From contig NZ_LMUS01000003.1 in assembly GCF_009765835.1 (NCBI RefSeq), forward strand, positions 1 to 64,000: a stretch of 64,000 nt of DNA. The letters run 5' to 3'. Under the pieces are notes generated by a model. It did not search any database and was not told where the DNA came from. It saw only the letters and a list, made by a program, of their open reading frames with translations. Made by a program: the position numbers and the translations under genes. Of this stretch, positions 1-64,000 are shown piece by piece (the first letter of the stretch is position 1; each line of letters begins with the position of its first letter). The DNA comes from Granulicella sp. L56. GTDB lineage: Bacteria; Acidobacteriota; Terriglobia; Terriglobales; Acidobacteriaceae.

Positions 1-449
1 GCGGCGACCACCGAGACGATCTGAATGACGGTTTTGAGCTTGCCGATCTCGCTGGCCTGAATGGTGAAGCCTTCGGTCGCGGCGATCGAACGCAACCCGG
101 AGACGAGAAACTCTCGCCCTATGACCAGAACGGCGATCCACGGCGGAACGACGCGCGGATTGTAAGCGACCAAAATAATAAAGGCCGCGCTGACCATGAG
201 CTTATCGGCGAGCGGGTCAAGCAGCATTCCCGTCGTCGTGATCTGCTGGCGCCGCCGCGCGAGGTAGCCGTCGAGCCCGTCGGTAATGCTCGCCAAAATA
301 AAGACGATGGAGGCAATCACTTCCTGCTCGCCGCCACGCAGGCCCACGGCTCCATGACCACCCGTCCACGGAAAAGCGGGCGAGAGTATCCAGAGCAGAA
401 GGGGCACGCAGGCAACGCGGCTCATCGTGATGGAGTTGGGCAAATTCAT
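1..449 (-). CDS. pgsA: CDP-diacylglycerol-glycerol-3-phosphate 3-phosphatidyltransferase (3' end missing)
   Basis: Membrane enzyme of phospholipid synthesis that makes phosphatidylglycerol phosphate from CDP-diacylglycerol and glycerol 3-phosphate. The translated 149 residues begin MNLPNSITMSRVACVPLLLW, the usual PgsA amino end. They contain the complete CDP-alcohol phosphotransferase motif DGxxAR(x8)GxxxDxxxD at about residues 60-82, with all three aspartates and the glycine present. Hydrophobic segments flank the motif, as expected. The gene runs off the left edge, so the carboxyl end is not visible. The ATG is chosen because the alignment with the family begins there. The identification is firm; only the substrate alcohol (glycerol phosphate rather than inositol phosphate) rests on overall similarity. 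Confidence 0.9.
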   Translation of the reverse strand, partial: MNLPNSITMSRVACVPLLLWILSPAFPWTGGHGAVGLRGGEQEVIASIVFILASITDGLDGYLARRRQQITTTGMLLDPLADKLMVSAAFIILVAYNPRVVPPWIAVLVIGREFLVSGLRSIAATEGFTIQASEIGKLKTVIQIVSVVA

Positions 450-716
450 GCGCAGACGGTCGAAAACGGCGTGGGAGGATATACCGCCCAATGATAGTAA
501 TTCTGCCACATCGGGGATAGCAGCGGCGTAAAAGCCATGCAGACCTCTTATCTGGAAGACGACCCTCGCGGCGAAATTGTTGCCCCCTTTACCGATTCTT
601 CTTTAAATCTCAGCTCGCTTCGACAATAAATCTCCTGCATTCAACATCTCTCTCGTATTCCCCCTGAAATGCCGATAAAGAGACCGTACGCCACGACGGC
701 TCAAAGAGTGTCCCAA

Positions 717-2258
717 ATGTCGATTCAAAGCTTCGCCCTGAAGACGATCACCCTTATCGCATTGATATCTGTGTCTCTCCCGGCGGCGACGCAACAGCTT
801 TCGACCGACCAGACCACGAAGAATGAAGTCAAGACAGTCGCGACATCCCAGACAACAGCCGTCGCAACCAGTGTCGTCCTCACGATCTCTACAGCGTCTA
901 CGATCTCCTATGGCGAGGACGTTGGCGGCTACGCGCTGGTCAGCTCCAGCGATGGCACCCCCTTATCGGGGACAGTGACGTTTTACGACGGTGCAACAAA
1001 CATCTGCACGATACCGGTGACCCAGACGACAAGCTGCCCTGCCGGTGCCGGAACCGGATTTGTAGCCAGAACCCACATGCTGACGGCGGCATATTCCGGA
1101 GACTCCAACCATCTACGCTCAACTTCGAATGGTGTGCCGGTCGTGGTCTTACCCGACGTAACGACGCTAAGCCTGACCAGTTCCATGAATCCGGCAAGCT
1201 ATGGGAACAACGTGGCGTTGACTGCCACCGCACGAGGAAACCATGCAGTTCCTTCAGGACAGATCGAATTTCTCGATGGAACAAATCTCATTGCAACCGC
1301 CACGCTGAACCCGTCCGGCACAGTGTCGATAACACAATCTGCATTAGCGTTGGGGACACACCCAATAACGGCCAGATATACGGCAACCCAGAACTTCGGA
1401 GCCGCCGCGAGCACCATTCTCAACCAGGTCATTCAGCCTTCAACGGGAATGGCGACAGCAACGACTCTGGCTTCCAACGTAAACCCTGTAGCAACGGGAC
1501 AGAGCGTGACCTTCACCGCCGATGTCGCGACCGTGGGGCAAACGCTTGTGCCTACCGGGACTGTGACATTTCTGGATGGAAGTACGGTCCTGGGGATGGC
1601 GCCTCTAAACGGCTCTGGGCTGGCCACCTTAACCACCTCTTCCCTCGCGTCCGGCAGCCATACGATATCGGCTAACTATGTGGGTTCCAGCATTACCGCG
1701 GCAAGTTCATCCACTCCATTGACAGAGACAGTGAACGGCACCTCGTCGTCAGCCCCTTTTACGTTGACCGTAGCAGGCACACCAACCGTCATGACAGGAC
1801 AAGGCGTGAATCTCGTGATTACCGTAGCGCCGCGAGTCGGCACCATTCAGCCGGTGCAACTCTCATGCGGCGGACTACCGGCAGAGTCTGCCTGCACCTT
1901 TGGCAGCACGACACTTCCCACAAACGGCGGCACCACCAGCCTGCAGATCAGCACCATGGCCCCGCATAGCTGCGAATCGGATACACCGTACTCGCAAAAC
2001 GCAGGGATACCCTTCGCTGGCCCTGCACTTGCTGGTTTGATGCTGTTCTTTCTTCCGCGCCGCCGACGTAAATCGATGAAGAACCTGCTGATGGTTCTGG
2101 TCGCAATCTGCGGCATCGCGTCGCTCATGGGCTGCGGAAACTGCAGCGATCTGGGAACGCGCCCCGGCGACTATACCATTCAGATCGTCGGCACCTCAAC
2201 GGGAGCCGCTACCAGTAAAGTCGTCACGAAGATCACGCTGCATGTAACCGTCCCGTAG
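717..2258 (+). CDS. Exported Ig-like domain repeat protein
   Basis: Predicted surface or secreted protein of 513 residues. It starts with a signal peptide (MSIQSFALKTITLIALISVS, cleavage likely after SLPAA). Three or four bacterial Ig-like (Big_3 type) repeats follow, each with the pattern SGTVTFYDG / PSGQIEFLDG / PTGTVTFLDG and a closing SxxxAxYxG strand. Near the carboxyl end are a hydrophobic stretch and a basic cluster (FFLPRRRRK), then a second hydrophobic stretch with a cysteine pair (MGCGNCSDLG), then a TYTIQ/VTKITLHVTV beta segment. This ending recurs in acidobacterial Ig-like proteins (family knowledge). An in-frame ATG at 669 would add 16 residues before the signal peptide; 717 is preferred because the signal peptide then starts normally. 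Function is unknown, probably adhesion or surface structure. The 3' end is 3 nt from convergent gdhA. Confidence 0.75.
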   Translation: MSIQSFALKTITLIALISVSLPAATQQLSTDQTTKNEVKTVATSQTTAVATSVVLTISTASTISYGEDVGGYALVSSSDGTPLSGTVTFYDGATNICTIPVTQTTSCPAGAGTGFVARTHMLTAAYSGDSNHLRSTSNGVPVVVLPDVTTLSLTSSMNPASYGNNVALTATARGNHAVPSGQIEFLDGTNLIATATLNPSGTVSITQSALALGTHPITARYTATQNFGAAASTILNQVIQPSTGMATATTLASNVNPVATGQSVTFTADVATVGQTLVPTGTVTFLDGSTVLGMAPLNGSGLATLTTSSLASGSHTISANYVGSSITAASSSTPLTETVNGTSSSAPFTLTVAGTPTVMTGQGVNLVITVAPRVGTIQPVQLSCGGLPAESACTFGSTTLPTNGGTTSLQISTMAPHSCESDTPYSQNAGIPFAGPALAGLMLFFLPRRRRKSMKNLLMVLVAICGIASLMGCGNCSDLGTRPGDYTIQIVGTSTGAATSKVVTKITLHVTVP

Positions 2259-2261
2259 CGC

Positions 2262-3527
2262 CTATGCGTACATACCGCGCTGCTTGGTCGTATAGGCCAC
2301 GCGGTCGATGGCCAGCATATAGGCAGCGATGCGGTTGTTGACGTTGTGGGCCTTCGCATAGGCAAGTACGTCCTGAAAGCTGTCGGCCATAATGCGGTCG
2401 AGCCGCTGGTTCACCTCGGTCTCGGTCCAGAAATAGCCCATCCGGTCCTGCACCCACTCGAAGTAGCTGGTCGTGACACCGCCAGCGTTCGCGAGAATGT
2501 CGGGAATCACGAAAATACGCTTGTCGGCGAGGATGTCATCGGCAAGCGTCGTCGTCGGCCCATTCGCACCTTCGCAGAGGATGCGGCAGCGCAGCTTGTC
2601 TGTATTCCTGCTGGTGATGACGTTCTCTGTCGCCGCTGGAATAAGGATCTCGCAGGCATAGGTCAGCAGCTCATCCTTGTCTGCCGCCTCCGCTTCGGCA
2701 AAGCCGTTGATAGTGCCCGCGCGCTGGCGGTGCTCAATCAGCGCAACGATATCGATTCCGTTCGCGTTATAAAGTCCGCCATCGTATTCAGCGATGCCGA
2801 TGATCTTGTAGCCCTTCGCCGCAAGAATGGCCGCCGCATTGGAGCCGACGTTGCCAAATCCCTGCACGATCACCCTGCAATCCTCGACAGACATGCCAAG
2901 ATGTTTCAACGCCTCATCGCATACGACGGAGATGCCTCGCCCCGTAGCCTCGCGCCGCCCGCGAGAGCCGCCGATATTGACCGGCTTGCCCGTCACAACC
3001 GCGGTGCAGGTCTGCCGCGTGTGCATCGAATAGGTATCCATAATCCACGCCATCGTCTGCTCGTTGGTGCCCACGTCGGGGGCGGGAACATCCTTCTCCG
3101 GGCCGATGAACTCTATCAGCTCGGCGGTGTAGCGCCGGGTCATCCGCTCCAACTCTCCCTGCGACATCTTTCTAGGGTCGCAGATGATGCCGCCCTTGGC
3201 TCCGCCAAACGGAATATTGACCACAGCACACTTCCAGGTCATCCAACTGGCCAGCGCTCGCACCTCGTCGAGCGAGACATTAGGCGCATAGCGAACACCA
3301 CCCTTGCCGGGGCCGCGCGCAATCGAGTGCTGAACGCGGTAGCCCGTGAAGACCTCAATCGATCCGTCGTCCATGCCTACGGGGATGTAAACCGTGATCT
3401 CGCGAACCGGCAAGCGCAGCACCTTCATAATGCCAGCATCAAGATTGAGCTTTGTAGCGGCAATATCGAATCGAGCGGCTTGCGCCTCCCACGGGTTGGT
3501 CTCCTGCTCGATAGTAAGCGTCTGCAT
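2262..3527 (-). CDS. gdhA: Glutamate dehydrogenase (Glu/Leu/Phe/Val family)
   Basis: NAD(P)-dependent oxidative deamination of glutamate to 2-oxoglutarate, or the reverse, linking nitrogen assimilation to the TCA cycle. The 421-residue protein has the ELFV dehydrogenase dimerisation domain with GPGKGGVRY (about 72-80) and the catalytic lysine in PFGGAKGG (K111). A Rossmann domain follows with the dinucleotide loop [14 protein letters not shown]. Length fits the hexameric family. An upstream ATG (3575) is possible, but the ATG at 3527 has a GGAGAGGA ribosome site 8 nt before it and starts at the family's usual position. The gene is divergent from trpE. It is closest to catabolic-type GDH; leucine dehydrogenase is excluded by length and the GGAKGG context, but cofactor preference cannot be read. 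Confidence 0.93.
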
Positions 3528-3683
3528 GGCCGTAATCCTCTCCTTGGTTGGCAATCTCAGCGTTGCTCCAGCCAAACCCCGAGGAGTATAGGCTTAGCCG
3601 CTGAAATTGTGCAATCCAACCAATAGTTAGACGCAGACCAGCGGCAAACAAGAAAATCGGCCGCAGTTATGATGGAGGCAGCC

Positions 3684-5198
3684 ATGCCGATTGCCGATAC
3701 CAATTCCCTACCCTCTGCCAGCGACTTTCTAAAGCTGAGCCGCAAGCACTCGCTCGTGCCCGTCTACCGCACAGTAACGGCAGACCTCGAAACGCCGGTG
3801 TCGGCCTTTCTGCGCATCGCAGCCGAGGAGCCGGAGGCATTCCTGCTCGAATCGGTCGAAGGCGGCAAACACGTTGGCCGTTACACCTTCATCGGCATCC
3901 AGCCCTATAAAAAGATCGTCTCGCGCGGCACGCACATCACCGTACAAGAAGGTCGCCGCCAGCGCACCTTTACCGGCGACATCTTTCAGGAGCTAAAGGA
4001 CGCGCTCAGCGGCCATATCCCGGCAAAGCTTCCCGGCCTTCCGCCCTTCACCGCAGGCGCAGTAGGTTTTTTCGCCTACGACGTCGTGCGCCAGATCGAA
4101 AAACTGCCCTCGCTCGCCAAAGACGACCTCGGCGTTCCCGACGCCTGCCTCATGTTCTTCGATCAGGTGCTCGCCTTCGACCACGTGAAGAAAGAGATTC
4201 ACCTGATCGCGACGGTAGACCTCACACGCGAGGCCCGCGATGGCGCCTACCAGCGAGCAGTCCGTCGCTTGAACCGAATGGAACGGAGCCTCGCAAACGC
4301 GCTCCCCACAAAGCGTAAAAAGAAGCCTGCCGGAAAGTTTGTCCTGAGCCCACAGACATCGAAGGCCGCCTTCATCAAGTCCGTCAACAAGACCAAGGAG
4401 TACATCGCCTCAGGCGACGTCTTCCAATGCGTTCTGTCGCAGCGCTTCGACTGCGTGCCAGGAGTCGATGCCTTCGAGGTCTACCGTGCGCTCCGCATCG
4501 TAAATCCATCGCCCTACATGTACTTCTTGCGCTTTGGCATGGATGCCAAACCCGGCAAGAAGCCAACCGCAGCGCACATCGTAGGCTCTTCGCCTGAGTT
4601 GCTGGTGCGCGTGCACGGCCGCGAGGTCGAGTACCGCCCCATCGCCGGAACCCGTCCCCGCAGCGCCGACGAGGCCGAGGACGACGCCTTCGAAGCCGAC
4701 CTTCGCTCCGACACCAAAGAGGTCGCCGAGCATATCATGCTGGTCGATCTTGGGCGCAACGACGTGGGCCGCGTCAGCGAGTACGGCTCCGTCAAAGTAA
4801 AAGACCTGATGTACGTGGAGAAGTACAGCCACGTCATGCACCTCGTCAGCACGCTCGAAGGAAAACTGAAGCCGGAGCTTGCGCCCATCGACGCCTTCCG
4901 TTCCTGCTTCCCCGCCGGAACCCTCAGCGGAGCGCCGAAGATCCGCGCCATGGAGATCATCGAAGAACTGGAACCCACACGGCGCGGCGTCTACGGCGGC
5001 AGCATCCTCTACGCCGACTTCAACGGCAACCTCGACTCCTGCATCGCCATCCGCACGCTCTACATGAACGGAGAGCAGGGGCACATTCAGGCCGGAGCCG
5101 GAATTGTCGCCGACTCCGTTCCTGAAAAAGAATTTGAGGAGTGCCGCAACAAGGCACAAGCAGTGGTTCGTGCGATCGAACGCGCCCGAAAAAGCTAA
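3684..5198 (+). CDS. trpE: Anthranilate synthase component I
   Basis: Converts chorismate to anthranilate using ammonia from the TrpG subunit, the first committed step of tryptophan synthesis. The 504-residue protein has the anthranilate synthase N-terminal domain (around residues 15-160), then the chorismate-binding domain with GDVFQCVLSQRF, IVGSSPELLVR, PIAGTRPR, LVDLGRNDVGR, FPAGTLSGAPKIRAMEII and a GAGIVADS-type ending. All are core signatures of the TrpE/PabB superfamily. The ATG at 3684 is preferred over 3669 because GGAGG lies 5 nt upstream. No other trp gene is adjacent; the likely glutaminase partner is about 27 kb away (32334-32909). TrpE is favoured over PabB by length and by the amino domain. 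Confidence 0.93.
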   Translation: MPIADTNSLPSASDFLKLSRKHSLVPVYRTVTADLETPVSAFLRIAAEEPEAFLLESVEGGKHVGRYTFIGIQPYKKIVSRGTHITVQEGRRQRTFTGDIFQELKDALSGHIPAKLPGLPPFTAGAVGFFAYDVVRQIEKLPSLAKDDLGVPDACLMFFDQVLAFDHVKKEIHLIATVDLTREARDGAYQRAVRRLNRMERSLANALPTKRKKKPAGKFVLSPQTSKAAFIKSVNKTKEYIASGDVFQCVLSQRFDCVPGVDAFEVYRALRIVNPSPYMYFLRFGMDAKPGKKPTAAHIVGSSPELLVRVHGREVEYRPIAGTRPRSADEAEDDAFEADLRSDTKEVAEHIMLVDLGRNDVGRVSEYGSVKVKDLMYVEKYSHVMHLVSTLEGKLKPELAPIDAFRSCFPAGTLSGAPKIRAMEIIEELEPTRRGVYGGSILYADFNGNLDSCIAIRTLYMNGEQGHIQAGAGIVADSVPEKEFEECRNKAQAVVRAIERARKS

Positions 5199-5431
5199 TC
5201 CTCTTCCCTTTCGTGATGCAGCGCCCACCAGACGCCGCCAATAATCTGCGCTGCTCCAATGGCACGCGTCAAATTCGGTTTGTCGTGGAGCTTATGCATC
5301 ATGTCTCGCCAGACCTTGGGGCCATGCTCCCAGGCCAAAGCATCATGACGAGGACAAACGACAGCCATGACGCCATCTCCAATCAGGGCCATGGCAGTGA
5401 AGTGTTTCCAGCGTTTTGGTGTAAGCAGCAT
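5195..5431 (-). CDS. Small conserved-looking protein of unknown function
   Basis: A 78-residue product starting MLLTPKRWKHF and containing a hydrophobic stretch near residues 12-22 (MALIGDGVMAVV), a central WEHGPKVWRDMM helix and a second hydrophobic stretch (AIGAAQIIGGVWWAL). It could be a small two-helix membrane-associated protein. The start is chosen at 5431 because the minus strand has GAGGTGA about 6 nt before it; an ATG at 5461 would add 10 residues. Its stop codon overlaps the trpE stop in convergent orientation. I do not recognise a named family. Composition and a good ribosome site argue that it is real, but no function can be assigned. Confidence 0.5.
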   Translation of the reverse strand: MLLTPKRWKHFTAMALIGDGVMAVVCPRHDALAWEHGPKVWRDMMHKLHDKPNLTRAIGAAQIIGGVWWALHHEREED

Positions 5432-5452
5432 TCGAATCACCTCTGCGGTTAG

Positions 5453-6151
5453 ATGTTGCATCGCAACCGCTTGTTGTCCGGATTCTGGATTCGGCTCAAG
5501 GCTGGTAAAGGTAAACTCATCTTCGTGGACTCTTCGTACACGCTGAAGCAGCGCATCGCCCTCGCTATCGTGCCACGCCTTGCGAGCGCCATCATCTGCT
5601 GCCTCGGCGTCACTCTGCGTTATGAAGACGTCTGTGACCCCGACACCCTGCCCGGCTACGACACCGCGCCGCCCGCCGTCTATGCCTTCTGGCACCGCTG
5701 CCTGCTTGCCTCGGCATGGCGATTCCGCAACCACGGCGTCACCATCCTCATCAGCCGCAGCTTCGATGGCGAACTAATCGCCCGCACCGTCGAGCGTCTC
5801 GGCTTCATCGCCATCCGCGGCTCCAGCTCCCGCGACGGAGCCGCCGGTCTGCGCAACCTGCAACGCGCTTACGTTGCCGGACACTACTGCGCCATCACCG
5901 CCGACGGCCCTCGAGGCCCCGCACAGATCGCCAAACCCGGCGTCGTCCAACTAGCCAAGCTAGTCGACAGCACCGTCGGAGCCTTCTACGTTCATCCCCA
6001 CAGCGCCTGGCATGCCAACTCCTGGGACCGCTTCCTCATCCCGAAGCCCTTCTCCCGAGTCACCGTAGCCTGGACCGCCCAGGTCCCCGCCGACCAAACC
6101 GCCGTCCAAACCGCCCTCGACCACTCCGTAGAACTAGCCCAATCCAGTTAA
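5453..6151 (+). CDS. DUF374 lysophospholipid acyltransferase-like protein
   Basis: Member of the LPLAT superfamily (DUF374 branch), thought to transfer acyl chains to phospholipid or lipid A precursors at the inner membrane. The 232-residue sequence has a hydrophobic amino segment ([19 protein letters not shown]), then [13 protein letters not shown] (catalytic-histidine region), [29 protein letters not shown], and [21 protein letters not shown], the family's substrate-binding block. The start is uncertain: a GTG at 5525 would remove about 24 non-conserved residues. It is followed within 35 nt by a palindromic repeat and then queA. The exact acyl acceptor is unknown. Family assignment is good; physiological role is inference. 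Confidence 0.8.
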
Positions 6152-6153
6152 TC

Positions 6154-6186
6154 CGGGTGCCCCATGTCCGGATTCTCGGACATGGG
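6154..6186 (+). repeat. CGGGTGCCCC-headed palindromic repeat, copy 1 (intergenic)
   Basis: The element starts CGGGTGCCC and then forms a perfect 10-bp stem CCCATGTCCG (6161-6170) / CGGACATGGG (6177-6186) around the loop GATTCT. It lies between the acyltransferase gene and queA. The same architecture, with the same loop in one case, appears at 8916-8947, 19091-19124 and 51661-51692. This resembles a REP-type dispersed repeat; no transposase is nearby. Confidence 0.8.
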
Positions 6187-6233
6187 TGATAGCGCCTAAC
6201 ATTACCGATCTTGCAGTAACTAAAATAAAGCCA

Positions 6234-7337
6234 GTGCGTGTAACCGACTTCCATTTCGACCTCCCCGAAGAGCTCATCGCCCAATCGCCTCCACCGGTTC
6301 GCGGCACCAGCCGTATGCTCCGTCTCGACCGCCGCACCGGCGAATACAGCGACGACTTCTTCCGCAACCTCCCCGAAATCCTTCGCCCCGGCGACCTGCT
6401 CATCCTCAACGACAGCCGCGTCATCCCCGCGCGCCTCTACGCCACCCGCACCGGTCTCCACACCCCGCAAAGTTCTCCCAATCCCAGCGGACGCATCGAA
6501 GTCCTCCTCACCCAGCACCTCGGCGGCGAAGACTGGTCGGCCCTCGTCCGCCCCAGCCGCAAGGTCCAGCCCGGCGAGCATCTCCACTTCCACGACGCCA
6601 ACGAAACCAAGCCACTCCTCACCGCCGAGATCCTCACCGCCGGAGAGTTCGGCGAACGCACCCTGCGCTTCGCCCCCACGTCAGACTTTCAAGCCGTCCT
6701 CGAAAAGATCGGCCACATGCCGCTGCCGCCCTACATCCACCGCAGCGACACCTCCGAAGACCGCGACCGCTACCAGACCGTCTTCTCCCACGAACCCGGC
6801 AGTGCAGCCGCCCCCACCGCCGGACTCCACTTCACACCGGAGATCCTCGAGCAACTTAAACAAAACGGCATCCAGATCGAGACCATCACCCTCCACGTAG
6901 GCCTCGGAACCTTCCAGCCCGTCCGTGCCGAAAATCTTGCCGACATCCATCTCCACGCCGAGCACTACACCCTCCCCGCCGCCACCGCCACAGCCATCAA
7001 CGCGGCGCTGGCAGAGGGCCGCCGCATCATCGCCGCCGGAACCACCACCACCCGCACGCTCGAACACTGCGCACAACTGGCCAACACCGATCCCTTCGAG
7101 CCGCACACCGGACTTCGCCTTCATCCTCACTCCGGCTCCACCGAAATCTTCATCAGCCCCGGCCACAAATTCCGCGTCGTCAGTGGCCTGCTCACCAACT
7201 TCCACCTGCCGCAGTCCACGCTGCTGATGCTGGTAAGCGCCTTCGCCGGAAGAGAACAAGTCCTCGCCGCCTACGCCCACGCCGTCCGCGAGCGCTACCG
7301 CTTCTTCTCCTACGGCGACTGCATGTTGCTCCTCTAG
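6234..7337 (+). CDS. queA: S-adenosylmethionine:tRNA ribosyltransferase-isomerase
   Basis: Transfers and isomerises the ribosyl group of S-adenosylmethionine onto 7-aminomethyl-7-deazaguanine in tRNA to give epoxyqueuosine, in the cytoplasm. The 367-residue protein begins [19 protein letters not shown], matching the family start M-R-V-x-D-F. It continues with [23 protein letters not shown]-type blocks, [64 protein letters not shown] and [21 protein letters not shown], the full set of QueA signatures. The GTG at 6234 is chosen on homology; a GTG at 6186 would add 16 non-family residues and fall in the repeat. No other queuosine genes are adjacent. Confidence 0.93.
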
Positions 7338-7376
7338 AAAATCAATTCATCTACTTAGCCCTATAATCATCAGCCA

Positions 7377-7655
7377 GTGATCGAAAAGTATGAATCCAGA
7401 CGAATCCGCGTCCAAATACGTCACGTCCTCTTGGATGTTTGGGATCCTATTGGAGTAAAAAACGTTTCGCATGCTCAAGATGAATATGACAGTTACATAG
7501 GAAGACTTTACGAACTGCTGGTAAGTAAATCTTCAGATGCAACGCTGATCGATTATCTTTTTGGGGTTGTCCACGACGAGATGGGACTGGGCGCTGCAAG
7601 AAAATCTGACATGGCGAGTACTGTGGAAGCGCTTCGACGAATTCAACTGCCATAG
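7377..7655 (+). CDS. Small hypothetical protein (DPIGV / DEYDSY motif)
   Basis: A 92-residue acidic protein with a GTG start. Visible motifs are VLLDVWDPIGV near the amino end, then QDEYDSYIGRLYELL in the middle and LIDYLFGVVHDEMGL towards the end. I have seen this arrangement in small stand-alone proteins across several phyla, somewhat like DUF1871, but no function is established to my knowledge. It lies between queA and polA with its own spacing on both sides (39 and 61 nt), so it need not be co-transcribed. It is more AT-rich than its neighbours, which could reflect later acquisition. Reality of the gene is likely; role unknown. Confidence 0.6.
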   Translation: MIEKYESRRIRVQIRHVLLDVWDPIGVKNVSHAQDEYDSYIGRLYELLVSKSSDATLIDYLFGVVHDEMGLGAARKSDMASTVEALRRIQLP

Positions 7656-7716
7656 ATTGAACTGACTGCTGCAGTCCGTGGTCGTATTTACGCCAACGCG
7701 CTACCATCAAACCACC

Positions 7717-10569
7717 ATGCCTGACGCAAAAAATACCGCCGAAAAACCGCCCATCTATCTCCTCGACAGCATGGCCTTCATCTTCCGCGCCTACCACGCC
7801 ATGCAGCGCCAGCGGCCCATGTCCACGCGCACCGGCATCCCCACCGCAGCGACCTATGTCTTCGTCAACATGATCAACAAGCTGCGCAAGGACTTCCAGC
7901 CCCACTACCTCGCCGCCGTCTACGACCTCTCCGGTCCCGTCTTCCGCGATGAGCGCGCCAAGGAGATGAAGGGCGTCAAAAAGTTCAACATCAAAACCCA
8001 GCAGTTCGAGGTCATCGACTACGCAGGCTACAAGGCCAATCGCGCCGAGATGCCGCAAGACCTCGCCCAGCAGCTTCCCTTCATCCGCCGCGCCCTCGAA
8101 GCCTTCCGCATCCCCATCCTCAGCTACGAGGGCTTCGAGGCCGACGACGTCATCGGCACGCTCTCCTGCAAGCTCTCCGAGCTCGGCCACAAGGTCTTCG
8201 TCGTCTCCTCCGACAAAGACATGATGCAGCTCGTCAACGACGGCGTCTCCATCCTCAACCCGACCAAGGACAACCTGATCCTCGATCCTGCGGGAGTCGA
8301 AAATATCCTCGGCGTCCCTCCAGCCCGCGTAATCGACGTAATGGCACTGCGCGGCGATGCCATCGATAACATCCCCGGCGCACCCGGTATCGGCGACAAA
8401 GGCTCCGTCGAACTCATCCAACAATTCGGCACCGTCGAAGCCGCGCTCGACCGCGCCGAAGAGGTCAAAAAGAAAACGTATCGCGAATCGTTACAAAATA
8501 ATCGCGACAATATTTTGCTCTCCAAAGAGCTCGTCACCATCCACACCGGCGTCCCCATCGAATTCAGCATCGAGGACATGCTCACCCAGCCCATCGACAA
8601 CGCCGCCAGCCGCGAGCTCTTCTCCGAACTCGAATTCACCACGCTGCTCAAAGAGCTGGCCCCCGCCGTCGACAACGCACCCATCACGTACATCACCAAG
8701 CCCACGCAAGAGCAGATCGCCGCCCTCCTCACCGAAGCCCGCACCATCGACAAGACCACCGGCAAACCCCACGGTCTCGCCATCGCCATCTTCGAAGACG
8801 CCCGCGCCATCGCCGAAGAAACAACCGCCGACCCCAGCGAAGAATCCGCCGAACCCGAGCCGCCGCCCGCCGAAAACCTCTCCCTCTTCGGCGCACCCGA
8901 ACCAGCCGCAAATCCGGGTGCCCCAGGTCTCGATTCTGAGACCTGGGTTTCCGCCACCGGCGAATCCACAGACCCCGCCTGCAAGCTAGGCCTCGCCGTC
9001 GACTCGCACACCTCCATCGAAGTCTCCCTCGACGCTCCCGGCATCAAGGAAGCACTCCTCGACGCCACGCTCCCCAAAGACGTCCACGACCTCAAAGCTG
9101 TCCACCGCGCGCTCGAACCTCACGGCATCACGCTCGCCGGAGTCCGCAACGATGTCATGCTCCTCAGCTACCTCGTCAATCCAACCCACGGATCGCATAC
9201 TCTAGCAGACGTCACCGCACGCTTCACTAACCGCGCCCTCGCACAAGTCACCAAGGGCATCGTCTCCAAAGACCTGCTACCCGAAGCCGCAAACGCAGTC
9301 CAGCGCCTCGCTCCGATTCTCCGCGCAGAGATTGAAACCTCTAAAGTTACAAATGTCTACGACACCATCGATCTCCCACTCGTAGCCGTCCTTCTGCGCA
9401 TGGAGCAGGCCGGAGTCCGCATCGACCCCACCGTCCTCAACGACATGTCGAACCGCCTCGCCATCGAAATCGATAATCTGGCTGAACGAATTTATACCGA
9501 GTCCGGCCATCGCTTCAACATCAACTCCCCCAAGCAGCTAGGCGACGTTCTCTTCAACAAGATGCTTCTCCCCAAGCCGATGAAGTACGGCAAGGGCAAG
9601 GTAGTCTCCACCGCACAGGATGTCCTCGAAGAGCTGGCCGAACACCACACCACACCAGCGCTCGTCCTCGAATACCGCCAGCTAGCCAAGCTGAAAAATA
9701 CCTACCTCGACCAACTCCCCAACCTCGCCGACCGCGAAGGCCGCATTCACACCACCTTCAATCAAGTCGGCACCGCAACCGGACGCCTCTCATCCACCAA
9801 CCCAAACCTGCAAAACATTCCCGTCCGCACCGCGGTAGGTCGCGAGATCCGCGCCGCCTTCATCGCGGCTCCCGGCAACGTCCTCATGTCGGCGGACTAC
9901 TCGCAGATCGAACTCCGCCTCATGGCCCACTTCTCGCAGGACCCGCTTCTGCTCGACGCCTACCGCACCGGCAAGGACATCCACACCCTCACCGCAGCCG
10001 AGGTCTTCGGTGTCGACGCCGCGACCATGGATAAAGAGACACGCAACCGCGCCAAAGCGGTCAACTTCGGCATCGTCTACGGCATCAGCCCCTTCGGGCT
10101 CAGCGCCCAGCTCGGCATCGACCAGAAGACCGCGAAGCAGTACATCGAAACCTACTTCGAGCGCTACGCCGGTGTCCGCCGCTTCATCGACGAGACCCTC
10201 GAGACCGTCCGCCGCGATCAGGCTGTCCGCACCCACTTCGGACGCGTCCGCCCCATCCCCGACATCCAGTCCCGCAATCCCAACATGCGCGGCTTCGCCG
10301 AGCGCACCGCAGTCAACACACCGCTGCAAGGCACCGCAGCCGACCTCATCAAGCTAGCCATGCTCCGCATCGATCAAATCATCCGCGACCGCAAGCTCAA
10401 ATCGCAGATGACCCTCCAGGTCCACGACGAACTTCTCTTCGACGTAGTCCCCGAAGAGGCCGACGAACTACAAAAGCTGGTCAAGCAGGAGATGGAACAA
10501 GTAGCCGAATTCACCGTCCCCATCATCGCCGAGGTAGGCATCGGCCAGAACTGGCGCGACATCAAATAA
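7717..10569 (+). CDS. polA: DNA polymerase I
   Basis: Repair and Okazaki-fragment-processing DNA polymerase of 950 residues. The 5'-3' exonuclease domain (about 10-300) has LLDSMAFIFRAYHAM, YEGFEADDVIGTL and GVPPARVIDVMALRGDAIDNIPG. A degenerate 3'-5' exonuclease-like region (about 340-560) lacks the DxE pair and the other proofreading aspartates. The polymerase domain has TGRLSSTNPNLQNIP, motif A MSADYSQIELR (about 725-735), the O-helix RNRAKAVNFGIVYG (about 777-790) and motif C LQVHDELLFDV. A linker near residues 399-411 (NPGAPGLDSETW) is encoded by a dispersed palindromic repeat lying in frame. The ATG at 7717 is preferred to the GTG at 7678 because the family sequence starts just after it. 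Confidence 0.95.
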   Translation: MPDAKNTAEKPPIYLLDSMAFIFRAYHAMQRQRPMSTRTGIPTAATYVFVNMINKLRKDFQPHYLAAVYDLSGPVFRDERAKEMKGVKKFNIKTQQFEVIDYAGYKANRAEMPQDLAQQLPFIRRALEAFRIPILSYEGFEADDVIGTLSCKLSELGHKVFVVSSDKDMMQLVNDGVSILNPTKDNLILDPAGVENILGVPPARVIDVMALRGDAIDNIPGAPGIGDKGSVELIQQFGTVEAALDRAEEVKKKTYRESLQNNRDNILLSKELVTIHTGVPIEFSIEDMLTQPIDNAASRELFSELEFTTLLKELAPAVDNAPITYITKPTQEQIAALLTEARTIDKTTGKPHGLAIAIFEDARAIAEETTADPSEESAEPEPPPAENLSLFGAPEPAANPGAPGLDSETWVSATGESTDPACKLGLAVDSHTSIEVSLDAPGIKEALLDATLPKDVHDLKAVHRALEPHGITLAGVRNDVMLLSYLVNPTHGSHTLADVTARFTNRALAQVTKGIVSKDLLPEAANAVQRLAPILRAEIETSKVTNVYDTIDLPLVAVLLRMEQAGVRIDPTVLNDMSNRLAIEIDNLAERIYTESGHRFNINSPKQLGDVLFNKMLLPKPMKYGKGKVVSTAQDVLEELAEHHTTPALVLEYRQLAKLKNTYLDQLPNLADREGRIHTTFNQVGTATGRLSSTNPNLQNIPVRTAVGREIRAAFIAAPGNVLMSADYSQIELRLMAHFSQDPLLLDAYRTGKDIHTLTAAEVFGVDAATMDKETRNRAKAVNFGIVYGISPFGLSAQLGIDQKTAKQYIETYFERYAGVRRFIDETLETVRRDQAVRTHFGRVRPIPDIQSRNPNMRGFAERTAVNTPLQGTAADLIKLAMLRIDQIIRDRKLKSQMTLQVHDELLFDVVPEEADELQKLVKQEMEQVAEFTVPIIAEVGIGQNWRDIK
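8916..8947 (+). repeat. CGGGTGCCCC-headed palindromic repeat, copy 2 (inside polA)
   Basis: The head CGGGTGCCC is followed by a perfect 10-bp stem CCCAGGTCTC (8922-8931) / GAGACCTGGG (8938-8947) with loop GATTCT, identical to the loop of copy 1. It lies in frame within polA, in the linker between the exonuclease regions, and adds no stop codon. Stem bases differ from copy 1 but pairing is kept, so the structure is conserved more than the sequence. Confidence 0.85.
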
Positions 10570-10667
10570 GCCCGTCGAGAAAAATATCTACACTCGCGAA
10601 ATTTCACGGGCGTCCCCGCGCAAGCCGGAGTAAGATGCTTCCCTATCAGGCATCGTGAGGCGCAATC

Positions 10668-11399
10668 GTGGGCAACTGGAACAACTTCTCGAATACGCTG
10701 AACGGATACGGTTACTCCGTCCAGATGCCCCTTGGTTTTATGTCCATGCCGCCTGATCCTATGAGCGGAGGAATCTTCGCATGGCCACCCGGCTCGACAC
10801 CGCCGCCCAATAGTCCTGCGCTTATATGGATTCTTCCGGTGATGCCGCCCTACCTGCCCGGCCTGGTGCAGCACTATTACAACTTCGACAACCCTATGGT
10901 CGCCGCCTACAACGCCCAGAGCCTCGGTCTGCTGAGCGTATTGCGCATCACACCGTTGCGCCAGACCAGCCTGAACGGCGTTACGACCCTGGTGCGCGAG
11001 TTCGATGCTCTCTCCATGGATGGAAATTCCATACGCATGAGCGCCATGCTGCTGCAAGGCCCCTTCTCTGCTGTACAGTGCGTCGTCGGCATCAGCCTCT
11101 GTCGCTGGGTAGAATTCGCCGGTTCGACGCTTCAGTTCATAGCCAATCTTCAGTTGAATGGGACCTCGGCCGCTCCCGGCGAAGTCCGCACCCTGATCGA
11201 CAAGAACAATCTGAACCATGTAGAAATGCAACTGGTCAACGCCGACAGTTCCGTAGTGACTCCCATCATGACCCTGCCTACCACCGTCGGCCAGTCACAG
11301 ATATTCGAGATACACGTTGCGGCTGGGGGTTCCCTCTCTTTCGGAGACGTAAAAGGGACCAATGTTCAGATCGGGGACCACAACATCGTCCACACCTAA
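10668..11399 (+). CDS. Unknown protein with C-terminal GTNVQIGDHN (RHIM-like) motif
   Basis: A 243-residue protein without signal peptide. The amino third is rich in proline, methionine and aromatic residues (MPLGFMSMPPDPMSGG, PALIWILPVMPPYLPG). The middle (about 85-165) alternates strands (TLVREFDALSMDGNSIRMSA, GPFSAVQCVVGISLCRW) in a way that recalls PsbP/DcrB-like domains, a weak resemblance only. The last 18 residues, GDVKGTNVQIGDHN plus a short tail, match the amino end of the next gene. The VQIG core is the tetrad of RHIM amyloid motifs. The start is not covered by a strong ribosome site. The pair layout, a motif at the C-terminus of one gene and the N-terminus of its neighbour, is what amyloid-signalling partners show (inference). 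No known function. Confidence 0.65.
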   Translation: MGNWNNFSNTLNGYGYSVQMPLGFMSMPPDPMSGGIFAWPPGSTPPPNSPALIWILPVMPPYLPGLVQHYYNFDNPMVAAYNAQSLGLLSVLRITPLRQTSLNGVTTLVREFDALSMDGNSIRMSAMLLQGPFSAVQCVVGISLCRWVEFAGSTLQFIANLQLNGTSAAPGEVRTLIDKNNLNHVEMQLVNADSSVVTPIMTLPTTVGQSQIFEIHVAAGGSLSFGDVKGTNVQIGDHNIVHT

Positions 11400-11440
11400 C
11401 AAGGGCCGCGTACACGAGAACGAAGCGAGGAGATTTTTAT

Positions 11441-11830
11441 ATGTCGAATATCCAAATGGGTACCGTATCCGGAACCAACGTTCAGGTTGGCGACAACAAC
11501 ACCCAGAACGTCACCATGAATCAAGTTGACCGCGACCAGATTCTCAGCCTACTGGACTCGCTCCATCAGCAGATTCAACAAGCTCCTATTCCTGAAGAGG
11601 CCAAGCAGGCGATCACACAGCAGGTGCTGCCCAGCATGCAGGAGGCTGCCAAACAGCCCGATCCAAAACCCGGACTCGCCAAGGGCCTGGAGGATCTCAA
11701 TAAAAATCTAACGAACGTCAACACCGCTGCCAGTTCCGTGTCTGAAATCGTAGGAACAGTATCTAAAATCGCAGGCATCATCGGTATCGGCGTCAAAGTA
11801 GTGGCTCCCTTTCTAGCTGCATTTTTGTAG
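11441..11830 (+). CDS. Small protein with N-terminal GTNVQVGDNN (RHIM-like) motif and hydrophobic C-terminus
   Basis: A 129-residue protein with AGGAG 8 nt before its ATG. Residues 6-20 (MGTVSGTNVQVGDNN) repeat the motif ending the upstream protein, with a VQVG tetrad. Then come an amphipathic helical part (QILSLLDSLHQQI, PEEAKQAITQQVLPSMQEA), a KPGLAKGLEDLNKNL segment and a hydrophobic end (VSKIAGIIGIGVKVVAPFLAAFL) that could insert in or lie on a membrane. The gap to the upstream gene is 41 nt, so they are probably co-transcribed. I infer a membrane-active helical partner whose activity could be triggered by motif-templated assembly. An alternative is a simple structural or beta-helical capping repeat. 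Confidence 0.65.
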   Translation: MSNIQMGTVSGTNVQVGDNNTQNVTMNQVDRDQILSLLDSLHQQIQQAPIPEEAKQAITQQVLPSMQEAAKQPDPKPGLAKGLEDLNKNLTNVNTAASSVSEIVGTVSKIAGIIGIGVKVVAPFLAAFL

Positions 11831-11942
11831 AAGGCTCCTCATCGCATATGGCCTGACTGATACATGATCGTTTACACTGGCGAACTCGTTGCAAAGATGA
11901 AGAAATCGCCAACCTAATTTCACAAAGCATTTGGATAGGTAA

Positions 11943-13298
11943 ATGAACAAAAGAGAATTCCTCAAAGCCTCAGGCGCTATCATCACCGGAACCATGCTGT
12001 CCCGCGTCGCCCCAGCCGAACCAACTACCAACGCCGCCGCCCACCGCACCAACTGGTCCGGCAATCTCACCTATCACACCGACCATTTGCTTCAGCCCAC
12101 AACCGTGGAAGAGGTCCAGCAGGCGGTCAAGAGCTGCACCAAGGTCAGAGCCCTCGGCGCGCGCCACTCCTTCAACACCATCGCCGACAGCAACTTCAAC
12201 CAGATCTCCGTCAAAGCCCTTCAGAACATGTCGGTCGATGCCAAGGCCCGCACCGTCACCGTCGGCGGCGGCGTCACCTACGGCGGCCTCTCGCCATGGC
12301 TCGACTCGCAAGGCTTCGCCGTCCCCAATCTCGCCTCGCTGCCCCACGTCTCGGTCGCCGGAGCCTGCGCCACCGCCACCCACGGCTCCGGCAACAAGAA
12401 CGGCAACCTCTCCACCTCCGTCGCAGCCGTAGAGATCGTCACCGCCGACGGCAACCTCGTCCACATCTCCCGCGAAACAGACGGCGACCAGATCCTCGGC
12501 GCTGCCGTCGCCCTCGGCGGCCTCGGCGTCATCACCAGCACCACGCTCGACGTGATCCCGCGCTTCGATATGGCACAGGTCGTCTACGAAAATCTCTCCT
12601 TCGACCAGCTCGAGCACAACCTCGAAGCCATCTTCGGCAGCGGCTACAGCGTCAGCCTCTTCACCGACTGGCAAAAAAATCGCGCCACCCAGGTCTGGAT
12701 TAAGAGCCGCCTCGCCCCCGGCGGCAAGGCCGACATGCCGGCCCAGTTCTACGGCGCAACCCTCGCCAAACAAAAGCTCCACCCCATCACCGGAGCCTCC
12801 GCCATCAACTGCACCGAGCAGCAAGGCATCCCCGGCCCCTGGTACGAGCGCATGCCACACTTCCGCATGAACTTCACCCCCAGCAGCGGCAACGAGCTGC
12901 AAACCGAATACTTCGTCCCCCGCGACAAGGGCTACGCCGCCATCCGCGCCGTCGAAGAGCTTCGCGACCACATCACGCCGCATCTCTTCGTCACCGAGTT
13001 CCGCACCATCGCCGCCGACAACATTTGGATGAGCACCTGCCACAACCGCGACGCTATGACGCTCCACTTCACCTGGAAGCCCGACTGGCCCTCGGTCAAA
13101 AAAGTCCTGCCGCTCATCGAAGCCAAGCTCGCACCCTTCGATGCCCGCCCGCACTGGGCCAAGATGTTCACCATGCAGCCCTCGCACATTCAGAAGCTCT
13201 ACGAAAAGCTGCCCGACTATCAGGCCATGCTCAAGCACTACGACCCCAACGGAAAATTCCGCAACGACTTCCTCAACACCAACATCTTCAGCGCTTGA
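11943..13298 (+). CDS. FAD-linked alditol/sugar-lactone oxidase, Tat-exported type
   Basis: Vanillyl-alcohol-oxidase-superfamily flavoenzyme of 451 residues. It is closest to xylitol/alditol oxidases and aldonolactone oxidases, which oxidise polyols or lactones with O2. The amino end MNKREFLKASGAIITGTMLS resembles a twin-arginine signal (KREFLK), suggesting folded export. The FAD domain has LQPTTVEEVQQAV, then RALGARHSF, where H75 is the position that covalently carries FAD in alditol oxidases. GGGVTYGGL, LASLPHVSVAGACATATHGSG and a C-terminal ALO domain ending FRNDFLNTNI follow. An RBS-like GGATAGGTAA precedes the ATG. Substrate cannot be told from sequence. It follows the RHIM-like pair and converges with the DUF4157 gene, 41 nt away. 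Confidence 0.85.
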   Translation: MNKREFLKASGAIITGTMLSRVAPAEPTTNAAAHRTNWSGNLTYHTDHLLQPTTVEEVQQAVKSCTKVRALGARHSFNTIADSNFNQISVKALQNMSVDAKARTVTVGGGVTYGGLSPWLDSQGFAVPNLASLPHVSVAGACATATHGSGNKNGNLSTSVAAVEIVTADGNLVHISRETDGDQILGAAVALGGLGVITSTTLDVIPRFDMAQVVYENLSFDQLEHNLEAIFGSGYSVSLFTDWQKNRATQVWIKSRLAPGGKADMPAQFYGATLAKQKLHPITGASAINCTEQQGIPGPWYERMPHFRMNFTPSSGNELQTEYFVPRDKGYAAIRAVEELRDHITPHLFVTEFRTIAADNIWMSTCHNRDAMTLHFTWKPDWPSVKKVLPLIEAKLAPFDARPHWAKMFTMQPSHIQKLYEKLPDYQAMLKHYDPNGKFRNDFLNTNIFSA

Positions 13299-13339
13299 AC
13301 GCCTCTACTGCTGTAATGCGCTGTTCTCGTTCCCTTGGC

Positions 13340-15103
13340 TTAATGTCTGGCTGCGGCTGGTGGGGGAGAAGTTGCAGGCGCCGTTGTTGGTGCGGTGGCT
13401 GGTGCAGACGGAGGGAATTGTTTCACGAAGTATGCATAGATGTTCGGACGTATCGTCTGCAGCAGCCCGGGGTCGTTCGTAAACAGCATGAACGACTCGG
13501 CAAATAGCTCCTTCCAGTTCGTGTTGCCATAATCTGTTTCAGAGCCCTTCAATGTCATCTTCACACCCAGGCTGTTCACTCGCGGAGTCCTCGATTGGTC
13601 CGCAGTGATGCCATCTTTCTTGCCGGCCTTCCGAAACTCCACAGTGTAGTCATCCGGGTCCATGTCCCCTCCAGACAGGGCGTGGGCCTGGTTCAGTGCT
13701 CTCTGGGCCGCGGCATCCTTTGCGCTCGCCTCAAATAGCGCGTTAGCTTCCATGACGGGGCGAAAATCGTATCCGTGCCCAAGCTCATGGTTCAAGGTAT
13801 CCCTGACCTGACCCGGAGTCTGGTCGGTGAACGCCGTATCGAACACGGTCATTGTGTTGCTATCCGGATCGAAGACCGCTGCCTCGCCCGAGGCAGTCTT
13901 CTTGTCCGCTGTTTCGTCCTTCTTCGGGGTAGTCTTCTTCTCTTTGTCTTTATCTTTTACCTCAGGAGCATTAGCCCGGTTGAACTTCATGCCCTCATTC
14001 AATGCTGATGCCGGAAGCAGGGTTAGAGCCTGGAACAGAAGCTGCTTGTCGCTGGCTGACCATCCCGATCCGAACTTGCACTTCCTCGCCTTAAAGTTTG
14101 CCTCGCCCGGTGCGGTCTCTAGAGCCTGAATCGGCCCCAACCCTTCAATCAGGAACACTTTCTGTTTCCCATGCTGCAGGTAGGTCATCCGCACCCAACG
14201 TTTCATCGGCGCAACCGGAAAACTCGCCGTCTGGTTCAGCGGGAAATGCTTCGGAGCCTCTCCCAGCAGATAGTTCGAGAGCGAATCCAGTTGTTTGCGG
14301 TACTTCTGTTCGATGGTGTCGGCGAAGACGGTCTGTGTATCCGTTTCGCCCGTGTATCGTGCCGCATCAGGATCGAACGCGTCCGTAACCCTGTCCGCGA
14401 TGTTGGAAGGCAGTTCCTGGAATAGGGTGACCTTCTGACGTTCCGCCTCCGGATAGTCGGCTAATGAGGTCGGCAACGGGGCCTCCTGTTTAGGCGGCGG
14501 TGGCTGTTTGTCCTTTGGCGCCTGCTTGGGCTGGCGCTGCAAAATCAGGCTGGGTGCCGACCGATGGGCTTCATATTCGAGCGGACTATGTATGTCCCCC
14601 ACTGCCAATACTCGCGCTGGAAGCGCCGAACGTTGTTGCACAACGTGCATCATCTCGTGATCCAGCAAATCTTTTCCAGACGGTCTACGCGGCTCAAATT
14701 CTCCGGAGTCGAAGACAACATGATGGCCAACCGTGTAGGCGGCGGCACCGACGGCTCGGGCGGATTGCGCGGCTTGCGGATCAGTGTGAATCCTCACACG
14801 AGAAAAATCGAAGTCCTTCCGTGCTCTCAAGTCGGCCCCCACGTCAGCGTCGAGAGGCTGGCCCGAACTCTGCAAAACCTCGTGAACAATTGGCGGAGCT
14901 GCATTCCTTGAGGAAGCAGGTTGCGCTGTGGCTTTTCGTTCGGGCGGCCATAAGGGGATATCTGCAAACCGAGGCGCAGGGTGGCTCAGTACATGGGTGT
15001 CGGTAGATTGCGCTGGAGGATGGCGAAACACATCCGTGCTCGTCGGCTTGGGCGAGAGAGGCTTCAGGGAAGGGCGGAGCATGGACGCGAAGAGGGAAGG
15101 CAT
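13340..15103 (-). CDS. eCIS core-domain (DUF4157) protein with second HELGH metallopeptidase motif
   Basis: A 587-residue protein with no signal peptide. Residues 73-158 form the DUF4157/eCIS core domain: VLQSSGQPLD, RVRIHTDPQAAQSARAVGAAAYTVGHHVVF and the HEMMHVVQQ zinc-like motif (H149, E150, H153). After a proline/lysine-rich linker (190-212) and an unassigned middle comes a lysine-rich spacer (380-402). A second motif NHELGHGYD follows (H439, E440, H443), with ELFAESF near 532-537 as a possible third ligand. The tail is a proline/alanine repeat. DUF4157 proteins are linked to extracellular contractile injection systems as cargo or toxins (family knowledge), so this could be a metallopeptidase effector (inference). 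AGGAGG lies 6 nt before the ATG. No injection-system structural genes are in the window. Confidence 0.8.
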   Translation of the reverse strand: MPSLFASMLRPSLKPLSPKPTSTDVFRHPPAQSTDTHVLSHPAPRFADIPLWPPERKATAQPASSRNAAPPIVHEVLQSSGQPLDADVGADLRARKDFDFSRVRIHTDPQAAQSARAVGAAAYTVGHHVVFDSGEFEPRRPSGKDLLDHEMMHVVQQRSALPARVLAVGDIHSPLEYEAHRSAPSLILQRQPKQAPKDKQPPPPKQEAPLPTSLADYPEAERQKVTLFQELPSNIADRVTDAFDPDAARYTGETDTQTVFADTIEQKYRKQLDSLSNYLLGEAPKHFPLNQTASFPVAPMKRWVRMTYLQHGKQKVFLIEGLGPIQALETAPGEANFKARKCKFGSGWSASDKQLLFQALTLLPASALNEGMKFNRANAPEVKDKDKEKKTTPKKDETADKKTASGEAAVFDPDSNTMTVFDTAFTDQTPGQVRDTLNHELGHGYDFRPVMEANALFEASAKDAAAQRALNQAHALSGGDMDPDDYTVEFRKAGKKDGITADQSRTPRVNSLGVKMTLKGSETDYGNTNWKELFAESFMLFTNDPGLLQTIRPNIYAYFVKQFPPSAPATAPTTAPATSPPPAAARH

Positions 15104-15337
15104 CAGCGACCTCCTACTAGAACAGGATCAACGAAAGCAAAGGGTGCCCAGGATCCCAGTAATCGTCATTCTGACGTTGCCGCGGTTCCGGTTATTGGAC
15201 GTCTTTCCATTCAAAATAGCAAATCGATTGCCCACAAAGCGGGTTGTCCGCAACCGACACGGCAAGCTGACGTTCTATCCAGAACGAACACTAAGCTAAA
15301 CCGTTTCTGTGGTAAGTTTGGCAGCGGAGAAATATCG

Positions 15338-16936
15338 ATGCCCTCGCTGCAACTGAACCGCACCCTCGCGTCTTTTGCCACCCTTATGCTCTTTTCTCTT
15401 CCCGCCATGGCCGCCAACCCGCTTCAGGTCAAAACCGACAAAGGCAAAGTAGAAGGCGCCTACACCACCGACAAGCAGGTCATCGCCTTCAAAGGCATCC
15501 CTTACGCCGCGCCTCCCGTCGGCGATCTGCGCTGGCAACCGCCTACCCCCGCAGCCAAATGGAAGGGCGTCCGCTCCGCCGCCAACTTCGGCTCGCACTG
15601 CGTCCAGTCCGGCGGCTATCCCGACATGGTCTTCCACGACCCCGGCCCCAGCGAAGACTGCCTCACCCTCAACGTCTGGACCCCCGCCAACGCCAAACCC
15701 GATAGCAAGCTCCCCGTCATGGTCTGGATCTACGGTGGCGGCTTCACAACCGGGGGCACCTCGGAGGGCCGTCAGGACGGCCAGTTCCTCGCCCACCGCA
15801 ACACCATCATCGTCTCCATGAACTACCGCCTCGGCATCTTCGGCTTCTTCGTCCATCCCGAGCTCACCGCCGAGTCGACCCACCACGCCTCCGGCAACTA
15901 CGGCCTCATGGACCAGGCCGCCGCCATCGAGTGGGTCAAGCGCAACATCACCTCCTTCGGCGGAGACCCCTCCAACCTCACCATCTTTGGCGAATCCGCT
16001 GGCTCCTTCGCCGTCAGCACTCTCATGGCCTCCCCACAGACGAAGGGCCTCATCTCCAAGGCCATCGGCGAGAGCGGCGGAGCCTTCTACAGCGGCGGCC
16101 TCGGCTACCAGCCCCGCGCCGTGCTCGAACAGCGTAACGTCGAGTTCGCCCAGACCGCCTTCGGCACCTCCAAGCTGGCCGACCTGCGCAAGCTCTCCCC
16201 CGACGATCTGGTCAAAGCCGCCACCGCCAAGACCACACCACCGCCGCCACGCTTCGGCCCCGACGTCGACGGTTACTTCCTGCCCGAATCCGTTCCCGCC
16301 ATCTACGCCGCCGGACAGCAGGCCCACGTTCCTCTCCTCGCCGGTTGGAACGCCGACGAGGTCCGCTCCGCCGTCCTCTTCGCCAAGCCACCCGTCACCG
16401 CCGAAAGCTTCACCGCCCAGGCCGACAAAGAGTTCGGCGACCGCTCCAAGGACTTCCTCGCCGTCTACCCCGCTACCACCGACGCGGAAGCACTCGCCTC
16501 CGCCGGAGACTTCGTCAGCGACCGCTTCATCGCCTTCTCCACCTGGCGCTGGATCGAGGCGCAGATCCAGACCGGCAACTCTCCCGTCTACCGCTACTTC
16601 TTCACCCTCGGCAACCCCGGCGATCAGAACCACACCCCAGCCATGGGCGCCTTCCACTCCGACGACATCGAGTACGTCTTCGGCACCCTCGACTCCCGCC
16701 CCGGAGTCGTCTTGCGCCCCGAAGACCGCAAGCTCTCCGACCAGATCGGCCAGTACTGGACCAACTTCGCCCGCACCGGCGACCCCAACGGAACCGGCCT
16801 GCCCAACTGGCCCACCAGCACCCCCGCCGACCAATATCAGGTCATGCACCTCAACGCCAACCCCGAGGCCAAACCCGACACCTTGCGCCCCCGCTACCTC
16901 TTCCTCGACTCAGTCTGGGGCAAACCAAAACCCTGA
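15338..16936 (+). CDS. Secreted type-B carboxylesterase/lipase
   Basis: Alpha/beta-hydrolase of 532 residues hydrolysing carboxylic esters, related to para-nitrobenzyl esterase. It has a signal peptide (MPSLQLNRTLASFATLMLFSLPAMA, cleavage after AMA), IAFKGIPYAAPPVGDLRW, EDCLTLNVWTP, VMVWIYGGGFTTG (oxyanion hole), and the nucleophile elbow FGESAG with the serine near residue 220. NADE near 340 and FHSDDIEYVFG near 440 supply the acid and histidine. The ATG at 15338 is used because it opens directly on the signal peptide and has GGAGA 8 nt upstream; the frame stays open back to 14981 only by chance, overlapping the divergent DUF4157 gene. Likely periplasmic or secreted. The substrate is unknown. 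Confidence 0.9.
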   Translation: MPSLQLNRTLASFATLMLFSLPAMAANPLQVKTDKGKVEGAYTTDKQVIAFKGIPYAAPPVGDLRWQPPTPAAKWKGVRSAANFGSHCVQSGGYPDMVFHDPGPSEDCLTLNVWTPANAKPDSKLPVMVWIYGGGFTTGGTSEGRQDGQFLAHRNTIIVSMNYRLGIFGFFVHPELTAESTHHASGNYGLMDQAAAIEWVKRNITSFGGDPSNLTIFGESAGSFAVSTLMASPQTKGLISKAIGESGGAFYSGGLGYQPRAVLEQRNVEFAQTAFGTSKLADLRKLSPDDLVKAATAKTTPPPPRFGPDVDGYFLPESVPAIYAAGQQAHVPLLAGWNADEVRSAVLFAKPPVTAESFTAQADKEFGDRSKDFLAVYPATTDAEALASAGDFVSDRFIAFSTWRWIEAQIQTGNSPVYRYFFTLGNPGDQNHTPAMGAFHSDDIEYVFGTLDSRPGVVLRPEDRKLSDQIGQYWTNFARTGDPNGTGLPNWPTSTPADQYQVMHLNANPEAKPDTLRPRYLFLDSVWGKPKP

Positions 16937-17289
16937 CCAAAGAGTCAACGAAACACTGACCCAAGCCCTGTATTTCGTCCAAACCACAATCACCACGTCA
17001 TCTCGACCGAAGCCGCGCGGTTTTATCGCGCGGCGTAGCGGAGAGACCCCTGTATTTCGCTTTTGCTCGTTGCGTTGACGCTGCAACCCGCCACAATAAA
17101 TAGTTGAAACGCAACAACTTTGCTGCCGTCTCCAACACCACCCTCCAAAAACCCCCAAGATAATCACTCAACCCCTCGCAACCTCTTTCCCCCGCTGATA
17201 GACTTAAAGTTCTGCGTCGACCATTCGCGCAACCAGTTCTCTCAAAGCGGCCCAACCGCCGCGAGCCATAAAAAGGAAGACTCAACCCA
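16937..17289. other. Intergenic stretch holding one dispersed repeat
   Basis: About 350 nt between the esterase gene and the TPR gene. It contains the CACGTCATCTCGACCGAAG repeat (16994-17060). The rest shows no convincing gene. A purine-rich AAGGAAG site just before 17290 serves the TPR gene. Confidence 0.6.
16994..17060 (+). repeat. TCATCTCGACCGAAG-type dispersed repeat, copy 1
   Basis: Starts CACGTCATCTCGACCGAAG and ends GGAGAGACCCCTGTATTTCGC. The middle is a hairpin, CCGCGCG (17013-17019) pairing with CGCGCGG (17028-17034). Related copies with different middles are at 30639-30690 and, inverted, 44055-44115. Confidence 0.8.
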
Positions 17290-18024
17290 GTGGATCAGCA
17301 GACCAAGCAAGCGCTCAAGCACGACCAGTTCATCGACACCACCCAGCACGGCATCGAGTGGGCCAGCGAAAACCGTCGCACCGTCATCGTCGCCGGTTCT
17401 ATTCTGATCGCGCTCCTCATCATCGTCGTCGGCAGCTTCGTCCTCTACAACAACCGCAGCAATGCGGCCTCGGTCGCCTACGGCGCCGCCATGCAGGAGT
17501 ACCAGACCCCGCTCGCCGAGCCCGGCCAGCAGGTCCCTCCCGGCATCAAGACCTACACCTCCGCCGCCGAGCGCGCCAAGGCCGCCAATCAACTTTTCAT
17601 GGCCGCTGCCGATAAGTACAGCATGGAGCCTGACGGAAAGACGGCCCGCTACTTTGGCGGCCTCACCTATATCGAAGCCGGCAACAACGCTGCCGCCGAG
17701 AGCACGCTGAAGCAGGTCGCCAGCGGATGGAACGGCGAACTGGCCTCTCTCGCCAAGCTTTCGCTCGCAAACCTCTATCGCCAGACCGGCGAGGATGCCA
17801 AGGCCGTCGACCTCTACAACGAGCTGACCGCCAAGCCCACCACCTCGGTCCCCGCCGGTCTCGCCCAGCTCCAGTTAGCGGAGATGTACGAGTCGCAGGG
17901 CAAGCCTGACGACGCCAAGAAGATCTACGCTAAGCTCAAGGACAAGGACGGTAAGAGCGCCGTCGGCATGCTCGCCGCGCAGAAGCTGAACCCCTCAGCC
18001 GAGCCCGCCGCCCTTCAGCGGTAA
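17290..18024 (+). CDS. Membrane-anchored TPR protein (YfgM/TPR_21-like)
   Basis: A 244-residue protein with a short cytoplasmic amino end and one transmembrane helix (VIVAGSILIALLIIVVGSFV, about 36-55). The rest is alpha-helical and TPR-like (AANQLFMAAADKY, ARYFGGLTYIEAGNNAAAESTLKQVA, LASLAKLSLANLYRQTGEDAKAVDLYNELT, LAQLQLAEMYESQGKPDDAKKIYAKLK). The layout is that of YfgM-type proteins, which sit at the inner membrane with the TPR part outside and assist secretory proteins near SecYEG (family knowledge). Start is GTG with AAGGAAG upstream. Role here is inference from architecture. Confidence 0.75.
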   Translation: MDQQTKQALKHDQFIDTTQHGIEWASENRRTVIVAGSILIALLIIVVGSFVLYNNRSNAASVAYGAAMQEYQTPLAEPGQQVPPGIKTYTSAAERAKAANQLFMAAADKYSMEPDGKTARYFGGLTYIEAGNNAAAESTLKQVASGWNGELASLAKLSLANLYRQTGEDAKAVDLYNELTAKPTTSVPAGLAQLQLAEMYESQGKPDDAKKIYAKLKDKDGKSAVGMLAAQKLNPSAEPAALQR

Positions 18025-18179
18025 CTCTCCTCTAAACTCGCTTCATCCAGCGGAGGCCGCTTCGGTCTCCGCTTATTCCCCACACAAAATATCCGTATAT
18101 TCATGGACAAATACACCTTTTTCGGCCTAAGGTGAAGGCAGTAGTTTGCACCCGGAAGGCAAATCAAAGGGAGATCACC

Positions 18180-18554
18180 ATGCAACGAATTCTCGTCGTT
18201 GACGATGATCGTCTGGTCGCAGATACCCTTGCGCTCATCTTCGTCAAGAGCGGCTTCGAAGCCAGAACTGCCTATTCGGCGGACGAGGCTCTCGAATCTG
18301 CACGCGTCTTTAATCCTCACCTGCTTCTCTGTGATGTCACCATGCCCGGAAGGGATGGCCTCGCCCTGGTTTGTGACGTCACCCGCGAACTTCCCTCCTG
18401 CCGCATCATCGTGCTGACGGGCTTCTATTCGAACCTCAAGAGCGTGCGCGAGCAATCCAGCAAGCTCGCCCGCCCCGTAGGCATCCTCACCAAGCCCTGT
18501 CATCCCGCTGACCTGCTGCGCGAAGCCACCACCATGTTGGCCGCCGCAAGCTAG
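18180..18554 (+). CDS. Receiver-only response regulator (CheY-like)
   Basis: A stand-alone phosphoacceptor domain of 124 residues, acting as a signalling relay by phosphotransfer from a histidine kinase. It has the acidic pair in LVVDDD (D8, D9), the phosphorylated aspartate in LLCDVTMPG (D52), the switch threonine IIVLTG (T80) and the conserved lysine in ILTKPC (K105). No output domain is present. The ATG at 18180 has GGGAGA 6 nt upstream and begins at the family's first strand, so the in-frame upstream start at 18132 is not used. No histidine kinase gene is nearby, so the partner is unknown. Confidence 0.9.
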   Translation: MQRILVVDDDRLVADTLALIFVKSGFEARTAYSADEALESARVFNPHLLLCDVTMPGRDGLALVCDVTRELPSCRIIVLTGFYSNLKSVREQSSKLARPVGILTKPCHPADLLREATTMLAAAS

Positions 18555-18560
18555 CGGCTC

Positions 18561-18917
18561 ATATCCGACTTCGGTCGCATCCTTATCTTCATCTTCCTTG
18601 GTCTCCTCCTCATCGTGACGGGGCTGGTCGTGCTCGGCCTTAATCGCAATTCGCCTAGAGGTGTAACTCTTTATCGAATCAGCTTTGCCCTATTTTGTTG
18701 TCATTCCCGAAGGGAATCTGCGTTTCTTCGGTGCCTGCATCACTACCCTCGGAGGGGAGCAGCCTAAATCGCCTCAATATCCCGCTGGGGCCGCCTCCCC
18801 GGAGACTTCAACTGGCGCGGCCGCGGCTGGTCGATCTCCTTCCCACTCGTTACCTGCCTCCTGCTCAGCGTCCTCCTCAGACTGATCCTCTGGGTCATAA
18901 ACCACCTCCGCCGCTAA
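18561..18917 (+). pseudogene. DUF2905 small membrane protein gene split by a repeat insertion
   Basis: Translation from 18561 gives SDFGRILIFIFLGLLLIVTG, the amino end of DUF2905 proteins, up to GLN at 18644. After the inserted element, the region 18773-18917 encodes PLGRLPGDFNWRG, SISFPLVTCLLLSVLLRLI and VINHLRR stop, the DUF2905 carboxyl end. Between them lies a roughly 119-bp dispersed repeat (18648-18766) that adds an in-frame TAA. The first codon is ATA rather than ATG. A GGGG run near 18787 shifts the frame by one base relative to the expected PLGRLPGD reading. All three lesions say the gene is dead. DUF2905 function is unknown; intact members are two-helix membrane proteins. Confidence 0.75.
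18648..18766 (+). repeat. ATTCCCGAAGGGAAT-core dispersed element, copy 1 (inside DUF2905 remnant)
   Basis: A 119-bp insert flanked by the direct repeat AATCGC (18642-18647 and 18767-18772), a likely target-site duplication. It begins near AGAGGTGTAACTCTTTATCG, contains the small hairpin ATTCCCGAAGGGAAT, then TCTGCGTTTCTTCGGTGC, and ends near CTCGGAGGGGAGCAGCC. The same order of blocks is seen at 24276-24388 and 26870-26962, so the element boundaries can be read by comparison. It carries no transposase and resembles a MITE. Confidence 0.8.
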
Positions 18918-18954
18918 CTTCAATCACCCCCACCCACGATGCTAGACTCGGCCA

Positions 18955-20523
18955 ATGGGCGAAAAAGAAGAGAAGCCGCCAACCCTGGCAAACCTGCGCG
19001 CAGGCCGGGGAAAGCCGCGCACTGCAAAGCGCACCCCCATACAAGCCAACCTCCTCTTCACTCCAGAACCGGTTAAAGCAGGCACTAAATCGGGTGCCCC
19101 ACGTCCGGCCTTTGAGGACGTGGGCGGAAGCAGCACAATCCTCAAACCAATCGACGAACCAACACCCACTCTTCCCACCCAGCGCCGCATCTGGACCGTC
19201 CGCGATCTCGTCATCGACATCCGTCAGCAGGTCGAAGGCGGCTATCCCGACCTCTGGGTCGAGGGCGAGATCTCCAACTACCGCCCCGCCCCCTCCGGCC
19301 ACGTCTACTTCACGCTCAAGGACGGCGAAGCCCAGTTGCCCGTAGTCCTCTTCCGCCGCCAGTCCACCCTCCTCCGCTTCCGCCCTGCTGATGGTCTTGC
19401 GGTTCTCGTCCGTGGCCGCATCTCCATCTACGAAAGCCGGGGCCAACTCCAGCTCATCGCCGAAACCCTCGAGCCCCGCGGAGCCGGAGCCCTCCAACTA
19501 GCCTTCGAGCAGCTCAAAGCCCGTCTGCTCGCCGAAGGGCTCTTCGACGCGGACAGCAAACGTCCCCTCCCAGCCTTCCCGCGCTGCGTAGGCATCATTA
19601 CCTCGCCCACCGGTGCCGTCATCCGCGACATCGTCAACGTCGCTCGCCGCCGCCACGCCCGTCTTAACCTGCTCGTCTACCCAGCCACCATGCAAGGCAC
19701 GACTTGCTGCACCACGGTAGCCGCCGGAATCCGCTACTTCAACGAAAACCCCTCGCTCGTCGATGTCATTATCCTCGCCCGCGGCGGCGGCTCCATCGAA
19801 GACCTCTCCGGCTTCAACGACGAGTCCCTCGCCCGCGCCATCGCCGCCTCTCAGATCCCCATCGTCTCCGCCATCGGCCACGAGACCGACTTCACCATCG
19901 CCGACTTTGTAGCCGACCTCCGCGCCCCTACTCCGTCCGCCGCCGCCGAGCTCGTCACCGCCGCCCAGCACCGCATCGAAGAACGCATCGACGCCCTCAC
20001 CGCCCGCGTCCACCGTGCCGGACGCTTCCACCTCATCTCCGCCCGCCAGCGCTACGCTCGCCTCTCCTCCGAGTCCGTCCTCAACCGTCTCCGCGACACC
20101 ATCAGCCGACGCGACCAGCGCATCGACGAGCTAAGCCTTCGCCTCGAAGCCGCAGCCTCGCGCCGTCTCCGCGTCAACACCCAGCTCTTAGGCACGCTCA
20201 CCGACCGCCTCCGCCACCAGAACATCTCCATCCGTATCGCAACAACGCAGCGCCGTTTGCAGACAGTGACCGATCGCCTGCTTCGCACCGCAACCCGAAC
20301 CATCTCTGCCAATCAAGCTCGCCTCGATCGCTCCACTACACGCCTCGAAGCACTCTCGCCGCTGGCCGTCCTCTCCCGTGGCTACGCGCTCGTCTATGCT
20401 GAAAACGGCATCTTATTAAGATCGGCTGCGGGCACCTCCCCGGGAGAAACCATTCGCGCCCGTCTGGCCGAAGGCACACTCACCGCAAAAGTATCGGACA
20501 ATAAAAACAACGGAGATTTGTAA
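18955..20523 (+). CDS. xseA: Exodeoxyribonuclease VII large subunit
   Basis: Catalytic subunit of exonuclease VII, which degrades single-stranded DNA from both ends, with small subunit XseB. The 522-residue protein has an unusual amino extension (1-75). The OB-fold domain follows (IWTVRDLVIDIRQQVEGGYPDLWVEGEIS, SGHVYFTLKDGEAQLPVVLFR), then the nuclease core with CVGIITSPTGAVIRDI, RGGGSIEDLSGFNDE, PIVSAIGHETDFTIADFVADLRAPTPSAAAEL, a coiled-coil region and the closing LSPLAVLSRGYALV. Residues about 46-57 of the extension are encoded by a dispersed palindromic repeat in frame. No xseB is seen here. The stop lies 3 nt before glmM. Confidence 0.93.
   Translation: MGEKEEKPPTLANLRAGRGKPRTAKRTPIQANLLFTPEPVKAGTKSGAPRPAFEDVGGSSTILKPIDEPTPTLPTQRRIWTVRDLVIDIRQQVEGGYPDLWVEGEISNYRPAPSGHVYFTLKDGEAQLPVVLFRRQSTLLRFRPADGLAVLVRGRISIYESRGQLQLIAETLEPRGAGALQLAFEQLKARLLAEGLFDADSKRPLPAFPRCVGIITSPTGAVIRDIVNVARRRHARLNLLVYPATMQGTTCCTTVAAGIRYFNENPSLVDVIILARGGGSIEDLSGFNDESLARAIAASQIPIVSAIGHETDFTIADFVADLRAPTPSAAAELVTAAQHRIEERIDALTARVHRAGRFHLISARQRYARLSSESVLNRLRDTISRRDQRIDELSLRLEAAASRRLRVNTQLLGTLTDRLRHQNISIRIATTQRRLQTVTDRLLRTATRTISANQARLDRSTTRLEALSPLAVLSRGYALVYAENGILLRSAAGTSPGETIRARLAEGTLTAKVSDNKNNGDL
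19091..19124 (+). repeat. CGGGTGCCCC-headed palindromic repeat, copy 3 (inside xseA)
   Basis: The head CGGGTGCCC is followed by a 9-bp stem CCCACGTCC (19098-19106) / GGACGTGGG (19116-19124) around a 9-nt loop. It lies in the poorly conserved amino extension of xseA and encodes SGAPRPAFEDVGG without interrupting the frame. Confidence 0.8.
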
Positions 20524-20526
20524 CTC

Positions 20527-21876
20527 ATGAAGAAGCTCTTTGGAACCGACGGCATCCGTGGCGTTGCCGGTCAGCCACCCCTCGACGGCCCTACCGTCTA
20601 CGCCATCGGCCTCGCCCTCGCGCACACGCTCAAAGCCACGACGCACTCCCCCCGCGTCCTGCTCGGCATGGACACCCGCGAATCCAGCGACTCCATCGCA
20701 GCTATCCTCACCGCCGGACTCACCGCCGGAGGAGCCACCGTCGAAAGCGCAGGCGTCATCACCACGCCAGCCATCGCCTTCCTCACCCACACCCATCGCT
20801 TCGCCACCGGCATCGTCATCTCGGCCTCGCACAATCCCTGGCAGGACAACGGCATCAAGCTCTTCGGCCCCGACGGCTTCAAGCTTCCCGACACCACCGA
20901 GCTCGCCATCGAAGACGAGATCTTCCGCCACCTCGAAACCGCTGCCGCACCCTCGAACTCAAATCCGCAAGCTCCACCAGTCAACGAAGCCGACCGCGCC
21001 GAATACATCCGCTTCCTCCTCGCTGCCGTTCCCGACCTCTCGCTCGACAACAAGCGCATCGTCGTCGACTGCGCCAACGGAGCCGCCTCTTCCGTCGCTC
21101 CTCAACTCTTTGCCGGACTCGGAGGCGAAGTCGTCATCACCCACGCCAGCCCCGACGGCTTCAACATCAACGAGTTCTGCGGAGCTCTCCACCCCGACGT
21201 CGTAGCCGCCGAAGTCGTCAACCAGAAGGCATCCATAGGCATCACCTTCGACGGCGACGCCGACCGTGCCCTCTTCGCCGACGAGAACGGCCGCGTCGTC
21301 AACGGCGACGCCGTCCTTCTGCTCGCCGCCCGCGACCTCCAACTCCGCGGCCTGCTCACCAACGACACCGTCGTCGCCACCACAATGTCCAACATGGGCC
21401 TCGAAGCCGCGCTCAAGCGCAGCGGCATCGCCATGCTCCGCGCCAACGTCGGCGACAAGTACGTCCTCGAGCAGATGCTCTCCACCGGAGCGGCGCTCGG
21501 CGGCGAACAGTCCGGCCACATCATCTTCAACGGCCGCAGCACCACCGGCGACGGCCTGCTCACCGCGCTACTTGTCCTCGATACCGTCCACCGCAGCGGC
21601 AAAACCCTCAGTGAGCTGGTCGCCGATCTCAAGGTCTTCCCCCAGGTCATCGTCAACGTCAAGGTCCGCGAAAAAAAGCCCCTCGAAGCCATTCCCACAG
21701 TGGCCGAAGCCATCCGCGCCGCCGAGCAGGAGCTTGCCGACTCCGGTCGCGTCGTCATCCGCTACAGCGGCACCGAAGCCCTCTGCCGCGTCATGATCGA
21801 AGCCGAATCCGAACCGCTCATGCGCCACCACGCCAACACCATCGCCGACGCCATCCGCGCCGAGCTTGGCGTCTGA
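20527..21876 (+). CDS. glmM: Phosphoglucosamine mutase
   Basis: Interconverts glucosamine 6-phosphate and glucosamine 1-phosphate for UDP-GlcNAc and cell-wall synthesis. The 449-residue protein shows KLFGTDGIRGVAG at the start, and the active-site loop GIVISASHNPWQDNGIKLFG, where the serine is phosphorylated. The metal-binding loop GITFDGDADRALFAD, the sugar-binding loop GGEQSGHIIF and the phosphate-binding RYSGTEALCRVMIE follow. This is the complete alpha-phosphohexomutase set, and the TGDG context and size fit GlmM rather than ManB. It is 3 nt after xseA, so the two are probably translated from one message. Confidence 0.95.
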   Translation: MKKLFGTDGIRGVAGQPPLDGPTVYAIGLALAHTLKATTHSPRVLLGMDTRESSDSIAAILTAGLTAGGATVESAGVITTPAIAFLTHTHRFATGIVISASHNPWQDNGIKLFGPDGFKLPDTTELAIEDEIFRHLETAAAPSNSNPQAPPVNEADRAEYIRFLLAAVPDLSLDNKRIVVDCANGAASSVAPQLFAGLGGEVVITHASPDGFNINEFCGALHPDVVAAEVVNQKASIGITFDGDADRALFADENGRVVNGDAVLLLAARDLQLRGLLTNDTVVATTMSNMGLEAALKRSGIAMLRANVGDKYVLEQMLSTGAALGGEQSGHIIFNGRSTTGDGLLTALLVLDTVHRSGKTLSELVADLKVFPQVIVNVKVREKKPLEAIPTVAEAIRAAEQELADSGRVVIRYSGTEALCRVMIEAESEPLMRHHANTIADAIRAELGV

Positions 21877-21918
21877 AGCCTTCACACAGTCCATCGAAGT
21901 CGAAGGCTATTTCCTCCC

Positions 21919-22010
21919 AGGTGTAGCTTCCTTCATTTGTCATTCCCGAAGGGAATCTGCGTTTTGCCCGAGTCACCAAAACTACATCTGGAGGAGAACC
22001 CCTCTAAAGA
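21919..22010 (+). repeat. ATTCCCGAAGGGAAT-core dispersed element, copy 2
   Basis: Begins near AGGTGTAGCTTCCTTCATTTG, contains CATTCCCGAAGGGAATCTGCG, and ends at ACTACATCTGGAGGAGAACC. AGGTGTA at the left and TACATCT at the right form a near inverted pair. This variant (TTTTGCCCGAGTCACC) matches the one at 24174-24262 more closely than copy 1. Confidence 0.75.
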
Positions 22011-22039
22011 AACTCTGATTAAGTCCTCGCTTTGAAGGG

Positions 22040-22057
22040 ACGCGGCTTCAGCCGCGT
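22040..22057 (+). repeat. GC-rich hairpin ACGCGGCT-TC-AGCCGCGT
   Basis: Perfect 8-bp stem with a 2-nt loop in the glmM-YCII intergenic region. It is probably part of another repetitive intergenic element together with the 28-bp palindrome at 22125-22152; only one copy is seen in the window. Confidence 0.6.
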
Positions 22058-22124
22058 CGTAAGTCCTTCTTATGCAAAAGAGGCTTTACAGGCTGCGGAA
22101 AACCCCATCTTTGGTGCTAATGGG

Positions 22125-22152
22125 ATTTTGTGGGGCTGCAGCCCCACAAAAT
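22125..22152. repeat. 28-bp perfect palindrome (ATTTTGTGGGGCTG and complement)
   Basis: The left half ATTTTGTGGGGCTG (22125-22138) is followed at once by its exact reverse complement (22139-22152). No T-run follows on either strand beyond the palindrome itself, so it is not a classic terminator, although it could stop or stabilise transcripts from glmM. No gene is visible in 21877-22275 apart from the repeats listed. Confidence 0.75.
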
Positions 22153-22275
22153 AAATTCAAAATAATCGCCATCCCTGTCGATTTCCCCACACCTCCTTCG
22201 ACGTATCAGTAGAGCAAGCAAATATGCTCTAAAAGACAAAAGGACATTCATTCCAATTCAAAGAGGATAAAGAAA

Positions 22276-22713
22276 ATGCGATTCATGGTTATCGTCAAAG
22301 CAACCGCAGAGTCAGAAAAAGAAGGCGCCCTCCCCGATCCACAGCTCCTGGCCGAGATGGGCAAGTACAACGAAGAGCTCATCAAGGCCGGCATCGTGCT
22401 CGCCATGGATGGTCTCCAGCCCAGTTCCAAAGGCGCCCGCGTCAAATTCTCCGGCAAGTCTCGTACCGTCGTCGATGGCCCCTTCGCCGAAACCAAGGAG
22501 CTCATCGCCGGCTTCTGGCTCTGGCAGGTCAAATCGCTCGAAGAGGCCGTCGAGTGGGTCAAGCGTTGCCCTAACCCCCACGGCGGCGACTCCGAGATCG
22601 AAATCCGCCAGGTCTTTGAGATGGAGGACTTTGCACCCATCCTGTCCCAGGAGGAGATCCAGTACAAAGTAGCGAAACGGGCTGAGCTGCCGAATCAGAC
22701 CTCCAACAAATAG
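22276..22713 (+). CDS. YCII/DGPF-domain protein
   Basis: A 145-residue cytoplasmic protein of the YCII-related (DGPF) family. It has RFMVIVKATAESEKEG at the amino end, the family sequence VVDGPFAETKELIAGFWLWQVKSLEEAVEWVKRCP in the middle, and EIEIRQVFEMEDF at the end. DGPF proteins are known neighbours of ECF42-type sigma factors and are thought to be their targets or partners; enzymatic activity is not established. The sigma gene starts 42 nt downstream, so the two are likely one transcription unit. A purine-rich AAAGAGGATAAAGAAA precedes the ATG. Confidence 0.88.
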   Translation: MRFMVIVKATAESEKEGALPDPQLLAEMGKYNEELIKAGIVLAMDGLQPSSKGARVKFSGKSRTVVDGPFAETKELIAGFWLWQVKSLEEAVEWVKRCPNPHGGDSEIEIRQVFEMEDFAPILSQEEIQYKVAKRAELPNQTSNK

Positions 22714-22755
22714 CGCACTTGCGCTCCCCGTTTGAAGCTGGTGTGATCGGTAGCA

Positions 22756-24042
22756 GTGTCCGCTACCGATCCACATCCCGCCGCACATCACGCCACACAC
22801 CGCACCATCGAAGCTGTCTGGCGCATCGAGTCCGCGCGCGTCATCGCAGGCCTCACGCGCCTCACCCGTGACGTTGGCTTGGCCGAAGACCTGGCACAGG
22901 AGGCGCTCCTCGCCGCACTCGAACAGTGGCCGCAAACCGGAGTACCCGAGAACCCCGGCGCATGGCTTACCGCTACCGCCAAACGCCGCGCCATCGATCT
23001 CTTCCGCCGCAACACCGTTGCCGAGCGCAAACACCAGGATCTCGCCCGCGACCTGGCCACGCTTGAGCAGACCGTGCCCGACCTCAACTCCAACCTCGAC
23101 GACCCCATCGGCGATGACCTGCTCCGTCTCGTCTTCATCTCCTGCCACCCCGTCCTCTCCACCGAGTCCCGCGCCGCCCTCACCCTCCGTCTTCTCGGCG
23201 GCCTTACCACCCCCGAGATCGCCCGCGCCTTCCTCACCCCCGAATCCACCATCGCCCAGCGCATCGTCCGCGCCAAACGCATCCTCGCCGACAAACACAT
23301 CCCCTTCGAAGTCCCCCGAGGCCCCGAGCTGGCCGCCCGCCTCGCCTCCGTCCTCGAGGTCATCTACCTCCTCTTCAACGAGGGCTACTCCGCAACCGCC
23401 GGCGACGACCTCATGCGCCCCGCCCTCTGCGAAGAAGCCCTCCGCCTCGGCCGCATCCTTGCCGAACTCACCCCCAACGAGCCTGAAGTCCACGGCCTTG
23501 TAGCCCTCATGGAGATCCAGACCTCCCGCACGCGGGCCCGCATTGGCCCCACCGGGGAACCCATCCTCCTGTTCGAACAAAACCGAGCTCACTGGGACCT
23601 TCTGCTCATCCAGCGAGGTCTCGCCGCCATCGACCGTGCCCACACGATCGGCAAACCCCGAGGCCCCTACCTCCTGCAAGCCGAGCTGGCCGCATGCCAC
23701 GCCCGAGCCCGCACCCCCGAAGAGACCGACTGGCCCCGCATCGTGTCCCTCTACACCGACCTCGCCCACCTAACCCCATCCCCTGTCATCGAGCTTAACC
23801 GAGCTGTAGCCGTCTCCATGGTCCACGGCCCCCAGGCCGCCCTCGACCTCGTCGAAGCCCTCGCCACGGACCCATCCCTGGCCCACTACCACCTGCTCCC
23901 CAGCGTCCGCGCTGACCTCCTGCTCAAACTAAACCGCCCCGCCGAAGCCCGCCACCACTTCGAACAAGCCGCCGCGCTCACCCAACACCCCCGCGAACGC
24001 GCCCTCCTCCTAAACCGCGCCGCCGCCTGCCAAACCAAGTAA
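22756..24042 (+). CDS. ECF42-type RNA polymerase sigma factor
   Basis: Extracytoplasmic-function sigma factor of 428 residues, far longer than a usual ECF. It has sigma-2 near residues 15-85 (ARVIAGLTRLTRDVGLAEDLAQEALLAALEQWP, GAWLTATAKRRAIDLFRR) and sigma-4 near 125-175 (LTLRLLGGLTTPEIARAFLTPESTIAQRIVRAKR). A long helical C-terminal extension with TPR-like character follows (VIYLLFNEGYSAT, LVALMEIQTSR, YLLQAELAACHA, VIELNRAVAVSMVHGP). This is the ECF42 layout, where the extension replaces an anti-sigma factor. Start is GTG. It pairs with the DGPF gene upstream. The trigger is unknown. Confidence 0.9.
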   Translation: MSATDPHPAAHHATHRTIEAVWRIESARVIAGLTRLTRDVGLAEDLAQEALLAALEQWPQTGVPENPGAWLTATAKRRAIDLFRRNTVAERKHQDLARDLATLEQTVPDLNSNLDDPIGDDLLRLVFISCHPVLSTESRAALTLRLLGGLTTPEIARAFLTPESTIAQRIVRAKRILADKHIPFEVPRGPELAARLASVLEVIYLLFNEGYSATAGDDLMRPALCEEALRLGRILAELTPNEPEVHGLVALMEIQTSRTRARIGPTGEPILLFEQNRAHWDLLLIQRGLAAIDRAHTIGKPRGPYLLQAELAACHARARTPEETDWPRIVSLYTDLAHLTPSPVIELNRAVAVSMVHGPQAALDLVEALATDPSLAHYHLLPSVRADLLLKLNRPAEARHHFEQAAALTQHPRERALLLNRAAACQTK

Positions 24043-24127
24043 AATTCCTTCCAACATAGAGATTGTCATCCTCGCCATCGGCAGGGCCTGCCTCCGTGAC
24101 GTGCCACGAGTAACGATATGTCTTAGA

Positions 24128-24160
24128 TGTTTAGTCCCACACTGTGCGCGGGACTAAACA
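24128..24160. repeat. 11-bp inverted repeat TGTTTAGTCCC / GGGACTAAACA
   Basis: Perfect 11-bp stem (24128-24138 and 24150-24160) with an 11-nt GC-rich loop, about 85 nt after the ECF42 gene. It may act as a transcript-end hairpin, though no T-run follows, or it may be another intergenic repeat. Confidence 0.6.
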
Positions 24161-24173
24161 CCTGGCTTCCTTT

Positions 24174-24262
24174 ATTTGTCATTCCCGATATTTGTCATTC
24201 CCGAAGGAAATCTGCGTTTTGCTCGAGTCACCAAAACTACATCTGGAGGAAAACCCGTCTAT
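24174..24262 (+). repeat. ATTCCCGAAGGGAAT-core dispersed element, copy 3, with internal duplication
   Basis: Same variant as 21919-22010 (TTTTGCTCGAGTCACCAAAACTACATC). The 16-nt block TATTTGTCATTCCCGA occurs twice in tandem at its left part, and the hairpin core is altered (CGAAGGAAAT), so this copy looks degenerate. Confidence 0.75.
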
Positions 24263-24275
24263 AGTAATTTTTCTA

Positions 24276-24388
24276 AGGGGGTAACTCTTTATCGGATCAT
24301 CTTTGCCCTATTTTGTTGTCATTCCCGAAGGGAATCTGCGTTTCTTCGGTGCTTGCATCACTACACCCGGAGGAGAACCCTCTAAAGC
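24276..24388 (+). repeat. ATTCCCGAAGGGAAT-core dispersed element, copy 4
   Basis: Closely matches the copy that split DUF2905: GTAACTCTTTATCGGATCATC, then TTTGCCCTATTTTGTTGTC, the ATTCCCGAAGGGAAT hairpin, TTTCTTCGGTGCTTGCATC and a GGAGGAGAACCCTCT end. It lies directly after copy 3, giving a tandem of two variants. Confidence 0.8.
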
Positions 24389-24552
24389 TTTAAACCCCGC
24401 GCTCAGACCAGCGATGATCAAGATAGTTGCAAAACTCTACGCCCAAATCCTGATCATCGCTGCTCCAGGCCGCAAGTCGCGATAAGCCGGAATCAGCCCC
24501 CCCCGGCAAATTCACATAAGCGCGTTTATGGGGAGTTGAGTCAGAAAAAATC

Positions 24553-24596
24553 TTGACAAATAGTTTCCATAGAAAGTAAAACTATTTCCATGGAAA
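24553..24596 (+). promoter_or_regulatory. marR promoter with two tandem palindromic operators
   Basis: A consensus -35 TTGACA (24553-24558) is followed 18 nt later by TAAAAC (24577-24582) as a possible -10. Two similar 12-bp dyads lie 20 bp apart: TTTCCATAGAAA (24565-24576) in the spacer and perfect TTTCCATGGAAA (24585-24596) overlapping the marR ATG at 24590. Equal helical-face spacing suggests cooperative binding of a dimeric repressor, probably MarR itself. There is no Shine-Dalgarno site, so the message may be leaderless or nearly so. Confidence 0.65.
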
Positions 24597-25063
24597 CTAC
24601 TGCAGCGAACGAAAGGCCTGCACCTAAGCTAGAGAGCCACCTGGGCTACTGGCTCAGACGCGTTTCGAATGCTGTTTCAGGCACGTTTGCCCGCGCCCTC
24701 CAGCAGAAGCAGACTTCGGTTGCGGAATGGGTGCTTCTGCGTGAGCTTCACGAGCGCGGACAGGCAGCACCAGGGGAGTTAGCCGACCGTCTGGGATTGA
24801 CTCGTGGTGCAGTTTCTAAAATCGTCGACAAACTCGACGCCAAGGGCTGGGTTCAGACGGATGCAAAAGAGGGGGACAGCCGGTTCCGGCTCCTTTCCGT
24901 CACACGGGCGGGACGGCGCAGCCTGCCTGTGCTCGCTACGATTGCCGATCAAAACGATGCACGCTACTTCGATTGTCTGAGTGCAAGAGAGAAGAACGTT
25001 CTTCGGAAACTGCTGATCAAACTTGCAGATCACAACCACATCCACGATGTTCCGACCGAATAA
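24590..25063 (+). CDS. MarR-family transcriptional regulator
   Basis: Winged-helix dimeric repressor of 157 residues. Amino-terminal dimer helices (LGYWLRRVSNAVSGTFARALQ) precede the DNA-binding part (VAEWVLLRELHERGQAAPGELADRLGLTRGAVSKIVDKLDAKGWVQT), and the wing DAKEGDSRFRLLSVTRAGRR has the conserved DxRxxxLxxT pattern. A C-terminal dimer helix closes it. The gene leads a co-directional set with DUF1398 (11 nt downstream) and a DUF6790-like membrane protein, which it probably controls along with itself through the dyads around its start. Ligand unknown. Confidence 0.92.
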   Translation: METTAANERPAPKLESHLGYWLRRVSNAVSGTFARALQQKQTSVAEWVLLRELHERGQAAPGELADRLGLTRGAVSKIVDKLDAKGWVQTDAKEGDSRFRLLSVTRAGRRSLPVLATIADQNDARYFDCLSAREKNVLRKLLIKLADHNHIHDVPTE

Positions 25064-25074
25064 GGAGAGATCTT

Positions 25075-25491
25075 ATGAGCAAGGCTATCGACACTCTGAT
25101 GAAAGCGATGCAAGCAGCACAAGCGGGCCGTCCCCGTGTGGATGGATTCCCCTATCTCGCCGAGGTTTTGCGGAGAGCTGGCGTCACTCGTAATATCTGG
25201 TCGCTCCCATCCTGCCAGAGCCTCTACGTGACGCAGGAAGGGTCAGTCGTCATGCAGAACTCACCTCTGGTCAACGGCGCCGTCGATGTACCGGCCTTTG
25301 ATGAGGGGGCCTTAATCAAGGCGCTTCGCGTGGATCAGGCCGGTGAAAGTACATTCCCGGAGTTTCTGGATACCACCTGGCGAGCTGGGGTCGTGCGCTA
25401 TGACGTAGACCTGGAAGCACGCACGGTGGCCTACCAGGGTTGCAATGGCGAGGAATACATTGAAGCCTATCCTGCAGTCACTCTCGCTTAA
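25075..25491 (+). CDS. DUF1398 family protein
   Basis: A 138-residue cytoplasmic protein of the DUF1398 (YbcV-like) family. It shows the family pattern PYLAEVLRRAGVTRNIWSLPS, then SLYVTQEGSVVMQN, GEGTFPEF-like STFPEFLDTTWRAGVVRYDVDLEARTVAYQG and EEYIEAYPAV. Function is unknown in the family. The start at 25075 has AAGGAGAGA 5 nt upstream and lies 11 nt after marR, so the two are surely co-transcribed. The frame is open further upstream through marR, but this is overlap by chance. Confidence 0.88.
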   Translation: MSKAIDTLMKAMQAAQAGRPRVDGFPYLAEVLRRAGVTRNIWSLPSCQSLYVTQEGSVVMQNSPLVNGAVDVPAFDEGALIKALRVDQAGESTFPEFLDTTWRAGVVRYDVDLEARTVAYQGCNGEEYIEAYPAVTLA

Positions 25492-25586
25492 CACGAGCAG
25501 TGAGTTCCAACATGACACTGTCCGTGCACTGCGCAATGTTTCTACGCTCGGTGCAAGGTGATTCTTAAGAGTTTTCTGGAGGCTGT

Positions 25587-26069
25587 ATGTTCCAAGTGAT
25601 TTTTACACTCATCGCGGTTGTGGGAGCGTCGATTCACCTTGCAGTCTCACCCAAACGGCGGAGCAGCGGAGCAACAATTGCCGGAACATATCTGCTGTAT
25701 CTGTTCTTCTTCTATGTTGGCCTGATGGGAGTGCTCACCGCCTATGCACACGTCTTCCGTCCGGTTGAGACATCGGCATCCATAGGATGGTCAACAAGCC
25801 CTTACGAATACGAAGTCGGGATGGCAGACCTGACGGTTGGCATTTTAGGCGTTTTGTGTCTGAAGTTTCGGGGCAACTTCTGGTTGGCGACAGCCATCGC
25901 AAACGCAGTCTGGTTGTTGGGCGATGCCATAGGGCACATTCGGCAGATGACACTTAACAACAATCACGCTTCTAACAACTCAGGCATCTTCCTGGTCACC
26001 GAAATCATCATGCCGCTCGTAATTCTGGCTTTAACTCTCTACCACCGTCGGGAGGGCAAAGTCACCTGA
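25587..26069 (+). CDS. Multi-pass membrane protein, DUF6790-like
   Basis: A 160-residue integral membrane protein with four hydrophobic segments (FQVIFTLIAVVGASIHLAV, AGTYLLYLFFFYVGLMGVLTAYAHV, LTVGILGVLCLKF and FLVTEIIMPLVILALTLY). A polar loop carries GWSTSPYEYEVGMADL, and AIGHIRQM is near the end. This composition fits the DUF6790 group, for which I know no function. It is the third gene of the marR set, 95 nt after DUF1398, and TCTGGAGG precedes the start. A clear intrinsic terminator lies at 26221-26255. Confidence 0.75.
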   Translation: MFQVIFTLIAVVGASIHLAVSPKRRSSGATIAGTYLLYLFFFYVGLMGVLTAYAHVFRPVETSASIGWSTSPYEYEVGMADLTVGILGVLCLKFRGNFWLATAIANAVWLLGDAIGHIRQMTLNNNHASNNSGIFLVTEIIMPLVILALTLYHRREGKVT

Positions 26070-26220
26070 CATCGGAAACCAAATTTATTTTTGGCGTTTT
26101 TGGCCCAGAAATACGATGTCAAGCCCCAAAACCTCCTAAATCCATGAGACCAAAGGTGATATTAATTGCAGGTTAGTTTCGCGCAATTCACTAAAATCAA
26201 TTAATAGAGATCAAAAACAA

Positions 26221-26255
26221 GAAAGCCTCGGCAAACGTCGGGGCTTTCCCTTTTT
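26221..26255 (+). terminator. Intrinsic terminator after the marR set
   Basis: Stem GAAAGCC (26221-26227) / GGCTTTC (26242-26248) enclosing a small internal GC pairing, followed by CCTTTTT. It lies about 150 nt after the membrane-protein stop codon. Confidence 0.75.
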
Positions 26256-26346
26256 AAATCAATATTTTAGCTGTAACTACCGTGTTTGCAATATTTTAGC
26301 TAGTACTATTTCGCCAACTCATTGCAGCCATTCGACTTATGACCAA

Positions 26347-26365
26347 GGTACCCCCCGGGGGTACC
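26347..26365. promoter_or_regulatory. GGTACCCCC-C-GGGGGTACC palindrome upstream of a CxnC-H gene
   Basis: Perfect 9-bp inverted repeat with one central base, 17 nt before the ATG at 26383 and next to its AAGGAG ribosome site. It could form a hairpin in the leader or be an operator; no binding protein can be named. Confidence 0.5.
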
Positions 26366-26382
26366 CCACCAAGGAGCAGAGT

Positions 26383-26850
26383 ATGCCAACGCCTTTATGC
26401 CGTCATGTCCGCACCAATGGAACCCGCTGTGGCTCTCCATCGTTGTCCGGCGATCAGTGGTGCTACTTCCACCACCGCCTTCATCAGCGGCACCGCAAAT
26501 TCCGCTATACCGATGCCACGCGCGGCTATCTCATCCCCGGCACGCACCTCGAACTACTCGCGCTCGAAGACTCCGAATCGATCCAGCTCGCGCTCTCGAT
26601 GGTCATCAACGCGCTCGCCACCAGCAGCCTTGACACCAAACGCGCCTCCACGCTTCTCTACGGCCTCCAGCTCGCCTCCGCCAACGCCGCGAGACTCCAA
26701 TCCCGCCCCAAACCCACCGACGTCGTCCGTGACTTCGCCACCTCCCCCGACGGCCTCGATTTCGCCGTCACGGACTACTCCAGCCCCGACGAAAACAATA
26801 CTGAGCAAGAGCACCCTTCCCGGAAAGCGCTGGGTCGAGGATCTGTTTAG
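26383..26850 (+). CDS. Lineage-typical hypothetical protein with Cys/His cluster
   Basis: A 155-residue protein beginning MPTPLCRHVRTNGTRCGSPS and continuing DQWCYFHHR. The spacing C6...C16...C28...H31 could bind zinc. The middle has LEDSESIQLALSMVINALATSSLDTKRASTLLYGLQLASANA, a helical block seen in many related proteins of acidobacterial genomes (family memory, not checked). The carboxyl end is polar and variable. AAGGAG lies 8 nt before the ATG. Function unknown; repeated occurrence in genomes of this group suggests a mobile or expanded family. Confidence 0.65.
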   Translation: MPTPLCRHVRTNGTRCGSPSLSGDQWCYFHHRLHQRHRKFRYTDATRGYLIPGTHLELLALEDSESIQLALSMVINALATSSLDTKRASTLLYGLQLASANAARLQSRPKPTDVVRDFATSPDGLDFAVTDYSSPDENNTEQEHPSRKALGRGSV

Positions 26851-26869
26851 AGCACTTTTCCTACATGTG

Positions 26870-26962
26870 TAACTCTTGATCGGATCATCTTTGCCCCGTT
26901 TTGTTGTCATTCCCGGAGGGAATCTGCGTTTCTTCCGGGCTTACAGGACTACACCTGGAGAC
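26870..26962 (+). repeat. ATTCCCGAAGGGAAT-core dispersed element, copy 5
   Basis: Begins TGTGTAACTCTTGATCGG and contains ATTCCCGGAGGGAATCTGCG, so the loop has one substitution. It ends GACTACACCTGGAGACGAAC. GTGTA at the left and TACAC at the right form an inverted pair. It occupies most of the gap between the Cys/His gene and the next operon. Confidence 0.8.
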
Positions 26963-27045
26963 GAACAGCTATCGAGGATCATGGGCAAGGCAAAGCCAGC
27001 CGCGCCTTGCCCATACCCCCACCGTGAACTAATCTAGAAACAGCT

Positions 27046-27510
27046 ATGTATGAAGACTTCAAAGTAACCGACCGCTGGACCGGAGAAGAGCTCCGCTGCA
27101 TGTGGAAAGGCACCGTCGTTGCTATCGCCACACGCCACGCCGACGCCACCGATATCCGCTTCTCCGTCAACGGCAAGCCCGTCTGGATCGCCATGCCCAA
27201 CGTCGCCTGGGTCGAGCAGAAGCGCCGCAACGGCCACGTCATCACCGACTACCTCGCCGCCCAGACCGCTGGCCGCTATCTCAAGCACGCTATCGAGTCC
27301 GGCTACGACAACGGCCGCGAGATGTACACCATGACCGTGGAGGAAGTCCTTACCCACGCCGACGCCGTCGTCCGCGAAGCTGGACGTACTGACAATCTGC
27401 CCAGCCTTCCCGTCATCAACGAGGACATCCAGCCCGAACTTGAGCTGGGTCGTCTCCCCGGCGACAACCAAGGCCCCGTACAGATTCCACCCGACCACAT
27501 GGTCCTCTAG
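27046..27510 (+). CDS. Hypothetical protein preceding acyP-apt
   Basis: A 154-residue soluble protein. The amino part is beta-rich (YEDFKVTDRWTGEELRCMWKGTVVAIATRH, IRFSVNGKPVWIAMPNVAW), followed by helices (GHVITDYLAAQTAGRYLKHAIESGYDNG, VEEVLTHADAVVREA) and a polar end. I do not recognise a domain. It is the first gene of a tight set: acyP starts 5 nt after its stop and apt 5 nt after acyP, so all three are probably translated from one message. That hints at a housekeeping role, not more. Confidence 0.65.
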   Translation: MYEDFKVTDRWTGEELRCMWKGTVVAIATRHADATDIRFSVNGKPVWIAMPNVAWVEQKRRNGHVITDYLAAQTAGRYLKHAIESGYDNGREMYTMTVEEVLTHADAVVREAGRTDNLPSLPVINEDIQPELELGRLPGDNQGPVQIPPDHMVL

Positions 27511-27515
27511 CAGCG

Positions 27516-27797
27516 ATGGTCTGTCACTACCTCGTCAAAGGCCGCGTGCAGGGCGTCGGTTTCCGCTGGTTCGTCCATCGCGAGGCCGCTGAGATCGGCC
27601 TCAAGGGCTGGGTGCGCAACACCGACGAAGGCCACGTCGAGATCGTCGCAGCAGGCGACACCAAAGATTTAGCGGAATTAAAAGATGCGCTCCGCAAAGG
27701 TTCACGCGGCAGCCGCGTCGATGCCGTCATCGAACACGAGCTCGACGAGAGCGAAGGTACAAATCTCGGAGAGTTCAACATTGAAGGAGCCTGGTAA
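27516..27797 (+). CDS. acyP: Acylphosphatase
   Basis: Hydrolyses acyl phosphates such as acetyl phosphate and carbamoyl phosphate in the cytoplasm. The 93-residue protein has the signature [18 protein letters not shown], with the catalytic arginine in GVGFR, and [20 protein letters not shown] with the catalytic asparagine. Length and both motifs match the common-type family exactly. It sits between an unknown gene and apt with 5-nt gaps. Its physiological substrate is not known in most bacteria. Confidence 0.93.
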
Positions 27798-27802
27798 AAA
27801 CG

Positions 27803-28336
27803 ATGTCCCATAACTGCGAACCATTGAAAGAACTTGTCCGCACCGTTCCCGACTTTCCCAAGCCGGGAATCCTCTTCTACGACATCACCACGCTGCTCAA
27901 GGACAAGGCAGGCTTTGCCCAGCTCATCGACGCCTTCGCTGCGTACTACATCGGCAAAGACATCGATCTGGTTCTCGGCATCGAGGCCCGCGGCTTCATC
28001 TTCGGCCCCGCGCTCGCCTACCGTCTCAACGCGGGCTTCGTCCCCGTACGCAAGCCCAACAAGCTGCCCGCAAAGGCTGCCCGCGTCACCTACGACCTCG
28101 AGTACGGCAGCGACTCCCTCGAAATCCACCTCGACGCCATCCAGCCCGGACAGCGCGTCGTCATCGTCGACGACCTGCTCGCCACCGGCGGCACGATGCA
28201 AGCTACCGTTCAGCTCGTCCGTCAGCTCGGCGGCGAGATCGCAGGCTTAGGCTTCGCCGTCGAGCTCGACTTCCTCAAGGGCCGCGAAAAGTTTCAGGAA
28301 TACGACGTCCTCAGCCTCTTGCACTACGACGAATAG
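27803..28336 (+). CDS. apt: Adenine phosphoribosyltransferase
   Basis: Salvages adenine to AMP with PRPP. The 177-residue protein has [23 protein letters not shown] (the family amino end), [45 protein letters not shown] and the PRPP loop [35 protein letters not shown] and the ending GREKF follow. Every signature of bacterial Apt is present and length is standard. It is the last gene of the unknown-acyP-apt set. Confidence 0.95.
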
Positions 28337-28423
28337 TTCGGTGCTGTCTGGTATGAAGGAGGAGTTGCGTAACTCCGCAGACTGTTTGCGCGAAATGATC
28401 TATTCTGCAACCCGGAGCGCTGA

Positions 28424-29452
28424 ATGACTTTCTCGATTGGCAGGTACTTGGTTGCAGGAGCGTTGCTGGTCTCTTTCGGAAGATTACACGCGGAAGATGG
28501 AGCAGCAATTTCTGCTCGACTGCAAAGTGCGGATGCTACAACCGCATTGGACGATGCGACACTACGGCCATGGCATCTGAAGGTAAGCTTCCAACTCTTT
28601 GATGCCAAGGGCCAGCCGACGGAACAAGGAACTCTAGAAGAGTGGTGGGCAGGCCAGGACAAAGATAAACGCATCTTCACCAGCCCTTCATACACGGCCA
28701 CAGAGATTCAGACCAAGGATGGCCTTTATAGAAGTACCGGGGTCGGTGCAGCACCTGAAATGTTGGATACAGTACGCGAACAGGTTGTGCATCCCATGCC
28801 AAGCAAAGATGATGAAGCTGGTGCGAAACCCGAACTGCGCCAACAGAATTTCGGGAAGGTCCCACTCGACTGCATCATGTTGAGCCAGCCGATTAAAGAT
28901 GCGCCATTTGCACCTCTCGGCCTCTTTCCGACCTATTGCCTTGATCGCGATAAAGATACACTGCGGGCGAGTTTTGACTTCGGCTCATTGCTGATTATTC
29001 GCAACAGTCTTGGTGTATTTCAAACGCGTACTGTCGCAACCGCGATCACTGCGAAGATGAACGATGTGACCGTCATGAGTTCACACGTTGAGAAGCTGGA
29101 TACCGCCAGCCTCCCGGACATTGATTTTATGCCCGCAACCAAACTGGAAAAGATAACGAATGCCGTTCGTGTGGGTAGCGGAGTGATCGCAGGGCAACGA
29201 TTAAGCAGTACGCCACCCCACTATCCCGAGGGAGCAAGGGCGCGACATGCAACTGGTACTGTTGTGATGCGTGCCTTGATAAGCAGCGACGGACACATTT
29301 ACAGGTTGAGGTTAGTTTCGGTTCCAGATCCAGAATTGGCCATAGCTGCGCTGGCGGCTGTCCGTCAATGGACATATAAGCCATATCTTCTGAATGGTGA
29401 GCCCGTGACAGTAGACACCACAATTACAGTCAACTTTGCTATAAGCAACTAA
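28424..29452 (+). CDS. Exported protein with TonB C-terminal domain
   Basis: A 342-residue protein with a signal sequence (IGRYLVAGALLVSFGRLHA). A long unassigned middle follows, and a TonB C-terminal domain lies at about 255-340 (RLSSTPPHYPEGARARHATGTVVMRALISSDGHIYRLRLVSVPD, ALAAVRQWTYKPYLLNGEPVTVDTTITVNF). It has the YPxxAR and GxVVMRxxIxxDG patterns of that fold. The amino-terminal transmembrane anchor and proline-rich span of true TonB are missing, so it is not a standard energy transducer. Stand-alone TonB-C proteins are abundant in Acidobacteriota. Role unknown. Confidence 0.8.
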   Translation: MTFSIGRYLVAGALLVSFGRLHAEDGAAISARLQSADATTALDDATLRPWHLKVSFQLFDAKGQPTEQGTLEEWWAGQDKDKRIFTSPSYTATEIQTKDGLYRSTGVGAAPEMLDTVREQVVHPMPSKDDEAGAKPELRQQNFGKVPLDCIMLSQPIKDAPFAPLGLFPTYCLDRDKDTLRASFDFGSLLIIRNSLGVFQTRTVATAITAKMNDVTVMSSHVEKLDTASLPDIDFMPATKLEKITNAVRVGSGVIAGQRLSSTPPHYPEGARARHATGTVVMRALISSDGHIYRLRLVSVPDPELAIAALAAVRQWTYKPYLLNGEPVTVDTTITVNFAISN

Positions 29453-29495
29453 CTGAGTTCTGCATCTGATGCAATGAAAGCAATTGGAGAAAACA

Positions 29496-30542
29496 ATGAA
29501 GTCGCATGGATACGCCGCACACGATAAGAAGTCGCCACTGGTTCCATTCAACTTCGACCGCAGAGAGCCTGGCCCGAACGATGTCGTCGTAGAGATCGCC
29601 TATTCCGGCATCTGCCACTCCGACATTCACCAGGTCCGCGACGAGTGGAACCAGTCCATCTATCCCATGGTTCCCGGCCACGAGATCGTCGGCCACGTCA
29701 CCGCAGTCGGCTCGGCAGTGACCAAGTTCAAGAAGGGCGATCTGGCCGGCGTTGGCGTCATGGTCGACTCCTGTCGTATCTGCGAGAACTGCAAGGCCGA
29801 AGCGCAGCCCTACTGCGTCAAAGGCATGGTGGGAACCTACAACGCGCGCGACTACAAGGGCGAACTCACCTTTGGCGGCTACGCGAACAATATCGTCGTC
29901 GATGAGAAATACACACATACCATCTCGCCGAAGCTGAATCTTGCCGCCGTTGCGCCGCTGCTGTGCGCGGGCATCACGACCTACTCGCCCCTGCGCCACT
30001 GGAAAGCCGGTAAAGGTAAGAAGGTCGGCGTAGTCGGTCTCGGCGGTCTGGGACACATGGGCTTGAAGTTCGCCCACTCCTTCGGAGCGCACGTCGTCCA
30101 GTTCACAACGTCCGAGAGCAAGATCGAGGACGCAAAGAAGCTGGGAGCCGATGAAGTCGTCATCAGCAAAGATGCCAGTGCCATGGCAAAACATGCAGGC
30201 AGCTTCGACTTCATTTTGGATTGCGTCGCCGCCGAGCACAACCTGAATGACTATCTCAATCTTCTGCGGCTCGATGGCACGCTCTGCTCGGTCGGCCTGC
30301 CGGAGCAGCCACTGTCCATCACTCCCTTCGCCATTCTCGCCAATCGCCGTTCGCTCTCGGGATCAATGATCGGCGGCATGGCTGAGACGCAGGATATGCT
30401 GGACTATTGCGCCGAGCACAACATCGTCTCCGACATCGAGCTGACACCCATCCAGAATCTTCCGGAAGCCTACGAGCGCGTCGTCAAGGGCGATGTGAAG
30501 TACCGCTTCGTGATAGACATGGCAACGCTTCCCGCGCAATAA
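29496..30542 (+). CDS. Zinc-type NAD(P)-dependent alcohol dehydrogenase (YahK/CAD-like)
   Basis: Medium-chain dehydrogenase of 348 residues that interconverts aldehydes and alcohols. Catalytic zinc ligands are visible as C40 (SGICHSDIHQ), H62-E63 (GHEIVGHV) and C157 (PLLCAGITTYSPL). Structural zinc cysteines are C93, C96, C99 and C107. The dinucleotide loop is VGVVGLGGLGHMGLKFA. The sequence follows the cinnamyl-alcohol/YahK group that prefers NADPH and broad aldehydes. The ATG at 29496 has GGAG 8 nt before it; the TTG at 29484 is an unlikely alternative. A hairpin terminator lies at 30573-30607. Confidence 0.92.
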   Translation: MKSHGYAAHDKKSPLVPFNFDRREPGPNDVVVEIAYSGICHSDIHQVRDEWNQSIYPMVPGHEIVGHVTAVGSAVTKFKKGDLAGVGVMVDSCRICENCKAEAQPYCVKGMVGTYNARDYKGELTFGGYANNIVVDEKYTHTISPKLNLAAVAPLLCAGITTYSPLRHWKAGKGKKVGVVGLGGLGHMGLKFAHSFGAHVVQFTTSESKIEDAKKLGADEVVISKDASAMAKHAGSFDFILDCVAAEHNLNDYLNLLRLDGTLCSVGLPEQPLSITPFAILANRRSLSGSMIGGMAETQDMLDYCAEHNIVSDIELTPIQNLPEAYERVVKGDVKYRFVIDMATLPAQ

Positions 30543-30572
30543 AGCAGTCCCAGCGGAAATCAATCGTCAAAC

Positions 30573-30607
30573 AAATGGCCGTTTCCTAAAGAGGAATCGG
30601 CCATTTT
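30573..30607 (+). terminator. Intrinsic terminator after the alcohol dehydrogenase gene
   Basis: Stem AAATGGCCG / CGGCCATTT with inner pairing TTCCT / AGGAA, followed by TC and a short pyrimidine tract. It lies 30 nt after the stop codon at 30542. Confidence 0.7.
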
Positions 30608-30638
30608 CACATCTCGGCTCTCCATCTTGCCATAACTA

Positions 30639-30690
30639 CACGTCATCTCGACCGAAGCGAAGCGCAGTGGAGAGACCCCTGTATTTCGCC
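30639..30690 (+). repeat. TCATCTCGACCGAAG-type dispersed repeat, copy 2
   Basis: CACGTCATCTCGACCGAAGC, then GAAGCGCAGTGGAGAGACC and CCTGTATTTCGCC. The flanks match copies at 16994-17060 and 44055-44115, while the middle is short and lacks the GC hairpin. Confidence 0.8.
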
Positions 30691-30714
30691 GTTGTTCTAA
30701 GGCGCTGCCGCAGC

Positions 30715-31272
30715 TTACGCGCGGCTCATGTAAGCGCCTTCAGCGGTATCCACGCGAATCTTTTCGCCTTCATTGATAAACGGAGGCACCTGCACCACAA
30801 GTCCCGTCTCCAGCTTGGCAGGCTTGGTGACGGAAGACGCAGTCGCCGACTTGATGCCCGGCTCGGTCTCCACCACGGTCATCTCGACCACCAGCGGAAG
30901 CTCGATGCCGACCGCCTTGCCATCGTGGTAGCTCACGCCAATCGTCAGGTTGGGCAGCAGGTAATCGACCGCATCGCCCAGGGTCTCGCGCTTCAGCATG
31001 GTCTGCTCGAAGCTCTCGTCCATGAAGTAGTAGTCATCGCCATCGTTGTAAAGGAACTCCATCTTGATCTCGTCGACGAAGACGCGCTCGATGGGATCAG
31101 GCGAACGGAAACGCTCGGTGAACATCGCTCCGGTGCGGACGTTACGCAGCTTGGCCTGGATGAAGGCGCGAAGGTTACCCGGCGTGCGGTGTTCGACGGA
31201 GAAGACCGAATGAAGGTCGTCTTTATACTTGATAACCATGCCCGGTCGCATCTGCGTGGCGGGAATCGACAT
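30715..31272 (-). CDS. efp: Translation elongation factor P
   Basis: Binds between P and E sites to restart ribosomes stalled on proline runs. The 185-residue protein has three beta-barrel domains: MRPGMVIKYKDDLHSV in domain I, then the loop HRTPGNLRAFIQAKLRN, DPIERVFVDEIKMEFLYNDGDDYYFMD, and the C-terminal signature GLVVQVPPFINEGEKIRVDT. At the loop tip, where E. coli has a modified lysine and other groups arginine, there is N33, followed by L34-R35. No EpmA/EpmB, EarP or YmfI gene is in the window. The start is preceded by AGG-rich sequence at suitable distance. The gene is transcribed away from a 110-nt gap. Confidence 0.94.
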   Translation of the reverse strand: MSIPATQMRPGMVIKYKDDLHSVFSVEHRTPGNLRAFIQAKLRNVRTGAMFTERFRSPDPIERVFVDEIKMEFLYNDGDDYYFMDESFEQTMLKRETLGDAVDYLLPNLTIGVSYHDGKAVGIELPLVVEMTVVETEPGIKSATASSVTKPAKLETGLVVQVPPFINEGEKIRVDTAEGAYMSRA

Positions 31273-31384
31273 AAGGAAAACCCCTGATTTCTATGCTGTA
31301 TTTGGAAGTGGCAGAGTGGGTGCGGAATCGCTGCCGACTCGCCCACAACCCTTTAATTGTAGCTCAGGGAGCTGCCCGTCCGCC

Positions 31385-32332
31385 TTAGCCGCGGCCAAAC
31401 AGCCGCTTAAAGAAGTGGCCAATCCAGTGGCCAACGTCCGAATGATGCTGCGGTGTTGGAGCCGAGGATTCTGTAGCCGCTGCCGACGGTGATACCGAAC
31501 CTGTCGCTGGCGTATTGGCCTCCGCCGCCTCGCTGGGTAGCGGCGGGCTGGCTGCGTTTCCATTGGCGTCGTAGCTCAACGTCGTCGCGACCTGCGCGTG
31601 GACTACGCCCTCTGGGGCTTGCGGAACCGACGCCACAGGTGCGAGTCCATTACTGATGGCGGCGGGAAAAGGATGTTGCGCCTCCACCGTCTGCTTTGTG
31701 CCGCCAGCTTTCACGGCTGCATCCGCCAAAGAGAGTCCCGGCGCTGGAGCAGGAGGACAGCCGCAGGGAGAGCTCTCGTTGTCCACCACTTCCTTCAGGC
31801 TGCCATGCTCGAACAGAACATGCTGGCCGGGACGAAGGTTATAGCTCGATTCGCTAAACTGGTCAGCGCCAGTCAGAATCGGCGCGCTTGCGCCGCGATT
31901 CTCGACGCAGGTATCACCGTTGCTGGTGACGCGAAGACTCAGGTCAAGCGGTCCGTTGCTACCGATTCCGAAACGCAGGTCAGGCGTCATGATGACATCG
32001 CTGGTCGTCGCTGCCATGCGTACTTCAATGGCACCGCGATCGAGCGACAGCATCAGCGGCGCTGGCCCTGTCGCGCTCTTACCGGCAGTGATGTGCAGGC
32101 CGCTGGTGGCGCATACATGGATCGAGCCGCCGCGATTCAAGCTGACATCCGCGGTGTGGTCTTTTGCAGTAACGGTGGTGTTGGCGACCAGAACGGCGCG
32201 GCCATTGTTGACGGTAAGCTCGCCTGCCACAGTGGCGTCCTGCACGGCCACGTCGCCAATAGGCTGCTGAGCCTGTGCGGCTCCGCAAAGTACCGCGAAC
32301 AAAATCGCCAACTGGAGCTTCATCTTCACCAC
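31385..32332 (-). CDS. Exported protein with FecR-like beta domain
   Basis: A 315-residue protein with a signal peptide (MKLQLAILFAVLCGAAQA). The segment after it, GELTVNNGRAVLVANTTVTAKD and GGSIHVCATSGLHIT, resembles FecR-type beta repeats. A paired cysteine region (SSPCGCPPAP), a long Ala/Ser/Pro-rich region and a short amphipathic basic tail (HWIGHFFKRLFGRG) complete it. The start GTG at 32332 lies 1 nt after the trpG stop; the ATG three codons on is equally good and puts the signal peptide at the very start. It seems co-transcribed with trpG. Function unknown. Confidence 0.65.
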   Translation of the reverse strand: MVKMKLQLAILFAVLCGAAQAQQPIGDVAVQDATVAGELTVNNGRAVLVANTTVTAKDHTADVSLNRGGSIHVCATSGLHITAGKSATGPAPLMLSLDRGAIEVRMAATTSDVIMTPDLRFGIGSNGPLDLSLRVTSNGDTCVENRGASAPILTGADQFSESSYNLRPGQHVLFEHGSLKEVVDNESSPCGCPPAPAPGLSLADAAVKAGGTKQTVEAQHPFPAAISNGLAPVASVPQAPEGVVHAQVATTLSYDANGNAASPPLPSEAAEANTPATGSVSPSAAATESSAPTPQHHSDVGHWIGHFFKRLFGRG

Positions 32333-32333
32333 G

Positions 32334-32909
32334 TTACATCTTCAGGAAATTCTGGATGATCTGCTTGCCATGCACGGTCAGCACACTCTCGGGATGAAAC
32401 TGCACGCCTTCAATGGGCAGCTCACGATGCCGCAGCGCCATGATGGTCTCGCCATCCGCAGTCCGCGCGGAGACCTCCAACTCTTCTGGGAAGCCGTCCT
32501 CGGCGACGATCAGCGAGTGATAGCGCGTGCAGGTCATCGCCGATGGAATGCCCTTGAAGATGGTCTTGCCGTCGTGCTCCACCTCGCTGGTCTTGCCATG
32601 CATCAACTTCGGAGCACGCACAACATTGCCGCCAAACGCTGCTCCAATGGCCTGATGACCCAGGCAGACACCGAGCAGCGGAACGCGATGCTTCGCCCTC
32701 GCAAAGTGCCGGATCAGCTCGATGCTGATGCCCGCGTCCTGCGGTGTGCAAGGCCCGGGCGAGATCAGGATGTGGTCCGGGTGCAGAGCTTCGACCTCGG
32801 CCGGGGTCAACTCGTCGTTGCGGCGAATCACCATCTCTGCGCCGAGTTCGCCCATGTACTGCACTAGGTTATAGGTAAAAGAGTCGTAGTTATCGAGCAC
32901 GAAGACCAT
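32334..32909 (-). CDS. trpG: Anthranilate/aminodeoxychorismate synthase glutaminase
   Basis: Class-I glutamine amidotransferase of 191 residues supplying ammonia to TrpE (and possibly to PabB). It has [34 protein letters not shown], the nucleophile loop [18 protein letters not shown] (C82), [16 protein letters not shown] and the catalytic pair in VQFHPESVL (H172, E174). All TrpG/PabA signatures are present. It is alone here; trpE is about 27 kb away in the opposite orientation. A shared TrpG/PabA role is likely in genomes with a single copy, but this cannot be seen in the window. Confidence 0.93.
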
Positions 32910-33028
32910 AGGATTTCTCTGATTTTACGCCTTTGCAAGGGCAAACCGTCCAAGCGCCTCTTCCCTGAGATTCCTGGTTGGATTTTGATTCCTAAAGAGC
33001 GGTAGACTCATCTCGTGAGTGTTCGAGT

Positions 33029-33364
33029 ATGTTGATCGAGGTCGCCAAGCCGGTCGCCTTACTACTATGCCTGCTCTCCCTGTGCGCTGTATTCCACACG
33101 GCTTTTTTAATTCCCGCCAGTGACCTGCATCAGACGATCCTGGACTCTCTTGAACTGTTGTCCCTGGCTGCCGGAATCTCACTGATCAGTGGATTAATCT
33201 TTCGCGAATCCGTGCAAGAGACCTCTGCGGACAGTAAGCGGCTTATGACGACACTTCCCATTCAAGTCTTCTATTGGGCTTCGGGCATCATGCTGCTTCT
33301 CTTCCTCTGCTCCTGGTATCTGGAGAGCCATTGCGTCTTCTACCGGGATGTACGGCGCTTCTGA
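33029..33364 (+). CDS. Small integral membrane protein of unknown function
   Basis: A 111-residue protein with three hydrophobic helices (VAKPVALLLCLLSLCAVFHTAFL, LELLSLAAGISLISGLIF and VFYWASGIMLLLFLCSWYL). A conserved-looking polar loop RESVQETSADSKRL separates the second and third. Typical of small acidobacterial membrane proteins without known role. The ribosome site is weak. It is divergent from trpG and convergent with infB, whose terminator lies in between. Confidence 0.55.
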   Translation: MLIEVAKPVALLLCLLSLCAVFHTAFLIPASDLHQTILDSLELLSLAAGISLISGLIFRESVQETSADSKRLMTTLPIQVFYWASGIMLLLFLCSWYLESHCVFYRDVRRF

Positions 33365-33390
33365 TCTCTGAAGAATGTGCTTCAAAAAAA

Positions 33391-33420
33391 TAAAAGGGCG
33401 GGATCGAAATCCCGCCCTTT
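33391..33420 (-). terminator. Intrinsic terminator of the rimP-nusA-infB operon
   Basis: Perfect 12-bp stem AAAGGGCGGGAT (33393-33404) / ATCCCGCCCTTT (33409-33420) with loop CGAA. Read on the minus strand it is followed by TTTTATTTTTTT (33384-33395), a strong U-tract. It lies just after the infB stop. Confidence 0.9.
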
Positions 33421-33443
33421 GTGGATGCAGCTTCAGGCAATCG

Positions 33444-36400
33444 CTAGGCGTTGACCGAAGTTTCGTTCGCAGTTGCAGCGGCTTCGGCTGCGGCCCTTTC
33501 CTTCTCGGCCTTCTCTGCCTTGCGTGCTACGGCTGAGTTCTGGCCAAGTTCGGCAGCGAGCGTCTCCGTGGTGAAAGACTCGATGACGTCGCCTGCCTTG
33601 ATGTCCTTGAAGCCGGCGAGATCGATACCGCACTCGACGCCCTGACGGACCTCGGAGACGTCTTCCTTGACGCGCTTGAGGCTGGAGATCTTGCCCTTCC
33701 AGACCTCGTTGCCGTCGCGCAGGACACGAACCTGAGCGTCGCGCTTGATGAGGCCGTCGGTGACGCGGCAACCTGCAATCTGGCCGACCTTGGTGATCTT
33801 GAAGACCTGCAGCACTTCGGCGCGACCTGCGTAGTTCTCCTTGTAGACCGGTTCGAGCAAGCCATACATCGCCTTGGTGATCTGGTCCTGAAGCTCGTAG
33901 ATGATCGAGTGCAGACGAATCTCGACGTTCTCGCGCTCCGCAATCTCTGCGGCCTTACGGTCGGGACGGACGTTGAAGCCGATGATGACGGCATTGGATG
34001 CAGACGCGAGCAGAACGTCGGACTCGGTGATCGCGCCGACGCCGGAGTGCAGCACGCGAACGCGGACCTTCTCGGTGGACATGCGTTGCAGCGAGTCGGC
34101 CAGAACCTCGACCGAGCCCTGCACGTCGCCCTTGAGGATCAGGTTCAGGTCCTTCATACCGGCCTGCTTGATCTGTTCGGCGAGGCCCTCGAGCGAGACG
34201 CGGGAGCTCTTGGCCAGTTGCGCCTCGCGCTCCTTCATCTTGCGGTACTGGGCAATGCCCTTGGCCTTGTCGCGGTCAGCCATGACCAGGAAGGTATCGC
34301 CAGCATCCGGCATACTTTCGAGACCGAGGATTTCGACCGGTGTAGACGGTCCGGCTTCGGTGATTGAACGGCCACGGTCATCGAACATGGCGCGAATCTT
34401 GCCGAAAGTGTTGCCGACGATGTAGCTATCACCAAGACGCAACGTTCCATTCTGAACAAGGATCGATGCGACCGCACCGCGGCCACGATCAAGCTTGGCT
34501 TCGATGACAGTTCCGACTGCGGGACGGTCAAGAACAGCCTTGGGTGCGCTGATATCGGCTACGAGGCAGATCATCTCCTCGAGCAGATCGAGGCCGATGC
34601 GCTTCTTCGCCGAGACCTCGACGAATTCCGTGTCGCCGCCCTGGTTGGAAGGCTGAAGGCCACGAGCAGCAAGTTGCTGGATGACCTTCGCGGGGTTTGC
34701 GTCGGGCTTATCGATCTTGTTGACGGCGACGATGATCGGCACCTTGGCGGCGCGAGCGTGGTCGATGGCTTCGAGGGTCTGCGGCATGACGCCATCGTCT
34801 GCGGCAACGACGACGACGACGATGTCGGTGATCTTCGCTCCGCGAGCACGCATACGGGTGAAGGCCTCGTGACCGGGAGTGTCGAGGAAGACGATCTCGC
34901 GACCGAAGGCGGGGGAGTCGGGCTTGGTGACGTGGACCTTGTAGGCTCCGATGTGCTGCGTGATGCCGCCAGCCTCGCCTGAAGCTACGTCGGTGGAACG
35001 GATGGCGTCGAGTAGCGAGGTCTTACCGTGGTCGACGTGGCCCATGACTGTTACCACTGGCGACCGGGCGATCTCGACCATGCCCGTGGTGTCTTCGAGG
35101 AAGCCTTCGATGGCCTCGTTCTCCAACTGCTCTTCGACCGTGATGACCTGGGCATCGGCGCCGAACTGGCGAGCGACGTCCTTGACCAGTTCGCCTTCGA
35201 GCGACTGGTTGACGGTGACGAAGACGCCCTTCATCAGGAGGCTCGCGATAAGGTCCTTGCCGCGTACGTCAAGCTTCTCGGCGAGGTCCTTGACGCTGAT
35301 GCCTTCGGTGACGGTGATGGTGCGGGTGATAGGCAGCGGCTCACGCGAGATGGGCGCTCCGCCGAAACGCGATGGCGGCTGGAAGCCCTTCATCGGGCCT
35401 TCTTTGCTCTTCTCGTAGCGCTGGTTGCCACGACGCGAGGCCGGACGTGCCGCCGGACGCATTCCTGGCTTCTCGCCGGGGCCGAGCGGTGCTCCGGGAG
35501 CCGCACCGGGGGCTCCGGGACGCGCGCCGAAGCCAGGACGAGCACCAAAGCCGGGGCGCGGGGCTCCGGGAGCGAATCCGGGACGTCCGGGGGCTCCGCC
35601 GGGACCGCCTGGGCCACCGGGATAGGTGCGTGTCGGGTGCATGGGACGGCGTGCGCCGGGAGCCATGGAGGAGGTGGGACGAGAACCAGGAGCGCCGGGG
35701 GCCTGGGGCCGTGGGCGCTCGAAGATGGGACGGCTGCGCGCCGGTGCTCCGGGAGCGACAGGGGGAGCAGTGTAGATGGGGCGCGGGCCGGTCTGCGGCA
35801 TGATAACGCGGCGAGGCGGAGGGCCTGCTGGTACTACTGGTGCCGGAGGAGCAGCGGCCTCGACTGGAGCTTCAGGGGCAGCGGCGGCGACCGATTCCGG
35901 TGCAGGGGCGGGCGCAGTAGTTGCGGCTGCGGGCTGCGTGACCGCGGCCGTTGGAGCAGCAGCAACAGATGGCGTTGAGGCCGTGGGCTTCGCGGCGAGA
36001 GGCGCAGCCACGACCGAAGGTGCGACGACCACAGGCTGGGCCGACACAGGAGCTGTGGCGGGTGGGCGCGCGATCACCGGGCCGACCGGCGGCTTGCTTG
36101 CAATCGCCGGGGGGGCAGGAGGCGTGGGAGTAATGATGTTCGCAGCCTGACGAGGTTGCGGGACAATGCGGCGCGGCGCAGGTGGCACTCCCGGGGTCGG
36201 AGCTGGTGTGGCTGCCGAGGCGGAGATCGAGACCGCAGGGGCTGCGGGCCGCGACGCTACTGGAGCGGCATGAGCCGTAGGCGGAGGCGCGGCGACAACT
36301 GCCGTGGGGCGTGGCGGCGCGGCCTTGGCAGCAGCATCGGCCTGCTTGCGCTCGAGGATGGCCTTGAGGGCGTCGCCGGGCTTGGAGACCTTGGAGAGGT

Positions 36401-36611
36401 CAAACTTCGGCTTGGCCTCGACGGCCTGTCTCCCTGCGCTCGCGGTGCGGCTTCCACCGTTAAAATAGTTGCGCACCTTCTCGGCCTGATCGGCCTCGAT
36501 GGAGCTGGAGTGCGTCTTTCCAGTGACGCCGATCGCTTCCAGCGCATCGAGAATCGGCCTGCTCTTTACTTCCAGTTCTCGTGCCAGATCGTTGATTCGA
36601 ACTTTGCTCAT
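33444..36611 (-). CDS. infB: Translation initiation factor IF-2
   Basis: GTPase that places initiator fMet-tRNA on the 30S subunit. The 1055-residue protein starts with an IF2_N helix domain ([26 protein letters not shown]). A very long Pro/Ala/Gly-rich linker follows (about 60-400), including repeats such as [11 protein letters not shown], then a second IF2_N ([19 protein letters not shown]). The G domain starts near 520 with [12 protein letters not shown] (G1), then DTPGHEAF (G3) and [10 protein letters not shown] (G4); domains II, III and IV follow ([33 protein letters not shown]). The linker makes it longer than the E. coli protein; this is usual in Gram-negative IF-2. It is the last gene after nusA. 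Confidence 0.95.
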
Positions 36612-36746
36612 CCGTCCCTTTTCGCTTCCCTGCGCCCTTAGCTGTTCATATCAGCCTCATTGAGGTAGGAATCTTTGGTTGTATGTATTATCGCCGAAAC
36701 GCCTTTGGGGCGATTCAGCGAAGAATGGGTTGCATGGCTGATACGG

Positions 36747-38345
36747 CTAGCCACGGTCTGGTCCATCGCTATCGATGCCTTCGTCGGAGATCTCCTGGCT
36801 CTCGTTCACCAGGGAATCCACGCTGTCGTTATCTGACTCAATCTGTTCTTCGCGAGCATCAGCATCGCTGAATGCGTCGCTTGCCTCATCTTCAGCTTCG
36901 GCAATCTCCTCGGAGGAGGTATCGTCCACCTCTTCGGCGGTGCCGGTTTCTGCTGCTTCAGCGAGAATTGCCTCTGGGGTCTTGTTCACAGTATCTGCCT
37001 CCGCTTCTTCGTTTTCAGATGCGGCTTCGGCGGCTGCGGGAGCTTGAACGGCAGGACGCTCCTCGCCTTCTTCGTACTGGCCGAAGTAGTGGCGAACGGC
37101 CACGGAGATCTTTTCCACAGTCTTCTCACCGATGCCCGGGACCTCTTCGAGCTGCTCGGGGGTCATGTCGGCGAGCGCTTCGACCGTGGTGATGCCTGCG
37201 GCGATGAGCTTCTCGAGGACAGCTTCGCCGAGCTCTGTGACCTGTTCGATCGGTGTGGTGGGGCCGCCGGACATGGCCTGCATCTGCTGCTCGACCTCCT
37301 GGCGTTTCTCCTCTTCGCTCTTGATGTCGATCTTCCACTGCAACAGCTTGGCGGCAAGGCGAACGTTCTGCCCCTTCTTGCCGATGGCGAGCGAGAGCTG
37401 GGTGTCATCGACGATGACCTCGATCTGCTTCTCGCCAAGATCGGTGATGGAGACGCGGCTGACCTTGGCAGGCTGCAGCGCCTTTTCGGCGAAGGTGGTG
37501 ATCTCTTCGGAGAACTCGATAATGTCGATCTTCTCGCCGCGCAGCTCGCGGATGATGGACTGCACGCGCATGCCCTTCATGCCAACGCAGGCGCCGACCG
37601 GGTCGACGTCCTTGTCGCGGGACTGTACGGCAATCTTGGTGCGCTCGCCGGCTTCGCGGGCGATGGCGCGAATCGTGACCGTACCGTCGTAGATCTCGGG
37701 GACTTCGGACTGGAAGAGGTTCTGCACCAGCCCAGGCGCGGCGCGGGAGACGATGACCTGCGGGCCTTTGGCGGCGCGATCCACGCGAAGCAGGACGACG
37801 CGAACGCGCTCGCCCACGGCAAATTGCTCAAGGCGGGACTGCTCGCGCTTGGGCATACGAGCTTCGGCCTTGCCCAGATCGAAGATGACGTCCATCGGTT
37901 CGAGGCGCTTCACAGTAGCGTTGAGGACCTCGCCGGCGCGGTGGTTGTACTCGTTGAAGACAGTGTCGCGCTCGGCCTCGCGGACCTTCTGGAAGATGAC
38001 CTGCTTGGCCATCTGCGCAGCGATGCGGCCAAGAGGGGTGGTGTCCTTGTAGAAGCGGAGTTCGCCGCCGACTTCGACCTCGGGTGCGAGTTCGCGGGCC
38101 TGATCGAGAGTCAGTTGATTGATGTCGTCTTCGACCTGTTCAGGGGTCTCGACTACGGTCTTGTAGACGTAGGCGCGGATCTCACCGGTGTCGCGGTCCA
38201 TCTCGGCGCGCATGTTCTCCTGCGTCTTGTAATACTTGCGGGTGGCGAGGGCGATAGCGTCTTCAACGGCGCCTACAACGATCTCGGGTTCGATTCCCTT
38301 GTCCCGGCTTAACGTCTCAATGGATTGATACAAAACACTTGCCAT
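36747..38345 (-). CDS. nusA: Transcription termination/antitermination factor NusA
   Basis: RNA-polymerase-associated elongation factor modulating pausing, termination and antitermination. The 532-residue protein has the amino-terminal domain (YQSIETLSRDKGIEPEIVVGAVEDAIALATRKYY), an S1 domain, and two KH domains with DPVGACVGMKGMRVQSIIRELRGEKIDII and SLAIGKKGQNVRLAAKLLQWKIDI. A helix-hairpin-helix follows (TTVEALADMTPEQLEEVPGIGEKTVEKI). The last 110 or so residues are very acidic (many Glu, Asp, Ser), an extension beyond the family core. It lies between rimP (68 nt before) and infB (135 nt after). Confidence 0.95.
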   Translation of the reverse strand: MASVLYQSIETLSRDKGIEPEIVVGAVEDAIALATRKYYKTQENMRAEMDRDTGEIRAYVYKTVVETPEQVEDDINQLTLDQARELAPEVEVGGELRFYKDTTPLGRIAAQMAKQVIFQKVREAERDTVFNEYNHRAGEVLNATVKRLEPMDVIFDLGKAEARMPKREQSRLEQFAVGERVRVVLLRVDRAAKGPQVIVSRAAPGLVQNLFQSEVPEIYDGTVTIRAIAREAGERTKIAVQSRDKDVDPVGACVGMKGMRVQSIIRELRGEKIDIIEFSEEITTFAEKALQPAKVSRVSITDLGEKQIEVIVDDTQLSLAIGKKGQNVRLAAKLLQWKIDIKSEEEKRQEVEQQMQAMSGGPTTPIEQVTELGEAVLEKLIAAGITTVEALADMTPEQLEEVPGIGEKTVEKISVAVRHYFGQYEEGEERPAVQAPAAAEAASENEEAEADTVNKTPEAILAEAAETGTAEEVDDTSSEEIAEAEDEASDAFSDADAREEQIESDNDSVDSLVNESQEISDEGIDSDGPDRG

Positions 38346-38413
38346 CGGTCACTTGTCCTTCACTGCCCAGACTGCGGGCTTCCTGCTGCTTATCGTTACT
38401 TTGATGCGGGTAC

Positions 38414-38986
38414 TTAGATCTCCGCGACCAGGTTTGCCTTTTCGATATTCGCCAAAGGAATATCGACGGTTTGTTCGGTTGCGGCCTTCTTTGCCTTGCC
38501 CTTTTGCTTGATGGCGGAGAGGTCGACGGTCGCTGTGTTGTCCGCGAATTTCACCAGCCTGCCCTGCCATTGCCGATTGTTGTTGATCGGCGTGAATGTC
38601 TGAACCTTTACGAGGTTGCCCTGAAATCTGGTGAAATCCTCTGCGCTGTACAGCTTGCGCTCGAGGCCGGGAGAGGAGACTTCGAGGGTGTACTCGGCTC
38701 CGGGGATGAGGTCTTCTACGTCGAGAACTGTGCCAAAGTCCCGGGCGAACTGGGAGCAATCCTCGTGGGTGACGCCGGAGAGCATCTCTACGGGGACGCC
38801 CTTGGGCAGCTCGTCGGGATTAGCGGTTTCAGCCAGCTTGGCGCGCTCAGCCGCGTTCTTTTCAAGAAAAATGCGGAGCGTGCGAAACTTGCCGCCGCCC
38901 TGAAACTCGATATCGACGAGGTCAAGGTCATGCGACGCGGCAACGCGTTGTGCGGCGGCTCGAATTGTGTCCAATTTCAACGACAT
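38414..38986 (-). CDS. rimP: Ribosome maturation factor RimP
   Basis: Needed for 30S assembly. The 190-residue protein has the RimP amino domain (HDLDLVDIEFQGGGKFRTLRIFLEK, GVTHEDCSQFARDFGTVLDVEDLIPGAEYTLEVSSPGLERKL) and a C-terminal SH3-like barrel (FTRFQGNLVKVQTFTPINNNRQWQGRLV, IPLANIEKANLVAEI). The VSSPGLERKL block is the family hallmark. It is first in rimP-nusA-infB, the standard order, and a leader hairpin lies upstream at 39016-39040. Confidence 0.93.
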   Translation of the reverse strand: MSLKLDTIRAAAQRVAASHDLDLVDIEFQGGGKFRTLRIFLEKNAAERAKLAETANPDELPKGVPVEMLSGVTHEDCSQFARDFGTVLDVEDLIPGAEYTLEVSSPGLERKLYSAEDFTRFQGNLVKVQTFTPINNNRQWQGRLVKFADNTATVDLSAIKQKGKAKKAATEQTVDIPLANIEKANLVAEI

Positions 38987-39015
38987 AGCGGTTTTTCAGG
39001 ATCGTTTTTAAAGCA

Positions 39016-39040
39016 AATAAAAAGTGGGTTCTCACCCACT
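39016..39040 (-). promoter_or_regulatory. Terminator-like leader hairpin upstream of rimP
   Basis: On the minus strand a stem AGTGGG (39035-39040) / CCCACT (39023-39028) with loop TGAGAA is followed by TTTTTATTT, then about 30 nt to the rimP start. This is the shape of an attenuator and resembles the rimP-leader type motif found before this operon in other bacteria (inference). It could equally end a short antisense or upstream transcript. Confidence 0.55.
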
Positions 39041-39155
39041 CATCTCTTCCGTCAATTTGCCGGTGCGGTCACGGCTGTTCGAACAACGGAACAAAAGCGT
39101 TCTTTTTGATGATACATCTCCTGTATAGGGATTTCAATGCTTGAATGAGGCTCTC

Positions 39156-39977
39156 ATGAAGTTCTTCATAACTGGACGGATTAAGCGCAGTTCGTACCTC
39201 TTGGCTGCGATCGTTGGCCTGATGAGCATGACTTTCGCCTATGGCCAGAATCAGGATAAGGACAAGCCGGGGCGATTGACCTTCGACGTAGCGGCGATCC
39301 GGCGATCCGACCCGAACGTGCGCGACGGCCGCATCAAAGCGACGCCCGGAGGCAATGGATATTCGGCACAGAACATCCCGGTAAAGCTGATGATCAGCCT
39401 GATGTACAAGGTGCCCATGCGCCAGATCAAGGGCGCGCCGGACTGGCTTGCCAGCGACGGCTACGATGTCGAGGCCAAGGTGGACCATCCCTACAGCGTC
39501 GACGATTTGCATGTGATGTTTCAGAACCTGCTGGCCGACCGGTTCAACCTGAAGTTCCACAAAGAGATCAAGGAAGGCCCAGTCTATGCCCTGATGGTGG
39601 ATAAATCGGGATCGAAGATGAAGGTCGACGAGAGTAAGCAGGACTTCAGTATTCCGATGAACGACAACGAGGATGGCGTCACGGTCGGCAAGAGGGTCAA
39701 CATGGAGTACTTCTGCTGGTGGCTGGGGCGCGTGCTGCATCAGGATGAGCGTCCGGTAATCGACAGGACCGGGCTGACCCAGAGCTACGACTTCACGCTG
39801 TCGTTTGCGCCGGTATTGCCACCCAACGTCCCGCAAGAGAAGCTCCCTGCCGGATTGCTGGATCGTCCGTCGATCTTTGACGCATTGAAGCAGCAGCTTG
39901 GCTTAAAGCTTGAGGCGGAGAAAGGGCCAGTCGTGTATTACGTGATCGACCATGTCGAAAGGCCTTCGGATAACTAG
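39156..39977 (+). CDS. TIGR03435 family exported protein
   Basis: A 273-residue protein of the acidobacteria-typical TIGR03435 group. It has an amino-terminal signal segment (LLAAIVGLMSMTFAYG), then the family core: LTFDVAAIRRSDPN, GGNGYSAQNIPVKLMISLMYKV, IKGAPDWLASDGYDVEAKV, DLHVMFQNLLADRFNLKFHKEIKEGPVYALMVDKSGSKM, GRVLHQDERPVIDRTGLTQSYDFTL and PSIFDALKQQLGLKLEAEKGPVVYYVIDHVERPS. Function unknown; the family is expanded in Acidobacteriota genomes and is used here as a taxon marker. ATG at 39156 follows GAGG at 5 nt. Confidence 0.9.
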   Translation: MKFFITGRIKRSSYLLAAIVGLMSMTFAYGQNQDKDKPGRLTFDVAAIRRSDPNVRDGRIKATPGGNGYSAQNIPVKLMISLMYKVPMRQIKGAPDWLASDGYDVEAKVDHPYSVDDLHVMFQNLLADRFNLKFHKEIKEGPVYALMVDKSGSKMKVDESKQDFSIPMNDNEDGVTVGKRVNMEYFCWWLGRVLHQDERPVIDRTGLTQSYDFTLSFAPVLPPNVPQEKLPAGLLDRPSIFDALKQQLGLKLEAEKGPVVYYVIDHVERPSDN

Positions 39978-40124
39978 CGCCTTTCGAAGAATGGCAGCAG
40001 AAACGAGGAGAGCAGAAAGAGCGAGGATTTGCTCTGCCGGGTGGGCGACTCTACAATCTAGGATAATCCTTTGGTTTTTAGGCGCAGCTCTCACTCTGGC
40101 TTATCTGCCGGGACACATAAAAAC

Positions 40125-41651
40125 ATGATTACTTCCCCGATTCCTGAAGCTCTCACCTTTGACGATGTTCTCCTCGTTCCGGCCTATAGCGACATCATCC
40201 CCACCCAGGTAAGCACCCAGACGCAACTGACCAGGAACATCGTTCTGAATACGCCGCTGGTCTCTGCGGCGATGGATACGGTGACCGAGTCGCGTCTGGC
40301 GATTGCCATGGCGCAGCAGGGAGGGCTGGGGGTCGTCCACCGCAATCTCAGCATCGAGCAACAGGCAGGAGAGATCGACAAGGTCAAGCGGTCGGAGAGC
40401 GGGATGATCGTCGATCCGGTGACCATCGACCCGGAGCAGACGATTGCGGCAGCGCTCGATGTGATGCGGCGGTACAAGATCTCAGGCGTGCCGGTGACCA
40501 AGAACAAGAAGCTGGTCGGCATTCTTACCAACCGCGACCTGCGGTTTGTCTCGCGCACCGATCTGACCATCGATTCGGTGATGACCAAGAAGAACCTGAT
40601 TACGGTTCCGGTGGGGACAACGCTGGAGCAGGCGGAGCAGATCCTGCATGAGCACCGCGTAGAGAAGCTGCTGGTCGTCAACGACGACTTTGAGCTGAAG
40701 GGCCTGATCACGGTCAAGGACATTCAAAAGAAGCTGAAGTATCCCAACGCGTCGAAGGACAGCCAGGGCAGGTTGCGGGTGGCGGGCGCGATTGGAGCGA
40801 CGGGAGACTTTCTGGAGCGCGCGGCGGAGCTGGTAAAGGCACGAGTGGACGCTCTGGCGATTGACTCCGCACATGGGCACTCTTCGCGTGTTCTCGAAGC
40901 GGTTGCCGCGGTCAAGAAACACTTCCCTGACGTCGATCTGATGGCGGGCAATATCGCGACCTACGAGGGTGCGATGGCGCTCATTAATGCTGGGGCGGAC
41001 GCAATCAAGGTTGGGATTGGACCGGGCTCGATCTGCACGACACGCATGGTGACGGGCGCGGGAATGCCGCAGATTACGGCCATCTCGGAGGCATATCGCG
41101 CGGCCAGCCAGCATGGGATTCCGGTGATTGCCGATGGCGGCATCAAGTACTCGGGCGACGTGGCCAAGGCGATTGCCGCCGGAGCAAGCGTGGTGATGAT
41201 CGGGTCGCTGTTTGCTGGGGTGGATGAAAGCCCGGGCGAGACGATTCTGTACCAGGGCCGGTCGTTCAAGGCGTATCGCGGAATGGGTTCGCTGTCGGCG
41301 ATGTCGCAGGGCTCGGGCGAGCGATACTTCCAGGGCAAGGAAGACATCGACGAGGCGGCGAGCACGGAGAAGCCTGATCTGACGGCGCGTGAGGGATCTT
41401 CCTCGAACCGGTTAGGCAAGTTCGTACCCGAAGGGATTGAAGGCCGGGTGCCTCATCGCGGGCCGCTGGAGGCGATGGTCTATCAGTTAGTGGGTGGATT
41501 GCGGTCGGGCATGGGATATCTGGGATGCGGGACGATTGCAGACTTGCAGACGAATTCCCGGTTTATCCGAATCTCCAACGCCGGGCTGCGCGAGAGCCAT
41601 GTGCACGACGTGATCATCACGCGGGAAGCTCCGAATTATCACGTCGAGTAG
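40125..41651 (+). CDS. guaB: Inosine-5'-monophosphate dehydrogenase
   Basis: Oxidises IMP to XMP, the rate-limiting step to GMP, in the cytoplasm. The 508-residue protein begins with [23 protein letters not shown] two-CBS Bateman domain lies at about 95-215 ([55 protein letters not shown]). The barrel carries the NAD region DSAHGHS, the catalytic cysteine loop [38 protein letters not shown] and the flap [10 protein letters not shown]. All motifs are intact. The upstream in-frame ATG at 40071 would add 18 non-family residues. Confidence 0.95.
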
Positions 41652-41995
41652 GGGAAGACCAACGATGAGCGCCAAGGATTAGCAGCCGACTGACGATTTG
41701 GTGAGGATTTATTCGGGTTCGGCTGGCCACTGTTGCGCTCCGTGAAGGACCCGCAGGATGCGAATCGTGAACCGGCGATACGGTAGACGATGATATAAGG
41801 AGTGCGGTTGACGACAAGTTCCCTTGTGCCTTCGACTCGGCCAGGACGGCCACTTTCAGGAAACCGGATCAGTCTGGCGGCTTGTACGCCGATCCGTTCG
41901 TCGATGGAGACGGCTGCACGCGGGTTGTCAGTTTCGATGTAATCGAATATCAGGTCTCGATCTCTTTGGGCAAAGACCGTCCACTCCAACCTCAA
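41639..41995 (-). CDS. RelE/ParE-type toxin with frameshifted C-terminus
   Basis: Type II toxin-like protein of 118 residues, probably damaged. [65 protein letters not shown] is a typical ParE family run. The expected ending, [17 protein letters not shown], is present in the next frame (ending with TAA at 41711-41709). The actual frame instead gives [14 protein letters not shown] and continues to 41639, overlapping the guaB 3' end. A 1-nt deletion near 41777 explains this. The start overlaps the antitoxin stop by 4 nt. Activity of the altered protein is doubtful. Confidence 0.7.
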
Positions 41996-42300
41996 GCTTT
42001 GACCTTCTCAGCTTTGCGGAGCGCCGCAGACCGTCGCCGTGCAAAGTGCGCTTCCACCTTATCGTGAGAGATGCCTGGCTTGCGGTCATCCAGGGCCTCC
42101 CGCACCCGGGCGCGAAACCAAGCGTCATGCTCAGAAGTGTTGTCGGTCAAAGAGAACGGAACCTCTCCTTCATTCGCGGTTCGGGTCAGGACGATACGCA
42201 CCACGTCGGAGACGGTAAGGCCGATGTCCGACAGAACTGCCGTGGCCCGTTCTTTTATACCGGCATCGATCCGGGTTTGTACAAGCGCGTTTGCCGCCAT
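41992..42300 (-). CDS. RelB/DinJ-type antitoxin
   Basis: Antitoxin of 102 residues. The amino half (ALVQTRIDAGIKERATAVLSDIGLTVSDVVRIVLTRTANEGEVPF) is the RelB/DinJ ribbon-helix-helix pattern that binds DNA and represses its operon. The C-terminal part (ALDDRKPGISHDKVEAHFARRRSAALRKAEK) is basic and helical, where toxin binding takes place in the family. It precedes the toxin with an ATGA-type 4-nt overlap. ATG at 42300 follows GAGGTG at 6 nt; a GTG at 42306 is less likely. The toxin partner appears frameshifted, so this may be a remnant or an antitoxin kept alone. Confidence 0.8.
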   Translation of the reverse strand: MAANALVQTRIDAGIKERATAVLSDIGLTVSDVVRIVLTRTANEGEVPFSLTDNTSEHDAWFRARVREALDDRKPGISHDKVEAHFARRRSAALRKAEKVKA

Positions 42301-42467
42301 GATCACACCTCAACCTAATACGATATTAGAACATCTTGCAATTCAATTGAATTACAAGATAGAAGATAAGTCGCTTGTAATGCGTACTGAAAGGAATTCA
42401 TGGAACGAGGGCAAGGCCTGACGCGTCCAATGGATATGGCCACGGATCGAGGGCGGGAGCTTATTTT

Positions 42468-42974
42468 ATGAGAGATTTGCAGAGTTCGCGGGTGGGTACT
42501 ACCGGACCGACGCTGCCGATGGCATGGCTGCCGGCGATCTTTGGGCTGGTGGTGATTTCGGTAGAATCGACGACCCTGATGCGCGGCGCCAATACTGGCC
42601 GATGGCTGATGGACCTGTGCGAATCGGTCTGAGGCTACTCCGATGGCTCGACCGTTGCGACGGCAAACCTCGTGCTGCGGAAGGTAGGGCACTTTACCGG
42701 GTATGGGACGCTGGGCCTGCTGTTTCGCAGGGGATGGCTTGCCAGCCTGCGGCGTCGATGGAAGGGGACACGAGGCGGTCTGCGCGCGGCGGCGATGGCG
42801 CTGGCGGTGCTAAGCACGTTTCTTGTGGCCAGCATGGATGAGTGGCATCAAGCATTCCTGGCCGGGCGGGTAAGCAGCCGGTATGACGTGCTGCTCGATA
42901 CGACGGGGGCGATCTTGTTCAATCTGGCGATGCTGAAGTTTCTGGCGTGGCGGCGAAGTCGCATGGTTGGGTAA
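42468..42974 (+). pseudogene. VanZ-like membrane protein gene with internal TGA
   Basis: From the ATG at 42468 the frame gives MRDLQSSRVG, then a hydrophobic segment (WLPAIFGLVVISVES), a TGA at 42630-42632 and, in the same frame, LVLRKVGHFTGYGTLGLLFRRGW, AMALAVLSTFLVASMDEWHQAFLAGRVSSRYDVLLDTTGAILFN. The second part is the VanZ-like domain, with the GHFxGYG and DExxQ patterns intact. VanZ proteins normally start with a transmembrane segment like the one before the TGA, so a nonsense mutation (perhaps TGG to TGA) is the simplest reading. Translation restart at 42672 (100 residues) is possible. Confidence 0.7.
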
Positions 42975-42975
42975 T

Positions 42976-43950
42976 TCAGGCCTTGGCCAGAACCATGGCA
43001 TCAAAACGATGGCGGGTGAGGAAGCCGAGGTCTTCGTAGAGCCGGACGGCTTGATGGTTGGCTTCGGTGACGGTCAGGGTGATGGCCTTGAATCTGGATT
43101 GGGCCAACTGGGCCATGCAGTGTTGCAGAAGCGCTCTGCCGAGATGTTGGCCGCGCCAGCCTCGTGCGATGCAGAGCTGGGTGATGTGGGCGACATCGTC
43201 GGCTACGCGAGAACAGAGAACCATGCCGATGAGAGCTCCAGTGCGATTGTCGCGGAGTATCCACGAGCTGGTGGCGTCGAAGATGCCGCAACCGGGAAAG
43301 CGCACGATGTTATGCAGAAAACGGAGCGAGCCGTGGAGCGAACAGTACTGGTCGTTGATACGGGCGTCGATGTGGCCGGTATAAGCCTCGTGGATAAGCT
43401 CGGCAGCGGCTTGGTAGTGGTCGGGTGACCAGCGGTAGATCTGGACGTCCTGCGGGAGGTTGAGCGGAGGGCTGGCTGCGGTGGGAGCAGACGGCTCGAA
43501 GTTGTACTCCATGAAGAGACGCGGGTAGAGAGAGAAGCCTGCCTCGCGAAAGCTCTGGTCGACAGAGCCAGCCTCGTAGAGGAGGAGTTGCGACTCGACG
43601 CGGTTGATGCCGGGAGAGTGCAGCAGCAGGTCGAGGAGATGCTGCAGAAGGGTGTGGGTGATGTGGAGCGCCTGCTGCTGATCTGCGGCCACGGCGTACG
43701 CATCGCCGACTACGGCTTTGTTGCCCTCGTAGACGCAGAAGGTGAACCCGCAGACGCGCCCCCGGTCAAGTGCGACGAAGCCGGGGAGGATGCGGGAGTC
43801 GAGATATTGCAGGAGGAGTTCAGTCGACCCGCGGTAGTTCCAGCGGAGACGCTGCTGCCAGACTTCTGCCTCAGACTCAAGCAATGGCCGGAGCTGGCGC
43901 GCGGAAAAGTGCCGCAGGTCGAGGATCTCGAGTTGGGTGGCGACAGGCAT
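42976..43950 (-). CDS. Protein with two GNAT acetyltransferase domains
   Basis: A 324-residue cytoplasmic protein. The first half is a divergent GNAT-like fold (LPGFVALDRGRVCGFTFCVYEGNKAVVGDAYAV, RVESQLLLYEAG). The second half (about 170-322) is a standard N-acetyltransferase domain with GMVLCSRVADDVAHITQLCIARGWRGQHLGRALLQHCMAQL, where RGQHLGRAL is the acetyl-CoA loop, and AITLTVTEANHQAVRLYEDLGF. The substrate is unknown. Its stop is 1 nt from the convergent vanZ remnant. Such double-GNAT proteins often arise by duplication with loss of activity in one half. Confidence 0.82.
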   Translation of the reverse strand: MPVATQLEILDLRHFSARQLRPLLESEAEVWQQRLRWNYRGSTELLLQYLDSRILPGFVALDRGRVCGFTFCVYEGNKAVVGDAYAVAADQQQALHITHTLLQHLLDLLLHSPGINRVESQLLLYEAGSVDQSFREAGFSLYPRLFMEYNFEPSAPTAASPPLNLPQDVQIYRWSPDHYQAAAELIHEAYTGHIDARINDQYCSLHGSLRFLHNIVRFPGCGIFDATSSWILRDNRTGALIGMVLCSRVADDVAHITQLCIARGWRGQHLGRALLQHCMAQLAQSRFKAITLTVTEANHQAVRLYEDLGFLTRHRFDAMVLAKA

Positions 43951-44054
43951 TTAAGCTTTTGTCGAGCTTATAGGAATTTCGCGAGGGTGGGGAGTGCCGG
44001 GGGTGTTCGACTTGGCTTACCACCGATCTGCACCGATTAGAAAAACAGGCAACG

Positions 44055-44115
44055 GCGAAATACAGGGGTCTCTCCACTGCGGCGGCAAAAGCGCCGCCTC
44101 CGGTCGAGATGACGT
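44055..44115 (-). repeat. TCATCTCGACCGAAG-type dispersed repeat, copy 3 (inverted)
   Basis: GCGAAATACAGGGGTCTCTCC at the left and GGTCGAGATGACGTG at the right, the reverse of copies 1 and 2. The middle holds a hairpin, GGCGGC-AAAAGC-GCCGCC, as in copy 1 though with different bases. Confidence 0.8.
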
Positions 44116-44155
44116 GTTTTAGGCGTGTCCTTAGAGGGAACGGCGAAGCAACAAC

Positions 44156-45982
44156 TTACTGGCGGGCATAAACCTTGTAGACTTCGAGGCCCTGGGTGTC
44201 GTAGAGGAAGAGCGGCTTATAGATGCGGTCGGCGAGGCATTGGTTCAGCTCTGCCATGTCCTTGGTGGGAATCACGAGGACATGTTCTTCGGCGGGGACG
44301 CTGGCGGGGCAGTCTTCAGCGTCGTAGTGAACCGTGGGGGTATTGCGGTAGAAGGCGAGGCCGTAATCGAGGTCGCGGCGCACCTCGTAGACGGCCAGGG
44401 TTTCCTCGTTGGGGGCAAGACGTTGGATCTCGCGAGCCAGAGGCCGGGCAGAGTAGTTGAGGTCGAGGTCTTTGCCGTGGAAGCCGAGAAGGAAGACCAG
44501 CGCGACGACGATGGGGATGAAGGTCGCATTGACGAGCTGCGGCACTCCCCAGCGGCGGATGATGAGGAAGACAGCCGCGCCGATGACGAGCGCGGAGCCT
44601 CCGGCGATCAGGAGCCACTGCGCGGAGGGAACGAGGGTCTCGTACTTCATGTGCTGGGGAGCGAGAATGAGGACGAAGACGAGGATGGCGCAGACGGCGG
44701 CGTGCGACCAGACGAGCCAGTTGGGCAATCCGTCGCGGCGGTTGCGGTGAAGATAGTCGGCCGTGAGGATGGTGAGCGGTGGAATAGAGGGAAGAATATA
44801 GCCGGGGAGTTTGGAGCCGGAGAAGGAGAAGAAGACGATGGGAAAGAGCGCCCAGAGGACAAGGAACTCTGGGAAGGCATCGCCGGCGCGGGAGTGGCCC
44901 AGATAGCGCTGGGGGTTATGGCGGACCTTCCACTCCGCGATGGAGACGTCAATGGAGTCGACCAGGGCGCGGAGGGAGAGGATGGTCCAGGGCATGAGGC
45001 CAAGGATCAGAACAGCGAAATAGAACCAGAAGGGCTGGTGGTGCTGGTAGCGGTTGGTGGCGAAGCGTTCGAGATTATGTTCGAGGAAGAAGAGACGGTA
45101 GAAGGTCGGGTTCTTCCACTGAACAGCGATGTACCAGGGCAACACCATCACGATGTAGAGAAGGATGCCGGGCCACCAGATGGTACGGCGGAGCAGCGAC
45201 CACTCACGGCGGAGTCCGGCGAAGAGAAGGATGATGACCAGCGCGAGGAAGGGCGCTACCGGGCCTTTGGCCAGCGTGGCCGCGGCACCGAAGAAGTAGA
45301 GGTCGAAGAGCCAGAATTTTTTGCCGGTCTCGTACCAGGCGTACCAGCCAAGCATCCCGATACAAAAGGGCGCGGCTAACTGCATGTCGGTGGACGCGCC
45401 TCGGGCGAAGGCGAAGACGGCGAGGCTGGAGGCGGTGATGAGCGCGGCGTTGAGGTGGCCTCCAGGACGGAATCGCCGCATGTGGAGGAAGATCAGAAAG
45501 AAGAGAGCAAAGGCTCCGGAGGACGACGGCAGCCGGGCGGACCAGTCTGAGACGCCGAACTCGCGGAAGAAGCTCATGGCGCGCCAATAGTAGAGCGCGG
45601 GTTTCTCAAGCCAGGGCTTGCCATAGAGGATCGGCGTGATGGTCCCGCCGATGAGGCAGTGGAAGGAGTCGTCGATGGCCTTGGGGGTAAGGCTATGGGG
45701 AACCATCTCTGCGTGGAGCTGGGTGCAGACCTCGTTATGTTGCGCGAGCATCTCGCGGGCGATCTGGGCGTAGCGCGGCTCGTCTGCGCCGACGAGGCCG
45801 AGCTGGTCGCCACCGATGAGGGGAACCAGACCGTAGAGCAGCAGGAAACCCGTCACAACACAGAGGACGAGGAACTCGTGCGGCGACTCGGCGGCGAACC
45901 CCTTCCAGATGCCATGCAGCCAGGCGATGGGTGTGCGTTCTTTCCATGCGCCGGGTGCGGCGGATTTTTGCAGATCACTCAT
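44156..45982 (-). CDS. GT39-family (ArnT-like) membrane glycosyltransferase
   Basis: Polytopic inner-membrane glycosyltransferase of 608 residues, using a lipid-phosphate-linked sugar. After a short amino end come about 10 hydrophobic segments. The first periplasmic loop has the acidic motif VGADEPRYAQIAREML, the catalytic-type DE of ArnT/GT39 proteins. KPWLEKPALYYWRAMSFFREFGVSDWSARLPSS follows, a family hallmark. A soluble C-terminal domain ends in YKVYARQ. The ATG at 45982 is used; a TTG at 46003 lies 2 nt after the nrnA stop. Acceptor unknown (lipid A or protein). Downstream of rbfA-nrnA, likely co-transcribed. Confidence 0.88.
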   Translation of the reverse strand: MSDLQKSAAPGAWKERTPIAWLHGIWKGFAAESPHEFLVLCVVTGFLLLYGLVPLIGGDQLGLVGADEPRYAQIAREMLAQHNEVCTQLHAEMVPHSLTPKAIDDSFHCLIGGTITPILYGKPWLEKPALYYWRAMSFFREFGVSDWSARLPSSSGAFALFFLIFLHMRRFRPGGHLNAALITASSLAVFAFARGASTDMQLAAPFCIGMLGWYAWYETGKKFWLFDLYFFGAAATLAKGPVAPFLALVIILLFAGLRREWSLLRRTIWWPGILLYIVMVLPWYIAVQWKNPTFYRLFFLEHNLERFATNRYQHHQPFWFYFAVLILGLMPWTILSLRALVDSIDVSIAEWKVRHNPQRYLGHSRAGDAFPEFLVLWALFPIVFFSFSGSKLPGYILPSIPPLTILTADYLHRNRRDGLPNWLVWSHAAVCAILVFVLILAPQHMKYETLVPSAQWLLIAGGSALVIGAAVFLIIRRWGVPQLVNATFIPIVVALVFLLGFHGKDLDLNYSARPLAREIQRLAPNEETLAVYEVRRDLDYGLAFYRNTPTVHYDAEDCPASVPAEEHVLVIPTKDMAELNQCLADRIYKPLFLYDTQGLEVYKVYARQ

Positions 45983-46005
45983 TGGGTCAGGTGAAGGAGA
46001 CAAGG

Positions 46006-47010
46006 CTAGCAGAGTCCGGTGCGAAGTTGTGTGAGGATGCGTTCAGTCGCCACATCGAGCGGGCCTTGAATGGTACATCCGCTGGCGCTGCGGTGACCGC
46101 CGCCGCCGAAGGACTCCGCGATACGGGCGACATCGACCTTGCCTTTGCTGCGAATGCTCAGGCGGAACTCGTTGATGTCGGGAAGCTCGCGGAGGAAGAC
46201 GGCGGACTCGATACCGGCGATGCTGATGAGATAGTTGACGACGCCTTCGCAGTCCTCGGCATCGGCTCCAGTGAGCATCATGTCGTTACTGGTGACCCAG
46301 GACCACGCGACCGTGCCTTCGCAGTGAAGATTGGAGAGGGCTGCGCCGAGGAGCCGGATTTTGCTGATCGAGTTAGAGAAGTAAACGTCTCGAGCGATCT
46401 TTGCGGGATTTGCCCCACGGACAGCAAGGTCGTGGGCGACGGCAAAGGTCTCCGCGTTGGTGCTGGCGTAAGTAAAACCACCGGTATCAGACAGGATCGC
46501 GGTGTAAAGACAGGTAGCCATACTGGGCGTGATCTCGACCCCGGCGGCAATCGCGATGCGGTAGACCATCGCGCCGACGGCGCAGGCATGCTCGTCGATC
46601 CAGTTGACGGCGGCGAAGCGGCGTCCGCTGGCGTGGTGGTCGATGTTGATGAGGGGACGGTCTTCGTCGAGGCCAAGCAGGCCGGTGCGGGCAATGCCGT
46701 CGCACTCCAGCAGGATAGCTGGAACGCTATGGTCGGCGATGTCCGCAGCGGAGGGAGTGTGGTGGATGCGGCCAACGTTGGGCATCGTTCGATAGATGAC
46801 AGGCACGGGGTCGGCAAAGACGACGTCGGTCTGAAGACCCATCTGGTCGAGGATCTCGGCCAATGCGAGCACCGAGCCGAGGGCATCGCCATCGGGACGG
46901 GAGTGCGAGGTCAGGATGAAACGTGGACTGGCGCGAAAAGCTTCGAGGAGCGCTTCAATCTGAGCTTCATGCGTCAATTCGCCGATCGGTTCATGCGTCA
47001 TATGCGTCAT
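46006..47010 (-). CDS. nrnA: DHH-family phosphoesterase (NrnA-like)
   Basis: Bifunctional oligoribonuclease / pAp phosphatase type enzyme of 334 residues, degrading short RNA or cyclic-dinucleotide linear products. It has the DHH domain with FILTSHSRPDGDALGSVLAL (metal-binding HxRPDGDAxGS), ILLECDG, PLINIDHHASG (the DHH motif), AVGAMVYRI and LYTAILSDTGGF. The DHHA1 domain ends in RSKGKVDVARIAESFGGGGHRSASGC. All metal ligands are visible. It overlaps the rbfA stop by 4 nt, a pairing common in bacteria. Confidence 0.92.
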   Translation of the reverse strand: MTHMTHEPIGELTHEAQIEALLEAFRASPRFILTSHSRPDGDALGSVLALAEILDQMGLQTDVVFADPVPVIYRTMPNVGRIHHTPSAADIADHSVPAILLECDGIARTGLLGLDEDRPLINIDHHASGRRFAAVNWIDEHACAVGAMVYRIAIAAGVEITPSMATCLYTAILSDTGGFTYASTNAETFAVAHDLAVRGANPAKIARDVYFSNSISKIRLLGAALSNLHCEGTVAWSWVTSNDMMLTGADAEDCEGVVNYLISIAGIESAVFLRELPDINEFRLSIRSKGKVDVARIAESFGGGGHRSASGCTIQGPLDVATERILTQLRTGLC

Positions 47011-47393
47011 GGTTGAGATGGGGCCGCCTTCTTTTCGCGTTTGCGCATACGGGCCAGAAGCTCATCCATGCGGCCAGTCATCTTTTTGGAGCGGTCGATG
47101 GCGAAGCTGAGCTCGGGAACATGGCGGACACCCATGCGGTCGCGGAGCTGTGTGCGGATGTAGGCGCGGGCCGTGGTGAGCGCTTCAAGGGTGGAGTCTT
47201 CCTCCTGCTCGTTGCCGTGGACCGCGATGAAGACGCGCGCGGATTTGCCGCCAGGGGCGAGGACAACGTCGGTGACGTAGCTGGGTGCGATACGGGGGTC
47301 AGAGAGTTCACCTTCCAGCATGGCGCCGATCTCTTCGGAGAAGGTGTTGGCTACTCGGTTGCGGTGGTACGTTCTGGCTCGTTGCTCGGGCAT
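47007..47393 (-). CDS. rbfA: 30S ribosome-binding factor A
   Basis: Late 30S assembly and cold-adaptation factor of 128 residues. It has RTYHRNRVANTFSEEIGAMLEGELSDPRIAPSYVTDVVLAPGGKSARVFIAVHGNEQEEDSTLEALTTARAYIRTQLRDRMGVRHVPELSFAID, which matches the RbfA KH-type fold across its length. The tail is basic. It overlaps nrnA by 4 nt, and DUF503 lies 85 nt upstream. In many genomes the order is infB-DUF503-rbfA-nrnA; here infB is elsewhere. Confidence 0.93.
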   Translation of the reverse strand: MPEQRARTYHRNRVANTFSEEIGAMLEGELSDPRIAPSYVTDVVLAPGGKSARVFIAVHGNEQEEDSTLEALTTARAYIRTQLRDRMGVRHVPELSFAIDRSKKMTGRMDELLARMRKREKKAAPSQP

Positions 47394-47478
47394 ATATTTC
47401 TACGGGGGTGAACGGTTGAGGATATCAAAGTTCAAGCGTTTGACCTAGCCCCTTCTCGATAAAGAGGGGAACGGGCGG

Positions 47479-47775
47479 TTATTCGGGCAGAATTTCGGCA
47501 TAGGAATCCACGATTTCAGCGCCCAGGCCTGTGGCCAGACGCAGCACTGCGGCGTCGATGAGCTGAATCTGCCCAGTAAGATACTGGGTCGAGGAGGAGA
47601 TGGACGCGACGCCGAGGGTTGCACGGTTCCAGACGATTCCATCGTCGAGCTCGGCAATGGAGAGATTGAAGCCGTGGCGAAGCTTATCCTTGATGGAGCG
47701 GACGACCTGGCGGCGGTCCTTGAGAGACTGCGCGTGGGGAATCTCCAGTTCGATGGTCAGTCTCGCTATTGGCAT
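47479..47775 (-). CDS. DUF503 domain protein
   Basis: A 98-residue protein of DUF503 (YlxP-like), a small basic family normally encoded next to rbfA. Visible: MPIARLTIELEIPHAQSLKDRRQVVRSIKDKLRHGFNLSIAELDD, NRATLGVASISSSTQYL, and the end VDSYAEIL. YlxP-type proteins are implicated in ribosome assembly (family knowledge, weak). ATG at 47775 is chosen because the family starts with MPIA; the frame is open to 47883 but the added residues are not family-like. Confidence 0.85.
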   Translation of the reverse strand: MPIARLTIELEIPHAQSLKDRRQVVRSIKDKLRHGFNLSIAELDDGIVWNRATLGVASISSSTQYLTGQIQLIDAAVLRLATGLGAEIVDSYAEILPE

Positions 47776-47910
47776 TATTCCGGGGCCCCACTCTTCTACG
47801 ACATAGCGAGAAGACGAGGATTGAACCGCTGGCTTTATTGTAGAAGTGTGAGCGAAATAAATCCTGCGCGAGGGGGCACCCAAGAGCTCATAAGTGGAGA
47901 AAAAACTAAA

Positions 47911-47956
47911 GTAACTTTAATTTCGGCAAATGATAGTTACTCTCGTAAGCTTACGA
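47911..47956 (+). promoter_or_regulatory. Possible operator region before the diguanylate cyclase gene
   Basis: In the AT-rich gap between DUF503 and the GGDEF gene there is a perfect 14-bp palindrome TCGTAAGCTTACGA (47943-47956). An inverted pair GTAACT (47911-47916) / AGTTAC (47935-47940) lies just upstream. They may bind a regulator of either divergent gene; no -35/-10 is clear enough to call. Confidence 0.35.
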
Positions 47957-48017
47957 AAAAGCTTGTGCATCAGCGTTGCCGTGGCAGATATCCTTACTGT
48001 TGACCTTACGGTGACAG

Positions 48018-49466
48018 ATGAGTATACGGCTAGCTGAGAACGAAAATGCCAGTCTCAAAGAGATTTGGACGCAGGAGTTACTAGACTCGCAACCGGAGCA
48101 GGAGTGCGACGAGTTGGTGAAGCTTGCCGCTTCAATCTGCGGGACACCGGTGGGACTGGTGACCCTGCTGGATGAGCGGCATCAATGGTTTCGATCGACC
48201 GATTGGCTGAAGCGGCGGGAGACCCCGCGGGAGGCGGCGTTTTGCGCGCATGTGGTGCGGCAGCGTGGATTGCTGGTAGTCACCGACTCGTTTACCGATC
48301 CAAGGTTTGCGTCGAACCCGCTGGTAACAAATGAACCTGGGTTGAGGTTTTTTGCCGGCGTTCCTTTGCAGACAGTGGAGGGAGACCCGTTGGGGACGCT
48401 CTCCGTCATCGATATTGTGCCGCGACTGCTGACCGAAGAGCAGGGACACACGCTGGAGGTCCTGGGCAGGCAGGTGAGCGCACGATTGGAGCTGCTGTTG
48501 CAGCGCACCGCACTGGAGCAGGCCCTGAAGGAAAAGGAAGAAGCCGCCGCTGGGTTGAGGGCCAGCGAAGAACTGTTTCGCGCCTTCATGAACGCCAGCC
48601 CTTTTATGAGCTATATCAAAGACTCGGCGGGGCGGCTGCTCTTCTACAACCGCAGCTTCGCGCAACGGTTCGGCATAAGCGAATATGCGTGGCTGGGACG
48701 CACCGACGAGCAGTTATGGCCACGCAATCTAATCAAATCAGACCGTATGCACGATCTTGAAGTGATGGTCGGCGACCGGATTATCGAGAACGAGGAGCAG
48801 GTTCGCGGAGCAGATGGTGTGATCCAGTCGCTGCGCTCTTTCAAGTTTCCCTGCCATGATTCGGCAGGAAACATCCTGCTGGCAGGAGTGGCCGTGGACG
48901 TCTCCGAAGAAGCGGCGCACAAGGCTGAGCTGGAACGCTACCATCGCGAGCTGGAAGAGGCCAACAACCGTCTGCGCAAGCTGGCAGTCACCGATGAACT
49001 GACGGGGCTAAGGAATCGCCGCGCGTTTGAGGAGCGGCTGGCGATGGAGTTTTCGATGGCCCGGCGCCGGAACCGGGAGCTGTCCGTACTACTGCTTGAT
49101 GTAGATGACTTCAAGAAGGTAAACGACCGCTGGGGCCATGCTGCCGGTGACGAGGTGCTGCGTCGCCTGGCAACGATCCTGCAGACGACGGTTCGACTGC
49201 CCGACCTGCCGGCACGGTATGGCGGCGAAGAGTTTGTAGTGCTGCTGCCGGAAAGTGGCCAGGAGAGCGCCCTGGGGCTGGCCAAGCGCGTGATGGCAAG
49301 GGTAGCGGTTGAGAAGTGGGAGAATGCTCCGCTGACCATCAGTATCGGGATGGCGGCGATGGACGACTCTCTGGCCAATGGCTATCAGTTGGTGGAGAGA
49401 GCAGATGAGGCCCTGTATGCCGCCAAGCACGCGGGCAAGAATCGCGTCGTCGTATACAACGGCTGA
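48018..49466 (+). CDS. GAF-PAS-GGDEF diguanylate cyclase
   Basis: Cytoplasmic cyclase of 482 residues that makes cyclic di-GMP from two GTP. GAF domain at about 25-165 (CDELVKLAASICGTPVGLVTLLDERHQWFRS, REAAFCAHVV, FFAGVPLQTVEGDPLGTLSVID), PAS at about 185-310 (ASPFMSYIKDSAGRLLFYNRSFAQRFG), a coiled linker, then GGDEF at about 320-482. The active loop is RYGGEEFVVLLP (GGEEF at 402-406), with metal-site LLLDVDDFKKVNDRWGH. RLPD lies five residues before GGEEF, the RxxD inhibitory site, so product inhibition is likely. No transmembrane helices. Input signal unknown. Confidence 0.93.
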   Translation: MSIRLAENENASLKEIWTQELLDSQPEQECDELVKLAASICGTPVGLVTLLDERHQWFRSTDWLKRRETPREAAFCAHVVRQRGLLVVTDSFTDPRFASNPLVTNEPGLRFFAGVPLQTVEGDPLGTLSVIDIVPRLLTEEQGHTLEVLGRQVSARLELLLQRTALEQALKEKEEAAAGLRASEELFRAFMNASPFMSYIKDSAGRLLFYNRSFAQRFGISEYAWLGRTDEQLWPRNLIKSDRMHDLEVMVGDRIIENEEQVRGADGVIQSLRSFKFPCHDSAGNILLAGVAVDVSEEAAHKAELERYHRELEEANNRLRKLAVTDELTGLRNRRAFEERLAMEFSMARRRNRELSVLLLDVDDFKKVNDRWGHAAGDEVLRRLATILQTTVRLPDLPARYGGEEFVVLLPESGQESALGLAKRVMARVAVEKWENAPLTISIGMAAMDDSLANGYQLVERADEALYAAKHAGKNRVVVYNG

Positions 49467-49496
49467 GCCTGCCATGATGGCGATACATAGGGCTCG

Positions 49497-49790
49497 CTAA
49501 ATATTGGAGAGCCGGTCGAGGTACGCCTGCAGAACGTCGCGGCGAAGCGTGTAATTGACGAACTTGCCTTCGCGCTGAACATCGACCAGACCGGCGTTTT
49601 CCAGCTCCTTCATGTGGTGAGAGAGCGTCGCAGGGCTGATAGGAAGACAGCTTCGGATATCGCCACAGGCACACGAGGCGTCGCTTCCGCCGATCTTCTG
49701 GAGGATCTCGTAGCGGTGTGGATCTGCCAGCGCGCGGGCGATGAGAATAAATTGCCGGCCTGTGAGAGTCGTGCGCTTTGTCTCTGTCAC
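49497..49790 (-). CDS. ArsR-family transcriptional regulator
   Basis: Winged-helix repressor of 97 residues starting at a GTG with GAGG 5 nt upstream. The DNA-binding region is RQFILIARALADPHRYEILQKIGGSDASCACGDIRSCLPISPATLSHHMKELENAGLVDVQREGKFVNYTL, with recognition helix SPATLSHHMKEL. Three cysteines in CACGDIRSC lie near the usual metal-sensing place of ArsR proteins, but spacing is not that of the ELCVCDL arsenic site, so metal sensing is possible only. The frame extends upstream to 50009 by chance across rplQ. It has no obvious target gene beside it. Confidence 0.85.
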   Translation of the reverse strand: MTETKRTTLTGRQFILIARALADPHRYEILQKIGGSDASCACGDIRSCLPISPATLSHHMKELENAGLVDVQREGKFVNYTLRRDVLQAYLDRLSNI

Positions 49791-49847
49791 TTGACCTCTA
49801 CTGTAATCGATATGCCATGCGACGTGAGCGGATGCTCGATATACAAG

Positions 49848-49876
49848 AGAAAAGGCGCACCTTTTGGGGTGCGCCT
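49848..49876 (-). terminator. Intrinsic terminator of the ribosomal protein cluster
   Basis: Stem AGGCGCACC (49853-49861) / GGTGCGCCT (49868-49876); on the minus strand it is followed by TTTTCTCTTG. It lies 20 nt after the rplQ stop and marks the end of the cluster. Confidence 0.88.
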
Positions 49877-49896
49877 CTAAGTTTGATGATGCTGGT

Positions 49897-50376
49897 CTAT
49901 GGCTCGGCGTTGGGATCGGGAGCTTCGCCGGGCTTGCGCTCTTCCATCTGCTTGGCGAGCTCTTCACGTCGCTTGGTGCGAGCATCGGCACGCTTCTGGG
50001 CCTTCTCATTCAGCTCGTGCTCAGCACCGAGAAGCTCGATGAACGCCATCTCGGCTGCGTCGCCCTTGCGGGGTCCGCTGCGAATGATGCGGAGATAGCC
50101 GCCGTTACGTGCTCCGTAACGCGGGGCCACCGTTGCGAAGAGGCGATCAACAGCCTCGGGAGTCATGAGGTAGGCAGCAGCCTGACGACGGGCGTGGACA
50201 TCGCCGCGCTTGCCGAGAGTAATCATCTTCTCGACCAAGGGACGGGTGGCCTTGCACTTGGTGATGGTGGTCTCGACCCGGTCCATCAGGATGATGGAGG
50301 TGACGAGGTTACGCAACATGGCGCGGCGGTGGCTGGTATTGCGGCCTAGTTTGAATCCTGCATTACGGTGGCGCAT
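49897..50376 (-). CDS. rplQ: 50S ribosomal protein L17
   Basis: Large-subunit protein, 159 residues. [59 protein letters not shown] is the conserved core, followed by [23 protein letters not shown] charged tail after residue 125 ([28 protein letters not shown]) extends beyond the E. coli length. Last gene of the cluster, in the usual place after rpoA, with a terminator just downstream. Confidence 0.96.
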
Positions 50377-50430
50377 TTTGATCTCCTTCGACTGGGCTAT
50401 GAGCCGTGAGTCGGGACTACAGTTTGAATG

Positions 50431-50459
50431 CGGAGGGATCGACTTGAGCGATCCCTCCG
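50431..50459 (-). promoter_or_regulatory. Intercistronic hairpin between rpoA and rplQ
   Basis: Perfect 11-bp stem CGGAGGGATCG (50431-50441) / CGATCCCTCCG (50449-50459) with a 7-nt loop. No U-tract follows, so it is more likely an RNA-processing or stabilising hairpin than a terminator. Confidence 0.65.
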
Positions 50460-50474
50460 CTATGGGTGGTGCTG

Positions 50475-51569
50475 TTAGAAGTTTTCGGGCTCGGCGGCAA
50501 CATCGAAGTCGTCATCTTCATCTTCGTCCTCATCGTCGTCGAAGTTGCCGAAGCTGGCGGCGAGGGTAGCTGCGGGCAGCACAGAGGTTGGTCCGGGCTG
50601 CGGGTTGCCGTGCTCGTCGATCTTCATGCCCAGCGAGAGGCCCATCTGCGCGAGGATTTCCTTGATCTCGTTCAGGGACTTGCGACCAAAGTTCTTGGTC
50701 TTGAGCATCTCGGCTTCGGTCTTCTGGATGAGCTCGCCGATGGTGATGATGTTGGCGTTCTTGAGGCAGTTGTAGCTGCGGACGGAGAGCTCGAGCTCTT
50801 CGACAGAACGGTTGAGATTGTCGTTTTGCAGCGCAGGGCCATCGTGCAGGCCGTCATGACCGGCTTCGAGCTCTTCTTCGAAGTTGATGAAGATGGTCAT
50901 GTGGTCCTTGAGCAGCTTGGCGGAGAGGCCAAGTGCATCCGCAGGAAGCACAGTTCCGTTGGTCCAGATCTCGACGGTGAGCTTGTCGTAGTCGGTGATC
51001 TGGCCGAGACGGGCGGCCTCGACGAGGTAGTTGACCTTGCGGACAGGCGAGTGGACGGAGTCGACCGGAATAAAGCCAAGGCCGAGATCGCTGTCGAAGT
51101 TCTTGTCGGCAGAGATATAGCCACGGCCGCGCTTCAGGCGCATCTCCATGTCGATCTTGCCGCCTTCGGAGATGGTGCAGATGTAAACGTCCTTGTCGAG
51201 AATCTCGACGTCGCCATCGGCCTCGATGGAACCCGAGGTAACTACACCGGCCTGGTCGGCGCGGAGATAGAGAGCCTTGGGGCCTTCGCCGTTGAGCTTG
51301 AAGGGAATCTGCTTCAGGTTGAGGATGATGTCGGTCGCGTCCTCAACGATGCCGGTGATCGACTGGAACTCGTGCAGCACGCCTTCGATACGAACGGCGG
51401 TGACAGCAGCGCCTTCGATGGACGAAAGCAAAGTGCGGCGGAGTGCGTTGCCGATGGTGGTACCGAAGCCGCGCTCAAAGGGCTGCGCGGAAAACTTGCC
51501 GTACTTGTCGGTGAGTGTTTCGGTTTCGACTGCGAGGCGCTTGGGTTTTTGAAATCCTCTCCAAAGCAT
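50475..51569 (-). CDS. rpoA: RNA polymerase alpha subunit
   Basis: Core polymerase subunit that starts assembly and contacts UP elements and activators. The 364-residue protein has the amino-terminal domain ([47 protein letters not shown]) and the C-terminal domain ([55 protein letters not shown]). It ends in a very acidic tail ([12 protein letters not shown]), which is unusual. The start at 51569 follows AAAGGAGAAACAC. Upstream in-frame codons to 51683 lie in the repeat-bearing spacer and are not used. Confidence 0.96.
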
Positions 51570-51660
51570 GTGTTTCTCCTTTATCCGTCCTGGCCGCGAT
51601 GCACTTTGCGGACCGGCGGGTGGTTCGGTTGCGGTTAGGTTGTGGTGTTGCTGGGAAGAA

Positions 51661-51692
51661 CCCATGTCCCAGCAGCGGGACATGGGGCACCC
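51661..51692 (-). repeat. CGGGTGCCCC-headed palindromic repeat, copy 4 (inverted, before rpoA)
   Basis: Perfect 10-bp stem CCCATGTCCC (51661-51670) / GGGACATGGG (51677-51686) with a 6-nt loop, then GGCACCCA, the reverse of the GGGTGCCC head. It lies between rpsD and rpoA inside the ribosomal cluster, so the element is transcribed with the operon. Confidence 0.85.
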
Positions 51693-51713
51693 AATGTTTT
51701 GTAACAGCTAGAG

Positions 51714-52346
51714 TTACTTGCTGTAGAGTTCGACGATCAACTGCTCGTTGACGGGCAGGTTGACATCTTCGCGCTTCGGCAGAGCGAGGACCTTGCCGGA
51801 GAGATTGTCGCGGTTAATATCGAGCCACTGGACAGTGTGCTGGCCACTGGCAAAGTTCTTCGACTCTTCGAGAATAATAAGGGCCTTGGAACCTTCACGG
51901 ATAGCGATCTCGTCTCCAACCTTGCATTGGAAGGACGGGATGTTGACCTTGCGGCCATTGACCTGAATATGGCCGTGGCGCACGATCTGACGGGCCTGAC
52001 GGCGGCTCATCGCGAAACCGAGACGGTAAACCACGTTGTCGAGGCGGGTCTCAAGCTGCTGGAGCAGGAGTTCGCCGGTGACACCGGTGCGGTTCGAGGC
52101 CTTCTGGTAGTAGGCGCGGAACTGGGTCTCGAGCGTGAAGTAGATGCGCTTGGCCTTCTGCTTCTCACGAAGCTGCAGACCGTAGCCGACGACCTTCTTC
52201 TGCTTCTTGGACTGGCCATGCTGGCCGGGAGGAAAGTTGCGCTTCTCGACGGGGCATTTTTCTGAGAAGCACTTGGCTCCCTTGAGGAAGAGCTTGGTGC
52301 CGTCGCGGCGGCAGAGGCGGCAGACGGGTCCTGTATAACGTGCCAT
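51714..52346 (-). CDS. rpsD: 30S ribosomal protein S4
   Basis: Early-assembling 16S rRNA-binding protein and, in many bacteria, a translational repressor of the alpha operon; 210 residues. Start [23 protein letters not shown], then [19 protein letters not shown]. The four cysteines (C9, C12, C26, C31) make the zinc-binding form. The S4 RNA-binding domain [39 protein letters not shown] is complete. Normal position between rpsK and rpoA. Confidence 0.96.
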
Positions 52347-52474
52347 TTCTTTCTATCTCCTGAGTTCGGTTGTCGATCGCTTTACACGCTGGCTGCGCTT
52401 CAGTCACGATCCGGTTGAAAAGTTAGCCCCGGCTTCCAGTCTTTACCAAGAACTGGAAGCCGGTAGCTGATTGC

Positions 52475-52897
52475 TTACACGCGGCGGCGCTTCGGCGGAC
52501 GGCAGCCGTTGTGCGGCATCGGCGTAACGTCGCGAATGCTGCGGACCTCGATACCGGTCGTGGCGAGAGCGCGGATCGCGGACTCACGGCCGGAGCCGGG
52601 ACCGGAGACGCGCACATCGACCGAGCGGAGACCGTGGTCGCGGGCTGCAGTAGCAGCACCGACAGCGGCCTGCTGCGCGGCAAACGGTGTTCCCTTGCGG
52701 GAGCCGCGGAAGCCGAGCGAACCGCTGCTCTTCCAGGAGAGCGTGTTGCCAGCCTGATCGGTGATGGTGACGATCGTGTTGTTGAACGTGGCTTGAATAA
52801 ATACGAGGCCAAATGGAACGTTCTTGCGCTCGCGCTTCTTGAACTTCTTGTTCTTGCCAGTCTTGGCTGCGCCTTTGGTGTTCTGTGTCTTCGCCAT
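52475..52897 (-). CDS. rpsK: 30S ribosomal protein S11
   Basis: Platform protein of the small subunit, 140 residues. It has a basic amino end ([19 protein letters not shown]), then [73 protein letters not shown] and the closing [17 protein letters not shown]. It begins directly after the rpsM stop codon. Confidence 0.96.
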
Positions 52898-53278
52898 TTA
52901 TTTCGTCGCTTTCTTCTTACCGGCAACGGTGCCCTTGCGGGGGCCTTTGCGGGTGCGAGCGTTGGTGTGGGTACGTTGGCCGCGAACCGGCAGGCTGCGG
53001 CGATGGCGGAGGCCACGGTAGGACTGAATTTCGATGAGGCGCTTGATGTTGAGCGAGATGTCTTTGCGGAGATCGCCTTCGATATGGCCCTCTGCTTCGA
53101 TGACCTGACGAATGCGGTTCAACTGGTCCTCGTCGAGAGTCGCGATCTTTGCGATGGGATCGACGTCCGCCTTCGCGAGGATCTTCGCCGCGCGGGAGTC
53201 GCCAATGCCGAAGATATAGGTGAGACCGATGCGCGCCTGTTTGTTATTAGGGACATCGACTCCAGCAATACGTGCCAT
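52898..53278 (-). CDS. rpsM: 30S ribosomal protein S13
   Basis: Head protein of the small subunit contacting P-site tRNA and bridging to 50S, 126 residues. [40 protein letters not shown] and [30 protein letters not shown] are the family cores; the tail is lysine-rich. Its stop directly abuts the rpsK ATG, implying coupled translation. Confidence 0.96.
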
Positions 53279-53437
53279 GGGGTTCCTTTTCGGTTAGGCT
53301 CCGGGAACTGGTCGGGGAGCGGGTGGATGGTCTTCGGTTGGTCCGGCGGGTTCAACGCAAGCCTTGACTTCGGCTAACTAGCCCGCAGGGGCCGAGTGGG
53401 GCTTGAAAAGATAAACAAGACTTCTGCTTATTTTTCT

Positions 53438-53551
53438 TTATCCCTGGCGCTGCTTGTGCTTGGCGTTCTCGCAGATGACACGAACGACGCCGCGGCGGTG
53501 AATGACCTTGCACTTATCGCAAATCTTCTTTACTGATGCTCGAACCTTCAT
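53438..53551 (-). CDS. rpmJ: 50S ribosomal protein L36
   Basis: The 37-residue protein reads [20 protein letters not shown] followed by [18 protein letters not shown]11, C14, C27 and H32 are the zinc ligands of the C+ type. It is in its usual place between infA and rpsM. It is short, so length-filtered gene lists may miss it. Confidence 0.96.
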
Positions 53552-53659
53552 TTGATTCCCTTCTAAGTCGTGCCTTGGAGGCGAAAGCCTCTTTGGCGTG
53601 ATACATGCGCGACACGGCCTAAGCCCATGTCGACAACAGATGGTTACGGCCAGGATTGC

Positions 53660-53878
53660 CTACTTGTAGCGGTAGACGATGCGACCACGGTTGAGATCGT
53701 ACGGGCTGAGCTCAATCGCGACACGGTCGCCGGGGAGGATGCGGATGAAGTTTTTACGCATACGTCCGGAGACGTGCGCAAGGGCCTGGTGCTTGTTCTC
53801 AAGCTCGACCTTGAACATCGCGTTCGGCAGCGTCTCGACGACGACTGCCATCACTTCAATTGCATCTTCCTTCGACAA
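53660..53878 (-). CDS. infA: Translation initiation factor IF-1
   Basis: Binds the 30S A site during initiation. The 72-residue protein is a single S1-like OB fold: [72 protein letters not shown], read here as three overlapping parts and matching IF-1 throughout. It lies between map and rpmJ as in many spc clusters. The gaps on both sides (about 108 and 167 nt) are larger than usual in this cluster. Confidence 0.95.
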
Positions 53879-54045
53879 ACGATCTCCTCTGGAAAGCCCG
53901 GGATTGAGCCCCGAATTTCCGCAATTGCTTCAGCGTTTTGCAAACCGCTGATCAAACTTCTTTTAGTGGAAAGATAGCCACTGGTGCCGCAACTGCTCGT
54001 TACACACGCAGCATCTCTTATCATACCTCGAAATGAGGGTATTTC

Positions 54046-54795
54046 CTAGCGGGTAAGCACACGGGGGCCATCTTTTGTGATGGCTACCGTGTGCTCGAAG
54101 TGGGCACTGTAGCTTCCGTCGATGGTCACGGCAGTCCAGCCATCTTTGAGGACCCGAACTTCGGGACCACCCGCATTGATCATCGGTTCAATGGCGAGGA
54201 CCATGCCCGCCTTGAGCCGAGGGCCTTTTCCGGCAGCACCAAAGTTGGGAAGCTGGGGGTCTTCGTGCATGGATTTACCAATACCATGGCCGACAAAGTC
54301 ACGGACGACCCCAAAACCAGCGGCCTCACACATCTGCTGAACGGCAGCAGAGATATCGAAGAGGCGCCCACCCACCTGGCATTGTTGGATGGCAGCTTCA
54401 AGGGAGGCGAGGGTTACGTCGAGGAGTTTTTGCGTCTCGGGGCTGACCTTGCCGACTGCATAGGTCACAGCCGCATCGGAATAAAAGCCGTCGATGATGA
54501 CGCCACAGTCGATGGAGACGATATCTCCTTCGTTGAGAACGCGCTTCTCATTGGGCATCCCATGAACTACCTCATTGTTGATCGAGGTGCAGAGCGCCGC
54601 GGGATAGCCGTGGTAGCCCTTGAAAGCGGCAATCGCGCCGAGTTCGGCAATCTTGCGGACAGCGACATTCTCGAGGTCCATCGTGGTCGCGCCTGGCTTA
54701 ACGAAAGGCGCAATGGCGTCGTGGACCTGGCGGAGGGCCTTGCCGGAGATCCGCATCTTCTCGATCTCTGCGGGCGATTTGATGAGTATGGCCAT
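54046..54795 (-). CDS. map: Methionine aminopeptidase, type I
   Basis: Removes the initiator methionine from new proteins. The 249-residue protein has the pita-bread fold with metal ligands in SIDCGVIIDGFYSDAAVTYAVG, FVGHGIGKSMHEDPQLPNFG (His), GMVLAIEPMIN (Glu) and SAHFEHTVAITKDGPRVL (Glu). YPAALCTSINNEVVHGMPN carries the substrate histidine. Size fits type Ia without extension. It starts 2 nt after the adk stop. Confidence 0.95.
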   Translation of the reverse strand: MAILIKSPAEIEKMRISGKALRQVHDAIAPFVKPGATTMDLENVAVRKIAELGAIAAFKGYHGYPAALCTSINNEVVHGMPNEKRVLNEGDIVSIDCGVIIDGFYSDAAVTYAVGKVSPETQKLLDVTLASLEAAIQQCQVGGRLFDISAAVQQMCEAAGFGVVRDFVGHGIGKSMHEDPQLPNFGAAGKGPRLKAGMVLAIEPMINAGGPEVRVLKDGWTAVTIDGSYSAHFEHTVAITKDGPRVLTR

Positions 54796-54797
54796 TT

Positions 54798-55538
54798 TTA
54801 GGACTTAGGGTTTGATTCGCGCAACGCCTTCAGTGCAGCAACAATAGTTTGTGATACTTCCTCTACCGACGGCTCGCCGCTGACCTCGCGGAAGCGATTG
54901 CTCGCGCGATAGTGTTCGATCACCGGGGCCGTCAGAGACTCATACGCCTTCATTCGTTCTGTAAAAGCCTCTTCCGTATCGTCGCTGCGATGCAGGAGCG
55001 GGCTTCCATCGAGATCGCAGGCGCCCGGCTTCGTAGGTGGATGCGAGTAGATGTTATAGATGTGTCTGCAGGCCGAACAGATGCGGCGCCCGGTAATACG
55101 GCGGAGCAGCTCAGCCTCATCGACGCGAATATTGACAGCCACCAATGGCGGCGTCTCACGGAAGATGGGGAGATGCGCGTCCAGCCAAGTCGCCTGAGCC
55201 AGCGTCCGGGGGAAGCCATCGAGGATGTAACCGGCGTGAACATCGGCGGCCGTGAGGCGGCCCTGCACCATATCGTTGACAATCTGGTCCGGAACGAGCT
55301 GTCCCTTATCCATCAATCCCTTGGCCGTCTTTCCCAGCTCGGTCCCTTTGGCGATGTTCTCGCGAAGAATATCGCCGGTAGAGATCTGCGGAATGCCGAA
55401 GGTGGCCATCAGCAACTGGGCCTGGGTTCCCTTACCTACGCCGGGAGCCCCTAAAAGGAGTACCGGCCCAGGCAGAAAGGTGCTTTCTGCCTGGGCCTGA
55501 GAATGATGGGATGCGGAATCGGTGGTCAACGTTGGCAC
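54798..55538 (-). CDS. adk: Adenylate kinase
   Basis: Interconverts ATP+AMP and 2 ADP. The protein (246 residues from a GTG at 55538) has the P-loop LLGAPGVGKGTQAQ, the AMP part STGDILRENIAKGTELG, YILDGFPRTLAQ, and a long-type LID with CSAC and CDLDG, a zinc-binding set C-x2-C/C-x2-D, then RSDDTEEAFTERMKAY. The GTG lies 4 nt past the secY stop; an ATG at 55595 would overlap secY by 53 nt and add 19 residues, and a TTG shortly after is possible. About 20 residues before the P-loop are non-family in any case. Identity is certain, the start is not. Confidence 0.93.
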   Translation of the reverse strand: MPTLTTDSASHHSQAQAESTFLPGPVLLLGAPGVGKGTQAQLLMATFGIPQISTGDILRENIAKGTELGKTAKGLMDKGQLVPDQIVNDMVQGRLTAADVHAGYILDGFPRTLAQATWLDAHLPIFRETPPLVAVNIRVDEAELLRRITGRRICSACRHIYNIYSHPPTKPGACDLDGSPLLHRSDDTEEAFTERMKAYESLTAPVIEHYRASNRFREVSGEPSVEEVSQTIVAALKALRESNPKS

Positions 55539-55542
55539 TTCC

Positions 55543-56952
55543 CTACCAGCTCTTGCGGCCACGAATACGACCGCTCCGCGGAGAGAAGCCCTCATAGTGG
55601 CGCATCACGAGCTGAGCTTCGATCTGCTGGACCGTATCCATTGCCACACCGACGACAATCAGAAGCGACGTACCGCCGAAATAGAAGCTGACGCCAAGAC
55701 CATTCGTTACCCAGGTTGGCATCTTGTCGAAGATTCCGCCGATGAGCCACAGATGGTTGAAGTGAATACCACTGATGAGCAACATCGGAATCAGCGAGAT
55801 GATCACCAGGTAGACGCCGCCGACCAAGGTGATGCGGGTCAGCACATCGTTGATAAAGTCAGCCGTGCGCTTGCCGGGGCGAATGCCGGGGATGAAGCCG
55901 CCGTACTTGCGCATATTGTCTGCGATATCGTCAGGGCGGAAGACAATCGAGATATAGAAGTAGGCGAAGAAGATAATAGAGACGCTATAGAGGAACACGT
56001 ACCACGGTTCGCCGGGGCCGAGAGCGCGGAAGAGCGGGCCGAAGAACGGCGAATCGTGCAACGAGTAGCCGAAGATGCTCGCACCGGAAAACAGCAGCGG
56101 CGCCGAGAGGATCGACGCGGCAAAGATGACCGGCATCACACCACCAGAGTTGACCTTCAACGGAAGATGGGTCGACTGGCCGCCCATCATCTTGCGTCCG
56201 ACGATACGCTTGGCGTACTGAACCGGGATGCGGCGCTCCGCCTTTTCAACGTAGACGATAAAGGTCACAACCGCGAGCATTCCGACGATGAGCACAAGGA
56301 TCGCGAAGGGAGTAAAGGCACCCCAGGTCCTGTCCAGCGCCTTCTGCCAAAGATCGCCAATGCCGGCAGGAATACCGACAACAATACCGGCAAAGATAAG
56401 CAGACTCATTCCATTGCCGATGCCGCGCTCGGTGATCTGTTCCCCCAGCCACATGACGAAGCCGGTTCCAGCGGTCAGTGTCAGCACGCAGAGCGGAACG
56501 AACAAGCCTTTGGAGATGGTGACCATTGACTCGCCGGTGGAGGTGTTGGTCAAGGTCAACGCGATGGCGAAAGACTGGACGACGCCCAGCATGATCGTGA
56601 CGTAGCGGGTCCACTGCGTGATCTTGCGCCGCCCGAGTTCGCCTTCCTTCTGCAGCTTTGCCAGCGGCTCATAGATAACAGTAAGCAGTTGGAAGATGAT
56701 GGAGGCGGTAATGTACGGCATGATGCCAAGGGCGAAGACGGTCAGCTTGCGCAGATTTCCGCCCGAGAAGAGATCGACCAGCCCGAGGGACGACCCGGCG
56801 TTCTGATTGAAGTATTGCGCCAGCATATCGGCGTTGATACCAGGGGTGGGAATGTGCGACCCGAGGCGATAGATGGCCAGCATCGCAAGCGTGAACAGAA
56901 CGCGCGTGCGCAGATCGGTAATACGGAAGATGTTTGCGAATTTCTCGAACAT
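55543..56952 (-). CDS. secY: Preprotein translocase subunit SecY
   Basis: Channel of the Sec system in the inner membrane, 469 residues with ten transmembrane helices. The amino end is FANIFRITDLRTRVLFTLAMLAIYRLGSHIPTPGI, then the plug-domain region, LSLLIFAGIVVGIPAG, VEKAERRIPVQYAKR and GGQSTHLPLKVNSGGVMPVIFAAS (a SecY hallmark). The cytoplasmic loop has IRPGKRTADFINDVLTRITLVGGVYL. Standard position between rplO and adk. The closing GRIRGRKSW is basic as usual. Confidence 0.96.
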   Translation of the reverse strand: MFEKFANIFRITDLRTRVLFTLAMLAIYRLGSHIPTPGINADMLAQYFNQNAGSSLGLVDLFSGGNLRKLTVFALGIMPYITASIIFQLLTVIYEPLAKLQKEGELGRRKITQWTRYVTIMLGVVQSFAIALTLTNTSTGESMVTISKGLFVPLCVLTLTAGTGFVMWLGEQITERGIGNGMSLLIFAGIVVGIPAGIGDLWQKALDRTWGAFTPFAILVLIVGMLAVVTFIVYVEKAERRIPVQYAKRIVGRKMMGGQSTHLPLKVNSGGVMPVIFAASILSAPLLFSGASIFGYSLHDSPFFGPLFRALGPGEPWYVFLYSVSIIFFAYFYISIVFRPDDIADNMRKYGGFIPGIRPGKRTADFINDVLTRITLVGGVYLVIISLIPMLLISGIHFNHLWLIGGIFDKMPTWVTNGLGVSFYFGGTSLLIVVGVAMDTVQQIEAQLVMRHYEGFSPRSGRIRGRKSW

Positions 56953-57041
56953 CGGAGACTGGACCTCGGGGTGAAACCTGCTGCGGATGAACCGGCAGGC
57001 AAAAGCATCTGCCTTTGCCTGCCACTGATTCTAAATGCTGC

Positions 57042-57503
57042 TTAGCCGATGAGGATGGCCTTGCCGCCGGCCTTTTCGATTGCTTCCTGTGCGGTCTTGG
57101 AAAACTTGTGCGCGTGAACGGTGACGGCGATCTTCAGCTCGCCGTTGTTCAGTACCTTGATAAGGCCCTTCTTCTTGCGCAGAAGTCCAAGAGCAACGAT
57201 CTTTTCGAGCGTGAACTCGGTCTCGTTTGAGGCGGCGTTGATCTCGGCGATGCGGTCAAGGCCAAGCACCTGGTATTCGACGCGGAAGATGTTGGTAAAG
57301 CCGCGCTTGGGCATACGGCGGTGAAGGGGCATCTGGCCGCCTTCGAAGCCGCGCATCAGGCTCGAACCGGAACGCGAACCCTGACCCTTGTGGCCACGGC
57401 CGGAGGTCTTACCGATGCCGGAACCCATACCGCGTCCGACACGCTTCTTGTTTTCATTGGCCTTTTTAGGGGCGCGGAGATTGGAGAGATTACGGATTGC
57501 CAT
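57042..57503 (-). CDS. rplO: 50S ribosomal protein L15
   Basis: Large-subunit protein, 153 residues, binding 23S rRNA late in assembly. MAIRNLSNLRAPKKANENKKRVGRGMGSGIGKTSGRGHKGQGSRSG is the conserved amino end; GFEGGQMPLHRRMPKRGF follows. The ATG at 57503 is used because the family begins there; upstream codons to 57551 are not conserved. Usual place before secY. Confidence 0.95.
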   Translation of the reverse strand: MAIRNLSNLRAPKKANENKKRVGRGMGSGIGKTSGRGHKGQGSRSGSSLMRGFEGGQMPLHRRMPKRGFTNIFRVEYQVLGLDRIAEINAASNETEFTLEKIVALGLLRKKKGLIKVLNNGELKIAVTVHAHKFSKTAQEAIEKAGGKAILIG

Positions 57504-57599
57504 TGTTTCCTCGCTTAACGCCGGCCAACTCGTTGGCTGACCGACTCGCATTTGATTTTCCCTGTGCGGGCTTGAAGCAACTGTCTCAACGCGTCTTAC

Positions 57600-57794
57600 T
57601 TACTCGACGACGCGGACAAGATGCGGAACCTTTGCCACCATGCCACGAATGGATGGCGTGTCTTCGCGCTCGACGACCTGATTGAGACGGGTAAAGCCGA
57701 GGCCCTTGATGACGAGCTTGTGCTTGACCGGAGTGCAGATCTTGGAACGGAAGTACTGCAGCTTGATTTTGGCGATTGCGTTATTGTCAGCCAT
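57600..57794 (-). CDS. rpmD: 50S ribosomal protein L30
   Basis: Small large-subunit protein, 64 residues: IKLQYFRSKICTPVKHKLVIKGLGFTRLNQVVEREDTPSIRGMVAKVPHLV. The pattern FRSxIxxPxxxKxVxxGLGxxRLN is the L30 signature. Usual place between rpsE and rplO. Confidence 0.94.
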   Translation of the reverse strand: MADNNAIAKIKLQYFRSKICTPVKHKLVIKGLGFTRLNQVVEREDTPSIRGMVAKVPHLVRVVE

Positions 57795-57830
57795 TGAATT
57801 AAAGCTCCTCTGAATCTTTTGAGCGAAGAG

Positions 57831-58337
57831 CTAAAGCTCTTCGACTGCCTTACCGCGCAAAGCGGCGACTTCGGCCTTGTTGCGAAGCTGGATGAGAGCA
57901 TCGAAGGTGGCCTTGATAACGTTGTGCGGGTTGGCGGTGCCGAGCGACTTGGTGAGCACGTTCTGCACACCAGCGGCGGTCATCACAGCGCGAACCGTCT
58001 TGCCGGCGATGATGCCGGTACCTTCAGCGGCGGGCTTCAGCATGACCTGACCGGCGCCAAAGTGACCCAGCACCTGGTGCGGAATCGTGGTGTCGGTGAG
58101 ATTCACCTTGTGCAGGTTCTTCTTGGCCGCTTCGATCCCCTTGCGGATGGCCTGGGGAACTTCCTTGGCCTTGCCCGAACCGTATCCGACCACGCCTTCG
58201 CCGGGATCACCGATGACGACGAGGGCGGCGAAGGACATATTCTTACCGCCTTTGACGACCTTGGTGACGCGATTGATGGAAACGACTTCGTCCTTCAGGT
58301 TGAGCCGGTTCGCGTCGATTTTTTTCTTCATTGCCAT
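57831..58337 (-). CDS. rpsE: 30S ribosomal protein S5
   Basis: Small-subunit protein lining the mRNA entry and important for decoding accuracy, 168 residues. [62 protein letters not shown] is the S5 amino domain; [45 protein letters not shown] is the C-terminal half. Usual place. Confidence 0.96.
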
Positions 58338-58383
58338 AATGTCTTAATCCAGCTTTCTGGCTGCCGCTTGGGGCGCCTAATCC

Positions 58384-58749
58384 TTAGAAATCGAGTCCAG
58401 CTTCGCGAGCAGCATCGGCGAGGGCCTTGACGCGGCCGTGATACAGATAACCGCCACGGTCGAACACAATCTTCTTGATGCCCTTCTCCTGCGCACGCTG
58501 AGCGATGAGCTTGCCCACTTCGGCCGCGGCAACGATATTGCCGCCGTAGTTCTTCTCTTCGCCTTTTTTCCCCAGCGAGGAAGCCGAGGCAAGCGTGACG
58601 CCGTTGAGATCGTCGACCAGCTGCGTGTAGATGTGGTTGAGCGAGCGGTAAACGTTGAGACGTGGGCGCTCGGCAGTGCCGGACATCTTCTCGCGGATAC
58701 GCGTGTGGACGCGCTGGCGGATAACGTTACGTTGACGGGGATTGATCAT
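58384..58749 (-). CDS. rplR: 50S ribosomal protein L18
   Basis: 5S rRNA-binding protein, 121 residues. [46 protein letters not shown] and [40 protein letters not shown], the family's standard ending, are visible. Usual place between rplF and rpsE. Confidence 0.96.
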
Positions 58750-58862
58750 AATTCGCTTTCCTTCCTAGTGGCGTCGCCAGAGTGCTGACGACGTTCGGTC
58801 TTAGTACGTTGTGCGGAACAGAGACAAGGATAACAACCCTCAGTCTCTGCCCCGCGAAGACT

Positions 58863-59402
58863 TTACTTCGCTCCGGTCTTACCGACCTTCTTCTTCAGCT
58901 TCTCGCCGGTATAGCGAACGCCCTTGTTCTTATAAGGATCGGGCTTGCGAAGAGAGCGCATATCGGCAGCAACCTGGCCGACCTTCTGGCGATCAATGCC
59001 GGAGATCGTAACGTGGGTCTGCTTGGGGTCGATGGTGACTTCGATGCCGGAAGGCAGAGGAAATTCAATCGGGTGCGAGTAGCCAAGGGTAAAGACAACC
59101 ATGTTCTTGCCCTTGAGCTCTACACGGTAACCAATGCCGACGACATCAAGTTCCTTGGTCCAGCCGGTGGTGACGCCAGTGACGGCGTTGAAGACCAGTG
59201 CGCGGGCGAGACCGTGAAAGGCCGCCTGCTTGTCAGTCTGGCGCTCCGCAACGAGGTTGCCGTCCTTCTGGACGAGCGTGATTCCGCCGGGAAGCATGGC
59301 AGTAACTTTGCCCTTGGGGCCTTCAACGAGAACGGTGTTGCCGTCGACGGTGTACTTGACTCCGGCGGGCATGGGGATCGGCTTCTTGCCAATGCGTGAC
59401 AT
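58863..59402 (-). CDS. rplF: 50S ribosomal protein L6
   Basis: Large-subunit protein near the factor-binding site, 179 residues. [90 protein letters not shown] and [33 protein letters not shown] are all L6 signatures. ATG at 59402 follows the family start; in-frame codons to 59453 are upstream noise. Confidence 0.96.
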
Positions 59403-59509
59403 GTTCAATTCCTTCTTATGGCTTGCGAGTCGCAGACTTGAAGCCTGTTCCACTGCAGCCTGTGAGCCTAAGGCTCAAATGCAAAAACAAAACATCTGGT
59501 TTATTTTCT

Positions 59510-59908
59510 TTACCAGACTTCGCAGAGGATCTCGCCGCCAACACCTTCGCGACGAGCCTGACGACCGGTCATGACACCCTTGGGGGTGGTCATGATGGAG
59601 ATGCCGAGGCCACCCTGCACGCGACGGATCTCATCACGGCCAAGGTACACACGGCAACCGGGACGCGAGACGCGCTGCAGGTCGCGGATGACGGCTTCGT
59701 TGTTCGGGCCGTACTTGAGATAAACGCGGATGACCTTCTGGCCGTCCTCTTCCGTCGGCTTGTAGTTCGCGATGTAGCCCTCTTCCTTGAGGATGCGGGC
59801 AATCTCAGCCTTGAGCTTCGAGGCAGGAACATCAAGCTTCTGGTGGCGCGCACGGATGGAGTTGCGGATGCGGGTCAGGAAGTCTGCTACTGGATCGGTG
59901 AGGTTCAT
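59510..59908 (-). CDS. rpsH: 30S ribosomal protein S8
   Basis: 16S-binding assembly protein and translational repressor of spc operons in some bacteria, 132 residues. [46 protein letters not shown] at the start, and [51 protein letters not shown] at the end, match the family. Usual place. Confidence 0.96.
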
Positions 59909-60074
59909 TCATTCTCCTTCATCCCCCGTTCGCTCACGAGTGTCTCTCACAAGAACCAGCGGGGATGTTTGCTGCGGTAAATCTTCCAGACTTCTGCATC
60001 CTAAGCCGTAGCTCGAATGAGGTCTCTGGAAGGAGCGTGCGGCACAAGGCCGAACGCGAGTCGATAAATTTATT

Positions 60075-60260
60075 CTACCAGCTTGACTTGACGACGCCTG
60101 GAATCTCTCCCTTGAGCGCAAGCCCGCGGAAGCAGAGACGGCAGACACCGAACTTGCGAAGGAACGCGCGCGGACGGCCGCAGAGCTGGCAGCGGTTGTG
60201 CTGACGGGACTTGAACTTCGGTTTCTTTGCGTCTTTGACGCGCTTTGCAGTAGTTGCCAT
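60075..60260 (-). CDS. rpsN: 30S ribosomal protein S14, zinc-binding type
   Basis: Head protein of the small subunit, 61 residues: a short type Z form. The zinc set is [23 protein letters not shown] (C-x2-C...C-x2-C), and the end [11 protein letters not shown] is standard. No long-type copy is in the window. There are unusually long gaps on both sides (about 90 and 165 nt) for this cluster. Confidence 0.95.
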
Positions 60261-60349
60261 GTTTTACTCTCTATAATTCTTACAAGAATAGTTGGTATTT
60301 CTATTGCTACAAACTTGTTTAAGGCTCAATAGGCCCGGCTGCGTCCTGA

Positions 60350-60898
60350 CTACGCTCCGACGCGGAAGGGCATTCCGAAACCCTTGAGCAGGGCGCGGGC
60401 ACCGTTGTCGTCCGCTGCCGTAGTGACGATAGTTACGTTCATACCTTTGAGCTTGTCGACCTTCGCATAGTCGATTTCGGCGAAGATGAGCTGATCGCGC
60501 AAGCCAAGGGTGTAATTTCCGCGGCCATCAAAGCTCTTCGTGGAGACGCCGCGAAAGTCGCGGACGCGAGGAAGAGCGATCGAAACCAGGCGGTCGAGGA
60601 ACTCGTACATGTTGTCGCCGCGCAGAGTCACCATGGCGCCGATGGGCATGCCTTCACGCAGCTTGAAAGCGGCGATGGACTTCTTGGCCCTGGTCGTCAC
60701 AGGCTTCTGGCCAGCGATAGAGGCGAGATCGGCAATCAGTGGATCCATGATCTTGACGTTCTGGGTGGCTTCGCCGAGACCCATGTTGATGACAATCTTC
60801 TCCAGCTTCGGAATGGCCATGGGATTGGTGATGTTCAATTCTTTGGCGATCGCCTGCTTGATCTCTGTCTCGTACTTCTCTCTGAATCGTGATGCCAT
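60350..60898 (-). CDS. rplE: 50S ribosomal protein L5
   Basis: 5S rRNA-binding protein in the central protuberance, 182 residues. [79 protein letters not shown], and the ending [11 protein letters not shown] are all typical. Usual place between rplX and rpsN. Confidence 0.96.
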
Positions 60899-60994
60899 GA
60901 TTGCTTTTCGCTTTCTCCACGGTGGCCGGGGTGGGATGTCTTCCGTCTACCGATGCGTGGGGTGAACCGTTGAAACAGGGTTAATGGATAAAAT

Positions 60995-61324
60995 CTACTT
61001 CTTCTTCTCGGGGATGTTGTTGCCGCTTGCCTTCGAGAAGCGAACTTTCTTGTCGCCTTCAAGCCGCGTTCCGACGCGGGTCTTGTTGCCTTCGCCGTCG
61101 ACCAGCATCACGTTCGAGATGTGGATCGGCGACTCCTGCTCGGCGATGCCGCCCTGGATGTTGCGCTGGGGGTTGGGCTTGAGGTGCTTCTTGATCATCA
61201 TGACACGCTCGACGAGAACGCGGTTCCTGTCGGCGATGACGCGGATGACTTTGCCGCGCTTGCCCTTGTCTTTACCGGCGATCACTTCGACGGTGTCGTT
61301 ACGCTTGATCTTGATGCCTGCCAT
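60995..61324 (-). CDS. rplX: 50S ribosomal protein L24
   Basis: Assembly-initiating large-subunit protein, 109 residues. It has the KOW motif IKRNDTVEVIAGKDKGKRGKVIRV near the start, then MMIKKHLKPNPQRNIQGGIAEQESPIHISNVMLVDGEGNKTRVG. The ATG at 61324 matches the family start; codons up to 61522 belong to noise overlapping rplN. Usual place. Confidence 0.95.
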   Translation of the reverse strand: MAGIKIKRNDTVEVIAGKDKGKRGKVIRVIADRNRVLVERVMMIKKHLKPNPQRNIQGGIAEQESPIHISNVMLVDGEGNKTRVGTRLEGDKKVRFSKASGNNIPEKKK

Positions 61325-61415
61325 AAAACTTAGCTCCTGGCATTCAGCCTTGGCTGTTTGCTTGTAAACAAATTCTTCTACATGCTGCTGCCCGGCCAGA
61401 AGCCGGGCACTGAAA

Positions 61416-61787
61416 CTAGATGACCTCAGGTGCGAGCGAGACGATCTTGAGAAACTTCTTCTCGCGAAGTTCGCGGGCCACGGGGCCAAAGACGCGGGTG
61501 CCGACCGGCTCGTTGGCGTCATTGATGACCACAGCGGCGTTCTGGTCGAAGCGAATATACGTTCCGTCCCGGCGACGATACTCTTTGCGGGTGCGAACGA
61601 TGACCGCCTTTACTACTTTACCCTTTTTTACAGTGCCATCGGGGGAAGCTTCTTTGACGGCTGCGGTGACAATGTCGCCGAGGCCGGCCTTCTTGCCGAG
61701 ACCGCCACCGAGGGGCAGGATCACCTGCAACTTGCGTGCGCCGGAGTTGTCGGCCACGTCAAGCATTGTTCTCATTTGTACTGACAT
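61416..61787 (-). CDS. rplN: 50S ribosomal protein L14
   Basis: Subunit-interface protein, 123 residues. [77 protein letters not shown] and [28 protein letters not shown] cover the family. The amino end is MSVQMRT rather than the common MIQ. Usual place. Confidence 0.96.
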
Positions 61788-61867
61788 CGTTCTTCTCCTG
61801 GTGAAACGGCCTGGGCTATGCCCTTTTTATGGCTGATCTTTTTCCGTGGAGCCAAAGCTCCATGGGA

Positions 61868-62233
61868 CTACTTCGCTTCGGCAGCGACTGGGGTCGTCTT
61901 CTCTTCAGCAAGCTGCGAGAGCGAGGAGCGGCGGACGATCTCTTCGAGCGACCAGCGCTTCAGCTTCGACAAGGGACGCGCTTCGCGAATGCGGACCACA
62001 TCGCCGACGCGGGCGGAGTTCTGCTCGTCGTGCGCGTAGAACTTCTTGTTCGACTTCATGACGCGCTTGTACTTCGGGTGCGCCTTGCGCATCTCGATCT
62101 CGACAACAATGGTCTTCTGCATCTTGGTCGAGACGACGAGGCCGACCTTCTCGTTGCGGCGTGAGGGCTGGGCTTCGGCGGAAGTCTGTACTGAAGAAGC
62201 AGGGGCTGCGGTGGTGTTGGTTGTGTCTGCCAT
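61868..62233 (-). CDS. rpsQ: 30S ribosomal protein S17 with N- and C-terminal extensions
   Basis: 16S rRNA-binding protein, 121 residues instead of about 85. The core is [67 protein letters not shown] Thr/Ala/Ser-rich amino extension (about 25 residues, [15 protein letters not shown]) and a C-terminal [13 protein letters not shown] tail are added. Usual place after rpmC, 3 nt from it. Confidence 0.95.
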
Positions 62234-62236
62234 GAA

Positions 62237-62512
62237 TTAGTCCTTCTTCGCTTTCTTGCGGGCGGTGCGTGTGCTCTTGGCCGGTGCGGCATTGACGCGA
62301 ACCGGAGCGGCTGCCTTTTCCGCAGCGAGGGTGCGCTGACGTTCGACGGTCTTGATGCGGGCGACGTCGAGCTTAAGCGTCTTCAGCTTCTTCAGGCCTT
62401 CGGTGTTGCCGAGGGTCTTCTGAAAGCGGATGCGGAAGAGCTGCTCGCCGGCCTGCGCCGCTTGCGTCTTGAGTTCGTCATCACTGAGATTACTGATCTT
62501 TTCGAAATCCAT
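62237..62512 (-). CDS. rpmC: 50S ribosomal protein L29 with basic tail
   Basis: Protein near the peptide exit tunnel, 91 residues instead of about 65. Core: EKISNLSDDELKTQAAQAGEQLFRIRFQKTLGNTEGLKKLKTLKLDVARIKTVERQR. An Ala/Lys/Arg-rich tail follows (APVRVNAAPAKSTRTARKKAKKD). Usual place between rplP and rpsQ. Confidence 0.95.
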   Translation of the reverse strand: MDFEKISNLSDDELKTQAAQAGEQLFRIRFQKTLGNTEGLKKLKTLKLDVARIKTVERQRTLAAEKAAAPVRVNAAPAKSTRTARKKAKKD

Positions 62513-62548
62513 TGTCTTTTTCCTTGACTACTAAAAACGCCTACTGAA

Positions 62549-62983
62549 TTACTTGGCCGCAACCGTCGCCTTGACGTCGTGGCGCTGGACGAAGCTGGTC
62601 TTGAGCGGGAGCTTATGAGCCGCGAGGCGCATGGCCTCTTTGGCGAGCTCCGGGCTGACGCCTTCCATCTCGAACAGGATCCGGCCAGGGCGAACTACGC
62701 AGACCCAGTGGTCCGGTGCTCCCTTACCTTTACCCATACGGGTTTCGGCAGGCTTCTTGGTGATCGGCTTGTCCGGGAAGATACGGAGCCAGACCTTGCC
62801 GCCACGCTTGATGAAACGCGTCATCGCGATACGGCTGGCTTCGATCTGGCGGTCGGTAATATAACCGCACTCCATCACCTTCAGGCCGAAATCGCCGAAC
62901 GAGAGATCGGAGCCGCGCCACGCCTTGCCGCACATGCGACCGCGCTGCTGCTTGCGATACTTGACCTTCTTTGGCATCAACAT
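62549..62983 (-). CDS. rplP: 50S ribosomal protein L16
   Basis: A-site-region protein of the large subunit, 144 residues. [110 protein letters not shown] covers nearly all conserved positions, read as overlapping parts. Usual place after rpsC. Confidence 0.96.
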
Positions 62984-63070
62984 ATAAAAACCCTCTTACC
63001 CTCGGGGGCTCAGGCCCCGTCGCGTTTTACTCTGCGGCAGGCAGCGGTTGAACCGTGCCTGCCTGAATCC

Positions 63071-63745
<675 letters not shown>

Positions 63746-63823
63746 AGCTTCCCTTTACTCCGTGCCCTCTACCGGTTGAGCCGGCGGGCGGTGAACCAAA
63801 ACTCTAAGTTTACAAGAAACTGC

Positions 63824-64000
63824 TTACTTTGCGGCCTTCTTGGCTACAGGCTTCTTGTCGGCGGCCTTCTTGGCTACAGGCTTCTTGTCGGCGGCCTTCT
63901 TGGCTGCTGGCTTCTTCGCCGCAGTTTTGGTGGCTGCCTTCTTCGTGGTCTTCTTCGTCGCCGACGCTTCGGAAGAATCGGCTGCGGATACCGCAGTGGC
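63824..64000 (-). CDS. rplV: 50S ribosomal protein L22, C-terminal tail only (5' part beyond window)
   Basis: The visible 58 residues are an Ala/Lys-rich tail (SEASATKKTTKKAATKTAAKK and two copies of the unit PVAKKAADKK) ending in AAK and a stop. The identification rests on position: rplV always precedes rpsC in this cluster, and long AK-rich tails on L22 occur in acidobacteria (inference). The conserved L22 core lies outside the window, so the product cannot be proved from this sequence. Confidence 0.65.
   Translation of the reverse strand, partial: ATAVSAADSSEASATKKTTKKAATKTAAKKPAAKKAADKKPVAKKAADKKPVAKKAAK
63831..63907 (-). repeat. 30-bp tandem repeat in the rplV tail
   Basis: Unit GCGGCCTTCTTGGCTACAGG plus CTTCTTGTCG, repeated at 63831-63860 and 63861-63890, with a partial third copy to 63907. 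It encodes a ten-residue Lys/Ala/Pro unit twice. The two full copies are identical at the DNA level, so the duplication is recent or kept by gene conversion. Confidence 0.85.

Follow-up and report, generated by a model that had tools for sequence, protein, structure and literature searches.

The closest described systems to the locus considered here are the AbiT abortive-infection pairs and the amyloid signalosomes built around NLR receptors. AbiT systems consist of two adjacent genes, one of which encodes a small helical protein; they are represented here by the pairs of L. lactis and of C. catus, which we take to be Coprococcus catus. C. catus AbiTi is reported to have halted E. coli growth, an effect that AbiTii from the same pair failed to counteract, and L. 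lactis AbiTi and AbiTii were each non-toxic in E. coli when present alone (PMC3985639). The BASS3 and BELL/NLR signalosomes (Dyrka et al. 2020, followed here through later papers) are likewise encoded by neighbouring genes, which share a short beta motif, C-terminal in BELL and N-terminal in the NLR, and include a helical effector with a hydrophobic helix. For the BASS3 peptide of Frankia, amyloid-type aggregation has been measured (PMC8086366). A 2021 review of amyloid signalling asks whether signalling amyloids also act in NLR-independent pathways of fungi and bacteria (PMC7889193).

In the present work we have analysed a gene pair of Granulicella sp. L56, situated in a window of 64,000 nucleotides (contig NZ_LMUS01000003.1, positions 1 to 64,000). 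The best reading, judging from sequence comparison, would be a motif-matched sensor/effector module of the AbiT or NLR-amyloid type without an NLR. The pair is a new variant between the two types and is filed under neither of them, because it has neither an AbiTii domain nor an NLR and shows the motifs in reversed polarity. It does not appear in the literature that was searched, whose scope ended short of the original description of the BASS motifs (J Mol Biol 2020) and included PMC9815663, PMC7885112, PMC12261475, PMC3710099, PMC10984412 and PMC9252829.

Results and Discussion

The two genes

Gene 1 (10668..11399, + strand) starts with GTG and encodes 243 residues. Gene 2 (11441..11830, + strand) encodes 129 residues and follows on the same strand after 41 bases, preceded by a ribosome-binding-site-like AGGAG at 11428..11432; its start is internal to a longer mechanical open reading frame, 10826-11830. 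An in-frame stop is located four codons upstream of the GTG of gene 1, which means that no signal peptide is hidden there.

The AlphaFold2 model of the gene 1 protein has a mean pLDDT of 77, and Foldseek and VIA-align match it to the PsbP/MOG1/DcrB-type fold over most of the domain (residues 7-167, 10686..11168). This fold is thus predicted for the amino part of the protein, which the initial annotation had left unassigned. At the sequence level gene 1 differs from the PsbP/MOG1/DcrB/EagR proteins, as it has no match in Pfam, NCBIfam or the PDB sequences; it also lacks an AbiTii domain (PF18864) and gave no PADLOC match. To our knowledge, no added C-terminal motif has been described in these families. 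In gene 1 such a tail, residues 216-243, is modelled with a pLDDT below 50.

The predicted fold could be taken to mean that gene 1 is an antitoxin, an immunity protein or a chaperone, whose DcrB/EagR-type domain would hold the hydrophobic helix of gene 2 harmless, the motif serving as a docking point. We consider this improbable. The same fold match is common to many unrelated proteins (PsbP, LpqN), the AbiTii of the analogous C. catus pair is reported to have shown no antitoxicity (PMC3985639), and such a role fits the fused forms and those with HEAT or NACHT partners, described below, less well. In the preferred reading gene 1 is a sensor, or a partner of another kind, for gene 2.

For gene 2, the AlphaFold2 model (mean pLDDT 76) contains four long helices, predicted to form a bundle of residues 28-126 (11522..11818). 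The hydrophobicity maximum of the protein falls on residues 110-128 (11768..11824), with a mean Kyte-Doolittle value of 2.1. The hydrophobic C-terminal end noticed initially is therefore real, and it may be a membrane part.

Conservation of the pair

Gene 1 occurs in 8 of 200 genomes of the order, and gene 2 is adjacent to it in all eight. The gene 2 profile gave nine matches in the same set, the ninth of which was discarded as a flagellin-like false match. A family-wide search of 398 genomes again returned 8, and a phylum-wide search of 396 genomes returned 4 with either profile; these low counts indicate that this gene family is rare and patchy. Scanning GTDB contigs gave five loci, of which four are apparently among the genomes already counted. 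The remaining one (L022) is new and lies on a short contig of a metagenome-assembled genome with Phycisphaerales as its bin label; here both genes are in one reading frame of 412 residues, in which a ribosome-binding-site-like sequence persists before the start of gene 2. At three loci the two genes overlap by 4 bases.

The nine loci, that is, the eight genomes and L022, fall into six different genomic contexts. Apart from the pair itself, no neighbouring family is found repeatedly across these contexts, and the sole similarity between their flanks is a weak 27% match of far flanking open reading frames in G081 and G198. We are dealing with a real, rare and conserved two-gene module, and the proposal that the two genes belong together is borne out by the eight adjacent cases and the fused frame.

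The shared motif

The first copy of the motif, GDVKGTNVQIGDHN (gene 1 residues 226-239, 11343..11384), ends four residues short of the C-terminus and lies in the low-confidence tail of the model. The second, GTVSGTNVQVGDNN, occupies residues 7-20 of gene 2 (11459..11500). The layout is thus the one described in the initial annotation, at the C-terminus of one protein and the N-terminus of the next. The common motif itself also stands, with 10 of 14 positions identical by alignment rather than the 11 counted there; the codons are identical at 6 of the 14. When the complete proteins are aligned locally, this segment scores highest, and 4 of 5000 double shuffles attain its score of 60 (Gumbel p 5e-4). 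A DNA pattern for the motif core matches twice in the genome of 4.7 Mb, at these two copies. The alternative that the motif is a rung of a longer beta-helix repeat protein does not apply at this locus.

Compared with the congener G008, the codon changes within the motif of gene 1 are 8 synonymous and 0 non-synonymous, against 58 and 59 in the rest of the gene (Fisher p 0.007). On these counts, the gene 1 copy is under purifying selection. In gene 2 there are 3 synonymous and 2 non-synonymous changes in the motif and 38 and 18 in its surroundings, so that this copy is no cleaner than its neighbourhood.

The motif is retained from locus to locus, with parallel variation in the two partners. Its glutamine is found in both partners or in neither at all nine loci: four loci have a VQ(I/V/F)G or LQVG core with the glutamine in both proteins, for example VQFGDHN on both sides in G035, and the five others (GIAVG, GIAIG, GIVLG) have it in neither. 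In a permutation test within the PsbP family with five representatives, the summed score of the true pairing is attained by 4 of 120 arrangements and surpassed by one; pairing specificity within this family alone is, on such alignment scores, only suggestive. A motif profile was also built from 15 motif segments of the pairs. Its 16 strong matches in the 200 genomes (E 4e-5 or better) are both copies of the eight pairs that had supplied its segments, and they are followed by a gap up to E 0.012.

These results bear on the possibility that an ancestral fused protein broke and left a linker copy on each of its halves, the motif having no present function. The fused frame of L022 speaks for such a history. 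Against it stand the complete lack of non-synonymous changes in the gene 1 motif, the concerted variation in both partners and the unlike yet matching motifs of independent pairs (see below). This explanation is already disfavoured, and we regard it as highly improbable.

Relation of gene 2 to PDC-M14B, AbiTii and AbiTi

Gene 2 is a stand-alone relative of the C-terminal part of two kinds of larger protein. The first is PDC-M14B, a PADLOC phage-defence candidate for which neither function nor name (PDC-M14) was found in the literature searched. All eight gene 2 homologues match this model with E 0.1 or better, the best at 2e-7; as single proteins, G198 is worse than 0.01 and G035 is at 6e-4. 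The match covers the motif and the helices, at about positions 147-263 of 267 only. None of the eight homologues matches the model over its whole length, and its N-terminal half is absent from gene 2.

The second kind was reached through a weak plasmid match (E 0.2), which leads to AbiTii-domain proteins (PF18864, 1e-41). In these, the PF18864 domain is followed by GDVSGSQIQIGSN and then by the helical module. Comparison of gene 2 with the AbiTii-fused module gave 0 of 3000 shuffles for the whole, for the motif alone and for the helices alone, the last with a score of 57 against a shuffle maximum of 56, and hhalign gave E 5e-6 with a probability of 86%. For the helices of the distant homologue G072 by themselves, comparison with those of the AbiTii fusion finds no similarity (551 of 3000 shuffles). 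By these sequence measures, gene 2 and the AbiTii-fused module are related. The module follows AbiTii in the same chain in seven of the nine AbiTii proteins scanned, L091 and L094 being the two without it. Since motif and helices are in one chain in many AbiTii proteins, no partner is needed there, a point against the two-part reading.

The link to AbiTi is made by three of the AbiTii fusions, which match both the PDC-M14B model and the 114-position PADLOC model of AbiTi, the latter over the motif and the helices (L093 1e-7, L083 1e-4, L096 1e-3). The direct similarity of gene 2 to AbiTi is weak, with one of the eight homologues matching at E 0.015, and AbiTi is represented in this comparison by the PADLOC model instead of the L. 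lactis sequence. The pair thus resembles AbiT in its two adjacent genes with one small helical product and differs from it in having a PsbP-type fold in the place of the AbiTii domain.

The same module is seen at the end of other proteins. Within the genus of the window, L074, L075, L078 and L081 contain pentapeptide-repeat and other proteins that end in it; those of L074 and L075 (genomes G040 and G052) are pentapeptide-repeat proteins whose terminal motif and helices match PDC-M14B, and cyanobacterial pentapeptide proteins resemble them in this ending. On an Aeromonas plasmid (L082, 851-4243), three AbiTii-type genes in a row have the same helical end and differ in the motif stretch between the domain and the helices, as if, to go by these sequences, motif specificity were diversifying.

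Matched motifs in independent pairs

We now turn to AbiTii genes with neighbours. The tests comprised 17 same-strand neighbours at 15 loci. Dropped were L084, L085, L088, L097 and L099, which have no same-strand neighbour within about 400 bases, as well as L072 (a near copy of L073), two upstream AbiTii paralogues of L082 and the second AbiTii fragment of L086. Three of the 17 neighbours share a local match at p 0.002 or less; the other 14 have no shared motif (p 0.11 or more). In Synechococcus PCC 7502, VGAVQNGDRNIAHV matches VGAVQTGRENTANV between the AbiTii protein and its neighbour (p 5e-5). In Corynebacterium efficiens, a 94-residue protein has NVQGDNN in its N-terminal part and the AbiTii protein has NIQGDNN at its very end (p 2e-4), which is the same layout as in the window; the gene 2 profile does not pick up this small protein, and a C. 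glutamicum relative showed no match. The Nostoc pair is weaker (p 0.002).

Partners other than AbiTii were reached via the Synechococcus partner, with labels taken from the record annotations. In Calothrix, the motif stands at the end of a HEAT-repeat protein and at the beginning of the 132-residue product of the following gene (p 4e-6). In Tolypothrix, it is common to a pentapeptide protein with the module and, at a distance of two annotated genes, to a NACHT protein, which has it at the N-terminus (p 8e-8); on this plasmid (L121) the former lies at 756-2471, the latter from 3680 on, and the common motif is 31 residues long. The Tolypothrix case may already figure in the lists of the original BASS description (J Mol Biol 2020). 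Matched motifs in neighbours with unrelated domains, which the initial annotation had named as the support to look for, are thus found with AbiTii, HEAT and NACHT proteins.

When seven pairs were crossed with each other using hand-picked segments, the true pairing alone reached its summed score (1 of 5040). With full-length proteins of five systems, the true pairing was again alone in reaching its score (1 of 120). In two of the five rows a foreign partner scores higher, namely for Corynebacterium (62 vs 61) and for Nostoc (79 vs 59), in the latter case because the Nostoc AbiTii protein also carries the helical module.

Amyloid signal or fixed joint

The window core VQVGDNNTQ and VQVGDGNVQ of Frankia BASS3 have the hydrophobic-Q-hydrophobic-G core in common, and the two window copies align with the BASS3 peptide at a score of 36, reached in 1 and 0 of 2000 shuffles. 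The likeness is not significant for the copies of G198 (83 of 2000 shuffles), Corynebacterium, Synechococcus and the AbiTii fusion. As it is limited to the window copies among those tested, agreement between the partners of a pair characterises the class better than a single consensus does. Of the motif described at first as RHIM-like, what holds is the resemblance of the VQ(I/V)GD core to BASS3; against a strict RHIM label speaks the loss of the glutamine in the more distant members. Pfam RHIM is not among the matches listed for the two window proteins with a limit of E 10, in a search whose HMMER filters lose weak hits to motifs of this length.

A receptor/effector layout like that of known bacterial pairs had also been suggested. 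Here the polarity is in fact reversed relative to the published BELL/NLR pairs, the motif being N-terminal in gene 2 and C-terminal in gene 1, and gene 1 is of PsbP type and not an NLR. The further statement that no NLR or STAND receptor is present holds as far as the Pfam NACHT model goes: this model has one weak match in the genome, below the cut-off.

The main rival explanation is a stable beta-roll joint, in which the motif is a fixed rung that replaces covalent fusion, and the two proteins form a constant hetero-oligomer via stacked rungs, as in trimeric YadA-type heads, without a templated signal. Distant members read GIAVGxxxxA, like a rung of the YadA head, and a YadA beta-roll is the only match of the motif profile in the PDB (E = 2, not significant). 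The two parts also occur fused (L022), and in AbiTii proteins a single motif joins the domain to the helices. On the other hand, the form of the motif in the window resembles the amyloid-forming BASS3 peptide, and the matching copy of Tolypothrix is at the NACHT N-terminus, which is the place of published NLR amyloid motifs. We judge the fixed joint to be the less likely of the two, and retain a putative signalling role for the motif as the preferred reading.

Proposed mechanism

Taking the comparisons and models as a whole, the most likely course of events is that gene 1 acts as a sensor and assembles gene 2 by way of the motif, and that the helices then act on the membrane. Gene 1 would be a cytoplasmic protein of predicted PsbP/MOG1/DcrB fold with the motif on its C-terminal tail, probably a sensor or regulator, and gene 2, with its N-terminal motif followed by the helical bundle and the hydrophobic end, would probably be the effector. 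A trigger on gene 1 would cause its motif copies to gather, and these could recruit or template the motifs of gene 2 by cross-beta stacking. The helical parts, clustered in this way, would exert their effect at the membrane and arrest growth in the manner of abortive infection, which could serve phage defence. The direction from gene 1 to gene 2 has some support from C. catus, where AbiTi halts E. coli growth and AbiTii is no neutraliser, whereas the L. lactis proteins were harmless singly (PMC3985639). To the proposal that gene 1, as sensor or regulator, and gene 2, as effector, make up one module held together by a homotypic beta motif, we give an even chance.

A broader reading, which we put forward tentatively and hold to be possible but somewhat doubtful, is that bacteria use the helical module of gene 2 as an all-purpose effector of death or growth arrest, to which sensors connect through matching cross-beta motifs and not by fusion. 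The sensors would be exchangeable (AbiTii, PsbP-type, HEAT-repeat and pentapeptide proteins, NACHT NLRs), and the motif variant of each pair would keep parallel pathways uncrossed. If true, this would unite AbiT-type abortive infection and NLR amyloid signalosomes as one class and would amount to NLR-independent signalling amyloids in bacteria. The window pair and the AbiTii and HEAT pairs are concrete small candidates for the latter, with two short proteins and a 14-residue motif, and they suggest possible common ground between the little-understood AbiTi/AbiTii and the NLR signalosomes.

Other genes in the window

The PADLOC scan for defence genes around the pair covered five window proteins. 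At 13340-15103 on the minus strand, a 587-residue protein with HEMMH and HELGH stretches reads like what we take to be a DUF4157-type metalloprotease; its gene sits between those of an FAD oxidase and an esterase and is absent from that place in G036 and G008. Finally, the DNA polymerase I gene at 7678-10569 (+) matches the PADLOC DRT polA-type model (6e-39), which is probably a false alarm of the model raised by an ordinary polA.
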